Shown here: piece after piece, positions 1 to 64,000 of the stretch
How the letters are laid out: each line of letters begins with the position of its first letter
Position numbering within the stretch: the first letter of the stretch is position 1
Source of the DNA: Halichondria panicea
Lineage: Eukaryota; Porifera; Demospongiae; Suberitida; Halichondriidae
Direction of reading: 5' to 3'
NCBI RefSeq assembly: GCF_963675165.1
Contig: NC_087385.1
Location: 1,612,501 to 1,676,500, forward strand
Length of the DNA: 64,000 bases
Program-made: the position numbers and the translations under genes
The notes under the pieces: generated by a model
Told to the model about the DNA's origin: nothing
What the model saw: the letters and a program-made list of their open reading frames with translations, nothing else
The model's database searches: none

Positions 1-2
1 CA

Positions 3-1027
3 TTTTACGGTGCTACTCGATCATCTCCTCCACAAAAACGAGCCAGCAAAGCCAAGCCAAGAGGAAGGGTATGTGGCAAAATAATTATGTCCATTATGTA
101 CAATATACTTTATGTGGTTCATTTGCAGTCAAGAACCGTTCCCAAGCTTCCTCCAATTCCAAAAACTGGACTAGTTCAGAGGCCAAGTTCATTCGTTTTC
201 CCGACACAAAATGACCTTCGAAAACAACATTTCGAGCGAGATAAACAAGTGTACGATCACGTTCCTTCGAATCCACAATGCACATGTGAGCTGTGTCAAA
301 TGAATGCGTCTGTTGTCGGACCAAACACCCAGGGTCGAGAAACTGGTCAATCCGGTTTGTCAGGATTCCAAAGTGACATAGACCCCCGAGAAATGATAAT
401 GGCTCGGCAGTTGAAAACTGGACAGAGAGTGGTTATTAGAATGAAGAAATCAGAATATGACTTTGAGCCACAGCAACTGACTGGAATTGTGAAATATGTG
501 GGAAAGATAGACAGTGAATATATTGACAATAGGATCTACGTGGGAGTCAAGTTGGATGAAGCAGGTACAGTGTTGTGTGCATGCATGTGTGCGTGTGCGT
601 GTGTATGCAAGTTAATTGTCCTTAAAAACCCTCTTATATACATGCATCCATGCACGAGGTTAAGCATACGCTATGTTCTGTATAGCTGGTGACACTGACG
701 GATTGATTAAAGGAAAGAGGTACTTCACATGCCCACAAAAGCACGGAAAGATTGTACGCATCTCAAACGTAGTTGCTGTTCTACCCAACAAGGTACACAT
801 GTATGATATCATGTTTACTGCTATGTAGTGCTATGGCAACGTGTGACAATGATTCTAGTTAACTTTCCCAATATTCATACTGTATACAATGCAACAAATA
901 TAACGATCCACCACACCCACTCACTATACAGAGCGTATCCTACAAGCCACTCAAAGGCCTCACCAAGAGAAGCCCTTACGGAGGAGCAGCCCCCAAGAAA
1001 AGCACTAGTAGTGTAAAAGTTGTATAG
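3..1027 (+). CDS. CAP-Gly domain protein, 3' end of gene (5' end outside window)
   Basis: Four exons read in one continuous phase: 3-68, 129-564, 686-792 and 932-1027, all with GT-AG introns. The third-from-last and second-last exons give a CAP-Gly fold: a GQRVVIRM start, then GIVKYVGKID, YVGVKLDEA, then GKRYFTCPQKHGKIVR and the end VVAVLPNK. CAP-Gly domains bind the C-terminal EEY/F tails of tubulin and EB proteins, so a microtubule-associated role is likely. The part before it (about 145 residues) is rich in P, S, K and has a CTCELC cysteine pair of unknown meaning; a basic tail GLTKRSPYGG follows. An upstream in-frame ATG at about 93 lies within the first intron, so I do not use it; the start is off the left edge. 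Which CAP-Gly subfamily this is I cannot say. Confidence 0.8.
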
Positions 1028-1261
1028 ACACCTTTTATTAAGCACTCTTCATGTCTTCTTTTTGTGTATGTGTACGTCTAATTAGAAATTTCACCTGTAG
1101 CAATTTTTGTCTACCACAGTACACAACATTTTCATCTGAAGATTCCGTTATGCTAATTTGAACATAAATATTAAATGCACAAGCAGCAACATACAATACA
1201 CTACATGGTAAGACTACACATACAATACTAGACCATTTGGTTCACTAATGGAGTCAGAGAA

Positions 1262-2803
1262 CTAATTCTTGCCGGAGCTGAGACCTTCGATGGGGTTGGA
1301 TTTCTGTTGGAGCAGCTTCTCACGAGTAGCAGCTTCCCACTCTTTGTTTTGGAAGGTGGGAGGTCTCTTGGGCCCAACTGAGAATAAGGATAAGAGAACA
1401 CATTATAAATAGACAAAAGAAATTCCATCCTATCAAGCAATGCATTGCTAATACCGTATACTGGGTTCTTGCCCATTGCTATGTGGTTGCTTAGGTATAC
1501 AGTGGTTTATATACATGTACCATACACACCGTTATTAGTCTATAACTATAACTTTCGACTGCGTATAGTTGATCATTATTTTGCGAATGACACTGTACAA
1601 GCCTAATTTGGTTTATGCACATGCTCACCCTTTGTGTCTTTCATTGCAATCTGTGTGAAAATTCACAATTGGCAAATCGAAAAAAGTTTCATATTTGTGT
1701 ACGGTAGCTATGATGGATGATGTGCTATTAGTGTACTAGATTTTGTACAGCAATTAATCCCGTATCAGATCCGGTCCAGTAATTGCACGTCGTCAATGAC
1801 AATGTCTGTTTTCAAATAACGGCCACGTCTGAAAATGCTATTAAAACTGCATCATAAACGATTAGTACGGATACTCGTGCAACAAGGGATTAACAGCACT
1901 CATAACAAGCACTGGCAAGGTTAATAGCACTTGGCTTCACCTCGTTTAACCAAACTATTAATTATTAATCACAGGCTGCGGTACTGGCCTATATGCTAGA
2001 CATGCAATGTAAACACAGAGAAAACTAGAGCACTGAAGTGCTAACCCTCGGCTGTTACGTTGACATGAATAGATCTATAAAAACCAGAAGAGTATTAAAA
2101 GAACCAACAACCTACGATTTCACTAGAGACCGGTAAAGGATCACCTGAGGCTGTAAACGCAGTGCTATGGGATCCAGGTGAGTAGACTCACATATCACAA
2201 ACAAACAGACAAACAAACCAAAGTACTACTATACCCGTGGCCGCCCCATGCGCGCCTCAGGTAATTACAAAGCCTTAAACCGATTTAACGTGTTTTAACG
2301 TGTTCTTAAAATTAAGAACGATAGCCTTTGTAAACTGAATGGAATGTTTAATGCTATTATGTTCTCACGTACTTGTGTTACTGAGAAAAGTGGACAAGAG
2401 GGTACCAGCAACCACACCCACAAGAACAGCAGGGATGACTTTCCTATACTCTCTTCGTGGAGCCGCCAACTCTTTGAAAGTAGCCGGGAAAGAGGCCCTG
2501 TACACTGCAGGTACGTAGAGGAGAGAAATACAGTGTGCTTTATATAGAATACAGACATAAAATATGCTTAGAATACTGCTCAAAGTATTCTAAGCAAAGT
2601 CCACACATCTTACACTGAACAATTTCTTCTTTAGTAAGCTCTTTCCAGGGCCCTCTGGCCTTCTGGGCTAGCTGTTGTAGTTGAGGGCTCTCCAGCACGG
2701 CTCCTTGGTGAACAGGGCAGGGAGTCGCCACTGAGGGCCTGGCATGGTTATAGGGATCTGTCAGAATCGCACTAGAATACCACCTCTTCGCTAGGAAAGC
2801 CAT
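1262..2803 (-). CDS. COX4: Cytochrome c oxidase subunit 4 (COX4), mitochondrial
   Basis: Three exons on the minus strand: 2803-2614, 2504-2382 and 1377-1262, all GT-AG and in phase, giving about 142 residues. The N-terminus [12 protein letters not shown] looks like a short mitochondrial import signal. The next part, [19 protein letters not shown], matches the COX4 matrix helix region; [15 protein letters not shown] across the first junction matches the COX4 'ELYR.KF..SF' motif; a single membrane helix [18 protein letters not shown] follows; the tail [18 protein letters not shown] then NPIEGLS matches the COX4 'NPIQG' end. The protein is a nuclear-encoded inner-membrane subunit of respiratory complex IV. 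It is shorter at the C-terminus than the vertebrate form, which ends in a W-rich extension. It is head to head with DECR1, 154 bases apart. The second intron is about 1 kb and holds no gene I can see. Confidence 0.9.
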
Positions 2804-2957
2804 GACTAGACTGACCAGACAAACTTTACCAGATAAAGGTCAAAAGGTCGTGAAAAGGAACAAAGATCTACCCACGTGCGCCGTGGATAAGTTTTTAACT
2901 CTACCATCACTGGAATTTTTCTGCACAGAAGCCTCTAAGAAGAGCTTTGCAGCTAAT
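2804..2957. promoter_or_regulatory. Shared divergent promoter of COX4 and DECR1
   Basis: Only 154 bases separate the two ATG codons, which point away from each other, so the transcription start sites must overlap or be very close. The interval holds a CACGTG E-box (about 2873-2878) and taaaggtca (2834-2842), which fits an extended nuclear-receptor half-site. No TATA box is evident. Use of these sites is inference. Confidence 0.6.
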
Positions 2958-6295
<3,338 letters not shown>

Positions 6296-6487
6296 TAAAT
6301 CAGAAGCTATAGTTATAGGAACATTTAAAGCCATATCCCTTTTAATAATTATATATATACCAATTATGCTGTAGTTTGAGGTTACAATTAAAGACGGGTA
6401 GTAATTTTAGCGGTTTTCTCTGTTTGGGTACTAAATAATTGACCATGTTACAATGATGATTTGAAGGGGGAAAAGAGTTTTATCTAT

Positions 6488-8106
6488 CTATCTATCTTTC
6501 TTGTCCGTTTGTTGTGTAACTTGATCTGAGCTTCCATAATTGATCATGACAAGTCCAAACAGTATCACAGATGCTCCCAACCACCAGAGGAGGGCCAATA
6601 CTTCACCAAACAGTAGCTTCCCAAACACAGCCTACACGTGGGAGTCAAATAACAAGATAAGTGGATCTACATGAACTATAAAAATTATATACAAACATGG
6701 ATAATAAGTTTGAATGAGGTTTAATGAAAATGCTCATTTTAACCCCTGAAATCATAAACAAGAAAGTCTCCCAGAACAATTGGGGCTAAGCTAACAAAGA
6801 TTAGCTAGTACATATATAAACATTGAGAGATTGGACGCTAAGTAATACTTAATGTGTGCACGAGGATGAATGCTCGAGGTTACATAATGAGCGTAGCGAG
6901 TGCTTTACTCAGCTGAGAGCATTATTGCATCATCCGAGTGAACCAGCATTAAAACACGTTGGCTAGCTAAATGTGTTATAAAGGTTTTATTGCTGATCAC
7001 GAAGCTGAAAACCTTGTTCAAGCTAGTGCTCAGACTAGAAAAAGCTACCTAGCTTCAAGCTGCACTGTTGAGATGACTAGGATGACTTGAATGGTGATGA
7101 ATCGAAAAGAAGTGTGCAATAAAGTACAGTCACATGACTGGATTTGATGGATGTCATTCTGTAGGTCACATGATCAGATATGCTAATGCACATAGTAGGG
7201 ATAGATCTAGATCTACTACGACGTTGTCAAGATAACAAGGGTGTATTAATAAAGTCATACAGTTTATAATACACAGCCGCGTAGCCTTGAAGCTAGCCTC
7301 GATTCCAGGCCGCTCTTCCTTGTTTAGGCCTTGTGAAGGAGGCTACCTTGAAGCATGATTTGGTAAGCGGTCGTCATAATTATAGCATGAGAATCTGCAC
7401 TACACAAGCAACTCACCTTCGTGCTTGTGCCTGTATACAGTGGAACCTCTGTTAACAACCACCTCCGAATAATAAAGGCCAGGCACCCAGGTCCCAAATG
7501 AACAGTTTGTGTACAAAACAACCTCTCAACAAAGGCCACCTCTGTATAAAGGCCAAAGCATTGTTCCCCAAAGGTGTCCGTTATAGAGGGGTTCCACTGT
7601 ATTTCATAAAAATACTCGGTCTCATACTATAATATATAAATCTGTTACGAATATCCCTGACATGAACCATAAACAGGACAGTATGCCATAGTAAAGGGTC
7701 TAAGCTATAACAATAGCGGGATAGGTACCGTAAAGAAGAAATTAGAGACACTATTGACAGCAGCAGCTTCCACAGTTGAGCTACATCGATTGAGAGCTCT
7801 CACAAACAGTGCCCACATGGCAGCATTGAACACGAGCATTAATATGACACACACACATCTCAGCACTATCACCATCTGCATGGAGAGAGAGAGATAAAAT
7901 GAGCCTAGTGAAATGCATACCCTTACAAAGAAGCAGTTTTGCTTTGAGAGCCAGTTGCAAGGGACAGCAAGTTTTATTGTAGTTCCATTCTGGTCCAGGG
8001 CTAGCTTGGAGTTCACTGAGGCCAGTGCTGCACACAGCCCTGCACAAACAGACAAGGAAAATCCTCCACTAGCCGGCATAATTTCACTATTACTGGTAAA
8101 GATCAT
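6488..8106 (-). CDS. TMEM42: TMEM42-like EamA-type membrane protein
   Basis: Three minus-strand exons, 8079 (or 8106)-7927, 7875-7729 and 6631-6488, phase 0 at each junction, about 147-156 residues; two in-frame ATGs compete for the start. Four hydrophobic helices are visible. Matches to TMEM42 as I remember it: LCAALASVNSKLA in helix 1, FNAAMWALFVRAL in helix 2, EAAAVNSVSNFF then AVFGKLLFGEVLALLWW, and ILFGLVMINYG in the last helix. TMEM42 is a half-size relative of the DMT/EamA transporters; its substrate is unknown. The tail is polar and ends KKDR. The second intron (6632-7728) contains a 162-base MITE. A possible divergent transcript starts about 110 bases upstream. Confidence 0.82.
7438..7599. 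mobile_element. 162-base MITE, TA target duplication, in TMEM42 intron 2
   Basis: Begins CAGTGGAACCTCT and ends with its inverse (AGGGGTTCCACTG), flanked by TA at 7436-7437 and 7600-7601. Internally related to 4278-4620. Non-coding Tc1/mariner/pogo-type miniature element. Confidence 0.8.
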
Positions 8107-8216
8107 TAAGATACCTTACACTTACAGCATTGCATTTTGCATGGACATTGTGTTGTGCCAGCACGTACATATATATGTACATGCAGGTCTGAGAGATTGA
8201 TATAAGTTTCTCTACA

Positions 8217-10020
8217 ATGACTCAGACTGACTCTAGCTCTCTGGGTGATAGCACAGTAACAGAGCCCCCAGAGCCTAATCATCCAGACTCAATGACAGTT
8301 TAATAAGTTGTCAGTGGAGGAAAACTGCAGATTGCTGGCTAAACATGATCCAGCATAGATAGAACAGTAATCTATGGCTAAATCATCTATAGTAATGCAT
8401 AAGTTTTGTGACACATTTAAACTAGCTCGTCATAAACACTGTACTAGATCTAGTCACTATTTATAGACCACTTCCCCAGTACAGTTTACATTGCCAAACT
8501 GTCTTTTCTTTCCAGAAAAATTATGAATGGTGAAAGTTTTTTCAGTTTGACGGAGTAGGATATTCCATAATCCCCTACGAATTGTCAAGAAAATTCTCAA
8601 GCTTCAGCCAGGTAAGATACTACACCATTGGTTTTTAGTGAAAGAATTGCCCGGGCCCTTCGAATTAATATTTATCTTTTCAGTGCCATGCAATTTATTG
8701 ATATAATTTATACAGGGGTGCATTGCAAAGAACTCTGTCCCCATCACAAGAGCAAGCTGATGCATCCTCAACAATTTCCTTGCCACTTTCCAATCCCTCA
8801 ACTCCTGAATCCTCTGCATAGCGGCTTTAGAGTGGAAATTCATTGGCGACCAGAAGTAGATGCATCCAAAAGATGTTTGGACGATTGTGCTCGTTGTGAA
8901 ATTATGCGTACTCTTGTATGTTTGCTCTTCAGCCGGTCGATATATGGCAAGCCTGACAGGTTATACTGTGCTCGACAACTAATTCTAAACTTAAAAAGTA
9001 TCCTTTCATAAAGGATAGTGGATTGGGGGGAATAGGATATGTAAGTCGTATACCATACAGTTGGTAATTTCCGGGGGGCAAAATATTTGTGGTTGAACAC
9101 TGGACCACAAATGTTTCTTCTTTTTTTAGCAATCTCGTGGGAAAATAAAATGGTGGAGCATATCCGTAACGAAATAAAAATGATCACAAAAAACGCTCGG
9201 GTTCATCCTCAGATGTGGAAGTGTTAAACGCTTTAGACTGACTTACATTGAGGCGTTACATCCATCTGGGGTGAAAGAGCTTGAAGACTCGTCCAGCACC
9301 AACACACATATTTCTGCTATTATACTCAATACTGTTGCCTTGGACGAAATCAACTATCAAACCAGGCGCCTTTTCATTTTGCATGAAGCACGCGAGATGT
9401 TCAGAATATCTTCGAACAATGGCCAGCACTCAGGTGCGAAGCATTGGTGAGGATGTGTTGACATTTAATTCATTGTAGTTAATTTTACAGGTTGAACTTC
9501 AGCTTATAACAGGTGATGAGGACTGCAAATCCAACTTTCTCTCCAAATGGAAAACGTATTATCTGACTCTTCTGCGGTATGTTAGGCACAGAGGAAGCAA
9601 ATAAGTGCATGCTTGTGCTTTCAGCAAGTTTGCTCAATATTATTCTTTCAATATAATTATGTAGATGCTGTTAGTGTGTGAGTTGAAAGTGCTGGGATTA
9701 GCAGTGAGGGCAAAGAGGCCAGACTGTATTGCCTTACATAAGGAGTATACAACTCAGTGAGAAATTTTTCTGCTATGCCTTAATAATAATTACGCATTTT
9801 TATACGATGCAAGCGTGGATGTATGCAGTTGCTATATAGTGCTCTTTCATGTATGCAGTGCAGTACATGTTGACTGGTTTCCCAGGATGCCTTATGTAAT
9901 TCAGAAATCAGATGCACCCCTAAGAATTGCCGCTATGGTAGGAGATCAGAGGAGGTACGACAACATCACGTGCGTGGAAATGGAATTTCAGTCAACAGCA
10001 GTAAAAAGTACTGTATAATG
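8217..10020 (+). other. Exon-like pieces of one or more unidentified genes
   Basis: Possible plus-strand exons: 8217-8300 (ATG, MTQTDSSSLGDSTVTEPPEP), 8551-8616 (flanked by tttcag and gtaag, FDGVGYSIIPYELSRK), a piece at about 8725-8910 ending at gtatgt, about 9190-9433 (LTYIEALHPSGVKELEDSS, then ALDEINYQTRRLFILHEARE) and about 9490-9576 (VELQLITGDEDCKSNFLS). I could not join them in one phase, and several alternative frames, including the minus strand at 8604-8843, are also open. No family is recognised. It may be a fast-evolving gene or remnants of one. The first piece lies about 110 bases from the TMEM42 start on the other strand. Confidence 0.25.
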
Positions 10021-11060
10021 CATGTGGTCTGAATGATAACGGCCACGCCCACCACCAGCATCTTTGCTGCACTTTAATTGACATTCCACAGTACGCATGC
10101 ACGTGATGTTGTTGTACCTCCTCCGGTATATAGGTGGATGAGAAGGTGCAATACTTCACATTTGTGGAGCAAGCTGTTGTTTTTGAAGTTTCTTTACTCC
10201 CTATAAATTATTGCTCTGTTTCTCATGTTTTCATGCTATTATGCATAATATCATGTTCAATATCCTAAAGCATTGGGCTTATTTTATTTTTTGGGTCACC
10301 CCAGCCCATACTTAGCTATTATGTCGGATATCAATAATCACTTTTTAGTTGTTTACCCATGCCGCACCACTGATAGTATTTCACTGTAAATGTTCTATTA
10401 GGTATTATACAACCTATAGCTATCTCACAGTTGAACTTGTTGAACACATGGGTGGGGGGGGGCTTCACCAAGGTATATTGTCACTATATATACCCCCTTT
10501 ATGGCTGGGGACGGGCACGCCCATCTAGGGTTTTGCAACCTATATATCTGATGCACTGTACCTGATGGTTAGAGCCGAGCTAGCCTCGAATCCAGGCCGA
10601 TTAAAATACGTATTTTAATCGGCCTGGTCTCGAGGCTAGAGCCGAGCATGCATGGTTCAAAGTGTTGCAACTTACTAGAGTTAAAATTGCTGTGCATGGC
10701 TAGATTTAACCAGTGTAAGTGTGTTGCAACCAAGTGACGGTTGAATTAGCTGGAGACGGTCAGTGTGATGTTAGGGTGTTGTAACCAGTTTATTATGCCT
10801 CGGTACGCATGCGCAAACGAGGTACATTGTATATATATTAAGTAACTGGAGTATGGTAGATCTAACCAGTGTAATGTTAGGGTGTTGCAACCATGCATCT
10901 AATTAACTAACAACTACATCAGTTACTTTACCTATAATTATACACACAATGATTGTGATTTGAAGCCAACCCATTTTGGGGGGTTATTGTGATAGTGCCC
11001 AACAATGACTATTGTACACACGCTAACTTCATAATAATGCACTGATAGATCACTATACAG
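10021..11060. other. Gene-free stretch with a near-perfect palindrome and short repeats
   Basis: No coding exon is visible. The region holds a 60-base palindrome (10580-10639) and two or three degenerate copies of a segment with 'gtgttagggtgttgcaacca' around 10690-10890. The palindrome arms (tagcctcga...ccaggccgat) recur as shorter pieces at 20756-20790 and 44355-44392, so this is a dispersed family. Confidence 0.6.
10580..10639. repeat. Palindrome of a dispersed family
   Basis: The two 29-base arms are complementary except for one or two positions and have almost no loop (centre aatacgtatt). It would extrude as a hairpin. The same arm sequence appears elsewhere in the window. Confidence 0.85.
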
Positions 11061-11731
11061 TCAGCAAAGTTTCTTTACATAACATATAATTGCTTTGTGG
11101 GGCTCTTCCACATCTTTGAAGAGAAATGAATTTGTTGTCGTGTCAACGTAAGTTGCATAACACACTTCTTTCACCTTTTCAAACCCTTGCTTCTCATAAA
11201 GTTGCTGGGTGTAAGCGCTTGTGCAAACTACTCCAGCAAAAGTGTGGCCATGATTGACAGCATGATCTAGACTTCGCTTGACTAACTCCGTTGCAATTCC
11301 CTTTTTTTTGTAATCAGAAAGCACACAAACTGCATACAACTCCAATATCTTGTCTTCTTGATACGTTGTTAATATTTGCTTGGAATCCATTGCACAATTA
11401 AACAAAGGCCAGGCTAAAGCCCATTCTCTTGACCACCCACGTTGAATATACTCATCAAAGGTTGGTACAGCATCGGTAAAATCTGCTACTGACTGAGAAC
11501 GACAGATTCTAATGCTAACCATTAATTTTTACCCGTTATTTCGTCCACTGCACACCAAGACAAACCTTGCTTCAAGCAATCAAGAGTTATTTGGCTGTCT
11601 GGGCCTGTCGGTATAGTGCATCCAACAGCCTTCAGTAGTGGATCATAGGGTAGATAGCATGTATTGTAAAGCTCAATTGCTTCTTGACACAGCTCTGGAG
11701 TAGTAATAAGCTGATATGTTATTGCCATCAT
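11061..11731 (-). pseudogene. GNAT N-acetyltransferase, copy 1, frameshifted
   Basis: Single-exon minus-strand copy of the intact gene at 42496-43155. The first 68 residues (from ATG 11731) and the last 153 are in different frames; against the intact copy there is an insertion of about five bases near 11527-11533 just after 'ITGK', producing a stop. The acetyl-CoA loop KKKGIATEL and the C-terminal YVDTTTNSFLFKDVEEPHKA are preserved, so the break is recent or the downstream part is under constraint. Reinitiation at the second ATG (11522) is conceivable but would lack the N-terminal strand of the fold. Confidence 0.8.
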
Positions 11732-12497
11732 TGATATATATCTGTAGTCTCAGCAGCCTGAATCAGCTGCCCTTCTTTAATTGGGAAGACCATAGACCAT
11801 AGATCTAGATTGGAAGACTGTCTGAGCATGCCCTTTTTGCTAATGAGTGAGTTACTCCCCTATTGCCTCGCGTCATAATTAATTTATCATCAAGTTTCAC
11901 GGAGGAATTGTGAGTGTACGGAGAAAGAAGAGAATATACGGAAGCACAACACCAAAACTTGCTCTCCTAGCTAGCTAAAAGACTACAAACGATCATATAG
12001 TACTCCACAATAGTTATAAATAATGCCTAGCTATATCCTGTGACATAAGAAAACGAATAGCATAGTCATTGTTGAAGAAATGAGCTATAAACTTACAGTG
12101 TAAGAGTTTGTTGCGCTTTCTATGGCTCCTGTGTTAATGTAACACTTATAGTAGATACTAAGATTGATAAACTAGTAGAAAATGCCTCTTGGAGAGACTC
12201 CAGAAGAGATAAACACAAAGAACAGTAAAATAGCGCTGACGGTGCATAAAAATACCTGCTGAGTCAACACAAATATCATGTGGGCGTGACATCCTGTCAT
12301 GCTGCAGGAATGCAATACGGGAGTAACTCGACTCTCATTAGCAAAAGGTCAACCTATGTGGTACCTCCGGCTTCCAGCTCTGATAGATCTGATAGCTCTG
12401 AAAGATCTCTGGTAGAGATCTATATATATCCTATATATATACATAATTATACCGGTATAGTCGTGTGTCTTCCTCCTCTGATCTGACAAATGATCTG
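11732..12497. other. Intergenic: upstream region of GNAT copy 1, duplicated near GNAT copy 3
   Basis: No coding exon seen. The stretch at about 12060-12260 ('agcatagtcat', 'gcgctgac', 'ctgctgagtcaac') resembles about 43690-43910, the equivalent upstream region of the intact GNAT copy. This indicates that the acetyltransferase was duplicated as a segment with its promoter rather than as an mRNA copy. Confidence 0.5.
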
Positions 12498-13793
12498 ATG
12501 GCAGGTAGCCAGTACAATGGGCAATCAATTTACAGTATCTTGGAGGAGAGATATTACAATCTGACATGCCCAGTCTCAGCTGCAAGTCACACGGTGCATA
12601 CAAGACTGTACCAAACTGCAAAATGGTCGAATTCGGAGTCCCTGGCCAACAAAACAGAGTCAGTTCATGGATCTGTCTTCAACATTGAATTCTCTCCAGT
12701 AGACGACCTGGCATTAACTGTGTGCTCTAATAGAGCTATTCTATCCTACGATCCAAGGTTGAGTTCGTCCAAACCAATCCATGCACTTCGAAATGCTCAC
12801 GATGATGCTGTAAACTGTTTAACATTTATCGATCATCATTCATTTGCAACTTGTTCGGACGACAAAACCATTCGGATTTGGGATCTACGACAGCTCAAGT
12901 ATAGTATAGCAGTGCTACAAGGCCACCAAAACTGGGTCAAGAACATTGAATATGACAAGAACTCAGGACGTCTGTTTAGTGTTGCTTTGTACGATGGAGT
13001 GAGGGAGTGGAAGATGGACAAAATGTGCGATTATACGAGTGAACAGTGCGATAATCTCGTCTTTGAAATAATTGACCCTGTTCGAATGAGGCTCTCCCCC
13101 AACGGCAATAAGATGTTTATCAGTGAGCGAGACAATAAGTGTACGGTCATAGACCATTTCAATGGAACATGTCTCAAAGATATAGCTCCTATCGTTAAAG
13201 ATCTCCGTGACAACATTTACCAGTCGGGCACCTACAAGCTGGGGTGCAATCGACCGTCAATGTACACAATGAGTGAACGAAAAGGAGATAGTTCATATCG
13301 ATCAATCATGTCAGCATGTTTCTTTCCTTATGGTGAATTTATCGGACTGAGGCATATTGACATTAGAAATAACCAATTTCTGTGTGAAAACTTAACTCTT
13401 TTTGACCTAAGACAAGACGTCTACAAGCCAAAATATTCATCTAAAGACTGTCAAAGGAAATATTTGAAGTATGCTGATGAAACTTCACCTCGAGAGTCGT
13501 TGGACATTATCAAAGAGATTTCTGTGAGCAAAGATGGTCGAATAATTGCGTCTCCATTTGATAGGGGTGTTCGACTACTGGCTATTGATGAGCAAGCTAC
13601 ACCTCCAGACTTATTTTTTGATGATCGATATCACAGCTCATACAAGGAACAGAGCACTCTTGATCTTCACGCCATGCAGACTATGACTGGGCACAAGAGA
13701 GCAGTACTGACTTGTAAGTTTGCTAACAATGATTTATTGCTAGCTACAGGTTGCCTTGACGGACACATTCTTTTTCATAAACCTCGTTTCTAA
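12498..13793 (+). CDS. DCAF10: DCAF10-like WD40 protein, intronless and intact
   Basis: One open frame of 431 residues from ATG 12498 (an earlier in-frame GTG at 12465 is not needed). WD40 repeats are clear: GSVFNIEFSPVDDLALTV; AHDDAVNCLTFIDHHSFATC then SDDKTIRIWDLRQL; GHQNWVKNIEYDKNSGRLFS; VRMRLSPNGNKMFIS; ISVSKDGRIIASPFDRGVRL; and the end HKRAVLTCKFANNDLLLATG then CLDGHILFHKPRF, which lines up with the vertebrate DCAF10 (WDR32) terminus. DCAF10 is a substrate receptor of DDB1-CUL4 ubiquitin ligases; the 'IRIWDLR' motif is the WDxR-type DDB1 contact. The absence of introns, unlike other host genes here, suggests a retrocopy. A decayed inverted paralog lies at 14976-16262. Confidence 0.85.
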   Translation: MAGSQYNGQSIYSILEERYYNLTCPVSAASHTVHTRLYQTAKWSNSESLANKTESVHGSVFNIEFSPVDDLALTVCSNRAILSYDPRLSSSKPIHALRNAHDDAVNCLTFIDHHSFATCSDDKTIRIWDLRQLKYSIAVLQGHQNWVKNIEYDKNSGRLFSVALYDGVREWKMDKMCDYTSEQCDNLVFEIIDPVRMRLSPNGNKMFISERDNKCTVIDHFNGTCLKDIAPIVKDLRDNIYQSGTYKLGCNRPSMYTMSERKGDSSYRSIMSACFFPYGEFIGLRHIDIRNNQFLCENLTLFDLRQDVYKPKYSSKDCQRKYLKYADETSPRESLDIIKEISVSKDGRIIASPFDRGVRLLAIDEQATPPDLFFDDRYHSSYKEQSTLDLHAMQTMTGHKRAVLTCKFANNDLLLATGCLDGHILFHKPRF

Positions 13794-14115
13794 AGTAGAA
13801 TGTTTGTTTTATCATGTGAATTACTATAATTATGTAGACGTATAAGTGTGCACTTTTCACCTCTTCTAGTTTTGTGTGACAACTTTAATAATCTTACGGT
13901 GAAGAGTGTTAGTGTATAGTGTATAATTAATTGTCTATAGTTTGAGGTAATTTGCATCAATTATCACTTTTCACCTCTTTTGGTTAATAAATGTGATCTT
14001 CTTTAATCAGTGTTACCAGGAGTGCATATTCATGCACTCCTGGTATTAGTGTATAGTGTATATATCTAGTTTGAGTACGTAATGTCTGTTAAAAGTAACA
14101 AGGTAGCACTAATTA
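13794..14115. other. 3' flank of DCAF10 with hairpin
   Basis: No coding exon. Partial duplication: 'cacttttcacctctt' occurs twice (about 13852 and 13965) and 'gtgtatagtgtata' twice. A perfect hairpin taccaggagtgca/tgcactcctggta lies at 14013-14045. Confidence 0.6.
14013..14045. repeat. Short perfect hairpin
   Basis: Arms of 13 bases around the centre tattca, then a GT-rich tail. No U-run follows, so it is not a bacterial-type terminator; function unknown. Confidence 0.8.
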
Positions 14116-14678
14116 ATGGGGTCTAGTACGAGAGTGTTCTCTGCGCAAAAACAATCAAGGAGATTTATAGCCGGAAGAAGGCTAATCCGTGAACAAGCCC
14201 GTGGCCAATTTTATGGTAAGCTACAGTACAACATTTATTTTCTGCGGCTAATTGTATATACACAGAGGAGGTCGGACATATACAAATTTATGTTATATTA
14301 TTCTTACATGGCTTGTTTTGCTCTCAAGCATTACTTTTGTTGTTTTTGTGTGGACTTAATTATATACCTACAGGGTTTCATCTAGTGGGGGGGCAGGGGG
14401 TGAACCTTCCCCTCAAAAATGTTGAGAATAAGGACATTATCACGTTAGTCACCTCCTATAGATGGAACCCTGACCTATGCATATTCACTGACTCACTATA
14501 GCAACCATGTATCAGTGCAGCAAAGAGCAGGCTGCTCAGTGGGAACCTCTGGCATGGGTGGAAAATTCAGCAACCTCACCTCGAGCCTAAGCAATTATCG
14601 AGAATGTTAAGAGAGATTGACATTGACCACCTGATCATTTACGATGCATCTGACGTCAATGAACGTTATGTGCAGTGA
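14116..14678 (+). CDS. Hypothetical small three-exon gene, 116 residues
   Basis: Exons 14116-14215, 14374-14447 and 14502-14678 join in phase (1, 0) with GT-AG introns of 158 and 54 bases. The protein begins with a basic stretch (SAQKQSRRFIAGRRLIREQA), continues FHLVGGQGVNLPLKNVENKD and ends LREIDIDHLIIYDASDVNER. I recognise no family. The donor of intron 2 (gttagtcacc) is weak, and without that splice the reading frame stops at 14501. It may be a real short gene or a remnant caught between the two DCAF10 copies. Confidence 0.4.
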
Positions 14679-14975
14679 GCTGATGACATAATTATGTTAT
14701 GGCTTGTATTTAATTCTAGCTTTTAAAAGTTTTGATATTCCGGTTTTAAGTATCATAGGCACGAGCATGTTATAATATTATGTAGAAAATTATGTGTGTC
14801 AAATAAATATTTCTGATCATCCCCTCACATTCAATCATACCTCACCACGTCTAATTGAAGCGTTCAGAGCTGATCGAGCTCAGTGAGCCGCAATACTATG
14901 CAGCTCCACACCTCCTATCATTCAATATACAGCTGCAAAATACATATAAACAAACAAACTATAGAGCTATAATTC

Positions 14976-16262
14976 AGAAATGAGATTTATGAAAAAGAAT
15001 GTGTCCATCAAGGCAACCTATAGCTAGCAATAAATCATTGTTAGCAAACTTACAAGCCTGTACTTCATTATTGTGCCCAGTCAGAGTCTGCATAGTGTAG
15101 AAATCAAGGGTGCTCTGTTCCTTGTATGAGCTGTGATATTGATCATCAAAAAATAAATCAGGAGGCGTAGCTTGCTCGTCAATAGCCAGTAGTCAAACAC
15201 CCCCCTCATGCGGAGATGCAATTATTCGGTCATCTTTGCTCACACAAATCTCTTTAATGTCTAACGACCTTTTTCCTTAGTGTACTTCAAGTACTTTTTT
15301 TGACAGTCTTTAGATGAATATTTTGGCTTGTAGACGTCTTGCCTGAGGTCAAGTAAAGATAAATTCTCCCTCATTATGTCATCTCTAAAATCATTATCAG
15401 TATGCCTCAGTCCGATGAATTCACCACAGTGAAAGAAAAATGGTGATTTGATTGATCGATTTGTATCTGAAGCCGTTCCTCTTTGCTCACTCATTGTGTA
15501 AATTGATGGTCGATTATATCTCCTGTCAATGTTAGTGTAAAAAAATTATCACGGAGATCTTTAATGACAGGAGCAATGTCGTTGAGATAGTTTCCATTGA
15601 AATGGTCTATGACCGTACATGTATTGTCATGCTCACCGATAAACATCTTATTGCTGTTGGGGGAGAGCCTCATTTGAACAGGTAAATTCATTTCGAAGAC
15701 GAGATTATCGTACTGTTCACTCGTATAATCGCACATTTTGTCCATCTTCCACTCCCTCACTCCATCGTACAAACCAACACTAAACAGACGTCCTGAGTTC
15801 TTGTCATATTCGATGTTCTTGACCCAGTTTTTGTGGCCTTGTAGCACTGCTATACTGTACTTGAGCTGTCGTAAGTCCCAAATTCTAATTGTTTTGTCGT
15901 CCGAACAAGTTGCAAATGTAAGAGGATCAATAAATGTTAAACAGTTTACAGCATCATCGTGAGCATTTTGAAGTGCATGGATTGGTTTGGATGAGCTCAG
16001 CCTTGAATCGTAGCAGAGAATAGCTCTATTAGAGCACACAGTTAATGCCAGGTTGTCTACTGGAGAGAATTCAATGTTGTAGATAGCCCCAAAATCTGAC
16101 TCTGTTTTGTTGGCCAGGGACTCTGAATTCAACCAGTTAGTAGTTTGGTACAGTCTTGTATTCACCGTGTGACTTATAGCTGAGACTGGGCATGTCAGAT
16201 TGTAGCAACTTTCCTCCAAAATATTATAAACTGAATGTGTACTGGCTAGTACCTATATACCT
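14976..16262 (-). pseudogene. Decayed inverted copy of the DCAF10-like gene
   Basis: Minus strand; aligns with 12498-13793 along nearly its whole length, including the 3' end ('cacattctttttcat'). The middle reads well (AHDDAVNCLTFIDPLTFATC, SDDKTIRIWDLRQL) but the copy has an early stop after MAGIY, a shift near 15490-15550, a stop after KYTKEKG at 15261, and further damage towards the end. Residue-level identity with the intact copy in the open part (15491-16219) is high, so the duplication is fairly young. It is tail to tail with the intact gene. Confidence 0.85.
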
Positions 16263-16345
16263 GCCATAGTTGCTGCTGCTTAGCTAGCTCGGCTCTGCTG
16301 TTGTGGGTGGGGCTCTTTGTGAGTTTCCATAATATCTCTGCGCAT

Positions 16346-17561
16346 CGAGGGGTCCGCAACGGGCCAAAATTCTGTACGAGATTCTGGAATCTTAATTAAT
16401 TAAAGATTCCAACGAGATTCCGAGATTCATTCAAGATTCCAGAGATTCCATTCAAGATTGCAAGATTTCTAGAAGATTTCAAGATTCCAAGATTTCTAGA
16501 AGATTTCAAGACTCCATTCAAGATTCCTACAAGACTTTTGGCTAGTCCTGGGCGTGGCCTTTCAGAAGGTTGTGGGCCACGCCCTGATCTAGTCGATCGC
16601 CGCCCTCCTTCCGGGCAACGGTAGAGGGCGGCGGCGCCCGACTTGCCCTGATCTACAAAGCTAGATCATAATACTAGATCCATAGCCATAGGCAGGCTAG
16701 GCTATAGACATCTAGTATGAGCACATTAAAGTATATGAATTGATGAACATAAAATAATTATACTTGTTGACTATAAAGTCATTGATTCTAACTACTTTAT
16801 CGACACTTGGTGCAATATCATAATCCCTTTTTTACTTTGGCGGCGTTGATGCATCTACCAATCTTCACATCCGTCACAGCCTACCATCCCTTGGCCATCA
16901 TCTGCACATCGACAGTAGCAATAGACAGGGATTTTCAAAGTGCGTGCAGGTCCTGGTCTTTTTGTTCGGAAGACAGTACCATTGTTTTTGTAGTGAAACA
17001 CGTGTACAAGTGGTCCCTCATTTGCTGCTGGTCGTAAACGAGGGAACATGGATCTAGTCCATGTGCAATGCTGGTACAATATGCAGCTGCAAACAGTGCA
17101 CAGTCATTTGGTTTGGGAGAGCTTTGTCCATCCTGTGATGCGCATAATTACAATTTTTCATGTACACTGGTACACTGGTATACTGCAGGTTAGACTCACC
17201 GGCACCATAAGCTCACTACCATTAAGATGAGAAGGGGAGCCTTGTCCCTCGCTTCGTCCATCCTGTGATGCATATACAAACAACAATTATTACGCTGGTA
17301 TGCTGCATACCACCATAAACTCACTCTCATTAAAGAGTGGACAGTTTGGACTTGGAGCCTTGTCCCTCGCTTCGTCCGTCCTGTGATGCATAGATCTATA
17401 TATAATTATGCAACTTTCAACTATAAATTATTACGCTGGTGCTGCATCAGACTCACTCAACCATAAGCTCACTCTCGGCATTAAGAGTGGGCAGTTTGGA
17501 GCTGATTTTGGGAGAGCTTTGTCATCACTTTACTGTTCAGCCTGCAAATTTTCATGACTTA
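16346..17561 (+). repeat. Left 1.2 kb inverted arm
   Basis: Inverse of 20932-22172. Ends inside at 'cctgcaaattttcatgactta'-like sequence shared with the other arm. See the composite element. Confidence 0.9.
16850..17140 (-). pseudogene. Ulp1-type protease / PHD finger fragment, left arm
   Basis: Mirror copy of the fragment at 21359-21640. Minus-strand reading gives KIPVYCYCRCADDGQGMVGC then DGCEDW followed by a stop, which is the start of a PHD-like finger; the preceding frame gives NDCALFAAAYCTSIAHG and YDQQQMRDHLYTCF, typical of the last part of a Ulp1/SUMO-protease domain in which the catalytic Cys lies in 'DCGLFA'. Here the two parts are in different frames and the finger is cut short, so it is a relic. 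Confidence 0.55.
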
Positions 17562-18083
17562 AACTTCCAAAAACACTTCTAGCTCTGTGTTCTTGGTCTT
17601 ATATGATGCTTCTTACCATTCTGGAGGGCGTGTAGAAGCGTTTTTTTCTTTCCAGGCCAACAAACTCTCACAAAATAATAATAATATGTAGACTAACTCC
17701 ACTTAAAATGGCGGCCAGAGCCAAGGAAAACAGCCTCTTGTGAGCTTTCAGTAGCCTTTTTTCCAAATATCTCTTCTACATGCCCTGCATATAGTGAAGC
17801 TACAGTAGACTGTACCTAAGCTTTATAGTAAAAATGTCTATTCGAGCCATAAAATGACTACTGCGTTTCAGCTGGACTTCCAGCTCATTCTAGCTGGAAA
17901 AGATCACTAGATCTAGCTCATGAATAATTAATGAGCAAACGGTTGACCGTAACCTTAATCGCTCCCTCTGATTTTTATCTAGGTAGAAAATCATCATTAT
18001 TTAAATTGGCACCCATGAATTAATTAATATACATGTACATACTGCATGCATGATTGCATATAGGCGCTACATACAGGGATTAT
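17562..18083. other. Non-coding spacer with an empty site matching the element at 44756-45317
   Basis: No coding exon. The stretch 17930-17990 (gagcaaacggttgaccgtaa, then ccttaatcgctccctc) is a diverged copy of the sequences that flank the TTAA-inserted foldback at 44756-45317, with a single TTAA at 17955-17958 where that element sits. 'ataaaatgactact' at 17850 also recurs at 44535. Confidence 0.55.
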
Positions 18084-18092
18084 GATCAGATG

Positions 18093-19185
18093 GGGTTGTT
18101 ATAAAACAGGGAATGAGAAATGAGGAAATGAGAAATAAGAAATGAGGAAATGAGGAAATAAGAAATAGGAAATGAGGAAATGAAGAAATAATATATATAT
18201 GTTTACAATCATCACCATGGCATTAATTTTCATCACAATAATTTTATGACATTGTTATAATAATAATTATTATACACAAAAGTAATGACTGATATCAGCC
18301 AAGAAGCTAGTAGGTGACTAAGTATTTAGTTATCAAATATATAATTATAGTGGCACCTCCACACAGTACAGGTTGTCGGACACATTGTAAGAATTAAATT
18401 TTACCATCGCTTCAGATGGCACAGTGAGCTTTCTTCATTAAAGGTAGCATCAGCTTTCACTAGGCATTGCTTGTGAGAATGGTAATGGGAATTGCTTTCT
18501 TCACGCTGTAGCGAGATTGGATATGATACCAGTACAGTGTACTAATGTCATTACTTCCTGCAGCTTTACGACAGGCCTGAGTCCCATCCACACAAAGTCT
18601 CCCCACTTACATTCAAGTTTCCTGCAGAATTTGACTGTATCGGACTGGCAGATCATTAGAATTTGCTTGGTTTGACAAACAGTTTTGGAGGTTTCTTTGC
18701 TGTTACTTACATGTAGATGTTGACATTGAGTCCAGTCCATTGACTATCACTTGCCCACCGGATTGTGAAATCAGTGAATGTATTGCCAGTATAGCCACGC
18801 ACAGGTAAATTGTTTGAGACTGTGGGACTGTAGGACAGTACATGTAAGTACCGTTACGTAGGTAGATCTGATCTCTGAACCATGCCAGTCGTACATGGCA
18901 CACAAGTAGATAGAGGTAGAGAGTGTCACACCGTGTACCAGAGGAACATAAGTTCTGTATGGTGGCAGAGCACCAGGAAACTTGTCAGCACCAGGAGGTA
19001 CGTACCTGTAGCTCAGTAGATGTTAGCTTCGTCTTCAGACTTGCTCTGCCGATAGATATGCTCTCAGTCTGCCTAACAGCTCATTTCTCGTTCTCATTTC
19101 CTCATTTCCTATTTCTTATTTCCTCATTTCCTCATTTCCTCATTTCTCATTTCCTCATTTCTCATTCCCTGTTTTATAACAACCC
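18093..19185. mobile_element. Foldback element with 9-base target duplication (Mutator type)
   Basis: Terminal inverted repeats begin GGGTTGTTATAAAACAGGG and continue into A/G-rich words (gaaatgagg). The flanks carry the 9-base direct repeat gatcagatg at 18084-18092 and 19186-19194. A 9-base duplication points to the Mutator superfamily. The interior has no transposase; on its minus strand there is one splice-flanked open piece (about 18714-18860, SYSPTVSNNLPVRGYTG, ending at gtaagt) and another after ctgcag at about 18625 (CKWGDFVWMGLRPVVK) that may be captured gene fragments. Family of these is not recognised. Confidence 0.7.
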
Positions 19186-19194
19186 GATCAGATG

Positions 19195-19374
19195 GCAGAG
19201 GTCAAGAAAGCAATGTCACAGGTCCAAACCAAGGGCGTATACAGAGAAGAGGGCATGCAACTCACTATGTATCCTACGTACTCATCCGACTTCGTATCAG
19301 AGACCGGATATGCTAAAAATAGAATCCAGTATACGGACGTGAACAAATGGGCGGTGTTGTTTACGGAGTTATAA
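19195..19374 (+). other. Short coding-like fragment of unknown origin
   Basis: Open frame MAEVKKAMSQVQTKGVYREE, then GMQLTMYPTYSSDFVSETG, ending at a TAA at 19372-19374. The ATG overlaps the right target duplication of the foldback element, so the reading began differently before that insertion. A degraded inverse copy (GVYREEGMQLAPFSESSDF on the minus strand) lies at 20314-20395 next to the poly(A) tract. Unidentified; may be an exon of a host or element gene. Confidence 0.3.
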
Positions 19375-19682
19375 TTATGGGCGTGTACATCAGAGCTGCC
19401 TACCTAGCTAGCTAGCTAACAGTGCAGTATTATTTTAGAGAAGTGTCATGACCAGTCCTAGTCCAGCCAGGTCCAAGACAACCCCTTCGAGCATGAAGTT
19501 GAGTGCTGGGCGCATTGTTAAGAAGTACCAGAGACTCAGGAAGACAGATTATTGTACCTAGGTTTCATCTTCTTGGAGTTGCAACTGTTGGATGGTTTGC
19601 CTTTGCCTTTGACACTGCTAGTACAAGCCATACTGCTGCTGAGAACTAGTTTTACTATGCTGCAATCGAGCTAGCTAGGATT

Positions 19683-20281
19683 TACCTTGTGCGGTCAAAG
19701 GTTACGCCGTGGGCGTTTTTGTGGGCAGTTCTAAAAATAGCTCTGATGTTGTGGCCCAGAGCTTCTGGAGCAACGATAGACAGAGTGCATTTTTTGATGT
19801 CAGGGTCTTCAACCCGTACGCACCTACCTATCGCCGCTCCACCATGGCCCAGAGCTACAGAAGAAACGAGATGGAGAAGAAGAGAGCATATGAACAGCGT
19901 GTAAGAGAAGTCGAACATGGATCGTTCACGCCTTTGGTTTTCTCTGCTGCTGGAGGTATGGGTCCGGCTGCAGATATTGTCTACAAGAAACTAGCTTCAA
20001 TGCTGGCAGAGAAACAGGACAAAACATACAGCACAACTCTGAATTGGATGAGATGTAGGCTAAATTTCTCTCTCATAAGATCAGAGATTATGTGCATCAG
20101 AGGCTCTAGGAAGTCATTCACACTGGCACTATTGACCTAGCAACTCAAGAAGGCCGGGTGCTATCGGTCTGAAACATGTGTTTTCACCCAGGAACTTTAT
20201 AAAATTATGTCACATGTTTTTGTTGTTTTTTCTTGGTTTGTTTTTTTGTTTTGTCTTTTGTCTTTTATCTTCTCACTTGCA

Positions 20282-20313
<32 letters not shown>
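19683..20313 (+). mobile_element. 5'-truncated retroposed fragment with poly(A) tail (LINE-type)
   Basis: An open frame to 20140 reads FFDVRVFNPYAPTYRRSTMA, YRRNEMEKKRAYEQRVREVE, HGSFTPLVFSAAGGMG, ending RCRLNFSLIRSEIMCIRGSR. I know this C-terminal block as a very common one in invertebrate retrotransposon-associated proteins, but cannot attach it firmly to a clade. It is followed by a 140-base T/G-rich 3' part and 'aataaa' running into about 31 A (20283-20313). The poly(A) tail and missing 5' part fit target-primed insertion of a LINE-like transcript; the long intact A tract suggests youth. Confidence 0.55.
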
Positions 20314-20317
<4 letters not shown>

Positions 20318-20510
20318 CAATACGAAGTCGGATGATTCTGAGAATGGGGCGAGTTGCATGCCCTCTTCTCTGTATACGCCCTTGTCCAAACTAATTACAG
20401 CCATGAAAGAGAGTGTTGTTGGTAAACATTATATGTAGTTTCACATAATAGTTATGGCCGGCCCACGAGATGGTTTCAGGTTAGGTGGTGATCATGTGGT
20501 GATCATGCTC

Positions 20511-20930
20511 AGCGAGGGGTCCGCAACGGCCAGGAATCTGGTACAAAATTTTTGGAATCTCAACTGAAATCTTGAAATCTCACTTGGAATCTTGAAATCT
20601 TGTGGAATCTCTGGAATCTTGTGGAATCTCTGGAATCCCTTGGAATCTCTGAAATCTCTTGGAATCTCTGGAATCTTGTGGAATGTTAATGAGATACCCG
20701 TAAATGTATATAAATAATCCGTATACCTCGCCGTAGATTATTATTGAGGTTGCAGTAGCCTCGAGACCAGGCCGATTATCGAGGCTACGGTTGCAGTTGC
20801 GGTTGCAGGCTCAGCTGCTATTTACATATCTCTCTCTATGAGAATCCTCCTCATAGCAGCTCTGTGTGCAGATTATAGACGATTCCTAAAGAGATTAAGG
20901 TGAGTTTAACCAGCATAATAATAATAATAA
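20511..20930 (+). repeat. Dispersed 5'-end unit, copy 1 (second copy at 44103-44534)
   Basis: Starts gaggggtccgcaacggccag, continues with about 170 bases of 'ggaatctc/gaaatctt' words, then a TATA-like 'gtatataaataa', a short palindrome (agcctcgagaccaggccgat, inverse partly following), and an ATG-headed exon-like piece (MRILLIAALCADYRRFLKRL) ending at a good donor (aag/gtgagt). The unit ends at 'cagcataataataataataat'. Nearly identical to 44103-44534. Looks like the promoter and first exon of a transposon whose remaining parts are missing. Confidence 0.7.
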
Positions 20931-20931
20931 T

Positions 20932-22172
20932 TAAGTCATGAAAATTTGCAGGCTGAACAGTAAAGTGATGACAAAGCTCTCCCAACATCAGCTCCAAACT
21001 GCCCACTCTTAATGCCGAGAGTGAGCTTATGGTTGAGTGAGTCTGATGCAGCACCAGCGTAATAATTTATAGTTGAAAGTTGCATAATTATATATAGATC
21101 TATGCATCACAGGACGGACGAAGCGAGGGACAAGGCTCCAAGTCCAAACTGTCCACTCTTAATGAGAGTGAGTTTATGGTGGTATGCAGTATACCAGCGT
21201 AATAATTGTTGTTTGTATATGCATCACAGGATGGACGAAGCGAGGGACAAGGCTCCCCTTCTCATCTTAATGGTAGTGAGCTTATGGTGCCGGTGAGTCT
21301 AACCTGCAGTATACCAGTGTACCAGTGTACATGAAAAATTGTAATTATGCGCATCACAGGATGGACAAAGCTCTCCCAAACCAAATGACTGTGCACTGTT
21401 TGCAGCTGCATATTGTACCAGCATTGCACATGGACTAGATCCATGTTCCCTCGTTTACGACCAGCAGCAAATGAGGGACCACTTGTACACGTGTTTCACT
21501 ACAAAAACAATGGTACTGTCTTCCGAACAAAAAGACCAGGACCTGCACGCACTTTGAAAATCCCTGTCTATTGCTACTGTCGATGTGCAGATGATGGCCA
21601 AGGAATGGTAGGCTGTGACGGATGTGAAGATTGGTAGATGCATCAACGCCGCCAAAGTAAAAAAGGGATTATGATATTGCACCAAGTGTCGATAAAGTAG
21701 TTAGAATCAATGACTTTATAGTCAACAAGTATAATTATTTTATGTTCATCAATTCATATACTTTAATGTGCTCATACTAGATGTCTATAGCCTAGCCTGC
21801 CTATGGATCTAGAATAAATAGTATTATGATCTAGCTTTGTAGATCAGGGCAAGTCGGGCGCCGCCGCCCTCTACCGTTGCCCGGAAGGAGGGCGGCGATT
21901 GACTAGATCAGGGCGTGGCCCACAACCTTCTGAAAGGCCACGCCCAGGACTAGCCAAAAGTCTTGTAGGAATCTTTCTGGAATCTTGGAATCTTGAATGG
22001 AATCTTGAAATCTTCTAGAAATCTTGGAATCTTGAATGGAATCTTGAAATCTTCTAGAAATCTTGCAATCTTGAATGGAATCTCTGGAATCTTGAATGAA
22101 TCTCGGAATCTCGTTGGAATCTTTAAGATTCCAGAATCTCGTACAGAATTTTGGCCCGTTGCGGACCCCTCG
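20932..22172 (-). repeat. Right 1.2 kb inverted arm
   Basis: Inverse of 16346-17561. Contains at 20960-21370 about four iterations of an exon-like unit: tgcatcacag / gacggacgaagcgaggga... / aatgagagtgagtttatgg, each 110-140 bases, the last running into the Ulp1-like fragment. Confidence 0.9.
21359..21640 (+). pseudogene. Ulp1-type protease / PHD finger fragment, right arm
   Basis: After a cacag acceptor the frame reads DGQSSPKPNDCALFAAAYC, TSIAHGLDPCSLVYDQQQ, MRDHLYTCF. This fits the C-terminal part of a Ulp1/C48 cysteine protease, with DCALF in place of the usual DCGLF around the catalytic Cys. In another frame IPVYCYCRCADDGQGMVG then CDGCEDW fits the first half of a PHD-type zinc finger, ended by a stop. 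This protease-plus-finger pairing is common in transposon-carried genes of cnidarians and sponges. Two frames and truncation show it is not functional. Confidence 0.55.
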
Positions 22173-22354
22173 GTTGCAACCTTGTAAACTGGTGCGACTT
22201 CTTGCCTAGTGTGCTTTAATCGATAATTCTTTTTTTTTTTATCCATCTCTGCATAGGGTCAAGAATACAGCAGCATGCATGGTGCATGGTGCACAGATTC
22301 ACTACTTTAACGTGGGTACTAACTGTACAGTATTAAGAGTGCTTGTTAATACTC

Positions 22355-22612
22355 TAATTAGGGTAAATCCACCTTCACTTGTGCAATGCTCAGTCCTGTC
22401 TTTTTGGAAGCACGGCTAATGAAGGCGGTGAAGCGTGCTGCTTCTCCTTTCATTCCATTCTTGTAAAAGGTATTATTTTAGTGTAGTTGTCTGCTCCGTG
22501 GAAAATTTTCTGCTTCCAGTGCTAGTGCTGGATTTTGCAGTCTGCATCCCATCACCACTGCTAACAGGCTCACTCTCAGTATCACTGTCAGTAGGACTAT
22601 CCATTGCAGGAG
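22355..22612 (-). pseudogene. Homeodomain-like fragment of transposon type
   Basis: Minus strand from ATG about 22600: MDSPTDSDTESEPVSSGDG, then KFSTEQTTTLK, a stop/shift, then YKNGMKGEAARFTAFISRAS and KKTGLSIAQVK. This 'F..EQ...L..YY.NGM.G....' with 'TGL...QVK' layout is a helix-turn-helix module I know from many invertebrate mobile-element proteins. The break between LK and YKNGM and the abrupt end after QVKVDLP show it is a relic. Low certainty on the name. Confidence 0.4.
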
Positions 22613-25600
22613 CTCAGAGCTGGCACTAGTTGGGCGGAGCCCGACCGTCCCTGACGGGAGGTCGGGTTGCAAGCCTATCTGGAATGGGATTGGCTTTGTT
22701 CACTCGATGTCAGGAACGGAAGTTTATTTAACCACAACACATCCCGCGAAATGCGCGCGAATTGTTCAAACACATGGCTTGAGAGTTCAGTGATGGCAAA
22801 CAGTGAGTCTGATAGTGCTAGTCGTGGCTGCCCTGATTGGGCACAGCAATTAAAGTCAATAGGCCAACAATACTATGGAGGAATAGTGGATGACGCTGAA
22901 AGCCTCCTAGAGCTACACAGCAGGTCTACTGTAAGTACATTTGGTACCAGGACGTCAGTGAGCAAGCTCTCCAAACAGGTGCAGGTGGACGATGGAAACA
23001 AATCTCCCATTGTTACCAAAGTAAGTAATGAAGTCAGCGAACAGTCAAGGGGTACACGTACATTATAATAACATTGTTAATCAAAAATAATAATTATTGT
23101 AATTATTATACACGTATAGGCAAGGGTGTATTGGAATCATTCAATTGAAGGTCACAATATATCATTTGATGGCATCCCATTTATTGTTTCAAGAATTTGA
23201 AAACAGCACTGCCAGTTTGGTCAGCAGTACTTCAAGGGATAAACATTAACATCTAGTCGAACACGTCTCCAAGGTACACGCAAAGTGGGCTGTCCAGCAC
23301 ACATACATGTACACGAGGTGATGCTCTTCCCATCTTTTGCTGTTTCTGAACCGAGCACCCATTTACTTGGACCTAGGAAAATGAAAGAAACAAAGGCAAC
23401 AAAAATGGCAGCTTTAAAGAAAGTTCTCGTAAGCGGGGAGGAAGTGGAGACAACAACAAAATATTTTGTCCTACTCCCCACTGTACAAGCTCATGGCAAA
23501 TATCATCCAACATCTGGCCTTGCTGGATTTGCCCAAAAAGTCCATCCTAAAATAACTGAAAAAATCAATACACTTGTAGGAGAAGGAATAACCGAATTGC
23601 AAGAGGTGAAACGAGCCCTCAGACACTATGTTATACATTGTCTATTCCCAGATCCCAAAGATCGTCCATGTGAGACTAACAGGGCATACTATCCAACGAA
23701 CACTGATATCAAGAATCATGTTTACTCAGCAAAGTGTGCCCAAGAATTATCAAAGTTAGATCAAGACAATCTTAAACTAAAAATTGATAAGTGGAAGAAT
23801 GAATCCATTAACCATGTTCCACTATAGATAGACCTTATACTAAGATAAAAGAAGAAAATACCTGTGAAGAAGAGGATCCTCTGATATTTTCTCACACCCT
23901 TCTTTATGTCCATCAGGAACAGTGGCAACAGCACCTGCTAAAAAGATACGGAAACACAATTGTTCTCATGGATGCGACTTATAAAACAACAAAGTATGAA
24001 CTGCCTATGTTTTTTGTAACTGTAAAGACTAATGTTGGCTATACACCTGTTGCAGATTTTGTCATTCAGTCTGAGACGAGTGACCATATTGCAGAAGCAC
24101 TTAGGGTCATAGCAAGCTGGAACCCAGAGTGGAGTCCACCATTCTTTATGACAGACTATTCAGATGCAGAAATTACGGCTATTGAGTCTGTTTTTCCGCA
24201 CTGTAGAGTGTATTTGTGCGACTTTCATCGTGAACAGTGTTGGGAACGGTGGATGAAAGATAAGAAGCATGGGCTTTCACTTACCGATGGAGAAATTCTG
24301 TTGGGAATGCTCCGAAAATGTGCTTGGGCAGCACCGGGATCAAATGGCCTATCATTAGATCACTACTATCAGCAGGAAGTTGGCAACCTACAGAGAACAG
24401 ACGTGTGGAAAAACAATGGGCAGGTTAGGGACTGGCTAAGTGCTAAGTGGCTACCAAATTCACAGGTAAGAGTTTGTAAAACTATATAGTATACTTTTTA
24501 TGTAATGTGCTATATTTAGGATACTACTGCAACGAAGATATACATGTATACGCATACAAGTGTATAATTCATACACACATGCATGCATGTACACACCTTT
24601 TCTATAGAGATGGGCTAGGGCTTTTCGAGATAACGACTATCATGCAGCCATAAACACAAATAATGGAACCGAGGCTCTCAATAAAGTTTTGAAATATAAC
24701 TATTTACCGAAACGAAAGAACATAACTTTATCATCTGTGTGTACCACACTTATCGAGTCTTTCCTACCAGATGCTCATCAAAAATATGTATGTTTAAACT
24801 ACATGCAGTCAAGCCAGTACAGATCTTACAAGAGCAGCGTTCCAGAATATCTACGTGATAGACCAAAAACTACTATCCTCCATTGCCTAGAAAGGAAGTC
24901 CAAAGCACTTAAATATGTCACAGATGACATTAAAGTGGTCGATAGCAAACAAGGGATTTTTACAATTGAAGGGTCGAAGAACAAGAAACACACCATAAAC
25001 TTTGGAATCGAAAATGAAGATGGAATGCCTTCATGTACATGTCCGGACTGGCAACAATGGCACATTCCATGCAAACATTTCTTTGCTGAGTTTAACTTGC
25101 AAAGTGGGTGGGCATGGTCAAACCTTCATCCAAAATATCTGAACAGTCCATATCTCTGTACGGACTCTCACGTACTCCATGACTACTTTCATAACACTGC
25201 CTCTAATGAATCACTCAACACTGATTCGTTAAATAGCTCAACTGATACAGTAGCCCTCATATAAAAGTTCCCGTTTCGTTTTCGTTGCACGAAGCGTTCC
25301 GTTTTTACGGCGCCAGAAAAACGCAAATTGAACGGAAGCGTATTATTCATAAATGCACCGTAATTACGTTCCGTTGTTACGTTGTACGGGAAAAAAAACG
25401 GGTAAAATTTGATGAGTCAGTACGCGGTACGCAGCTACAAGTAGCTAGCCGTCTCTTACTCTCTATTAAAGATAGCTAGTCTCTGTGGACGTGGATGGAT
25501 CTGTCTCTGTGCCTTTGCAGAGCAACCATGTTACAGCAGCGTTTAGGGAGTCCAAGAAGGCTTGCAATGCCATCAGAGTTATTTTGCTCAAAGAAATAAC

Positions 25601-25761
25601 AACTCAAAGGTTAGATCTATTAGTGCAGTGGCAAAGGTGATTGATTTGAACCTTTTGACAGGTTGTGATTGGAGTGTCAGCAGTATAAAGATAGTGAGTG
25701 TCCAAGGTAGTAGTCATTCATTTATCAACCATTTTGAAGATTGAAGATATTTAACAAGATT

Positions 25762-27618
25762 ATGGCTTTGAGAAGTGTTTTGAAGGAACTTCAGCTAAGA
25801 AAGAGTGAGCATATACTGTAGACAGACTTGTACTGTAGTTGTGTGTGTTGGATGTACATGTACATGTATGTTTAATACTTGTAGCTACTGTACTTGCATT
25901 AAATAACTCTTTATCTCCCACACAGAGAAGTTTTTCCTTGTGGAGTGGCACTGCGACAAAATGGTCACCGTTGTTGAAGAAAAACACATCCGTGCTCGAG
26001 ATGGTCCCATTACCAAGGGGAAAGACTACTTCGTAAAATATGGAAGCAAATTCTTGGAAGCAAATGTTCTTGCTACTGGTACGTCTATGTATGTTTTAAT
26101 GTACATATGTCTGTACAATGCACACTGGTATAAATACATGTATGCTGTGTAGAACAATCTTCATGGTACAAGTTTACTATGTTTGACGTTTTGTTGACAG
26201 GGACAAAAGAAGAAATTGAAAAGATTGAGCTAGAACACCACACTGAAGATGACCTGCCAAAGGCAGCAAAGGAACCAGCCAAGAAGAGGGGACGAAAGAG
26301 AAAACAGGACGGAGACAAAGAAAACGCCCAAAGCAATAAAAAAAAGAAAACTAAGGAACCAGGAAAAATGTTAACTGTGACAGACCCACAGCTCCCAATA
26401 GACCTTACGACGGAGTCTGAAGCCCCCCAACCCCTGGATCTGGATCCCACTGACCACCCCACTGACCCCAAGCCCCAGGATCTGGATCTCACTGACCCCA
26501 AGCCCCAGGATATAGACCCCACTGATCCGAAGGCCCAGGATGTGGACCCCGCTGACCCCTGCCAAAATTCTTCATTCAGCTCAGTTATTCCCATGCAGAA
26601 CATTTTAAAACCGAACCAACATAAGTCCCCTAACCGCAGCCCACCTTCTCCGCAACCACTATTTTCTCCCCTCTCTTCTAACCCCGACTATTACGACTGT
26701 GGTAAGTACATGTACATTGTATACTGTACCTTTGTGACTATAATTATACATACATATTTATTACCTCTATTTTGTTTTTTTACAGATAACCATAATCCAA
26801 GTGATATGGTAATCAGCAACCAATCAGTCGAGTATAGTAACAACGATACTGCTGAGTCCACAGAGCTCCTTCAGGCCAGGCTGGACATACACGAGCTACA
26901 AGAAAGAGTGGGCATTCTTGAGCACACCCTGACGTCTGTGCTAGAGCGGTTGGAGCAACACGAAGAGCGGTTGGAGCGACAATGGCATGTATCCGCATCT
27001 CAACTGCAGATGCCAAGCCCCGTCAACCACTCGTACAACCCACCTATTAACACCTCTTCACCTCAAACCCCACACAGATTTCTCCAACCCTATCGAGTAC
27101 AGCAGCCACCCCAACCCCAAGTACAGCAGCCACCCCAACCCCAAGTACAGCAGCCATCCCAACCCCAAGTACAGCAGCCACCTCAAACCCCTTCTCAAGC
27201 CCAGCAGCCAGTCAACGCAGACCCCAGTCCACTTCCACTGCGCGGAGAGAAGGCCATGGACTCTGCCTTGCCATCTTCCGAGATAAAAAAGGACAGATTA
27301 CAATCAAAAAAAGACACTTTGGCCCAGAACAAAAAATTTCACTATGAAAGCAAGGCGCCGACACTGGCGTTGCGATTGGCGAAACTTACGTATTTTGGAG
27401 AGGACGTAATGGCCAGGTGTACACCAAATGGATGTAGAGACCGACCAGCTCTTCCAAGACAAGAACTCTACGAGCTGAAGTCGGAGATATTTAGACTATT
27501 CCCAATTTACTGGTGCAATCCAGTGGGATTTGAAGCTCTATGGGGAAATTGTTTGACAGCAATTGAGCAAGGCTGTAAAAGAATGAGGAGATCGGCTCTA
27601 ACAAATCAAGTGAATTAA
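25762..27618 (+). CDS. BEN-domain protein, cargo of the Tc1-type element
   Basis: Four exons, 25762-25804, 25926-26078, 26201-26701 and 26786-27618, all GT-AG and in phase, 509 residues with no break. Residues 1-66 form a small domain (KFFLVEWHCDKMVTVVEEKH ... GKDYFVKYGSKFLEANVLATG) of the type often found before BEN domains. A basic patch KKRGRKRK (nuclear signal) follows, then D/P-rich repeats (DPTDPKPQDLDL), a leucine-heptad coiled coil at about 260-300 (LQERVGILEHTLTSVLERL), four VQQPPQPQ repeats, and a C-terminal BEN domain at about 425-503: LALRLAKLTYFGEDVMARCT, LPRQELYELKSEIFRLFP, GFEALWGNCLTAIEQGCKRM. BEN domains bind DNA and recruit chromatin factors. It lies within the transposon ends and converges with the transposase. 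Confidence 0.85.
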
Positions 27619-27890
27619 TGCTAACATTATTATTTTTAAAGTCACATTGTTTTACACTTTTTCACTGTTAATTGCACTTACTTGGTTACTTGTATTTTAT
27701 TTTATTGCACACTGTCTTTTTCACTGTTAATTTTGTTTATTGCACTTACTTGGTTACTTGTATTTTATTTTATTGCACACTTATTTGTTTTGCATCATCT
27801 GCACATCATTTCTTTATTATAACTTCATCATAATAACTTCATACAGTAAAAAAAATAGAATTGTGTAATAGTGTACAAGTTACTATGCTG
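27619..27890. repeat. T-rich convergent 3' region with an imperfect tandem duplication
   Basis: Between the two convergent genes. A unit of about 82 bases ('ttgcacttacttggttactt', 'gtattttattttattgcaca') occurs twice at about 27660-27800. Contains several possible poly(A) signals for both strands. No coding sequence. Confidence 0.65.
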
Positions 27891-28998
27891 TCAGTAGCCA
27901 GTTGCTGCTCCTTGTAACTCTATAACTTTGGGAATTACTTTCTTCAGATGGCCTATGTATTTCCCGCATTTTGCAATCGTAACTGTTTTCCAAAATTTCT
28001 GTATTCCATCGATCAGTTCTTGCTTGGTCTTGGGTTTTATTTCTCTCCTGAGGAATTCTTTTAGCTCGTGCCAGAGGTTTTCTATGGGATTACAGTCTGG
28101 GCTTTCTTTCTGGTGGTGTCTTCCACCAGTTGACCCCATTCACTCTCATATAATCAGCAGCATGTCGTGACGTATGTTTTGGGTCATTGTCTTGCATAAA
28201 GCGATGGCCGTTAGGGTAGATGCTATTGATAAATGGGATGAGGGTTGCATCAAGGATGGACGTGTACAGTGGGGCATCCATTATTCCTTCAAATATACAG
28301 ACAGCTGTTCTTCCCCTCAAGCTAATTCCAGCCCAGACATGTACCTTAGTTGGATGTTTTGGTCTGTAGGGGGAGACACAAATGCATGGTCATGAATGAC
28401 ACGGAGGAAAATACACAAATTAATAATTATACAGTCATGTACATCTGTGTTAATGCAATGTGCTATACCTCGGTTTCGGTCTAGGAGGCTCTCCTATTTT
28501 TCTGCAGCACGTTCTTCTGTGGGACTCCATTTGTACTGAGCATTCATCCGACCATATAACGTCTTCAAAATTGTTGTGCAGGTTAGCACTTGCCCAGTCC
28601 CGTCTCTTGACCTTGTTGACATCTCTTATAAGCTGACAGTAAGCTGATCCTCTAAAAGTCCAGCCGAGAATGGTTCTAGCTCTGAGGATAGTGGCTAGAC
28701 TGAGGTTAATCCCATTCTGGTTACAGAGAGCAAAGAGCTGAACGGCAGTAGTCTCATCATCTAGTCTCATCTGCGTTTCAACAAGCCTTTTCACTTCAGA
28801 TGTGATCTTGGTTGGTCTGCTGCTACCTTCTTTTCTTTTGATTGTTCCAGTCTCCAAGTATCTGGTCAGAAACTTCCATATTCCTCGCCTACTGGCAATA
28901 ATGCCCTCGTCTCGAAGCTTCTTAGCAATCGTTGGGGCTCTATAGCCACGTCTGTAGAAGATCAGAATTCTCTGTTTCGTATAATCACTGAACACCAT
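27891..28998 (-). pseudogene. Tc1-type DD34E transposase, intron-containing, one frameshift
   Basis: Starts at ATG 28998 with a paired helix-turn-helix region (YTKQRILIFYRRGYRAPTIA; ETGTIKRKEGSSRPTKITSE). Catalytic residues: Asp in VIWSDECSV, Asp in FMQDNDPKHTS, Glu in CNPIENLWHELK, with 34 residues between the last two, the Tc1 signature. An intron (28468-28364, GT-AG) separates PRPKPR from PKHPTKVHVWAG, which is uncommon for this family. At about 28100-28112 'gaaagaaag' looks like a four-base duplication of 'aaag' that shifts the frame between TPPE and SPDCNPIEN. Otherwise open to the stop at 27891. It is probably a recent inactivation of this copy. Confidence 0.85.
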
Positions 28999-29353
28999 CT
29001 TGAAATAATATAATACTGGCTAGATCTAGCTAGCTGGCGAGCTATCAGCAACGCTACAGTACAGTTATCAGACGCTAAAGAAGACTAGATTTACCCCACG
29101 TGGCCTCCGTTATTACGGAATAAGAACGGAAATTTTTCTTACCGTTTCCGTTCCGTTCTAAATTTTAATGAGCCTCGCCCAACGTTACCGTTTCGTTACT
29201 ACGCAAACGTTTTGACGCCGTTGAACGCTACGGAACGGGAACTTTTATATGAGGGCTACTGTAGTCTCCCATCAACTAACGGAAGTCATAACCCCATCCA
29301 GACGGAACTTCCCAAACGGAAGGTATGTTAATAATGGTCCCGATTTATTAATA

Positions 29354-29549
29354 CAGTTGAGCCTCGGTTATCCAAACACCTTTGTCCCCGGGCCCATTCG
29401 GGTAAGTGAAATATTCGGATAATCAAACCCTTCTTTTTGCCAGCCACGTGGGCAATTTCCTACTGCGCATGCTCAGATTGCACTATGCTCTAGCATTCGG
29501 ATAATCGAGGATTCGGATAACCGGGATTCGGATAACCGAGGCTCAACTG
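29354..29549. mobile_element. 196-base pogo/Tigger-type MITE inside MULE 1
   Basis: Ends CAGTTGAGCCTCGGTTATCC and its inverse; flanked by TA (29352-29353 and 29550-29551). These ends are close to those of Tigger/pogo elements. The body has three 'attcggataa' words. It sits in an intron of the MULE transposase gene. Confidence 0.85.
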
Positions 29550-30869
29550 TACAGTTACCATGCATAATTATACATGCACTCACTGTAATACAGACATTCA
29601 TGACCTCACTAAAGCAAAGTGGTGAGCACGCTAGAACAAGCTTGAAAGTGTTACAAACACTCACCTACAACTGCACTGATCCAGATCGGCTTGATCAATT
29701 GGCTACTAAGCTTGACACCCTCATCACAGAGTTTCGTGCAATTCTACCAAAAACTGAGGGATTGATTCTTTGGCCTCAAGCACGTTTCTCTGCAAGAAAG
29801 AAAGCCCAACAAATCAAACACAAGTATCTGAACCTCACTTCAAGGCTAAAACGTGGACGCCCGAAGTCTTATTGGAAGTACAGAAACAGAGTGGGACAAA
29901 AAGCTGATGCTCTCCGTAAGGTACAGTAAAATTAATGATCTCATTATATGGACATTATAGTTGATATTGCATTTCTAGAAAGACGAGAGAGCACCTGAAA
30001 GTAATACTCATTGTTCTGACAGAGTCCTGTTAAACACATGGTAAAAGCACTAAGACAGGTATGTCCTCACTTTCAATTATCGGTACACGGTGCATGCATT
30101 CCTTATATTTTTGTAGGCAAAGGAGAAATTACTAGAGGAAAACGCTCCATCTACTCTCAGCCACAAAGCAGTAAATTCTTTGTTTCACTACACTTTTTAA
30201 TGTATGGATGTATGGACGTACTTATATGTATATAATTATTTGAGATGTATAAATTATTGACAAACATGCAGGGAGAAAAGAAAAGGAAGAGGTGCAACAA
30301 ATGCTCTGAGTGCAAAAAGAGGATTGTGGTTCATGTCATACTCATTATAAGAGTATTTAATCATTTTGCGCAAGAGTGTTGTTTACAAAAGTCAGGTGCT
30401 TCACACGTGAACAAGCTTCCTGTACTTCACATCGAGTGAACAAACCCAATCCCAATTAAATACTGCGAGTGAAAGTCTCAGATTGCACACGTGATCTAAA
30501 CGTTGCATTTTTGTGCTTAAATTATGTCAATTTGTTACTATGTGCGCCCTTATATAATTAAAGTACATGCTGACCAAACTACTGCTCAAAACAATAAATC
30601 CGTGGGATGCCATCGAATGAAGGATTCCAAAACACCGTTAAGGATACATGTTCTTAAAACTATTAACTCACTGTCATTACTTACTTTGATAACAATGGGA
30701 GTCTGTTCATCGTCCATGCACCTGCACCTTGCTCACTGAAGTCCTGGTACCAATGTACTCATAGTACAGTATATAGAGCTGTGCAGCTCTATAGGAGGCA
30801 TTCAACATCATCCACTGACTACTCCTCCATAATTAGTTGTGCCCAATGCCTAGTTTGCCTTCCAACTGC

Positions 30870-31010
30870 TGAAGAATTCGAGGGGTGTGGTGTGGTTTAA
30901 TTAACTTCCGTTCCTGACATTGAGTGAACAAAGCCAAGGGATTGGCTTTGTTCACTCGATGTCAGGAACGGAAGTTATTTAACCACAACCACACCCCTCG
31001 AATTCTTCAC
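30870..31010. repeat. Junction palindrome of two abutting MULEs
   Basis: The right end of MULE 1 and the left end of MULE 2 meet at 30937/30938 with no spacer, giving a palindrome of about 65-70 bases per arm (gaattcgaggggtgtggt ... aaccacaccc). A second perfect palindrome of 47 bases (31061-31107, gaaagcctcctagagctgta) follows inside MULE 2. Confidence 0.85.
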
Positions 31011-34000
31011 ATAATTATAAGCTTCAGGGCACAACATTCATGAAGGAGTAGTGGATGATGCTGAAAGCCTCCTAGAGCTGTACTGTACAGCTCTAGGAGG
31101 CTTTCAGCTGTACTTTACTAAGTAGACTACTATGAGTACATTGGTACCAGGACTCCAGTGAGCAAGCTATATAGAAACAGGTGCAGGTGGACGACGAAAA
31201 CAGATCACCCATTGTTACCAAAATAACATTGAAATAGAAATATTGAACATGATTAATTTGTAGGTAACCATTCAGGGCAATTAAATAATATTCGATAGCA
31301 TCCCTTTATTGTTTCGAGCATTCAAAAGCAGCATTGCGGTGCCATGTCAGTAGTTTGGTCAGCACGGTACTTTACTTCAACATCTAGTCGAACACATCTC
31401 CAAGATACACGCGTACACACAAAGTGGGCTGTCCAGCACACATTCATGTATATGAGTTGATACTTTCCATCATTTGCTGTTGCCATTGAACCCAGCAACC
31501 ATTCACTCGGATCTAGAAAACAAAGGCAACAAAAATTGCAGCTCTAGCGTATTCTTAACAGAGAAGTGGAGACAACAAAATGTAGTAACATACGATACTC
31601 TCGGAGACATGATAAGGCACTAAGACATGCAGGTATTATGTCATCACATTTCACTTGATACATGCATTCTTGATACATTTTGCTAAGGAAAAATGAAAGC
31701 ACCGCAGGTGCTGATGCCTCGGTGGAGATGCCAAAGCTACATAACATAAAGAAATAGCTTTTATACACGTACACATGACGAACAGTTTTAATTAATTAAT
31801 TTGCTGCATGCAAACTCTAAGAGTGGGTAATGAATACCATATATTTTTGTTAAGAACGATCGATGCCAAAAGTTTAAGTCTAATGGCTGCCATCAGCAGA
31901 GCCGTGCAGCTCTCTTCTCACTCTTGCAGCTACCAATAGCTATAGCGTTCTAGTGCAGAGCTAACTACTAAGTATAGAGTAGCAACACTCGGTAAACAAG
32001 TTTGGCTACGTGCTCTTCTGAAAAGGCTGCAATGGCATTCCAAATAAGCAAAACTAGGCATAACTCGAGAACAAAGCATTATTTTGCAAATCCACGAATT
32101 AAAATCCATGACTAGAAGCCTATAGAAACTCTTACTTGCACTTCATTGATCCTTGAGCAGCTGTAGCAGTCTACACACACACACAGACACAAACACACTA
32201 CCGTATACCTCGCTTGCACATGCGCACCGAGGAATAATTACTGGAATAAAACGCTTCATCTATAGTCTCATCCACAAAGCAGATTTGTTTCACTACACGT
32301 TTTATGAATGTACATACGTATACTTTCTAAATGGGATGTTTGATTATGACAAACAGGGAGAAAAGAGGAGAAAAAGAGGTGCAACGAATGCTCTGAATGT
32401 AAAAGAAGGTTGTGGTTTGTGTCAAACATGCAAAGACAGTCATGCGGTAGTATACGCAAGAAATTATGCTGTCAACATAATTATAATTATATAGAAACTG
32501 CGTTTAAACAGTTAATACGCAACTTAATCATTGATATTCACCGGCACAATGCAGGTATATCTTGTAACCAAGACAATCTTCTCAGAGTAGTATTCGTTGT
32601 ACCTCTTTCTCCCTGTTTGTCATAATCAATCATTTATATCTCATGCATTTACATGCAGGTACATTCATTAAAGCGTGTAGTGAAACAAAGAATTTACTGC
32701 TTTGTGGCTGAGATTAGATGGACCGCAGGAGCGTTTTCTTCCAGTAATTTCTCCTTAGCCTACAAATGTATAAGGAAATTATTATATGTTTGAAAAGTGA
32801 CGACATACCTGTCTTAGTGCCTTTATCCGTGATAATCTGTTGAACAGCATAATAATTATGTTACTACATTTTGTTGTCTCCACTTTCTTTCCCAAGAGTA
32901 CTTGCTTTAGAGCTGCAAACTTTGATGCCTAGATCCGAGTGAATGGCTGCTGGGTTCAATGGAAACACCAAATGATGGAAGGTAATAACTCATGTACATA
33001 AATGTGTGCTGGACAGCCCACTTTGCGTACGCGTGTACCTTGGAGACGTGTTTGACTATAGATCTATCGAAGTTTGTCCCTTAAAGTACTGCTGATCAAA
33101 CGAGTGTTGCAAGCATGCGCTTGCTAATGCCTCTTGCCATGTGTTTGCTTTCGCTCAAAAGTATTAGAGTGTACGTTATAGAAGAGGTAAATAATTTGCA
33201 ATGTGCTTTGTATCTATAACAAGCAGTCTAAAAAGAGTTATCAGAAAGGGTTGGTTTATCTTACCAGGACCTCAACAAAGAATAAAATTGATTCTGCTAG
33301 GATCTGGGGTTCAAAATGGATTCTCTTACACGTGCATGGTATTGAGCACGCATGCGCATTACATCCAGGAATAAAGGGTGTGTCTGTAAGTTTACAAAAA
33401 TTAACTAGGGGTACACTTGGTGCAATCCTCACTCAGCATTAAATTTTGCTTGGCTTATGACGTAATTTAGTCTTGCTTGGCTTATGACGTAATTTTCTTT
33501 TGTTGCGTAATGATCGGCACGTAAGAAAGCTAGGTTTGTGTATTCAATAAAGACAGTGTAGAATCTCTTTGTGAGATCCAAAGTGGGCCAGAGAGTCTTG
33601 TGTTGATGTACACCACATATTGTGAGAAGAGTAGGGTAGAGAAGTAGCTAGATCTAGCTAGCTGGAGATGTTTGTGTAATGATCGTTTTTGTGGCGGATC
33701 GTCACGGTAAGAACCATAGTTGAAGTAAGTTCACTAACGGCCGTGCAGACCTTCACTGTGGGATGAGAAGTCGTTCAGAGTGTCTTGTGTTGATGTAGAG
33801 TACCTGTGCTGAGTTTAGAACGAAACCGCTTGACTGGAGAGCAACTGGAGCTAGATCTAGTTTAAATGGACCAACCATCACCACCACCACTACCACCACT
33901 ACCACCGTTGATCTCGATTTGACCTAGCACGATTATAGCCTCGCTTCGCTCGGAATAATGACACACAGACAGACACACACAGTCAGCTTTACCGTATCCC

Positions 34001-34393
34001 TCATGTGGCTACGCCTCGAGGCATAACTACTGCTTTTGAATGCTCAAAACAATTAATCAGTGGGATCAAATGAAAAATTCCAAAACACCGTTAACGATAC
34101 ATGTTCTTAACTTACTGTCATTACTTACTTTGGTAACAATGTGAGTCTGTTCATCGTCCATGCACCTGCACCTGCACCTTGCTCACTGAAGTCCTGGTAC
34201 CAATAATAATTATACTCATAGTACAGTAGAGCTGTGCAGCTCTAGGAGGCATTCAACATCATCCACTACTCCATGATTATGTTGACCTATTGTTGTGCCC
34301 AGTGTCCCAGTGCAACTGCTGAAGAATTCGAGGGGTGTGTTGTGGTTAAATTTTAACTTCCGTTCTTGACATCGAGTGAACAAAGCCAATCCC
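30938..34393. mobile_element. Deleted, rearranged MULE relative (MULE 2)
   Basis: Same termini as MULE 1: left GGGATTGGCTTTGTTCACTC at 30938, right inverse ending at 34393. About 30990-31560 matches the 5' part of MULE 1 (23000-23460 in places), 32230-32500 matches its 3' coding part including the CxxC finger (tgcaacgaatgctctgaatg), and 32640-33060 is an inverse copy of 3' then 5' transposase sequence. The middle 33100-34060 has no match that I can see and contains no gene. No coding capacity; a non-autonomous derivative. Confidence 0.7.
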
Positions 34394-34403
34394 CTAGTGC
34401 TAA

Positions 34404-34667
34404 TCCCTCACCGGGTGCTGGAAGTTCCACAGCTGGGTCTGGCACCGGGTCGGAGATTCGGATTCTCGTGAAGTTCCGCTCCATGTAGTCCATTTGCTCT
34501 TGGGAGAATGCCGGCACCACGTCTGGGTCGTCGGCCATGGGATCGCTCGTAGGAGAGCACTGCAACGAGACAGGTCGGCTCGGCGGTCGTCTAGCAGAGC
34601 TGAGTTGTCCAACGCTGTAGTCGGGACTGATGGGGTGGTAGGGGCTGTTTAGAGCTTGTAAGGACAA
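34404..34667 (-). other. Orphan exon cut off by MULE 2
   Basis: Minus strand, open, ending at a good donor (gcacccg/gtgagg, 34403): SPDYSVGQLSSARRPPSRPV, then MADDPDVVPAFSQEQMDYME, RNFTRIRISDPVPDPAVELP. MULE 2 lies only about ten bases past the donor. The proline/serine-rich start and 'FSQEQMDYMERNF' recall the first exons of invertebrate mobile-element proteins, but I cannot name it. The rest of its gene is not seen downstream. Confidence 0.4.
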
Positions 34668-34951
34668 AGACAGCTCAAAGCAACACTCCGGCTACTGACA
34701 CGTGTGTGGCAGATACTGCGCATGCGCGGTGAGGCCAGAGGGCCAAGCCTTTGTTACCATTTTTTTTTTTTTAATACACACTCATATAGGTTAGTTCAAT
34801 GTACAGTGCAATAATTATGCTAGTTAGTTCAATGTTCAAGGATCAGTGGTCTGTTATCAGACGCCTTTGTTACCATCGAGGTAACGCCGCGATTTAAGAT
34901 AATTTGCATAAGGTAGATCTGCGCTATTCACTTGCTCAGTTAATACAAATT

Positions 34952-35617
34952 TCAACACAGTTCCTTCACATAACTTATAACTGCTTTGTGGGGTTCTTCT
35001 ACATCTTCGAAGAGAAATGAATTTGTTTCACTGTTAACATAAGTTGCATAACACACTTCTTTCATTTTCTTAAAACCTTGCTTCTCAAAAAGCCGTTGGG
35101 TGTAAAAGCTTGTACAAATTGCTCCTGCCAACTTGTACCCAAGAGTCACGGCATGATCTAGTGATCGCTTGGCCAATTCACTGGCAATACCTTTGTTCTT
35201 GTAACCAGAATCGATACTTAGTACAAATACCTCAAACATCTTGCTTTCTTGATTTGCCATCAATATGCTTTTTATGTCAAATACACTGTCCAACATAACC
35301 GTGACTGAAGACGATTCTCTTGAGAATCCACGCCCAACATATTCCTCAAAGGTCGGAGGCACATCAGGTAAATCAGCTAGTGATTCAATACAATTAATGC
35401 TCATTCCTACCATTTTACCACTCTTTTTGTCCACTACACATCAGGACAAACCCTGTTCCAAGAAGTGATGAATTGTCTGATCAGTCGCTTGGTTATATTT
35501 GTGGACTTGCAGAGCTTTCGACATAGGCGCATTGGGCAGAAACTGATCATTGAAAAGCTGAATAGCTTCATGAAACTGTTCTGCTACCATCAATTGATAT
35601 TTTATACCAGTCTCCAT
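34952..35617 (-). pseudogene. GNAT N-acetyltransferase, copy 2, one nonsense codon
   Basis: Single exon from ATG 35617 (METGIKYQLMVAEQFHEAIQ) to the stop at 34952, 221 codons, open apart from one TGA in 'GLS(stop)CVVDKKSGK' where the intact copy has Trp (TGG). The acetyl-CoA loop NKGIASELAKRSLDHAV and the C-terminal NSFLFEDVEEPHKAVISYVK are preserved. It is more diverged from the other two copies than they are from each other. A TGG-to-TGA change could be a polymorphism, a sequencing error or a young pseudogene. Confidence 0.8.
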
Positions 35618-35639
35618 GATATCAAGAGTATAATAGAAG

Positions 35640-36205
35640 ATACCCTAGCTCTATACTCGAACCAGTCTAATGGCCAAGGTGCCTTTTTAATTAAAATCAT
35701 GGTTGAACTTCCGGTCTTCCTGAGCTCTGCGGTTTTTGACTTCCAGTTTCTACTTCAACTTTGAGTGGTCCTGACGTCCTCTACAGCTATGCTAACAATT
35801 TCTAACAAGCACAGAGCTCTTTAGTAGCCTTTCTACATTCTAATGATACCCACCAATTAACAGCTTAAGCCTGTTTCTTGTGTGTGTCCTGATTCTTCCA
35901 CAGCATACATTTTCAGACACAAAATTAGTGCACGTGTTCATGCTGTGCAAAAATCCAGTTCCCAGCATTATTTTGCTTAAATTTTTTGAAGATCTGTGGA
36001 CCAATGCCCATCATTTATTTAACAAAAAAAATCTGGCTGTTCCCACATATATTCATAAATTTACAGCTGATTTTTACAAGGCCATGTGGTCATCCTGAGG
36101 TCCACTGAATCAACTTTGCTGAGAATAATTATTATTATTTACAAGGTGAATTGAAACAAATTATGCAAAATTATGGCATGTCAAATGCATTAAAATAGGT
36201 CATTA
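35640..36205. other. 5' flank of the giant ORF with half of an inverted repeat
   Basis: No exon recognised. 35943-35978 (tgctgtgcaaaaatccagtt, then cccagcattattttgc) recurs inverted at 41563-41600 on the other side of the giant ORF. Confidence 0.5.
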
Positions 36206-39200
36206 ATGAGTCAGCATAGAGCCACAAGAGGGAGCGGAGCTGATGTGCGACCCGCTATTTCAAGTGTTCACCAAGGGCAGCCTTGTCAACCATGCATCCT
36301 CTGCAAACGAGGTAATATGTCGAAGTATTTCCATCCAAAGTCATGGAAGGATGGCTCACTTCTCAAGAAGCTTCAAGAATTTGAACCAGCTCTTGGCATC
36401 AATCCAGATAGCTGCATTTGCAGAAATTGCCGGCAAGATGTGAGTTCCATTGGCGAGAGTAGTTTTGTACCTAGATGGAGAAAAATAAATGATGAGAATG
36501 AAAAAGAGCAACAGTGTTATGTTTCAGAATGCAATGAATGTGAATGCAAAAGTACCACATTAGCTGATAGAGCAACAATATGCTCATTGTTTGATATGAA
36601 TATAGAACGCATTGAAACACCAAGAGGTACTGATGGCATACCTCTTTGTACATACCACTACGGCGTCCTATATCGAAAATTGAACCCGTCCCACCTCAAA
36701 TGCAAAACGTGTAGTAAACACATATCAGACTTTACAAAAAGCCGAGTTGTCTCAGAGCCTGACATAATAGAGGCGTTCCTCTCAGAGAACACTGTCACTA
36801 GTAGTAATGAGAGCATATCATCTAGTGACCGAGTGTGTTTTACGTGCTACAAATCCCATCTCTATTTACTGAAGCGACTAAAGGGGTCAGTCAAAAGCAC
36901 AGACTCTGACCTTCAATTGCTACTTGATAAGATTGAATCCGATATACCCATATTATCTAATGTCAGAACATCGGATGAGGTCCTATCATACGTATCTAGT
37001 CTGTCAGCCATACATGTTGGCAAAGCGATTTTGAAACAAACAGCTCTGTTATTGCCTGAAGTGTATGAGACATTTAAGATTAAACTATCAAAAATGGCTT
37101 CAGAGATGAACATCACTGTTGACTTTCCAAACTCAATTTGGCTAAGAAGTGAGCTCTCAAATATGCTAGAACATCATATGGCTTACAAATGCTCAGTGAT
37201 GAGGATAGGTACGATTCTGTACCGCCATGGAGGAGACATTTTCTATGCCCTCAGTGTTGCTCTAGGTCACTGCAGACGTCACGAAACAAAAGACAAATTG
37301 TCTGAGGTATGCCTCACTCTAAATGAAAAATGTCACAAGTCAATTAATGAATTGATTGAACAAGATTCTGGACAGCCACATAATATAGAGAGCATTGACA
37401 TTAACAAGTTCATTAATAAACTTGATCCAGACATTTGGAGAGCTATTTCATTGCTAACCAAACCTCTCTCAAAGAAAGCCATAAAGAACACGTCACAAGT
37501 ACGAACTATTCGGAGGTTCTTTTGTGTGTGTGTACTGTTTTTCACTATCAACAACCAGTGTTCCTTCCCAATACATACCCTATTGACAGAAGCAATTGAA
37601 ACATGTGGAGGCTCTATACGCTTGGTTAGGATGTTCAATCGCTTAGGCATTTGTGCAAGCTCTGAAACTGCTTTGAGGTATGTTCAATACCGTATTGAGA
37701 AACGAGCGAGTGAGGGAATAATGAAAAGCTACCCAAGTAACTGTTTTATGATCGCATCAGCCGATAATATTGACTATATACACCATTATGCCAGAGTATA
37801 TTGTGGAAAACAGCAGTTAAGTTGGCATGGCACAACAGTACAAATCGCCCAACCCAAGCCACTAACACTAACTACCAATACAGACTTAATTGGGAACCGC
37901 ATGCTCACAAAGAGAGTATATTCAACAAGATCACCAATTAAGTCCCCTCAACCGAAAAAACTTAGAAGGAGCAGAACAGGAGCGATCAGAGCCCTATCGG
38001 CAAGCGAGGAAAGTTCCAATACAATCTACACCCATGTACAGAGTACTGAAACAACACCGCTAAGCATGAATGACTTTGGGCTGAAACTTAACGAAGAGAG
38101 TGCCCTAAAAAAATTTCAAAATATTGCTGGTAACTATATTCTGCTGAAAGTTGCTTGTACAGCACATGCCACACCATTGATCGACTTCCAGGCCTATTTC
38201 AGTCTATCTAGCAATATATGCAGTGTAGAAAGGTCCAACATAATCTATTACAACGTTCTAGATCAAAAATGTGACGATAACGAGACTGTGCTTAGTATTA
38301 TAAACGACCTGTACAACAAATTCATTGCTACAAAGAAACAAGCACTAATTTTCCTAGAAGGGGATCAAGTAACATATGCCCGCATACAATCTCTTAAGGC
38401 AGAGTATGGGAGTGATTTAGCATGGCTCATTCCATTCCCAGGAGATTGGCATATTCTCAAGAATTACCAAGAGGTACTGGTCAAAATCTACTTTGATGCA
38501 GGCCTAGTGGATATTGGGAAGTGTAGTGGGTACAACACCCCCAATTCCATCACCTCTAACTTTAAGAGGACTCACCATTTTCTAATGGAAGCGTGGGAAT
38601 CCATGTATCGGCTCCTGTTCTCCATTTTCTTGGAGAAGGGGAATGTCCCAACAGATTTTCTTCACACCGCATCAGAAATGGTCCAAAATCTTCCTCCTTC
38701 TGAAACCCAAGAAAGTGCCCTGAGGAACATCAACCAGTTGCTGGAAGACCTGCAAGAGAAATGCAATGTACTTCAACTATTTGACGAGTACATCCAGAAG
38801 AGAGAGTCGGAAAACAAAACAGTGAAGTTTTGGATTGAATTCATATTCAGAACCTGTGTGGGATACATAGCACTCTACTGTGCTGTGAGAACTGGTCAAT
38901 GGGACTTAAGAATGGCTGCTATTAAATTAATGGTGCCAATTTTCACTGCATTTGATCGACCCAGGTACCAGCAATTGATTCCTCAACACATAAGAGATAT
39001 GTATAACTTACCAGGTGATGTTCGTGCAAATCTCGAAAAAGGTGGTTTCACTGTGAGTCTTCTTGGTAGGCCAGGCCACTCAATAGGAATCGATGAGGCA
39101 CATGAGATGTGCATTAATCGTGAATGCAAGGAGTTCGTTAGCAGACCGTCTGCTGAAACTATCACCAGAATCTCACTCTTCTTACCTATCAGAGCAGAAG

Positions 39201-41602
39201 CAATGAAAAACATTGAGCAACAGCTTTTTAAGAAGCAAAAGATTGATATAACACCAATCAAATCACTGTATGCTACTAGCAATGACAACGAGAGCAGAAA
39301 GTTGGAAGGAAACATTAAGAAACAAGTGAACAAGTTAGAGTCATGTAGCCTTGTCACAAGCACCTGTAACGATGCTCTATGTCACCTTTTCAATAAAAAA
39401 CAACTAACTCCCCAACAAGAACATGACCTCATCAATTTTAGATCCATAGGGGAAACAGAGTATAGGAACCGTGTGCAGTACTACATCTTGAAAACTCCTA
39501 GTGTCAAACCACCAAAACACCGAAAGAGACTTTTAACATTTACAGAAAAACTCGGACGACGAAAAAAGGGCTCAGAAATCGAAAGAGAGAGAAAGATTCA
39601 GATAGAATTATGGAAAAGGAGAGTTGCACATGCTACAATCACAGGAACAAACCTAAGCAAAAGTTATGAGCAGTGCTTGGAACTACCCAGAGCGATTGCA
39701 AACATTGATGGCACACCAACTAAAGGAGCCAAGTCAAACACTACCAATGTGCTACAAAAACGGTATGAGAAGGCAAATGCTGCTATTATTGCATCGTCAT
39801 TAAAACCTGGATGGATACCAGATGCTGTCATAATCGAGGGAATGTTTTTGATAAATATTACACCATGGAGTGCACATAAAAACATAGGTGATTATGCCGA
39901 CTTTTTAATCCGACAGCATATCTATCCATACTTTAGAAGTAGATCACAGGAAGTACACTTACTTTTCGACGATCCTGAGTGTGTCCAGCTAAGTCCCAAA
40001 TATTTTGAACGACTGCATCGCGACAAGACAGCACACTTGAATGACGATCACCAGTGCACAACTTTTGCAGCAGACATGGTGATCCCTCCTATGTGGAGAA
40101 AAAATATTTTGAGTTGTAGATTATGCAAGAGAAACCTTGTTACTTTTCTCTCAACTTACTTCTTGAAGAAAGTGCAGCGCAAGCTAGCTCTACAACAAAA
40201 ATTTGTTACAGCTGGAGGGTTCAGCAGTAATCTGCAAAACAAATGCCTGTTTGTAACTGGATCCACACCACAACCACAAGTTGACGATTCTCTATATTGT
40301 AATGCAGAAGAGTCAGACACGAGAATTTGGTTACATGTAATCAATTCTGTAGGCACTAGGAAGCTTGTACTCAGTCCTGATACAGATGTGTATCACGTAG
40401 GCTTACCACTGGTTGCTGGAACACAGCTTGAATGTAATGTTCGACTGAGCCTGTTCAACTCAACAGAGCATCGATTCCTAGACATACAGGCACTCCTCAC
40501 AGCGTTCGAGAATGATCCTAGTCTCGCTGCAATTGAACAACTACCAGCAGTTATGCAGATGCTATACATAAGTACAGGATGTGATTTCGTTTCATTTTTT
40601 AACGGAATAGGAAAGGCAACATTTATGGCTACACTGTTTGAATATTCACAATTTATCTGCGATAGTACTGCTCAAACTCCAGGAATGCTATCTCAACCAG
40701 ACGCTGATGGATTCCTCTCCTTCATTAGGCTGGTTGGATGTGCTTACTTCAGAAAGCACAAATCAGTATTTCTACCTTCATTCCCAACACCAATGTCACT
40801 ATTTAACTCACTTCTTGATAGCAAACAGCATGCCCAAGTACACCACAGTGCATGGCTTTCTCTGATGAGGGAGAAAATCTGGCTCCGTATAAAGTATGAA
40901 GAAGAAATGATCCCCTCCTATGACGCACTTGACAGACATTGGAAACGGTCCTGTTGGGTACAATGTGTGTGGAGTCAAGCAACTTCCAACAATATCACTT
41001 ACCCAGTACTAGACGGAAACGGATGGAAACAGGTTGACACAAGTACATTGGCCATCGACTGGGACAGTGAGAGCAATGTTTCGGTGATCAGAGACAGAGT
41101 CACCTTGCTTCAAAAGGGATGTGGTTGCAAAACAGGCTGCCAAACAAATCGTTGCAAGTGCAGAAGAGACAAGCATGATTGTGGTCCTGGATGCAAATGT
41201 CAAGGGTGCACAAATGTACCTCAAACTTCTCAGACCAGTCACGAACTTAACCTCGACCAAGAGAGCTCTTCAGAATCTGAAGATGAATTTGGCGATTCTG
41301 AGGTAGACGATATAATGCGAGATGTTTTTGGAGACAACAGAGACACCGATAACGAATCTGCAGAAGAGACAGAGGATATGGACTTAGACTAATACGAATC
41401 GTGGAACTCTGTACATACAAAATGAGCAATTACACACCTACTTTTTATGAAGGTATAACTTTTTATGCGTATTAGATCACAAATTATAAAATGTATTAAT
41501 GTAATACTCAACCTATGCTGTCTAAGCCTGACAAACATGACCTGCTAAAACATGACCTGCTAAAATTACTGGGAACTGGGTTTTTGCACAGCTACAAAAA
41601 CA
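35943..41602 (+). mobile_element. Probable mobile unit: giant ORF bounded by 36-base inverted repeats
   Basis: Inverted repeats of about 36 bases with some six mismatches lie 260 bases before and 170 bases after the 5.2 kb ORF. They may be terminal or subterminal. I found no target duplication and no known transposase fold, so that it moves is inference from the repeats, the intronless giant ORF and the element-rich neighbourhood. Confidence 0.4.
36206..41392 (+). CDS. 1728-residue single-exon protein: zinc-rich N-terminus, nuclease-like region, CXC domain
   Basis: ATG 36206 to TAA 41392 without break. N-terminal third has several Cys pairs (CQPCILCKR, CICRNC, CYVSECNECEC, CKTCSKH, CFTCYKSH). 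About residue 517: SADNIDYIHHYARVYCGKQQ, a motif I know from large invertebrate orphan ORFs. Between 1250 and 1480: LLFDDPECVQLSPKYFER, EESDTRIWLHVINSVGTRKL, VLSPDTDVYHVGLP and YISTGCDFVSFFNGIGKATF; the acidic pairs and the 'TGCD..S...GIGK' helix-turn resemble PIN/FEN1-type nucleases. Residues about 1638-1672: CGCKTGCQTNRCKCRRDKHD, CGPGCKCQGC, a tesmin/TSO1-like CXC DNA-binding domain, then an acidic tail (SEDEFGDSEVDD). Such proteins form expanded families in cnidarians, sponges and molluscs. Role unknown; DNA cutting or self-mobilisation is only a guess. Confidence 0.75.
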   Translation: MSQHRATRGSGADVRPAISSVHQGQPCQPCILCKRGNMSKYFHPKSWKDGSLLKKLQEFEPALGINPDSCICRNCRQDVSSIGESSFVPRWRKINDENEKEQQCYVSECNECECKSTTLADRATICSLFDMNIERIETPRGTDGIPLCTYHYGVLYRKLNPSHLKCKTCSKHISDFTKSRVVSEPDIIEAFLSENTVTSSNESISSSDRVCFTCYKSHLYLLKRLKGSVKSTDSDLQLLLDKIESDIPILSNVRTSDEVLSYVSSLSAIHVGKAILKQTALLLPEVYETFKIKLSKMASEMNITVDFPNSIWLRSELSNMLEHHMAYKCSVMRIGTILYRHGGDIFYALSVALGHCRRHETKDKLSEVCLTLNEKCHKSINELIEQDSGQPHNIESIDINKFINKLDPDIWRAISLLTKPLSKKAIKNTSQVRTIRRFFCVCVLFFTINNQCSFPIHTLLTEAIETCGGSIRLVRMFNRLGICASSETALRYVQYRIEKRASEGIMKSYPSNCFMIASADNIDYIHHYARVYCGKQQLSWHGTTVQIAQPKPLTLTTNTDLIGNRMLTKRVYSTRSPIKSPQPKKLRRSRTGAIRALSASEESSNTIYTHVQSTETTPLSMNDFGLKLNEESALKKFQNIAGNYILLKVACTAHATPLIDFQAYFSLSSNICSVERSNIIYYNVLDQKCDDNETVLSIINDLYNKFIATKKQALIFLEGDQVTYARIQSLKAEYGSDLAWLIPFPGDWHILKNYQEVLVKIYFDAGLVDIGKCSGYNTPNSITSNFKRTHHFLMEAWESMYRLLFSIFLEKGNVPTDFLHTASEMVQNLPPSETQESALRNINQLLEDLQEKCNVLQLFDEYIQKRESENKTVKFWIEFIFRTCVGYIALYCAVRTGQWDLRMAAIKLMVPIFTAFDRPRYQQLIPQHIRDMYNLPGDVRANLEKGGFTVSLLGRPGHSIGIDEAHEMCINRECKEFVSRPSAETITRISLFLPIRAEAMKNIEQQLFKKQKIDITPIKSLYATSNDNESRKLEGNIKKQVNKLESCSLVTSTCNDALCHLFNKKQLTPQQEHDLINFRSIGETEYRNRVQYYILKTPSVKPPKHRKRLLTFTEKLGRRKKGSEIERERKIQIELWKRRVAHATITGTNLSKSYEQCLELPRAIANIDGTPTKGAKSNTTNVLQKRYEKANAAIIASSLKPGWIPDAVIIEGMFLINITPWSAHKNIGDYADFLIRQHIYPYFRSRSQEVHLLFDDPECVQLSPKYFERLHRDKTAHLNDDHQCTTFAADMVIPPMWRKNILSCRLCKRNLVTFLSTYFLKKVQRKLALQQKFVTAGGFSSNLQNKCLFVTGSTPQPQVDDSLYCNAEESDTRIWLHVINSVGTRKLVLSPDTDVYHVGLPLVAGTQLECNVRLSLFNSTEHRFLDIQALLTAFENDPSLAAIEQLPAVMQMLYISTGCDFVSFFNGIGKATFMATLFEYSQFICDSTAQTPGMLSQPDADGFLSFIRLVGCAYFRKHKSVFLPSFPTPMSLFNSLLDSKQHAQVHHSAWLSLMREKIWLRIKYEEEMIPSYDALDRHWKRSCWVQCVWSQATSNNITYPVLDGNGWKQVDTSTLAIDWDSESNVSVIRDRVTLLQKGCGCKTGCQTNRCKCRRDKHDCGPGCKCQGCTNVPQTSQTSHELNLDQESSSESEDEFGDSEVDDIMRDVFGDNRDTDNESAEETEDMDLD

Positions 41603-42495
41603 CTAGTACAAAACCACAAAGTACAGTATACAATACTCAAGAAAGAATATCTTTTCCCCTACTTACCTTCAAGAGCTAGGAGTTGTACCATTACAATCAT
41701 GAAGAGTTAGATGTTTTTACTACCTCTCTTTCTCTTTGAAATGATCGCACCGCTCCCAAAAAAAGTGAGCTAAAGAAACTAGAACTTTCTAACAAATTTC
41801 TTCCTGTTCAATATTATGATGTAATGCGAAATGCATATTTAACTAAAACACGTACAAGTAGGTACGGTGGCTATCCAACTGGAACTCTTGCGGATAATAT
41901 TAAACGTACAGGAACTGAGCATATCCACTAATTAGATCTACACCAGAGGAGGTGGGACGTGTGTCATCAGTCACATGGCAATGGAATGTGTGGAGTACGT
42001 TAGGCTCTTGACTTTTAACCTTTCCTTACATTTCTGTAGCTAGCTAGCTCTAGCTAGCTATGGGATATGGTGCCTGTGGTAGATCTACTGTTGTGCTCTC
42101 TAGCAAGCTCACATCACCTTCTAGTAATCATTATTGTAAACTGTTATGGAAGATGGCAACCAACCTGAGTTAACCTCCCTAGACTGCTCTCCGTAGAAGC
42201 TTTAATATGTACAGTAAAAACCACTAGGTTTGATGGTAAATTTCACGCTATTGAGCCAGGATCCCTGATCCACAAGTACTATCCTTTCACTACATGATAG
42301 CTAAAATGTTAGAGAAAATTACCGTGGGATTGCTACTGTTTTGGCTACTTCAAGATCCTCATTTTTCATGCACAAATCCTTGTCTAAATCTTTGCGGTTA
42401 AACCTGGATTGTTAATCTACAGAAGCTCTATAATTAGTAACCCAAAAAGCTATTGTACACGTTAATTTAGATCTAGTGTGTTCAGTTGTTATGGG
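41393..42495. other. Gene-free spacer
   Basis: No coding exon seen. Holds the right inverted repeat of the giant-ORF unit (41563-41600), a doubled 'acatgacctgctaaaa' at 41536-41565 and a 'ctagctagctctagctagct' run at about 42040. Confidence 0.6.
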
Positions 42496-43155
42496 TCAGC
42501 AAAGTTTCTTTACGTAACTTATAGCTGCTTTGTGGGGCTCTTCCACATCTTTGAAGAGAAATGAATTTGTTCTCGTGTCAACGTAAGTTGCATAACACAC
42601 TTCTTTCACCTTTTCAAACCCTTGCTTCTCATAAAGTTGCTGGGTGTAAGCGCTTGTGCAAAGTACTCCAGCAAAAGTGTGGCCATGTTTGACAGCATGA
42701 TCTAGGTTTCGCTTGACTAACTCCGTCGCAATTCCTCTTTTTTTGTAATCAGGATGCACACAAAGCGCAAATAGCTCCATCATCTTGTCTTCTTGATACG
42801 TTGTTAATATTTTTTTGAAGTCCAATGCACAACTGAACAAAACCCAGACTGAAGACCATGCTCTTGACCACCCACGTTGAATATAGTCATCAAAGGTTGG
42901 CACAGCATCTGTTAAATCAGTTACTGACTGAGAATGAGAGATTCTTATGCCAACCATTTTACCCGTTATTTTGTCCACTGCACACCAAGACAAGCCTTGC
43001 TTCAAGTAACCGAGAACCATCAGGCGATCTAGATTTGAGGGTACTGTACATCCAACAGCCTTCAGTACTGGATCGTAGGGTAGATAGCATGTGTTGTAAA
43101 GCTCAATAGCTTCTTGAAACTGCTCTGGGGTGACTAGCTGATATGTTATAGCCAT
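42496..43155 (-). CDS. GNAT N-acetyltransferase, copy 3, intact
   Basis: Single exon, 219 residues, ATG 43155. The fold is GNAT: N-terminal strand-helix (MAITYQLVTPEQFQEAIELY), central strands ending at LFALCVHPDYKKRGIATELV, where KKRGIA (about 138-143) is the pyrophosphate loop that holds acetyl-CoA, then a helix VKRNLDHAV, AGVLCTSAYTQQLYEKQGFE and FLFKDVEEPHKAAISYVK. The layout is like arylalkylamine-type acetyltransferases of invertebrates, which acetylate small amines, but the substrate cannot be read from sequence. Probably soluble and cytosolic. This is the only undamaged one of three copies here (others at 11061 and 34952). Confidence 0.85.
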   Translation of the reverse strand: MAITYQLVTPEQFQEAIELYNTCYLPYDPVLKAVGCTVPSNLDRLMVLGYLKQGLSWCAVDKITGKMVGIRISHSQSVTDLTDAVPTFDDYIQRGWSRAWSSVWVLFSCALDFKKILTTYQEDKMMELFALCVHPDYKKRGIATELVKRNLDHAVKHGHTFAGVLCTSAYTQQLYEKQGFEKVKEVCYATYVDTRTNSFLFKDVEEPHKAAISYVKKLC

Positions 43156-43217
43156 CAGTGAAGCTCCCAGTGCATGCAGTGCCTGATTTATAACCTGGGT
43201 AAGTGGTCAGTCCAGTG

Positions 43218-43570
43218 GTGGATCCAGAGTAGTTGGGCGTGGCTCGACCGTCTCCTGACGGGAGGAGACGGTCGAGCCACGCCCAACTAGATCCAGAGGG
43301 GTTCTTTGATGAACCCCCCTAGGCCCTTGAGAAAGAAGTGAGTGGGAGGCTCAAGCTAGTTAGCAAATTGTTTCTTTCTTACTAGCTTTCACATGCACTT
43401 TTTACTTACCTTTAGTCCTTGTTAGTCCTGCGAAGCTTTGTCTGTGCAGTTTCAGTGACTATGAAGCTGAAGGCCTCCAGCGTAGTGCATAGTCTCGAAT
43501 ACCCGCCTCAACCTAAAAGCTACGTAGTCCTCGAATACTTTTAGGTTGAGGCGGGTATTCGAGACTACGT
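43218..43570. repeat. Two adjacent long palindromes
   Basis: 43224-43297: arms of about 32 bases (agttgggcgtggctcgaccg, inverse ccttcg-free match up to gcccaact) around tcctgacgggagga. 43488-43567: arms of about 32 bases (gtctcgaatacccgcctcaa, inverse ttgaggcgggtattcgagac) around a 15-base loop. A related, shorter palindrome sits at 22626-22672. Non-coding foldback units. Confidence 0.8.
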
Positions 43571-44102
43571 AGTGCATGCAGACTACTTATGAAAAGTGAT
43601 GACCTTTTTTTAAGAAAAAATTCAGTATGTTAAATAGCCTTTTATACTGGTAAGAAATGATGCTAACAATACTCAGTAATACTAGAAAGTGAGTAGCATA
43701 GTCATACTCGAAGTAATAAGCCAGAAACTAAGATTAGTAACAAAGTTCCAGTTGTTGCTGCACTTTCCTTGTTTCTTTGACTCCTGTCTTAATATAGCAG
43801 GTGTAGCAACGATAGTTTTAAACTACTACGACTCATAGACTAACAGGAGACGTAATACAAGACTGATAAACGCTCAAGAATGGCAAAATAAGATAAAAGT
43901 GCTGACTCAGTAGGTTGGGGTTCCTTCAATGGCTTCTGTGCATTACTGTAGGAATTGGAGGTTACAAAGAAAATTGGAAGATTAATTAGCAATCGTGACC
44001 AACCTCCTCTGGCGCATGCTCACCGTTTCGAAGAAGTGACGACCTTTTTTTAGGTAAATTTAACAGTCCATCGCTCTCAGAGCCCTGGAACCCCGAGCTG
44101 GA
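43571..44102. other. Upstream region of GNAT copy 3, no gene
   Basis: Shares scattered blocks with 12060-12260 (see there). No coding exon. Confidence 0.5.
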
Positions 44103-44534
44103 ACCCGAGGGGTCCGCAACGGCCAGGAATCTCGTACAAAATTTTTGGAATCTCAACTGAAATCTTGAAATCTCACTTGGAATCTTGAAATCTTGTGGAA
44201 TCTCTGGAATCTTGTGGAATCTCTGGAATCCCTTGGAATCTCTGAAATCTCTTGGAATCTCTTGAAATCTCTGGAATCTTGTGGAATGTTAATGAGATAC
44301 CCGTAAATGTATATAAATAATCCGTATACCTCGCCGTAGATTATTATTGAGGTTGCAGTAGCCTCGAGACCAGGCCGATTATCGAGGCTACGGTTGCAGT
44401 TGCGGTTGCAGGCTCAGCTGCTATTTACATATCTCTCTCTATGAGAATCCTCCTCATAGCAGCTCTGTGTGCAGATTATAGACGATTCCTAAAGAGATTA
44501 AGGTGAGTTTAACCAGCATAATAATAATAATAAT
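44103..44534 (+). repeat. Dispersed 5'-end unit, copy 2
   Basis: Nearly identical to 20511-20930: gaggggtccgcaacggccag, 'ggaatctc' words, gtatataaataatccgtata, the short palindrome and the exon-like piece with donor aag/gtgagt, ending at the same ataataataat run. The copy here has one extra 'ggaatctcttgaaatct' word. Confidence 0.85.
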
Positions 44535-44755
44535 TAAAATGACTACTAGTTTTGTGTTGTTTCTAGTAACTTGATGATCGCTCAGAGCTTCCACTGGAAG
44601 ATGTTTTGAAGATTGATACTTGTCATACAGATTGATACACCAATATATTTATCATGTATGTGCTTTAAATTTCTCTCATGGCATTTATAGTTTCACAAAA
44701 ATCATTATAAGAAAATCATGAATATTCATGAGCAAACTGTTTGCCGTAACTTTAA

Positions 44756-45317
44756 CCTTAGCTCTAATTAGCTAATTATCGCGACCTTTTAATTACATTC
44801 TTTGAACGATTCATCTTTTCTTTCTTTATAACCTCTACATATTGGACACAAGAGCTAGAGCCTTTTCTCCTACTGGAGGTACCCCTATGGCCAAGTTGTC
44901 AGGACCTGAAGGTAATAGGACCTATAAGAAGCTCCTCAAGTACTCTTATCTCTAAGATCCCTGTGAGAAGCATCCCAGGCACTCTGATCTTGTCTCTGTG
45001 AGAAGCACTCTTGATCCTGGAGACAGGATCCCTATGAGGAGCACCCCAGGCACTACTGTCTCCAAGATCCCTGTGAGAAGCACTCCTGTCTCTGTGATAA
45101 AGCTGCAACATGGAATTGTTTAGTTCAGAGTGTCTCCAACATGAAGAACATTAATGACACTAACAGTCTCAGCTTGTATGGTTTGCTCTGTGCCTGTCAC
45201 TCATACTACAGTACTGTTCTGTGTGTCCCAATATGTAGAGGTTATAAAGAAAGAAAAGATGAATCGTTCAAAGAATGTAATTAAAAGGTCGCGATAATTA
45301 GCTAATTAGAGCTAAGG
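44756..45317. mobile_element. TTAA-flanked foldback element (piggyBac type, non-autonomous)
   Basis: Inverted repeats of about 94 bases start CCTTAGCTCTAATTAGC and include attatcgcgaccttttaatt and gaacgattcatcttttcttt. Flanks are TTAA at 44752-44755 and 45318-45321. TTAA duplication and CC-start ends are the mark of piggyBac elements. The 370-base centre carries imperfect repeats of 'aagatccctgtgagaagcac'. No transposase. A related empty site with one TTAA is at 17930-17990. Confidence 0.8.
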
Positions 45318-45396
45318 TTAATCGTGTCCTCCCTCCTCTGGATAAAAATAATTGCAATACCGTACATTGGGTAAAAACACACACAGACATACAGAA

Positions 45397-48128
45397 TCAA
45401 AAAAGTTTGTCCACCAAATGCCTACACACACCTAGGCCACTGCCTAACACAAATCTCACAAAATGGTCGCCTGCTAGAGGTCCCAATGCATACAGCGAAG
45501 GGAATAACTCTGACTCAAATGTTATCGGGTCAACATCCATAGGGTTCGTCTTAGCATTAATCGGGTGAAAGGGATCGATTGCGAGTTGTAATCCAATTCT
45601 CGTTGGCAGGAAATCGAGGTTAGTTTCACTTCCTATGAAAACCCCTGCTAAGGATATGGGTATTGTGGTAGTCTTTTCTTTGTTGTCTTTGTATGTACAA
45701 CAGTTTCCATACGTAAATTCACAAACTCTGGATTGGCTGACTGCTGTGTAAAATTCGTTTTGTTCTTCATTGTTCATTAGTTTCAAGAGGCGTCCATACT
45801 CGGGATAAATAGCCTGAGGCATCTTGTTGTAAATTAGAGATGAATCTTTAGCGTCCTGGTGAAAAATGTGCGCAACTTTGTGTCCCTTGCTGAGGCACAG
45901 TAACACGGCATCAGCTGCAGACAAACCACCTCCTACGATTACAACTGGGTAGCAAGGATCGATTGACTCCAGCTTCTGACAAAAATCTGAGAAACGATGA
46001 CAAACAAAGGGGGCATCCTCCCCACCTACCCCTAGCTGTCTTGGACTATCACCAATTCCACACGCAAGCACGAGATTCTTTGCACGAACGATGACATCAC
46101 CTTGCTTGCCAGTGCCTTTCAAACACCACTTGTAGTCGTGAAGCACCTTTTCAGCAGCATTGTTGCAACAAATACCGTCATCTTCAGAATCAGAGGAGCA
46201 CGAATAATTCGAGAGAGTGTCGGGATCACTAGAGCCTCCCCTCTCACTCAGAATTAGCCCACTGTCCACCGTGTGCATGGGTAGATCACAGGGATGCATC
46301 TTGAAGGGGCGTGGTGGTAGTTTGGATGATGGAGAAGCACACGATTTGGGAGAACCAATAGTACACACAACACGGGAGGGACATTTGATCGCTTTAGTCA
46401 CACGCACGCCATTCATCATGTTTTCTTGCAGGCCCATCTCGATGACATAGTCTTCATAGTATTTGGCCACACTGCCTAGAGTCACACGCTTTGAGGATAC
46501 GTCACATGATCTGTCTCCTACATTTTGGGTGGTCCATTCTTGAAACGAGTATTGGGGTAATTCGAGCCAGCTGCCCAGACTTAGCGATTGTATCTCCCCC
46601 TTCATGCTGTGCCAAGACCCGCCCGGCTGACTGTCGCCAATGACAACGTGAGAGATGTGTTTTGATTGGTCGCATTTCCAGTTAAGGGTGGACGGAAGAT
46701 TCTCCCCAATATCAGCATTCGGGTGAAGTAGTGTGTCCATGAGTAGGGCCAGCTGGTTGTTGGAGCGACCTTCCAGCCCCTCGCTAAGCTCTTGAAGATC
46801 CTGTACCGAGCGAAAATAATAGTCAATAACTACACTGTGAATATTGTTAAGCTCATGTATGTCACATGCAAATTAAGTATACAGATGGGATTTATAGAAA
46901 GGTCATAATTTTATGTCATGGCAATAAGTTTATTCACGGGCAAATCAGAGCCAATTTTCCTGTTACGCCTCCGTCCAAACAATGGGGGGGGGGGGGGATA
47001 ATGAATGACCTTTGACTGAGGTGACACACTCCACAGTTAGTGTAACTAATCTCATGGGGTTACAATCACACAAACCATTGCACACTCACACTTAAAATAC
47101 CCAAAATAACTTGAACTCCAATAGAACCCATAATCGAAGTTTGAAGTTGCAGGGAAGCAAATTTACAACATTATAAATTTACCTGATCTAAGATCGATTT
47201 CTGCGGTTGTTGCTTCAGCTTGTAGGAGAGGAAAGGGTCGGGATGGTCCCCTGCGTAGAATGGTCGATGGCCAGACAGAAGGAGGGACAAGAAAATGCCT
47301 GAGGGGCCATTACCTGCAGAATAATTATATACACGGAAAATGAAAACATGCCCGTTACTGCCCTAGTAACGGTATACAAAGATTTACAAGTGCAAATTAA
47401 ATAGAACATAGTTCATAGCTAGCTAGATGCATTCAATTCATACCTAGCTAGACTTGGAAACATGCACACTCTCAGTTCGTAGCTAGCTGGAAACATGCAC
47501 ACTCTCAGTTCGTAGCTAGCTGGAAACATGCACACTCTCAGTTCGTAGCTAGCTGGAAACATGCACACTCTCAGTTCATAGCTAGCTGGAAACATTATAG
47601 AATTCCAATTCAGTGGGTGCATGAGAATCCATAAATAACAGGAAGTTTAATCATACATTCACAATAATAATAATGGAGCTAACGTGCAGCAATCTGGGAT
47701 ATTATCGCAGGCTAGGTGCAAGAATGGCATAAAGCATGTTATTTTTTTGTATCGTAAAAAAGTGCACCGTATATCCATCTGTGTACGTTAACGGGTACAG
47801 GTGTGCCCAAGCTCGGGACCATGTCAGATACATGGCACCGGGTGTTTTTAATAGGCGTGTCCAGGAAGGGGCTAAGGAAAAGTGATATTTAACATTTAGG
47901 GCGTTTCGACATCCGCTGCCGTGTATCTGACAAGCTTGCTCAAAATTCAAGAAGAGCTCAGTAGCTAGCTAGCTGTTGCAAGTGAAGTAGATAACATATT
48001 ATTTTTTGGCTAGCACACTAGCTCAGAGCATACGTACCTATGATGGCCACATCCACATCTCTCTCCATCACTTGCACAGTAGGGGGGGAGGGGTCACCCT
48101 TGACAGCAATACCAGACAAGTTTTCCAT
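45397..48128 (-). CDS. OSGIN: Oxidative stress-induced growth inhibitor (OSGIN) family flavoprotein
   Basis: Three exons: 48128-48038, 47313-47183 and 46800-45397, in phase, 541 residues. The FAD-binding start DVDVAIIGNGPSGIFLSLLL spans the first junction; then DLQELSEGLEGRSNNQLALL, MDTLLHPNADIGENLPS, HVVIGDSQPGGSWHSM, SLGSWLELPQYSFQEW; a second dinucleotide fold VVIVGGGLSAADAVLLC; and the end LYALGPLAGDHFVRFVLGSG. These follow vertebrate OSGIN1/OSGIN2 in order. The family is related to flavin monooxygenases and restrains growth, linked to oxidative stress and mitochondrial apoptosis in vertebrates. An S/D/E-rich stretch (about residues 265-285, YSCSSDSEDDG) is an insert relative to my memory of the vertebrate forms. 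Intron 1 contains a 33-base tandem repeat. Divergent from PHLPP. Confidence 0.9.
47461..47592. repeat. 33-base tandem repeat, four copies, in OSGIN intron 1
   Basis: Unit catgcacactctcagttcgt followed by agctagctggaaa, repeated at 47461, 47494, 47527 and 47560 with one change (ttcata in the last), plus partial units at both sides. Confidence 0.95.
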
Positions 48129-48649
48129 CTTGAATCAGGTAGATCTAGCTGGGCTGTTCTGCAGGACACAGTGACAGACACTTATCGTATCGACTCCTTT
48201 TGGGGGGCCTGCTGGCTGGTCTAGAGAACTGACTAGATATCTGCTACAGATATACATGCGGCACTCCACTAATTAGAGATTAATTATCATTGTTGGCCGG
48301 CTATGACGGATACGATATATGACGCTAGCAGTCAGGCCTCAGAGGAGGTCTGACATGTGCACAAATCCTGGAGATTTAAATGGAGGGCGTCTTGTGATGG
48401 AAGGGGAAAACTTGCAGCAACGCCCATTTTCCATGTGAGCTCATACTATACTGTAGCTGTAGATAGGATTAGCTGCTTCTGCATCAATAGAGCTAGAGGA
48501 TCACTACAAAGTGTAAGCTCACATTACAACAGAGGCTTGCACTCAAATCTAGTCTCAAAAAGCAGACAGTGCAGCATCAGCTAGCTCACAGAAGCTACAA
48601 GACAAATTTTCCATAAAAGTGGGCGTGTTTGGAGTTTCTGTAAACAACC
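48129..48649. promoter_or_regulatory. Divergent promoter region of OSGIN and PHLPP
   Basis: 521 bases lie between the two start codons on opposite strands. No coding exon inside. It should contain both 5' untranslated regions. No distinctive factor site was identified. Confidence 0.45.
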
Positions 48650-51600
48650 ATGGAACTCAGCTGGAGTCAGACTCCCAGCACAGTGTGGTGGGCCCTGGAG
48701 AACAGCTCCAGTTCCATCAGTGTGGAGAACATGCTGAGTCCACCCTCCCCCACGCGAGATCGTTCTGGCACACTCTCCCGAGACAAGAGGGAGGCAGCCA
48801 CTATTTTCTACAACTATGCACCAGACGAAGTGGATTTAGGGGAGACTGAGGATGACATCAAGAGGTGGATTAAAGGGGATCGGGCTAGAGGAGCTATCAG
48901 GTGAGTGAGCTGCAATCGATGGTATAGTCCCTCAGTCTTCAACTGCAATAATAATAATGGGCAGGTGCAGGGGCGGATCCAGGGGTAGGGAATAGGGGGC
49001 TCATTCCCCCACCCTTTCTCTTAAACTTACGTAATCTACTATATAGCTACCCATTAACTCACTGCATGCACTCGAGCTCATTATGCACTGGGTGATGTAG
49101 CTAGGTGACATTATCACTATATAGTTAGTCATTAACTCACTGCATGCACTCGAGCTCATGATGCACTGGGTGATGTAGCTAGGTAACATTATCATGACCA
49201 CACCCAGTTTACTACCGCATAGCAGGTAATTTTTATGGGGTAAATATTCGTTATTTTCGTGGGTAAGCTGACCTCCACGAAATTTTAACGTAGGCGTGGC
49301 TTACCGAAACGTATGAATGCAGTGCAGGCAATGAGAGTAAATGAAATTTTTACTCACGAAAATCATCGTTTTCGAATTTTTTATCCCACAAACGAAAATT
49401 ACTCGCTATACGGTACTGAGAATTCTCAATGAGTCATGCAGGAAACACAAAAATAGATCCAGACTACCACCTCAGAAGCTACACTGTAGAGCATTGAATT
49501 TACCTTTTTTTAGAAAAATGTTTTATGATTCCCCTCCTATCAAAATCCTGGATCTGCCCCTGTGATGTGTGCAACACCCGTACCCAAGTCCAAACCCATG
49601 GCGTAGGAGGGGGGGCTCCAGGGGCTGGAGCCCCCCCCATCTTTCCAGGCTATTAAGTAGAAATGACTTATATCAAGCTGCACTCTGTAGTAGGCGTACT
49701 TTTTCCATTCAAACAACTATAGAGCCCCCCTCCCCCCATTGAGAAATTGCTTCCTATGCCACTGAAACCTATTGTTCTTAATTATCAAAGAATTCGTACT
49801 CGTCCCTAAAAGTATCCCTGAAGTTTCAGTGCTTTCCTCCTCCCCATGCATAGAGTCTACCAACCAGGACTCTCCTACTCTGAACTAGTGAAGTGCACAA
49901 TTGAGACAACTGCAGAAGCCATAATGGCGAGGTAAGAGTTAAAATTAAGATCTATGAGCTCCTCATACCAAGAATCTACGAAAGGAGTGGCATTCCACTA
50001 TAGAAGCTATAGTCATTTATAATCTATTAATTTACAGGTTCTTCACCAAAGAGCTGTATATACACTATGGCAACAAGATAGTGCGGAGAGTGCGACTGGA
50101 CGAGCATCCACTGCAGCTGCTTGTTAGGTTTCTCCAGGAGATTGGTCATAGCAACCCACAGCGTCTCCAGGTGGAGGGAATGAACGAGGACCTAGCTCCT
50201 CTCTTCAAGTTTGTAGCCGGTGAGGTTTTAAGCTAATACCATACACTCATGTACTGAGTAACCCATGGTTCTATGGTTAGTACAGAGAAATGCATACATG
50301 TAAAGAAACTGCTAATTTCTGACTACTTTTGAGAGCCTGGGCTCAGGTGACTTTTACATATTATGTTACAGGTCACGAGCACGGGAAGAGGCCTGAGGAT
50401 TCTGTGCAGCTTGCTTGTTGCCTCAAAGTCAAGGAGGTGACGGGGAGAGGAGTGGCGATTTGGAACAGACGATTTTGTGTCCTCTGCGGCTCTCGGATGT
50501 TTATTTTTCCGTCTTCACAGCCTAAGGGTAAACCTAACTTGGCTATCGATCTTCGTGGCGGTAAAATCAGCGAGTACAAGAGTAGGAGACATATTTTTTG
50601 CTTGAGGATAATGTCTTTAGGGCGTGAGATGTTGCTGTCGTTTGAGTCGAGGTTTGAGCAATCAAAGTGGTTGGAAAGAGCTGGAAATGTAAGGGGTTTG
50701 AATAAATGCATTCCTCCCGTGTATGGAAATATAATCCAAATTACAGGATCGCTTTATGTTTTCTTTGTGGTACGTAATGCTAGGCACCATACCAAAATCT
50801 ATCTGATTGTAACAGGATTGAAACCTATCCTATCAGCAACACTCCATAATTATATAGACTCTGTTTTAATAATTGTTCACACATGCAGGTTGTGACGAAG
50901 CACCCTCTGGAGGCCAACCTCACCGGTCACTCTCTAGAGAGGCTACCAAAGTACTACTTCCTCAACTACAACCTGGTGGCCATGAACCTGGCGCATAACT
51001 TCATGATCGTAAGCTAGCCCTGCATGTGAAGTGTATTTCGTTGGCATTTTCATAATAATGTACGAGCTGTAATGTAAATATGTATATTTGGCATTTTGCC
51101 TAGAATCATCTTGAGCCACTCTATCTTGAGCGTTTACGTTTACTTTATGTACTCATTCCCAACTACTTGCAATTATTGTGTAGTACTCGTCTGTAAGAAT
51201 CTACCCTCTATAACCTCAACTTTTTACATCCTAGGAATCTTTTGAGCACACAGATGCTGCTCTTCTTGGTCAACCACGAACAATCGGCTGGATTGAAGAC
51301 CTCGGGATATTCCAGAGACTCGTCTCCATCTCTCTCAGCGACAACTGTCTCGACCAGTTCCCCAGCTCACTATGCAGGATCAGTGGACTAAAGGAGCTGG
51401 ATCTTTCCTGCAATGCTATCAAAATGATCCCGCAAGAGATAAAGTGCCTCACAGGGTGAATATGAGCATGCACTGTACTGTATCTTTGTGTGAAGAAACT
51501 ACACGCTAGATTTTTAGCAACTAATAGCAACCATCAAATAAATAACAGTGTTACAGTGTCCTGCCAATAGTCACAGAGTGAATCACATGCACCTACGTAT

Positions 51601-51686
51601 TTCCATATGCTATCGATTATGATTACCTACGACTGACTACTCCACCCCTCCCCTCCCACACCCCCACACACACCCACACACACCCA

Positions 51687-51785
<99 letters not shown>

Positions 51786-54700
51786 TGACCACTCTCCTCC
51801 TCCACTCCAACCAGCTGAACACCCTCCCCTACCAGCTGCAGGAGCTCAAATCTCTCACCACTCTTGTACTAGCGTTCAACAGATTCTTTGAGCTACCCAC
51901 TATCGTCATGGAGCTACCGTCTCTTGCTATATTGGTAGCTTCAGGAAACTACATCAGGTTGGTGCATGGTGGTTCAGTATTTCATTAAGCATGCTTGCAA
52001 TGACTTAAAATAAGAAACTTGAGGTCAGTTAAACAAAATATGCCCTGACCTCTTCTATTAGTTTTCAATTAAAGTACAGTCATGTTCACAAAACAGGGTT
52101 TGTCTGCTCCTGGTAATGGATCGTTGCCCTTGTGGCTATTCTTAAGGGATATGGTGTTCACATCTTCATTCCTACTTTATCATTTTCAAGTCCCCATACT
52201 TGAAATTTAGGGTTTAATTTTGTAGAGGGGCTGAAGGGAACTTATTTCATGTTTTACTAGCTTCAGGCTTTCAGAGCAACTGTGTTACATTGGGGCTTCT
52301 TTGATAGCTGTAGTGAAAGGGTATGTTGTTGTAAGAGAACTTCACATTAAAGTTGTGCGTACATTGGTATAGTTTCCAGTGCGCTGCATGGTACTCTACA
52401 GTGGGTGGTTGACAGGGTCAGATAAACGTAACTGGTCATTAATTTGTGGTGTAATTGGGGAATCTTGACCGCTACATGCTACATTTAACCTGTAGTTAGG
52501 GTAATAACAGTAATTATTACAAAATGATTTTTCCTAACAGTCAAATCCCAGAGGATATCAATCGCATACAGACATTGGTGCATTTGGATGTTCGCCTCAA
52601 CCGGATCAAGCATCCCCTACCCTCAGCTATGGAGGGTCTCCGCAGTTTATTGAGGCTGAATGTGAGCGGGAACAGCATCTCAGAGCTGGTCACGCAGCAG
52701 GTGCCGTGTTTGGAAACTGTCAACTGCTCGGGTAACTCTCTGAGGAAGTTGAGTGTGAACGAGGGACCTATCAAGATTCTGCTGGCAAAGAATAACAGTG
52801 AGTTTACTTATATACACTGAGAATGGCTATAGGTCACACAATTGTAGATTATTTGTGATCCAGATTTTATATTTATATGGCTATACTTTTTACGTTTGTA
52901 GGGTCCGGATAATGTGTTTGTATGTACATATGTATTCTAAGTGCATGTACAGCATTCAAGTACAGACTTTATTGTGTATATACACAATGGTGGCCATAGT
53001 ACTGTGCTAAATCAATAGATGCATCCATTCATACGTGTGTATGTGTACATGCAGAGATAACCCAGTTCTCTGTTGCCATGACGTGCGACAACCTGACGAG
53101 TATTGACATATCAAAGAATGAACTGACAGTCCTCCCAGAGTCTCTGGCCCAACTCAGTGCCTTGCATAAACTTAACGCTAGCAACAACAAACTCACCAAG
53201 CTGCCAGCTGGGTAAGAGAATGTACTAAGGCAAACTCTTTCTGTTGTTATTACAACCGTATGGGTAGAGGTTTTGAATCTATAGTAGTTCCGTTTTGATA
53301 TCAGGATTTTATTACAGTCTTTTCAAGATGAAGAATTTGGCTGTGATTAGAATGAGCAGCAATCACCTTGTTAGCCTTCCTCCCGATTTTGGTGACAACT
53401 GTCAAGTGAAGCACCTCGATCTCCATGTCAACCAACTCTCTTCACTTCCGGATAACCTCTTTCATAAAGCAAGGAGGTTTGTTCATCATAACTTATTTAA
53501 GCACTGACATTTCAGTTTCTTCTAGTACATCCCTATATATTTTTGTTTGTTTTTCAATAGGTTACAGACGCTGAACGTGTCTAGCAACAAGCTGACCTCT
53601 CTACCAGCTTCCAGTTCTGAACCAGGACGTGACATTAGCTCCATCACAGAGCTCCTGGCCGCCAACAACTCTCTCAAAGACTCCGCCCTTCCTGTCATAT
53701 CCAGGTGGGTGGCTGTAGCCCATAACTGTTACAACATTATTATTATTATCGTCCATATACAGTTTCTGCCGAATACGGATACTTCATCTGGCCTACAATG
53801 AGATGAGGATTATTCCGCCAGGGTACGTCTGTCTGGCATGTGACATTCTTGTAACCATGTGCACACAAAGCACGTACTTCAGTATACTTATATCCTCTGG
53901 CTTCTAGAATGTGCAACTTTGCATGCCCACACACAGTACAAACTGTGTGAGATTATCGACGGTTTTTCTACGAGTACTTCATCCAAATATACCTTCTACA
54001 GTTTCTTCTCCAAGCTGAATCAGCTAACTTACTTCAATCTATCTGGCAACTCATTTGCGTCCCTTCCCACCATCTCCGGCTGCCCCCTCCTCAAGACCCT
54101 CCTCCTCCACTCTAACCAACTCTCAGGCCTCCCAAATGTTCTCGTCTTCCCTCACCTGCAGTACCTCGACCTAAGCTGCAACCAGTTCGAAACACTACCT
54201 AACGTGAGTTGTAAGAGCTCTTACTACGATGCAACACCATCAGAGCTTCATTTAGAGGCCGAGGATGCCTGAGAATGCACCAGATGTAATCTCAGACAGT
54301 CTAAAAACTGCTCACCCCTCTTGCAACCATTTTTTTAAAGAAAGCATTTGACTCATTTTCAATTGTAAAAACTGCACAGATATTGTTTTCATGTCACTTG
54401 CAGCTGGCCAGCTTCCCTCGCCTGCAACAGCTGGACTTGTCTGGGAACACCTCTCTGAGCATCGACATGGCAACAGCAAAGGAGCTGAAGTATGTGCACA
54501 AAATATACAGATAATCGTACGCACTGAGCACTATAAATTATGTACTAAAACTCTAGCATTTCACTACTCGTGGATTTAGTGCTACAATACTTGTTTTAGG
54601 CTCCAAGATACGAACAGAGCATACTTTTATTTTAAGAACTACGTATGAGATGATTTACATGCGGTTGTTTGATCCATGCAGTCGTATTGGCAGCTGCTGT

Positions 54701-57700
54701 TTGGAGGGTGTGTTGGACATCAAAGGGAGCACCAAGTCTCAGCGAAACACTGTGGAGATTGGAGGCACCACTACACACGGGAAATGGTCTTATGGCTCAG
54801 CTACCATCATCGGTCAGTATTCTTATACACCTAAAGTCTATTTGCGTTGAGTTTGGCCCTGGAAGTTATGTGGTCAATTATGGCTTCATTTATGCTTTAT
54901 GTGGTGGACAAGTATGCCTGGGACTTTTACATGGAAAATGCTAACTTTTAACTGGTGGAGCTTACCAGCTCTACAGCATATAGATAGAAGCGCTTTCTAA
55001 CAAGAAATCCAATGGTATATGAAACTTTTGTATGACATAAGTTATGACAACTTTATGAAGGTCAAACTCAACACAAATAGACTTTACGTTCCCACTTGGT
55101 GCAATTAAGGAAATACTACAATAATATGTAGATATGTTGTTCTTTTACGTACACCCTCTTAATTGACGGTATACTCATTCATTGTTTCCTCTACTTAGAT
55201 GCTTAGATATACGTAGTCTTGTTATTAGCACGAAATGTTTACTCTTGGTATTTTGGCGAAATCTTTAATGTTTTGTTGTCAAACGGATTGGGGTTGCTGA
55301 TGGATGGTACAAACCACCCTGTAGGCTACTGCAGTCTTAGGGATGGGTACACGTACTGTCCAATGGCAACCCTATTGTTGATGTAATTAAACAAATCTCC
55401 CTGTTACGATTGTAGGTGTAGAGAGCTCCGTCAACTCCACTGTTCAGATAAAGTCCGCCAGTCTCTCATCACGTAAACAAGACGCTGTGTTTGCCGTACT
55501 GGATGGGGGACAGTCCCTGGAAGCCCCTAAGCTGCTCCGCCCGATTATCCCCAGTGTCATGGTCTCGGAAATGAGAAAGGAGGAGGGGCTACTCAGTGAG
55601 GGTGTTCAGCTGCAGGACAGTTTACAGTACTTGGCAGGGACCTTCCTCACAGCACATAGGTGAGAGATGAGTGCATTGTATCGAGCAGACCTAACTAAGA
55701 GTATGTACGATCAGCTTATGTGTTCTAGCTAGTGCAGACAGGCAAATGTGTGATTGAGTGGAATGTGAGGAAATCCCCTATAGGTATGGGAGCAAGTAAG
55801 TTGTTTAATGTTCACTCCCATGCAGGCGTCTTGGGGAGGTGGCTACAGAATATGGCTGCTCTGCAATCCTCTCCCACATTCATGTACTCAAGGATGGGAC
55901 GTATGTTTTAAACGTGGCCAACACGGGACTGGGTGAGGCCATCCTCTGTCGTAGTGGGAGGGCAGTCCCTCTGACCACCCCCCATGATCCCAGCACAAAC
56001 TCCAGAGAGAGGACACGTATTGCAGACACAAGAGGATTTGTTTCACAGGTGAGCCATGTCTGCATACGATAGACCATGAGCACTGTATACCCGAGTGTTG
56101 TATATAGTGTTGCTCAACATATGGTAGTGTCTCAGCACTATACGCTCAGCTTTTTGAAAGCATACAGTGGCTGTACCAAGTTTGATTGTTCACAGTCAAT
56201 ACTAAAAGGCCGATTTTATTTTGTTTACATGTGACATACCTGTAATCCTTCAAGCTGACTGTATTCCCCCTCACCCATTAGGACGGACGTGTGAACGGAG
56301 TGTGTAGTGCTTCTCGCCTCCTGGGCTGCTACTATATGTGGCCTCAAGTCATACCCGCCCCCTCTACAGAATCAGTCGAGCTGAGGATCGAAGACGAGTA
56401 CATTGTCATGGGAACAGACAGCCTCTGGAAGCATATGACATACGAGCAAATCATCCACAACGTTCGGAGCATAGCAGACCCGATTCGTGCTTCAAAGAGA
56501 ATCCGAGATCTAGCCGTGGCTCACGGATGTACGTCAAACGTCTCAGTGATTGTGGTCAAGCTGAACATTGATCGAGGGCCACTAACACACAATGTTCTCG
56601 ACCTGAAAAAGCTTACGTCTGTTGATGCGTCAGATTCGTCCGAGGAAGAGACGGACGAAGAGGAAGAAGGAGTAACTAACATTGATGATATTATCTCGGA
56701 TAGTGAAGGTGAGAACGACGATGCTCCCCAAACACAAGCTCAAGTAACTGAACTAGCCTCCGGCTATGACGGAAACATTGACCAGATGATCCTCGATGCA
56801 ATACGATCTCCGCCCACTGCTAGTACCCTACCCACTGTTCACTCAACAAATTTCGACGATTTGCCTCTAACTGATGAGTCCATGAGCACCCCCTCCCCAC
56901 CCATCACTGACTCAACTGCTCAGGACCTCCCGAAACTTGTACAACAACAGAAAGACATATTGTCTCAATTGGAGGAGATGAGTTATGCAGCTCAAACACT
57001 GCCAAAAGATAATTCCAAATCCAGAAAGTCTAGCAAAGGGTCTACTGGCCATGGGATTGGCATAGCTGAGACTAACTTTGAGACTACGCAGGTAACCTAT
57101 TGCTAAGAGCTATTGTAATTTTGCTACACGCAGTTAAAAATTTTGTTACAGCATTGCATATGCTGCAATAATTTATACCAGCTAAATTAGGAAATTGGCC
57201 ATGCATGCAGAGCTTATATGTATCCCCTTATATAGTTACACCTGCATGCATGTGTGTAGATCATCAGTCATAATTATAATTGTATGGCCTGGATTGCTGC
57301 ATACAACGTACATTAAATTTCATGCGTCTATATATGTAGTAATGGGGACCGGGTCCGTATCTGTTAGTGTCCAGTCATGCATGCAACTATATCAGTCCTT
57401 AAAAATTATATGCTCTCCATCACACTCTCCCCCGGCCGGCCACTTTCCTTATATGCAGAGTGACCCCGCCCTCAAACCTGTGAACGGAGTTCGTCAACAT
57501 ACACTACCTGTCAAGGAGAAGTTCGACCATGTCAACAATCGATTGGCCGCTCTGAACAGAGCCCTCGCTCGAATGGAGGAGGAGGAAGGTCCTGACTACA
57601 GTATGGAGAGCATTGAGAGACCTCGCAAGAGGAACGAGATTAAGAAGAGGTTGTCGTATGTGGAGCACTCTTATAACAAACTCACCAACGATACGTACAC

Positions 57701-57758
57701 TAGTGATAGTATCCATGGTACCAGGAACACTGTACACTTAGACGACTGGGGACAGTAG
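48650..57758 (+). CDS. PHLPP: PH domain and leucine-rich repeat protein phosphatase (PHLPP)
   Basis: Nineteen exons join in phase: 48650-48900, 49854-49931, 50038-50219, 50372-50688, 50889-51008, 51235-51455, 51784-51957, 52541-52797, 53055-53211, 53318-53476, 53561-53704, 53763-53822, 54002-54203, 54404-54489, 54682-54812, 55416-55659, 55826-56048, 56282-57091, 57459-57758; 1371 residues. Order: Ras-association-like region (about 95-170), PH domain (about 180-276, WNRRFCVLCGSRMFIF to WLERAGN), some 18 leucine-rich repeats (about 290-800, such as LKELDLSCNAIKMIP), PP2C-like phosphatase (about 825-1090), acidic then basic tail. Vertebrate PHLPPs dephosphorylate Akt and PKC at the hydrophobic motif. 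The PP2C metal sites are unusual: FAVLDGGQ for DGxG, VMGTDSLW for SDGLWD, and no final DN pair (TSNVSVIVV); PHLPPs in general depart here. AAT-rich 3' flank. Confidence 0.92.
48968..49562. mobile_element. Probable hAT-type MITE in PHLPP intron 1
   Basis: Ends caggggcggatccagg and cctggatctgcccctg are inverse; such 'CAGGGGCGGATCCAGG' ends are widespread in non-autonomous hAT elements. No clear 8-base duplication. Inside, a unit of about 89 bases (attaactcactgcatgcact, cgagctcat) is tandemly doubled at 49030-49200. Confidence 0.6.
51683..51782. repeat. (CA)n microsatellite at the 3' splice site of PHLPP exon 7
   Basis: About 46 CA units run directly into the acceptor (caCAG, exon from 51784), preceded by a C-rich stretch from 51650. 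It takes the place of a pyrimidine tract. Confidence 0.95.
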
Positions 57759-58069
57759 AGAGCAGCATACTACAATAACTTTATACCAGCTACATTTATA
57801 TAGACTTTAATCCATTGCACATAATTGTTAGCCATGCAGTGTTTTTATCAATCTTTTTACTATCTCATAATTTTTAACAAGCTGACACAGTTACTTTAAT
57901 TTTTCCATAATAATATTGTTTGTTATATGCATGATGTTGTCGTACATACAATAATCAAATAGTGATAAATAACGAGAAAAGAGAGTGTTGGAGTAATAAT
58001 TAAAATCGTGAACAGTCTAAAACTTGAATAGGTCCTGGTCATAACATAATATTTTATAGCTATATATAG
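57759..58069. other. Convergent 3' interval between PHLPP and CHD
   Basis: A/T-rich, no coding exon. Holds the 3' untranslated regions of both genes. Confidence 0.6.
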
Positions 58070-58159
58070 CTAACTTTCCTCCATGTGTTCATGTGCCCCT
58101 AAGGTATCGTCCGAGTCTCCTATTAGTACTCGGTGATGCATGTCCGCCTTCAACGCTCC

Positions 58160-58215
<56 letters not shown>

Positions 58216-61200
58216 TGGTGAAGAGTATAAATATCTATTATCATGTAGGTGGAAAGACAGACTTTAAAGAGGAAGTAAGCACAACACGTCACGTACTGCA
58301 CACCAGTATAAGGCTTGTAGCTAAAAAGTAGGTTTCAATTAATGAAGAGGTGTAACGTGATTGCCACTCGGGCCAAAATAGCATAATGAACCACCCACTC
58401 ATCTCATCCCCCACTAGCTATAATTACCCACCCAAACATGTGTACCACCCACTCATATCCCACTCATGATCAATAACACCACCTCCCACTTACCCACTCT
58501 ATGACGACGGGTCCCCAGTTGGGCTCCACGTTGAAGTGAGGGTGACCGTCCAACCAAAGAGAGAGGTTCTTCAGTGTGGGAGACTGCCTCAGGGGAAGCT
58601 GTACAAAACACAGACACATATTATAACACACTATTGCACGATCAAGGATTCTACCTTCTTAAATATTCTCTAATCTCAAAAGTACGTCTCACACTAATCA
58701 TTAATTTATACCTTTTCTCTGGTGTTTCTGTTGACGACGCCCACCTTCTCCTGACCCCCCAGATCTTCCACATTCACCGTCAGGGGGTCCACTATCAGCA
58801 CATTCTGTGGAACACACACATTGTCAATTAGTACTAGAGTGGGAAGAATATTTTCATAAGACTTCTATTTGAGGACTATTACTTTGGAATGTGCTGTGCT
58901 AGTCCTCTGCCTCTTAGCGTCAGGTGTGTTGTTATGGAGATCGTCTTGCTCCAGAGAACGTTTCTTGGGTATCCTCTTGAGACCAGAGCTGGAGGCAAAC
59001 TTCAACTGAACGAGTGGAATTCGTACCATCAACTGGAGAAGGTGTGGTGTGAGGAGAGAATACAATTACACAATTCAGTAAGTAATCAAGATCACACTTT
59101 CCAGCAATTATCAAATACCATTAAAGACAAAGGAATTACCTTGGCGTTATCTGGAGGGGGTGTGGCCATTTTGGATGTGGTTGAACGAGTGCGGGGGGCC
59201 TTTTTCAGAGTGATCTTCAGACCTTGACTCTGTGTGAGGGAAGGGTACGAGGCAGCGATGTGTACGTACAGTGAAATCTATAGTGTCTACATGTATGGAC
59301 ATTTCCCACTACTTTTAGGGAATGAATTTTTGGGCAGAGACAATCCAAACGCGAAAAATAACGTTAAACGCCTTTTTGAGCAAGCAGACAAATCTACACA
59401 CACACACAAGATTTCGTACCTTTTCAATTTCAAAGTCTCTGTCTACCCCTTCAGTTTCCTCAATAGGCTCCGCCCCTTTCTTGCTACCCTTATCCCAATC
59501 CTCGTCACTGGTTACGTCCACCTCTGACTCAGAGGAAGATGATTGATCGTCCACCGCGGGGATGAAGAGATCTAATCCCTCCATGGGGCGTGGCCAGGAA
59601 CCGGTACGGAATGCATACACAATCCTCGACAGTCGAATTACTATAGCCTTGTCCTAATGGGATGCGGAGGGAGTTAAGATTCTTTGATGAAGTTTGAGTA
59701 TTGAACTAAATGCGAAATTACAATGAAATTACGCAGCTTTGTATGCGTTACATGAGAACATTCAAGGACTCGAGATGCACTGTACATGTACTCCATTCAT
59801 CATGACTTAGATCACTAACTGATAGATACGTACCTTTGGCCATCCTAGCGGTACCGAGGGGTTGGAAGAGAGCCCCTCCCTGCGTCTGTGCCTGCGATCC
59901 TCTTCCTCCTCCTCTTCCTCCTCATCTTCTTCGCTGCTTGTGCTCTCCTCTCTCTCAATACCTGTTGTGTGTGTGTGGGGGGGGGGGGGGGAGGGAGGGA
60001 GGGAAGAAGAACATGAGATAATAATTATACATGTACATGTTAGCTTTTCTTACAATACTCCCAAGTACATGTAGGCCTTCCGACTTCTAAACATTTGTTT
60101 TTCTTGCAATATTCCCAGAAGGCCATAACTTCTAAACATTATTCCCAGAAGGCCTTCCGAACGCTAAACATACTCCATGATAGCAACTAACTAAAACTGC
60201 ATGATTGGATAGCTTATGTACTGTACATGTGTGGAGTACTACATGTAAATAGATCGACGTACCTATGTTTGGGTCATAGAGGGCGGACTGTGGCACTGTG
60301 GACTTGAACCTGAGGTGAGGGTCGTTATAGATCAGGTCTTCGGAGTGAATCAGCCCGTGTCTGGGTGGGTGAGAGGAGTAACGTGAATAAGCCTCTACTC
60401 AACGAGCTCTGAAATACTGTTACAACACATACACACAATGCCTTAACCCAATTTAGAATTCGCGTTAAACGAACACTATCCGTAAAGGGCTACATGTATG
60501 TCCACTCCAAAAGGTCCCAAATGCACCATGAAACCCCACCCCCTTTGCTTACTCAGTAACACCCTTGATGAGGTCAGTGTCATGGATGACTGGCAGCCAC
60601 CACGAGGGGACCTCAAACGAGAGCTCACACAACTTGATTAGCTCATCAAACTTGGGATGGGGCTGGATCTGTGAGGGTGTGTGTGTGCGTGTATGTGTGT
60701 GTGGTGTAAGGAACGGACACCAGAGGTTTGAGTGTGTGTGTGTGTGTGTGTGAGTGGGAGCGGGGTAATTAATGTACAGTGTACAGTGTGCGCAATTGTA
60801 TGCAAAGCTAAAGGCAAAACTACCGGACAGTACTTGGTGGTGAGATATTGTAGAGGGTAGTTTGTGTCTCACCTCTTCTCTGATGGCCGACATTAGACTG
60901 ATCCTCTGCAGAGAGCGAGACGCTCTTTCTTCATTTATAGTCTCCACAGCTATTCCAGACAACCCTAGAATAGATAAATTACTGTATGGTGGTATGACAG
61001 CTGCCTACAGCAACCAACTGAACGAGTCTTAGCATGGGAATGATTGAAACGCTTTTTATAAAATGTGGAAACCTAGCTTTAACCCCTGAAGAAAGGTCAA
61101 CTGTGATACTCCTCTTGTATAATGCCAAAACTTCAAAACTTTGTTCCCAAAAGGTGTCAGTTGTAAATGGAATACCCCCAAATACTATACTCAATCGCAG

Positions 61201-62177
61201 CTCGGAAAAACAACAGGAAAGCCTATTTGTAAACTGTTCCACTTAATTAGCTCAACCTTTAAAAAAAAACCACGCCCATAATGTGCCCTCGGTCACCGAC
61301 CCACCTCTTTTTGACTTGCTCTCTCTCTTCTTGAGCACCCTCCAGCACATGCGCTTGAAGTCATGGAAGTAGAGGGTGAGTCGCTCATCCGACTTCTTGT
61401 TCAGGCTTGCCAAAATCCTGGAGGTGTGGTTACAATCACACGACGACACTGGGAGCCATATGCTCACACAAACATATTGTTTACTATAAGTACAAACCCA
61501 ATACGCGTAGGTTTTCAATTTGGTGTATATTGATCAGATTGATCATAATTATAACAATTTCAGACTTCCCCACAATTTACCACACTCATCAGTCAAAATT
61601 TGGCATCACAAAACTAGAAAGTGACTTACCTGAACTGTGACCAGTCGTATTTGTTGATCTCTGAGTTAAACACCACCCCATAATAGGCCACAACTCGAGC
61701 AAAGTCTTGCTCCTCCCTCTTAGACCACCTGCATACATATACACACACAGCGTAAATCATTGACAGGTACTCAGAGCTAAGGAATGCTTCCACTTTCTCC
61801 CACTCTCCCACCCTCCCTCGTACTTCCACACACCCTCCACCATGCGACTTACACATACACTCAGTTGTGTGGCTGAATAAGATTGAGTTTTGGACAGCAA
61901 TACATATGGCACCACAATTACATGTACAGCATGGCCGGCAAATTTGCATAAAGTTTGAGCACTATACAATGTATATACCCCAGCACAGCAACAATGGTGA
62001 TGATATGAAAACTACATATGCACCGTACGCATTTGCACTCCTCAAAATGGTAGATGGCACATGTAAAGTGCATCCAAAGAGAAGAATATATGTACAAACT
62101 TACTTCTGAGCAAGTTCTGCCTTCCTCTGTTCCTTCTTTCTCTGATGCTCAGCTTCCTTCTCCTTCTTAAAGTGCTC
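58070..62177 (-). CDS. CHD7-9/kismet-type chromatin remodeler, C-terminal part
   Basis: Thirteen minus-strand exons in phase: 62177-62104, 61728-61630, 61417-61305, 60964-60873, 60668-60553, 60360-60263, 59961-59834, 59653-59420, 59229-59140, 59032-58883, 58804-58712, 58598-58494, 58159-58070; about 493 residues. The first three give a charged helix then the SANT-like part KWSKREEQDFARVVAYYGVV, NKYDWSQFRILASLNKKSDE, YFHDFKRMCWRVLK, as in CHD7 (YDWTQFR ... KYFHGF ... MCRRV). INEERASRSLQRISLMSAIR matches 'TEERASRTLYRIELLRRIRE'. WPKDKAIVIRLSRIVYAFRT matches 'FWPKDRVMINRLDNI'. EKVGVVNRNTREK with NLSLWLDGHPHFNVEPNW matches the BRK-type end. Chromodomains and the ATPase lie to the right of the window or beyond a large intron. 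The last exon is the least certain. Confidence 0.85.
58163..58214. repeat. (TG)n microsatellite, reads (CA)n on the CHD strand at its last acceptor
   Basis: 26 units. On the minus strand it runs cacaca-TAG into the exon 58159-58070. Confidence 0.95.
60678..60755. repeat. Interrupted (TG)n tract upstream of CHD exon 60668-60553
   Basis: Two TG-rich blocks; on the minus strand they give cacacacacaccctcacag before the exon. A similar C- and CA-rich tract (59965-60000) precedes the exon 59961-59834. Confidence 0.85.
61050..61200. mobile_element. Degenerate copy of the GTGGAACC-type MITE
   Basis: 'ttgttcccaaaaggtgtcag' and 'tgtataatgccaaa' match the interior of the elements at 4278-4620 and 7438-7599, but the ends are eroded. 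In a CHD intron. Confidence 0.4.
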
Positions 62178-62887
62178 CTGTGCGTGGGACAATAAAGGTT
62201 TATAATCACTCTCTTAAGAGAAGCGAGTAGTAAGGAAAGTGTGCTTGCATTGAGGGCCACTTAGCAGATAATCCAGCAGGCATGTTACAACATCTCCCTA
62301 ACTAACGACTAAACCCAGCCATAGAAGCGAAAATAAAGTACTGCAGCTAGGCCTAGTGATACACCCCCCGACATACTGCCCACACATTGTACACACATTG
62401 TAGTAGCGTACTGCAGCTAGGCCTAGTGATACACCCCGACATACTGCCCACACATTGTACACACATTGTAGTAGCGTACTGCAGCTAGGCCTAGTGATAC
62501 ACCCCGACATACTGCCCACACATTGTACACACATTGTAGTAGCGTACTGCAGCTGGGGCTAGTGATACACCCCCCCCGACATACTGCCCACACATTGTAC
62601 ACACATTGTAGTAGCGTACTGCAGCTGGGGCTAGTGTAGTGATACACCCCCCGACATACTGCCCACACATTGTACACACATTGTAGTAATCATTATGTAT
62701 CATTACGTGGATCGTGTTAAGTTAATTCATGGTCACATGATGCTGATCCTATTACCACCCACTTTATAGCCCTTACAATAAGCTAGCTAACAAGACCAAC
62801 TATTATAATAGCTGCTGCTGTAACTTGTGAACTGGAGGCTAAACAAAACAAAATCAAACAAATCAATAACATCTTTCCCACCCCCAT
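62178..62887. other. Spacer between last visible CHD exon and the receptor-like gene
   Basis: Apart from the tandem repeat no coding sequence is evident on either strand. It may be CHD intron and receptor promoter at once. Confidence 0.5.
62338..62690. repeat. 68-72-base tandem repeat, five copies
   Basis: Units start ctgcagctaggcctagtgat at about 62341, 62411, 62479, 62547 and 62619 and continue acaccccgacatactgccca cacattgtacacacattgta. Small differences in the C-run and a 'gtgta' insertion in the last unit. No coding sense. Confidence 0.95.
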
Positions 62888-62899
62888 GTGCTTATAAAT

Positions 62900-63913
62900 A
62901 TGGCAATTGAGAAGAACTGTACAGAGTTGTCTGTGCCTCAATATGAAGAACTCGCTCTTGCAAGAGGACTAGCAGGATTGGTTTGTGCAATCATCTCTCT
63001 AGTAATCCTAGTGCTTATGGTCAAAGGTTTGTTCAAGTCAAAGTTCACTAGAGGACTGCTGGAATGGATAGTGATCTACTTGGCAATGCTAACGATTGTT
63101 GACGATGTATTATTCCTTGTCATAATGCTCCCTACGCTATCGGAATGGTTCGGCTTCTGTCGAGCACTTGGGATTGGACTAGAACTGGTCAACTGGGTGC
63201 AACAAGGATGCACTATCATTCTCTCCTTCCACCAACTCTTCCTGCTCTACAAACTAGTCCAGAAAGTCAGAAATCCGTACGCAGCTATTATGGCTCAGAG
63301 TGAGCAAACAGAGAAACAAGGAAAGGCCATTAAGAAATGTCACTATGCACTGCTACTGCTAATATGGCTGCCTATACTGTTGAATGTAATATGGCTACCG
63401 TTCGAAGCCGAGGGCGATTTCTTGGAGCAAGAACCGGAATGGTGTTGGATTGTGAGTATTACTGATGACTGTGAGAAAGATGGATTGGAATTTGCCGAAG
63501 AGTTGATCATGTGGTTTATACCTATTGTCATAGTGACCATCACTGTTGGTAGTACTGCCATAGCAACGCTAATAGTCTGGGTGTACACTACGGTTAAGAA
63601 ACGCTATCAAGGGGTACAAATCGTCAACGAGAATTACAAGCCAAACAACTCCATAACCCTCACTACGTACACCCTGTTCACACTCCTGTGCCTAATCGAA
63701 TTAAGTGTCAGAACTTATACTATGATTTATCGCAAACACAATTACACCATGTGGATGGTGTTCGCAGTGGTCACTCCATTTAGGGACATCCTACTCCCAG
63801 TGTGTTACAGTGTACAGGTCTTCTTGTACAAGAAACAAAACAGAGCTTTGCTCACACCCTCTCAGGGAAACACTGCAATAAACACAAGTATGGCTCACTT
63901 CCAGCCGGATTAA
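62900..63913 (+). CDS. Seven-helix membrane protein, receptor-like
   Basis: Single exon, 337 residues from ATG 62900 (an earlier in-frame GTG at 62888 ignored). About seven hydrophobic segments: GLVCAIISLVILVLMV, WIVIYLAMLTIVDDVLFLVI, LVNWVQQGCTIILSFHQLF, CHYALLLLIWLPILLNVIW, LIMWFIPIVIVTITVGSTAI, TLTTYTLFTLLCLIELSV and MVFAVVTPFRDILLPVCYSV. The N-terminus has two N-glycosylation-type sites at most (NCTE) and no signal peptide; loop 2 has an EWCW stretch and acidic residues; the tail is short and polar. This is the layout of a G-protein-coupled receptor, but DRY and NPxxY motifs are absent, so the class is unknown, perhaps lineage specific. A TATA-like 'ttataaat' overlaps the start. It is on the opposite strand to CHD and upstream of the CHD exons seen. 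Confidence 0.7.
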   Translation: MAIEKNCTELSVPQYEELALARGLAGLVCAIISLVILVLMVKGLFKSKFTRGLLEWIVIYLAMLTIVDDVLFLVIMLPTLSEWFGFCRALGIGLELVNWVQQGCTIILSFHQLFLLYKLVQKVRNPYAAIMAQSEQTEKQGKAIKKCHYALLLLIWLPILLNVIWLPFEAEGDFLEQEPEWCWIVSITDDCEKDGLEFAEELIMWFIPIVIVTITVGSTAIATLIVWVYTTVKKRYQGVQIVNENYKPNNSITLTTYTLFTLLCLIELSVRTYTMIYRKHNYTMWMVFAVVTPFRDILLPVCYSVQVFLYKKQNRALLTPSQGNTAINTSMAHFQPD

Positions 63914-64000
63914 CAGTTAATGCTATACATGTGTTTATGTTTGTGTGTACTTGTTTCATGTGTTTTTGTGTCCATTTGAAGAAGAAAAAAGAGCCAATTT

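Follow-up and report, generated by a model that had tools for sequence, protein, structure and literature searches.

Tc1/mariner transposons usually follow a single-gene design and are taken to move with their transposase alone. The element described here, from the sponge Halichondria panicea, shares with Tc1/mariner (ITm) DD34E elements the TA target, a short terminal inverted repeat (TIR) starting with CAGT, and a DDE_3 transposase of the DD34E type, but differs from them in its length of 4.0 kb, its intron-bearing transposase gene, and a convergent four-exon gene encoding a BEN-domain protein. Additional genes are also carried by the ciliate Tc1/mariner transposons TBE, with three genes reported to be under purifying selection (PMC4724952), and Tec, with a site-specific recombinase (PMC7325037); these extra genes differ from that of the sponge element, no BEN domain is mentioned in the available text of the two sources, and the hosts are ciliates rather than an animal. 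PIF/Harbinger, likewise an animal DNA transposon with two genes, encodes besides its transposase a DNA-binding protein that, according to the available text of PMC9179366, co-evolves with the transposase. It belongs to another superfamily with a 3-bp target site and a Myb/SANT protein, whereas the sponge element has a TA target and a predicted BEN-fold C-terminal domain.

BEN genes on a mobile vehicle are known from bracoviruses, where they are spliced, encode a C-terminal BEN domain, are delivered by wasps, and occur in the genomes of moths and butterflies (PMC4574769, PMC4190172). They differ from the sponge gene in residing on viral circles and in having an N-terminal PHA02737 domain, and the available text mentions no transposase partner. 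BEN appears in the available text of PMC5704228 only in a reference, which concerns those bracovirus genes, and the literature on BEN and transposons, judged mainly by titles and the openings of abstracts, describes no BEN-bearing transposon. Among BEN relatives with solved structures, BANP and BEND3 bind unmethylated CpG motifs. They are host factors with 15–19% identity to the BEN protein of the element, and we know of no transposon that carries them. In Arabidopsis, VANDAL transposons encode VANC, a protein whose targets are often tandem repeats and which is reported to cause loss of DNA methylation (PMC5735166). VANC may serve as a working analogy for the BEN protein of the sponge element, whose end arrays would be candidate clustered targets. 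The plant protein is, to our knowledge, unrelated to the BEN protein.

Within the analysed window, a 64,000-nucleotide stretch of H. panicea DNA, positions 25246–29263 comprise a single TA-flanked Tc1/mariner insertion with two convergent genes. The element itself (25248–29261) measures 4014 bp, outside the one-gene, 1.3–2.4 kb range that is typical of Tc1/mariner elements without defining them. Its terminal 20-mer matched exactly at 25248–25267 (plus strand) and 29242–29261 (minus strand), with a chance expectation of 0.00, and the inverted repeat including the TA extended over 34 nt at 97% identity (25246–25279/29230–29263). The TIRs proper occupy 25248–25279 (plus strand) and 29230–29261 (minus strand) and are bordered by TA target-site duplications at 25246–25247 and 29262–29263. 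The left flank (23547–25247, plus strand) showed 99.2% identity to C1 (L084) and holds a reading frame, SWIM-like by eye, which is uninterrupted across the joined empty site. Because this empty site is preserved elsewhere in the genome, with a single TA, the two ends belong to one insertion, as the initial annotation had proposed, and an origin of the ends from two unrelated insertions is ruled out. The exact end sequence occurred 61 times in the genome, compared with 0 for the reversed-pattern control, and a TA was found directly at the insertion in 59/59 distinct flanks.

The transposase gene lies on the minus strand, with exon 1 (28469–28998) encoding the presumed HTH part and exon 2 (27891–28363) the catalytic part (DDE_3, DD34E), separated by a GT-AG intron (28364–28468); in the copies C1:5703k and C8, the protein position at which the reading frame is interrupted is identical. 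Pfam matches of the HTH region remained sub-threshold, namely PAX with 21.5 bits (cut-off 22) and HTH_32 with 20.6 (cut-off 33.7). DDE_3 was matched with an E-value of 1e-11 on an ORF within exon 2 of a second copy, L009, on whose open frame the spacing of 34 was counted by hand. Relative to L009, the window copy bears a 4-nt frameshift (28102–28105, minus strand) that falls after the second Asp but before the Glu, while in L009 the second Asp is replaced by Gly. These observations confirm the intron-bearing DD34E transposase with one frameshift that had been annotated.

The BEN gene, on the plus strand, consists of four exons with GT-AG introns throughout, and its 509-aa product is letter for letter that of NCBI LOC135341036 isoform X2 of H. 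panicea (P0001), in agreement with the intact four-exon gene read earlier from the same DNA. Exon 1 (25762–25804) opens with the start codon at 25762, exon 2 (25926–26078) encodes a conserved N-terminal domain (KFFLVEW...VKYGSKFLEANVLATG), exon 3 (26201–26701) a low-complexity linker with basic stretches that appear NLS-like by eye, and exon 4 (26786–27618), ending in a TAA stop, a presumed coiled coil, Q/P repeats, and the BEN domain. The coiled coil is presumed by eye at approximately residues 257–299 (26860–26988). An IDLT motif in exon 3 (residues 132–135, 26398–26409), which we take to resemble a SUMO-interaction motif, is present in all four aligned rows, corresponding to three distinct lineages. 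The C-terminal domain (27244–27615) is, in the predicted structure (pLDDT 91.6), a BEN fold: model residues 16–124 align to BEN structures, and the top 14 PDB matches among those listed in the fold ranking were all BEN domains. The predicted fold and its helix offset suggest that the protein would bind DNA in a sequence-specific manner.

Pfam PF10523 gave no match in the whole BEN protein of the element or in its domain pieces, and the 6 places obtained in a genome-wide PF10523 search included no element copy; four other BEN genes of H. panicea lie above the Pfam cut-off. Additionally, when the element BEN was compared with host BEN domains by profile, the match lacked significance (0.1% probability), a profile-based PDB sequence search returned three chance matches, a second protein search using the C-terminal region recovered only itself, and the viral contigs searched yielded no match. 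Pfam overlooks a fold-level BEN domain here, and for this reason further BEN genes carried by transposons may have escaped notice.

The window copy is a member of a two-gene Tc1/mariner family that combines a DD34E transposase and a protein of predicted BEN fold in convergent orientation. The second 4-kb copy, L009, contains both genes and differs from the window copy by 0.4% substitutions (16 substitutions and four indels), and its unrelated flanks rule out a segmental duplication as its origin; together with the exact ends counted above, it substantiates the multi-copy, cargo-bearing family that had been suggested. The convergent layout was observed in 8/8 loci with both genes, down to 58% transposase identity. 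The sister transposase C16 had no BEN match nearby, and the gene-less MITEs of the family are 99.5% identical to each other. Among at least 29 matching stretches, no intact BEN gene was located outside an element, which contradicts a BEN gene at one locus predating the element, an alternative named at the outset, and leads us to reject a host BEN gene merely bracketed by repeats.

Between old copies, dN/dS amounted to 0.06–0.07 for the transposase and, within BEN, to 0.08 for the BEN domain, 0.11 for exon 4, 0.21 for exon 2, and 0.40 for exon 3. Both genes are under purifying selection across diverged sub-families, with stronger constraint on the transposase, and because this selection acts on both between old copies, BEN is an inherited gene of the element. 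The initial annotation had suggested, from an intact BEN frame next to a broken transposase, that the cargo may be selected on its own. This view was not sustained, as older copies show decay in either gene (two stops in BEN exon 4 of C1:5703k, one stop in transposase exon 1 of C8), and the unequal intactness is uninformative on separate selection because the two full copies differ by so few changes. A host BEN gene captured once and hitch-hiking without a role in the element, its constraint stemming from a host function, would be compatible with the other BEN genes of the genome and with the damaged transposase and open BEN frame of both near-identical copies; we nevertheless consider it quite improbable, since transposase and BEN are inherited together in the same layout with comparable dS, no intact relative outside the element was among those found, and a neutral passenger would be expected to have decayed at dS ~1 or more, whereas the pair is retained to dS ~1 to 1.9.

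Both ends of the element carry subterminal CpG/CCGTT arrays, which were absent from the observations of the initial annotation and are a new observation. Upstream of the BEN gene, the left array (25248–25427) contains 19 CpG (observed/expected 2.32), and upstream of the transposase gene, the right one (29082–29261) contains 18 (observed/expected 1.99). The ratio reaches 2.0–2.3 at the ends compared with 0.46 in the element interior. The CCGTT-rich arrays are kept in diverged sub-families and in the MITEs, extend well past the TIR, and remain even where the sequence that can be aligned there is only ~40–55% identical. The 14 ends examined are non-independent, those of the window copy and L009 being near-identical, and C8 and C1:8446k sharing 99% identity past the TIR at their ends on the transposase side. 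CpG-rich termini are not exclusive to this element because they also occur in the neighbouring unrelated MITE at 29352–29551 (10.8 CpG per 180) and in a further short pair of inverted repeats at 5784–6017 (9.3 and 12.4 CpG per 180). When BEN-less Tc1 relatives (L078, L087, and L088) were considered as a control for CpG at the ends, no convincing TIRs were found in them; a 33-nt inverted repeat of L078 (1220–1252/4596–4628), with 6 and 3 CpG in its outer 180 nt, encloses a host-like exon and was not accepted as a transposon end.

The long retention of BEN alongside the transposase and the arrays at the ends point to an accessory or anti-silencing factor that an animal transposon itself encodes, and the family offers a way to test how such elements deal with CpG methylation. 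As the best mechanism, to which we assign an even chance, the BEN protein would bind the end arrays and thereby aid transposition and/or resist silencing, an end-binding role favoured by the position of the arrays. Acting as an accessory factor, it would oligomerize through its presumed coiled coil and, via the C-terminal helix of the BEN domain, recognize CpG-containing motifs clustered at the two ends, with the CCGTT/CpG arrays as the putative sites. Since one array lies upstream of each gene, the bound protein could act on both likely promoters as well as on the substrate of transposition. Its most likely effects would be to keep the ends accessible and free of methylation and to assist transposase assembly, and it may act in trans on MITEs retaining only the ends. 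The blindness of PF10523 to the domain, the negligible host BEN profile probability, the CpG-rich termini of other elements, the non-independence of the ends compared, and the missing BEN match near the sister transposase C16 speak against this, and the fold alone does not prove CpG preference, as NACC1 reads CATG. Furthermore, mariner transposase alone is reported as sufficient in the available text of PMC5704228, and BEN therefore need not be required. Tentatively, the end-binding reading may be carried further: the family might produce a CpG reader of its own, an oligomeric and methylation-sensitive BEN protein, to which CpG islands made by the element at both ends would be matched. This would amount to sequence-specific anti-silencing in an animal, with VANC as its plant counterpart, and gene-less MITEs would exploit it.

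Alternatively, the arrays may be bound by the transposase itself or be remnants that arose recently, in either case with no relation to BEN, and the BEN protein would then serve another step such as nuclear import or complex formation. The Harbinger Myb-like protein is described as binding the transposase and the termini and aiding nuclear import (PMC9179366), and a TIR-proximal TTCCCGTTCCG is common to 6/10 ends aligned here, but the arrays run well past the TIR and are retained where alignable identity beyond it is low, and we consider this explanation somewhat unlikely. Protection from silencing and repression of the element were further roles suggested in the initial annotation. For repression, the BEN protein might recruit host silencers to the ends and limit copy number, in keeping with the location of the ends upstream of both genes and the IDLT motif kept in the aligned copies, presumably SUMO-interaction-motif-like. 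Chromatin-related functions are reported for most human BEN proteins (PMC11472053), and a Drosophila BEN protein is described as a transcriptional repressor (PMC4574769). Such self-repression nonetheless appears unlikely, as low copy number is equally expected of a weak element and the MITEs expanded recently despite intact BEN genes. Guidance of integration, proposed in the initial annotation because BEN proteins bind DNA and chromatin, would steer insertions to particular chromatin; the 59 distinct flanks, however, had 4.52 CpG per 180 nt compared with 4.14 at window TA sites (4.07 without the element) and a GC content of 0.416 compared with 0.411 (0.411 also without the element), and the two full copies lie in unrelated flanking DNA. 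With no CpG or GC bias relative to window TA sites, CpG-guided insertion was rejected and guidance to particular chromatin appears very improbable. Overall, the initial interpretation is partly supported.

Regarding the relatives of the transposase, 2007 of the 2739 candidates scored reached E ≤ 1e-30, the best full-length one being 66% identical, and PF13565 or PF01498 is present in many of the relatives listed. More distant transposase matches within the sponge genome were located at C4:7237k (33%) and C1:3883k (36%).

The two-gene Tc1/mariner element (25246–29263 of the window with its flanking TAs) lies on contig C9 of the 131-Mb Halichondria panicea genome and is bounded by a 34-nt inverted repeat, TA included. 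An empty site was located at C1:10398483–10398777, where 295 nt spanning the junction are 100% identical to the joined flanks; in the repeat around it, identity is 99.2% with the left flank (1.7 kb) and 96–99% with the right flank. Since the flanks are joined there, the borders and the TA duplication are fixed, which settles the concern raised in the initial annotation that the ends might belong to two unrelated insertions in favor of a single one. With the element and one TA taken out, a reading frame runs on unbroken across the junction. The spliced BEN protein is identical across 509 residues to NCBI LOC135341036 isoform X2, and the four-exon model thus agrees with an independent annotation.

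The exact 20-nt end matched the genome 61 times (29 forward, 32 reverse), while the reversed pattern, used as a control, gave 0 matches. Exact end pairs number 22 once that of the window is counted, every one of them flanked by TA, and each of the 59 distinct flanks ends in TA. Seventeen pairs enclose gene-less elements with the same ends (MITEs) of 810–850 bp, with a median pairwise identity of 99.5% and a minimum of 96.5%; two of them, L029 and L030, have the same printed flanks and look like a single duplicated locus. A 93%-identical MITE (L010, C1:5821809–5825278) is split by a nested insertion of ~2.6 kb, whose open frame of 314 codons looks hAT-like by eye. Beyond the TA, the 59 flanks show a weak preference for A at −5 (34/59) and for A or G at −3 (43/59). 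The multi-copy family anticipated in the initial annotation was borne out by a full-length sister carrying both genes, L009 (C1:6747419–6751417), which differs from the window element by 16 substitutions across 4001 aligned sites, plus four indels. Because this copy is near-identical and its flanks are unrelated to those of the window element, the two-gene unit has moved whole and recently.

The BEN search returned at least 29 matching stretches, a lower bound according to the tool's own note, and merging placed both genes at eight loci: the window, C1:6749k, C4:3278k, C1:5703k, C8:2830k, C1:8446k, C17:4119k, and C12:2988k. The genes face each other in all eight, and several loci are decayed; at C12:2988k the BEN C-terminus is gone ahead of the transposase and a second facing pair of decayed fragments lies left of the end, while no left end was seen at C1:5703k. 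Incomplete BEN fragments lacking the transposase occur at four more loci, with the exact end present at C15:2577k and C12:3381k and none seen at C6:6678k and C1:8295k, and a transposase fragment stands alone within the 1.9 kb fetched at C1:6349k. Transposase exon 1 is 81, 79, 70, 69, and 58% identical to the window across copies. BEN seems to have joined the transposase at the base of the two-gene clade, because an intact, related transposase on C16 (46% identity in exon 1) had no BEN match in the 5 kb fetched.

Comparing the window with C1:5703k by the Nei–Gojobori method revealed constraint on BEN, with dN/dS values of 0.21 in exon 2, 0.40 in exon 3, 0.11 in exon 4, and 0.08 in the C-terminal domain; the transposase gave 0.06 in exon 1 and, for L009 versus C1:5703k, 0.07 in exon 2. 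dS was 0.98–1.85 across all blocks, and the two genes are therefore of similar age. Against C8, dS was saturated for window and L009, and pN/pS is given instead: 0.37 (domain), 0.39 (exon 2), and 0.65 (exon 3) for BEN, and 0.21 (exon 1, window) and 0.18 (exon 2, L009) for the transposase. Stop codons were left out (two in BEN exon 4 of C1:5703k, one in the C8 transposase). These ratios indicate constraint on both genes, stronger on the transposase. The intact BEN frame beside a broken transposase in the window copy had been read as a possible sign of separate selection, but it is no evidence of that: the L009 transposase frame is open, yet Gly replaces the second catalytic Asp; at C8 the BEN frame is open and that of the transposase broken; and at C1:5703k BEN is broken and the transposase open, though its catalytic motif bears a small insertion.

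The terminal 180 nt contain 19 and 18 CpG (o/e 2.32 and 1.99), whereas the interior has 70 in ~3.3 kb (o/e 0.46) and the window as a whole an o/e of 0.54, at similar GC throughout (0.43–0.45); TTCCGTT occurs six times in 320 subterminal nt and is absent from the interior. Of the 14 ends compared, which come from nine copies or sub-families of the element and are not independent of one another, 13 have 12–19 CpG, against a mean of 4.23, a 99% quantile of 11, and a maximum of 17 in random 180-mers from this one 64-kb window. The exception is the transposase-side C4 end (8 CpG), whose match to the window end stops after 48 nt. CCGTT/AACGG occurs at least three times in 12 of the 14 ends and twice in each C4 end, with at most two in random 180-mers, and the signal is kept at ends only ~40–55% identical beyond the terminal inverted repeat (TIR). 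An unrelated 200-bp TA-flanked MITE at 29352–29551, missing from the C1 copy of the flank (L084), also has CpG-rich ends (CAGTTGAGCCTCGGTTATCC; 10.8 CpG per 180, halves 9.1 and 12.7), and a short TA-flanked inverted-repeat pair at 5784–6017 has 9.3 and 12.4. The remaining TA-flanked candidates in the window, largely nested positions of two palindromes, have 0–9. Large, near-perfect palindromes lie at 12555–16204 and 16400–22172, the second with arms of up to 669 nt, 98% complementary.

BANP, a host BEN-domain protein, is reported to select unmethylated CGCG solely as an oligomer, which its own coiled coil can supply (PMC11472053). Since the element protein combines a coiled coil (by eye) with a BEN fold, and a CpG cluster lies at each end upstream of one gene, the BEN protein could be an accessory factor that binds the element ends and would act against silencing and/or in assembly. 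We regard this as the most economical reading and give it an even chance, inferring binding, methylation dependence, effect, and promoters. The suggestion that BEN guides insertion found no support, as to CpG, in the 59 insertion flanks.

TBE (PMC4724952) and Tec (PMC7325037) are likewise described as multi-gene Tc1/mariner elements, Harbinger elements have a Myb-like partner protein (PMC9179366), and BEN genes are reported on a mobile vehicle other than a transposon in wasp bracoviruses (PMC4574769, PMC4190172). No description of a BEN-bearing transposon was found in literature represented mostly by titles and abstract openings, with most subscription journals outside its scope. The sole BEN relative found beyond the H. 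panicea genome was P0002, whose 360 residues are encoded on an ENA contig of 3953 bp, in contrast to 2007 transposase relatives at E ≤ 1e-30 (120 listed), a figure that counts proteins rather than genomic neighborhoods. The metagenomic P0002 shares ALPSSEIKKD and a BEN-like C-terminus with the element protein and has a proline-rich N-terminus.

Elsewhere in the genome, L078 (C16:4342600–4347600) bears an intact single-exon DD34E-like transposase (2322–3356, minus strand; 345-codon open frame) adjoining a RasGEF_N-like exon (by eye), with no convincing TIRs around it, making it a candidate domesticated transposase. C1 has two further open transposase frames, one of 354 codons in L087 (1655–2716) and one of 325 codons in L088 (1396–2370), and a search for their TIRs gave none. 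Finally, the host BEN genes at C1:17712244 (L076) and C11:1203058 (L077), both with PF10523 over the cut-off, have 2037 bp in common at 100% identity, which looks like a very recent duplication.
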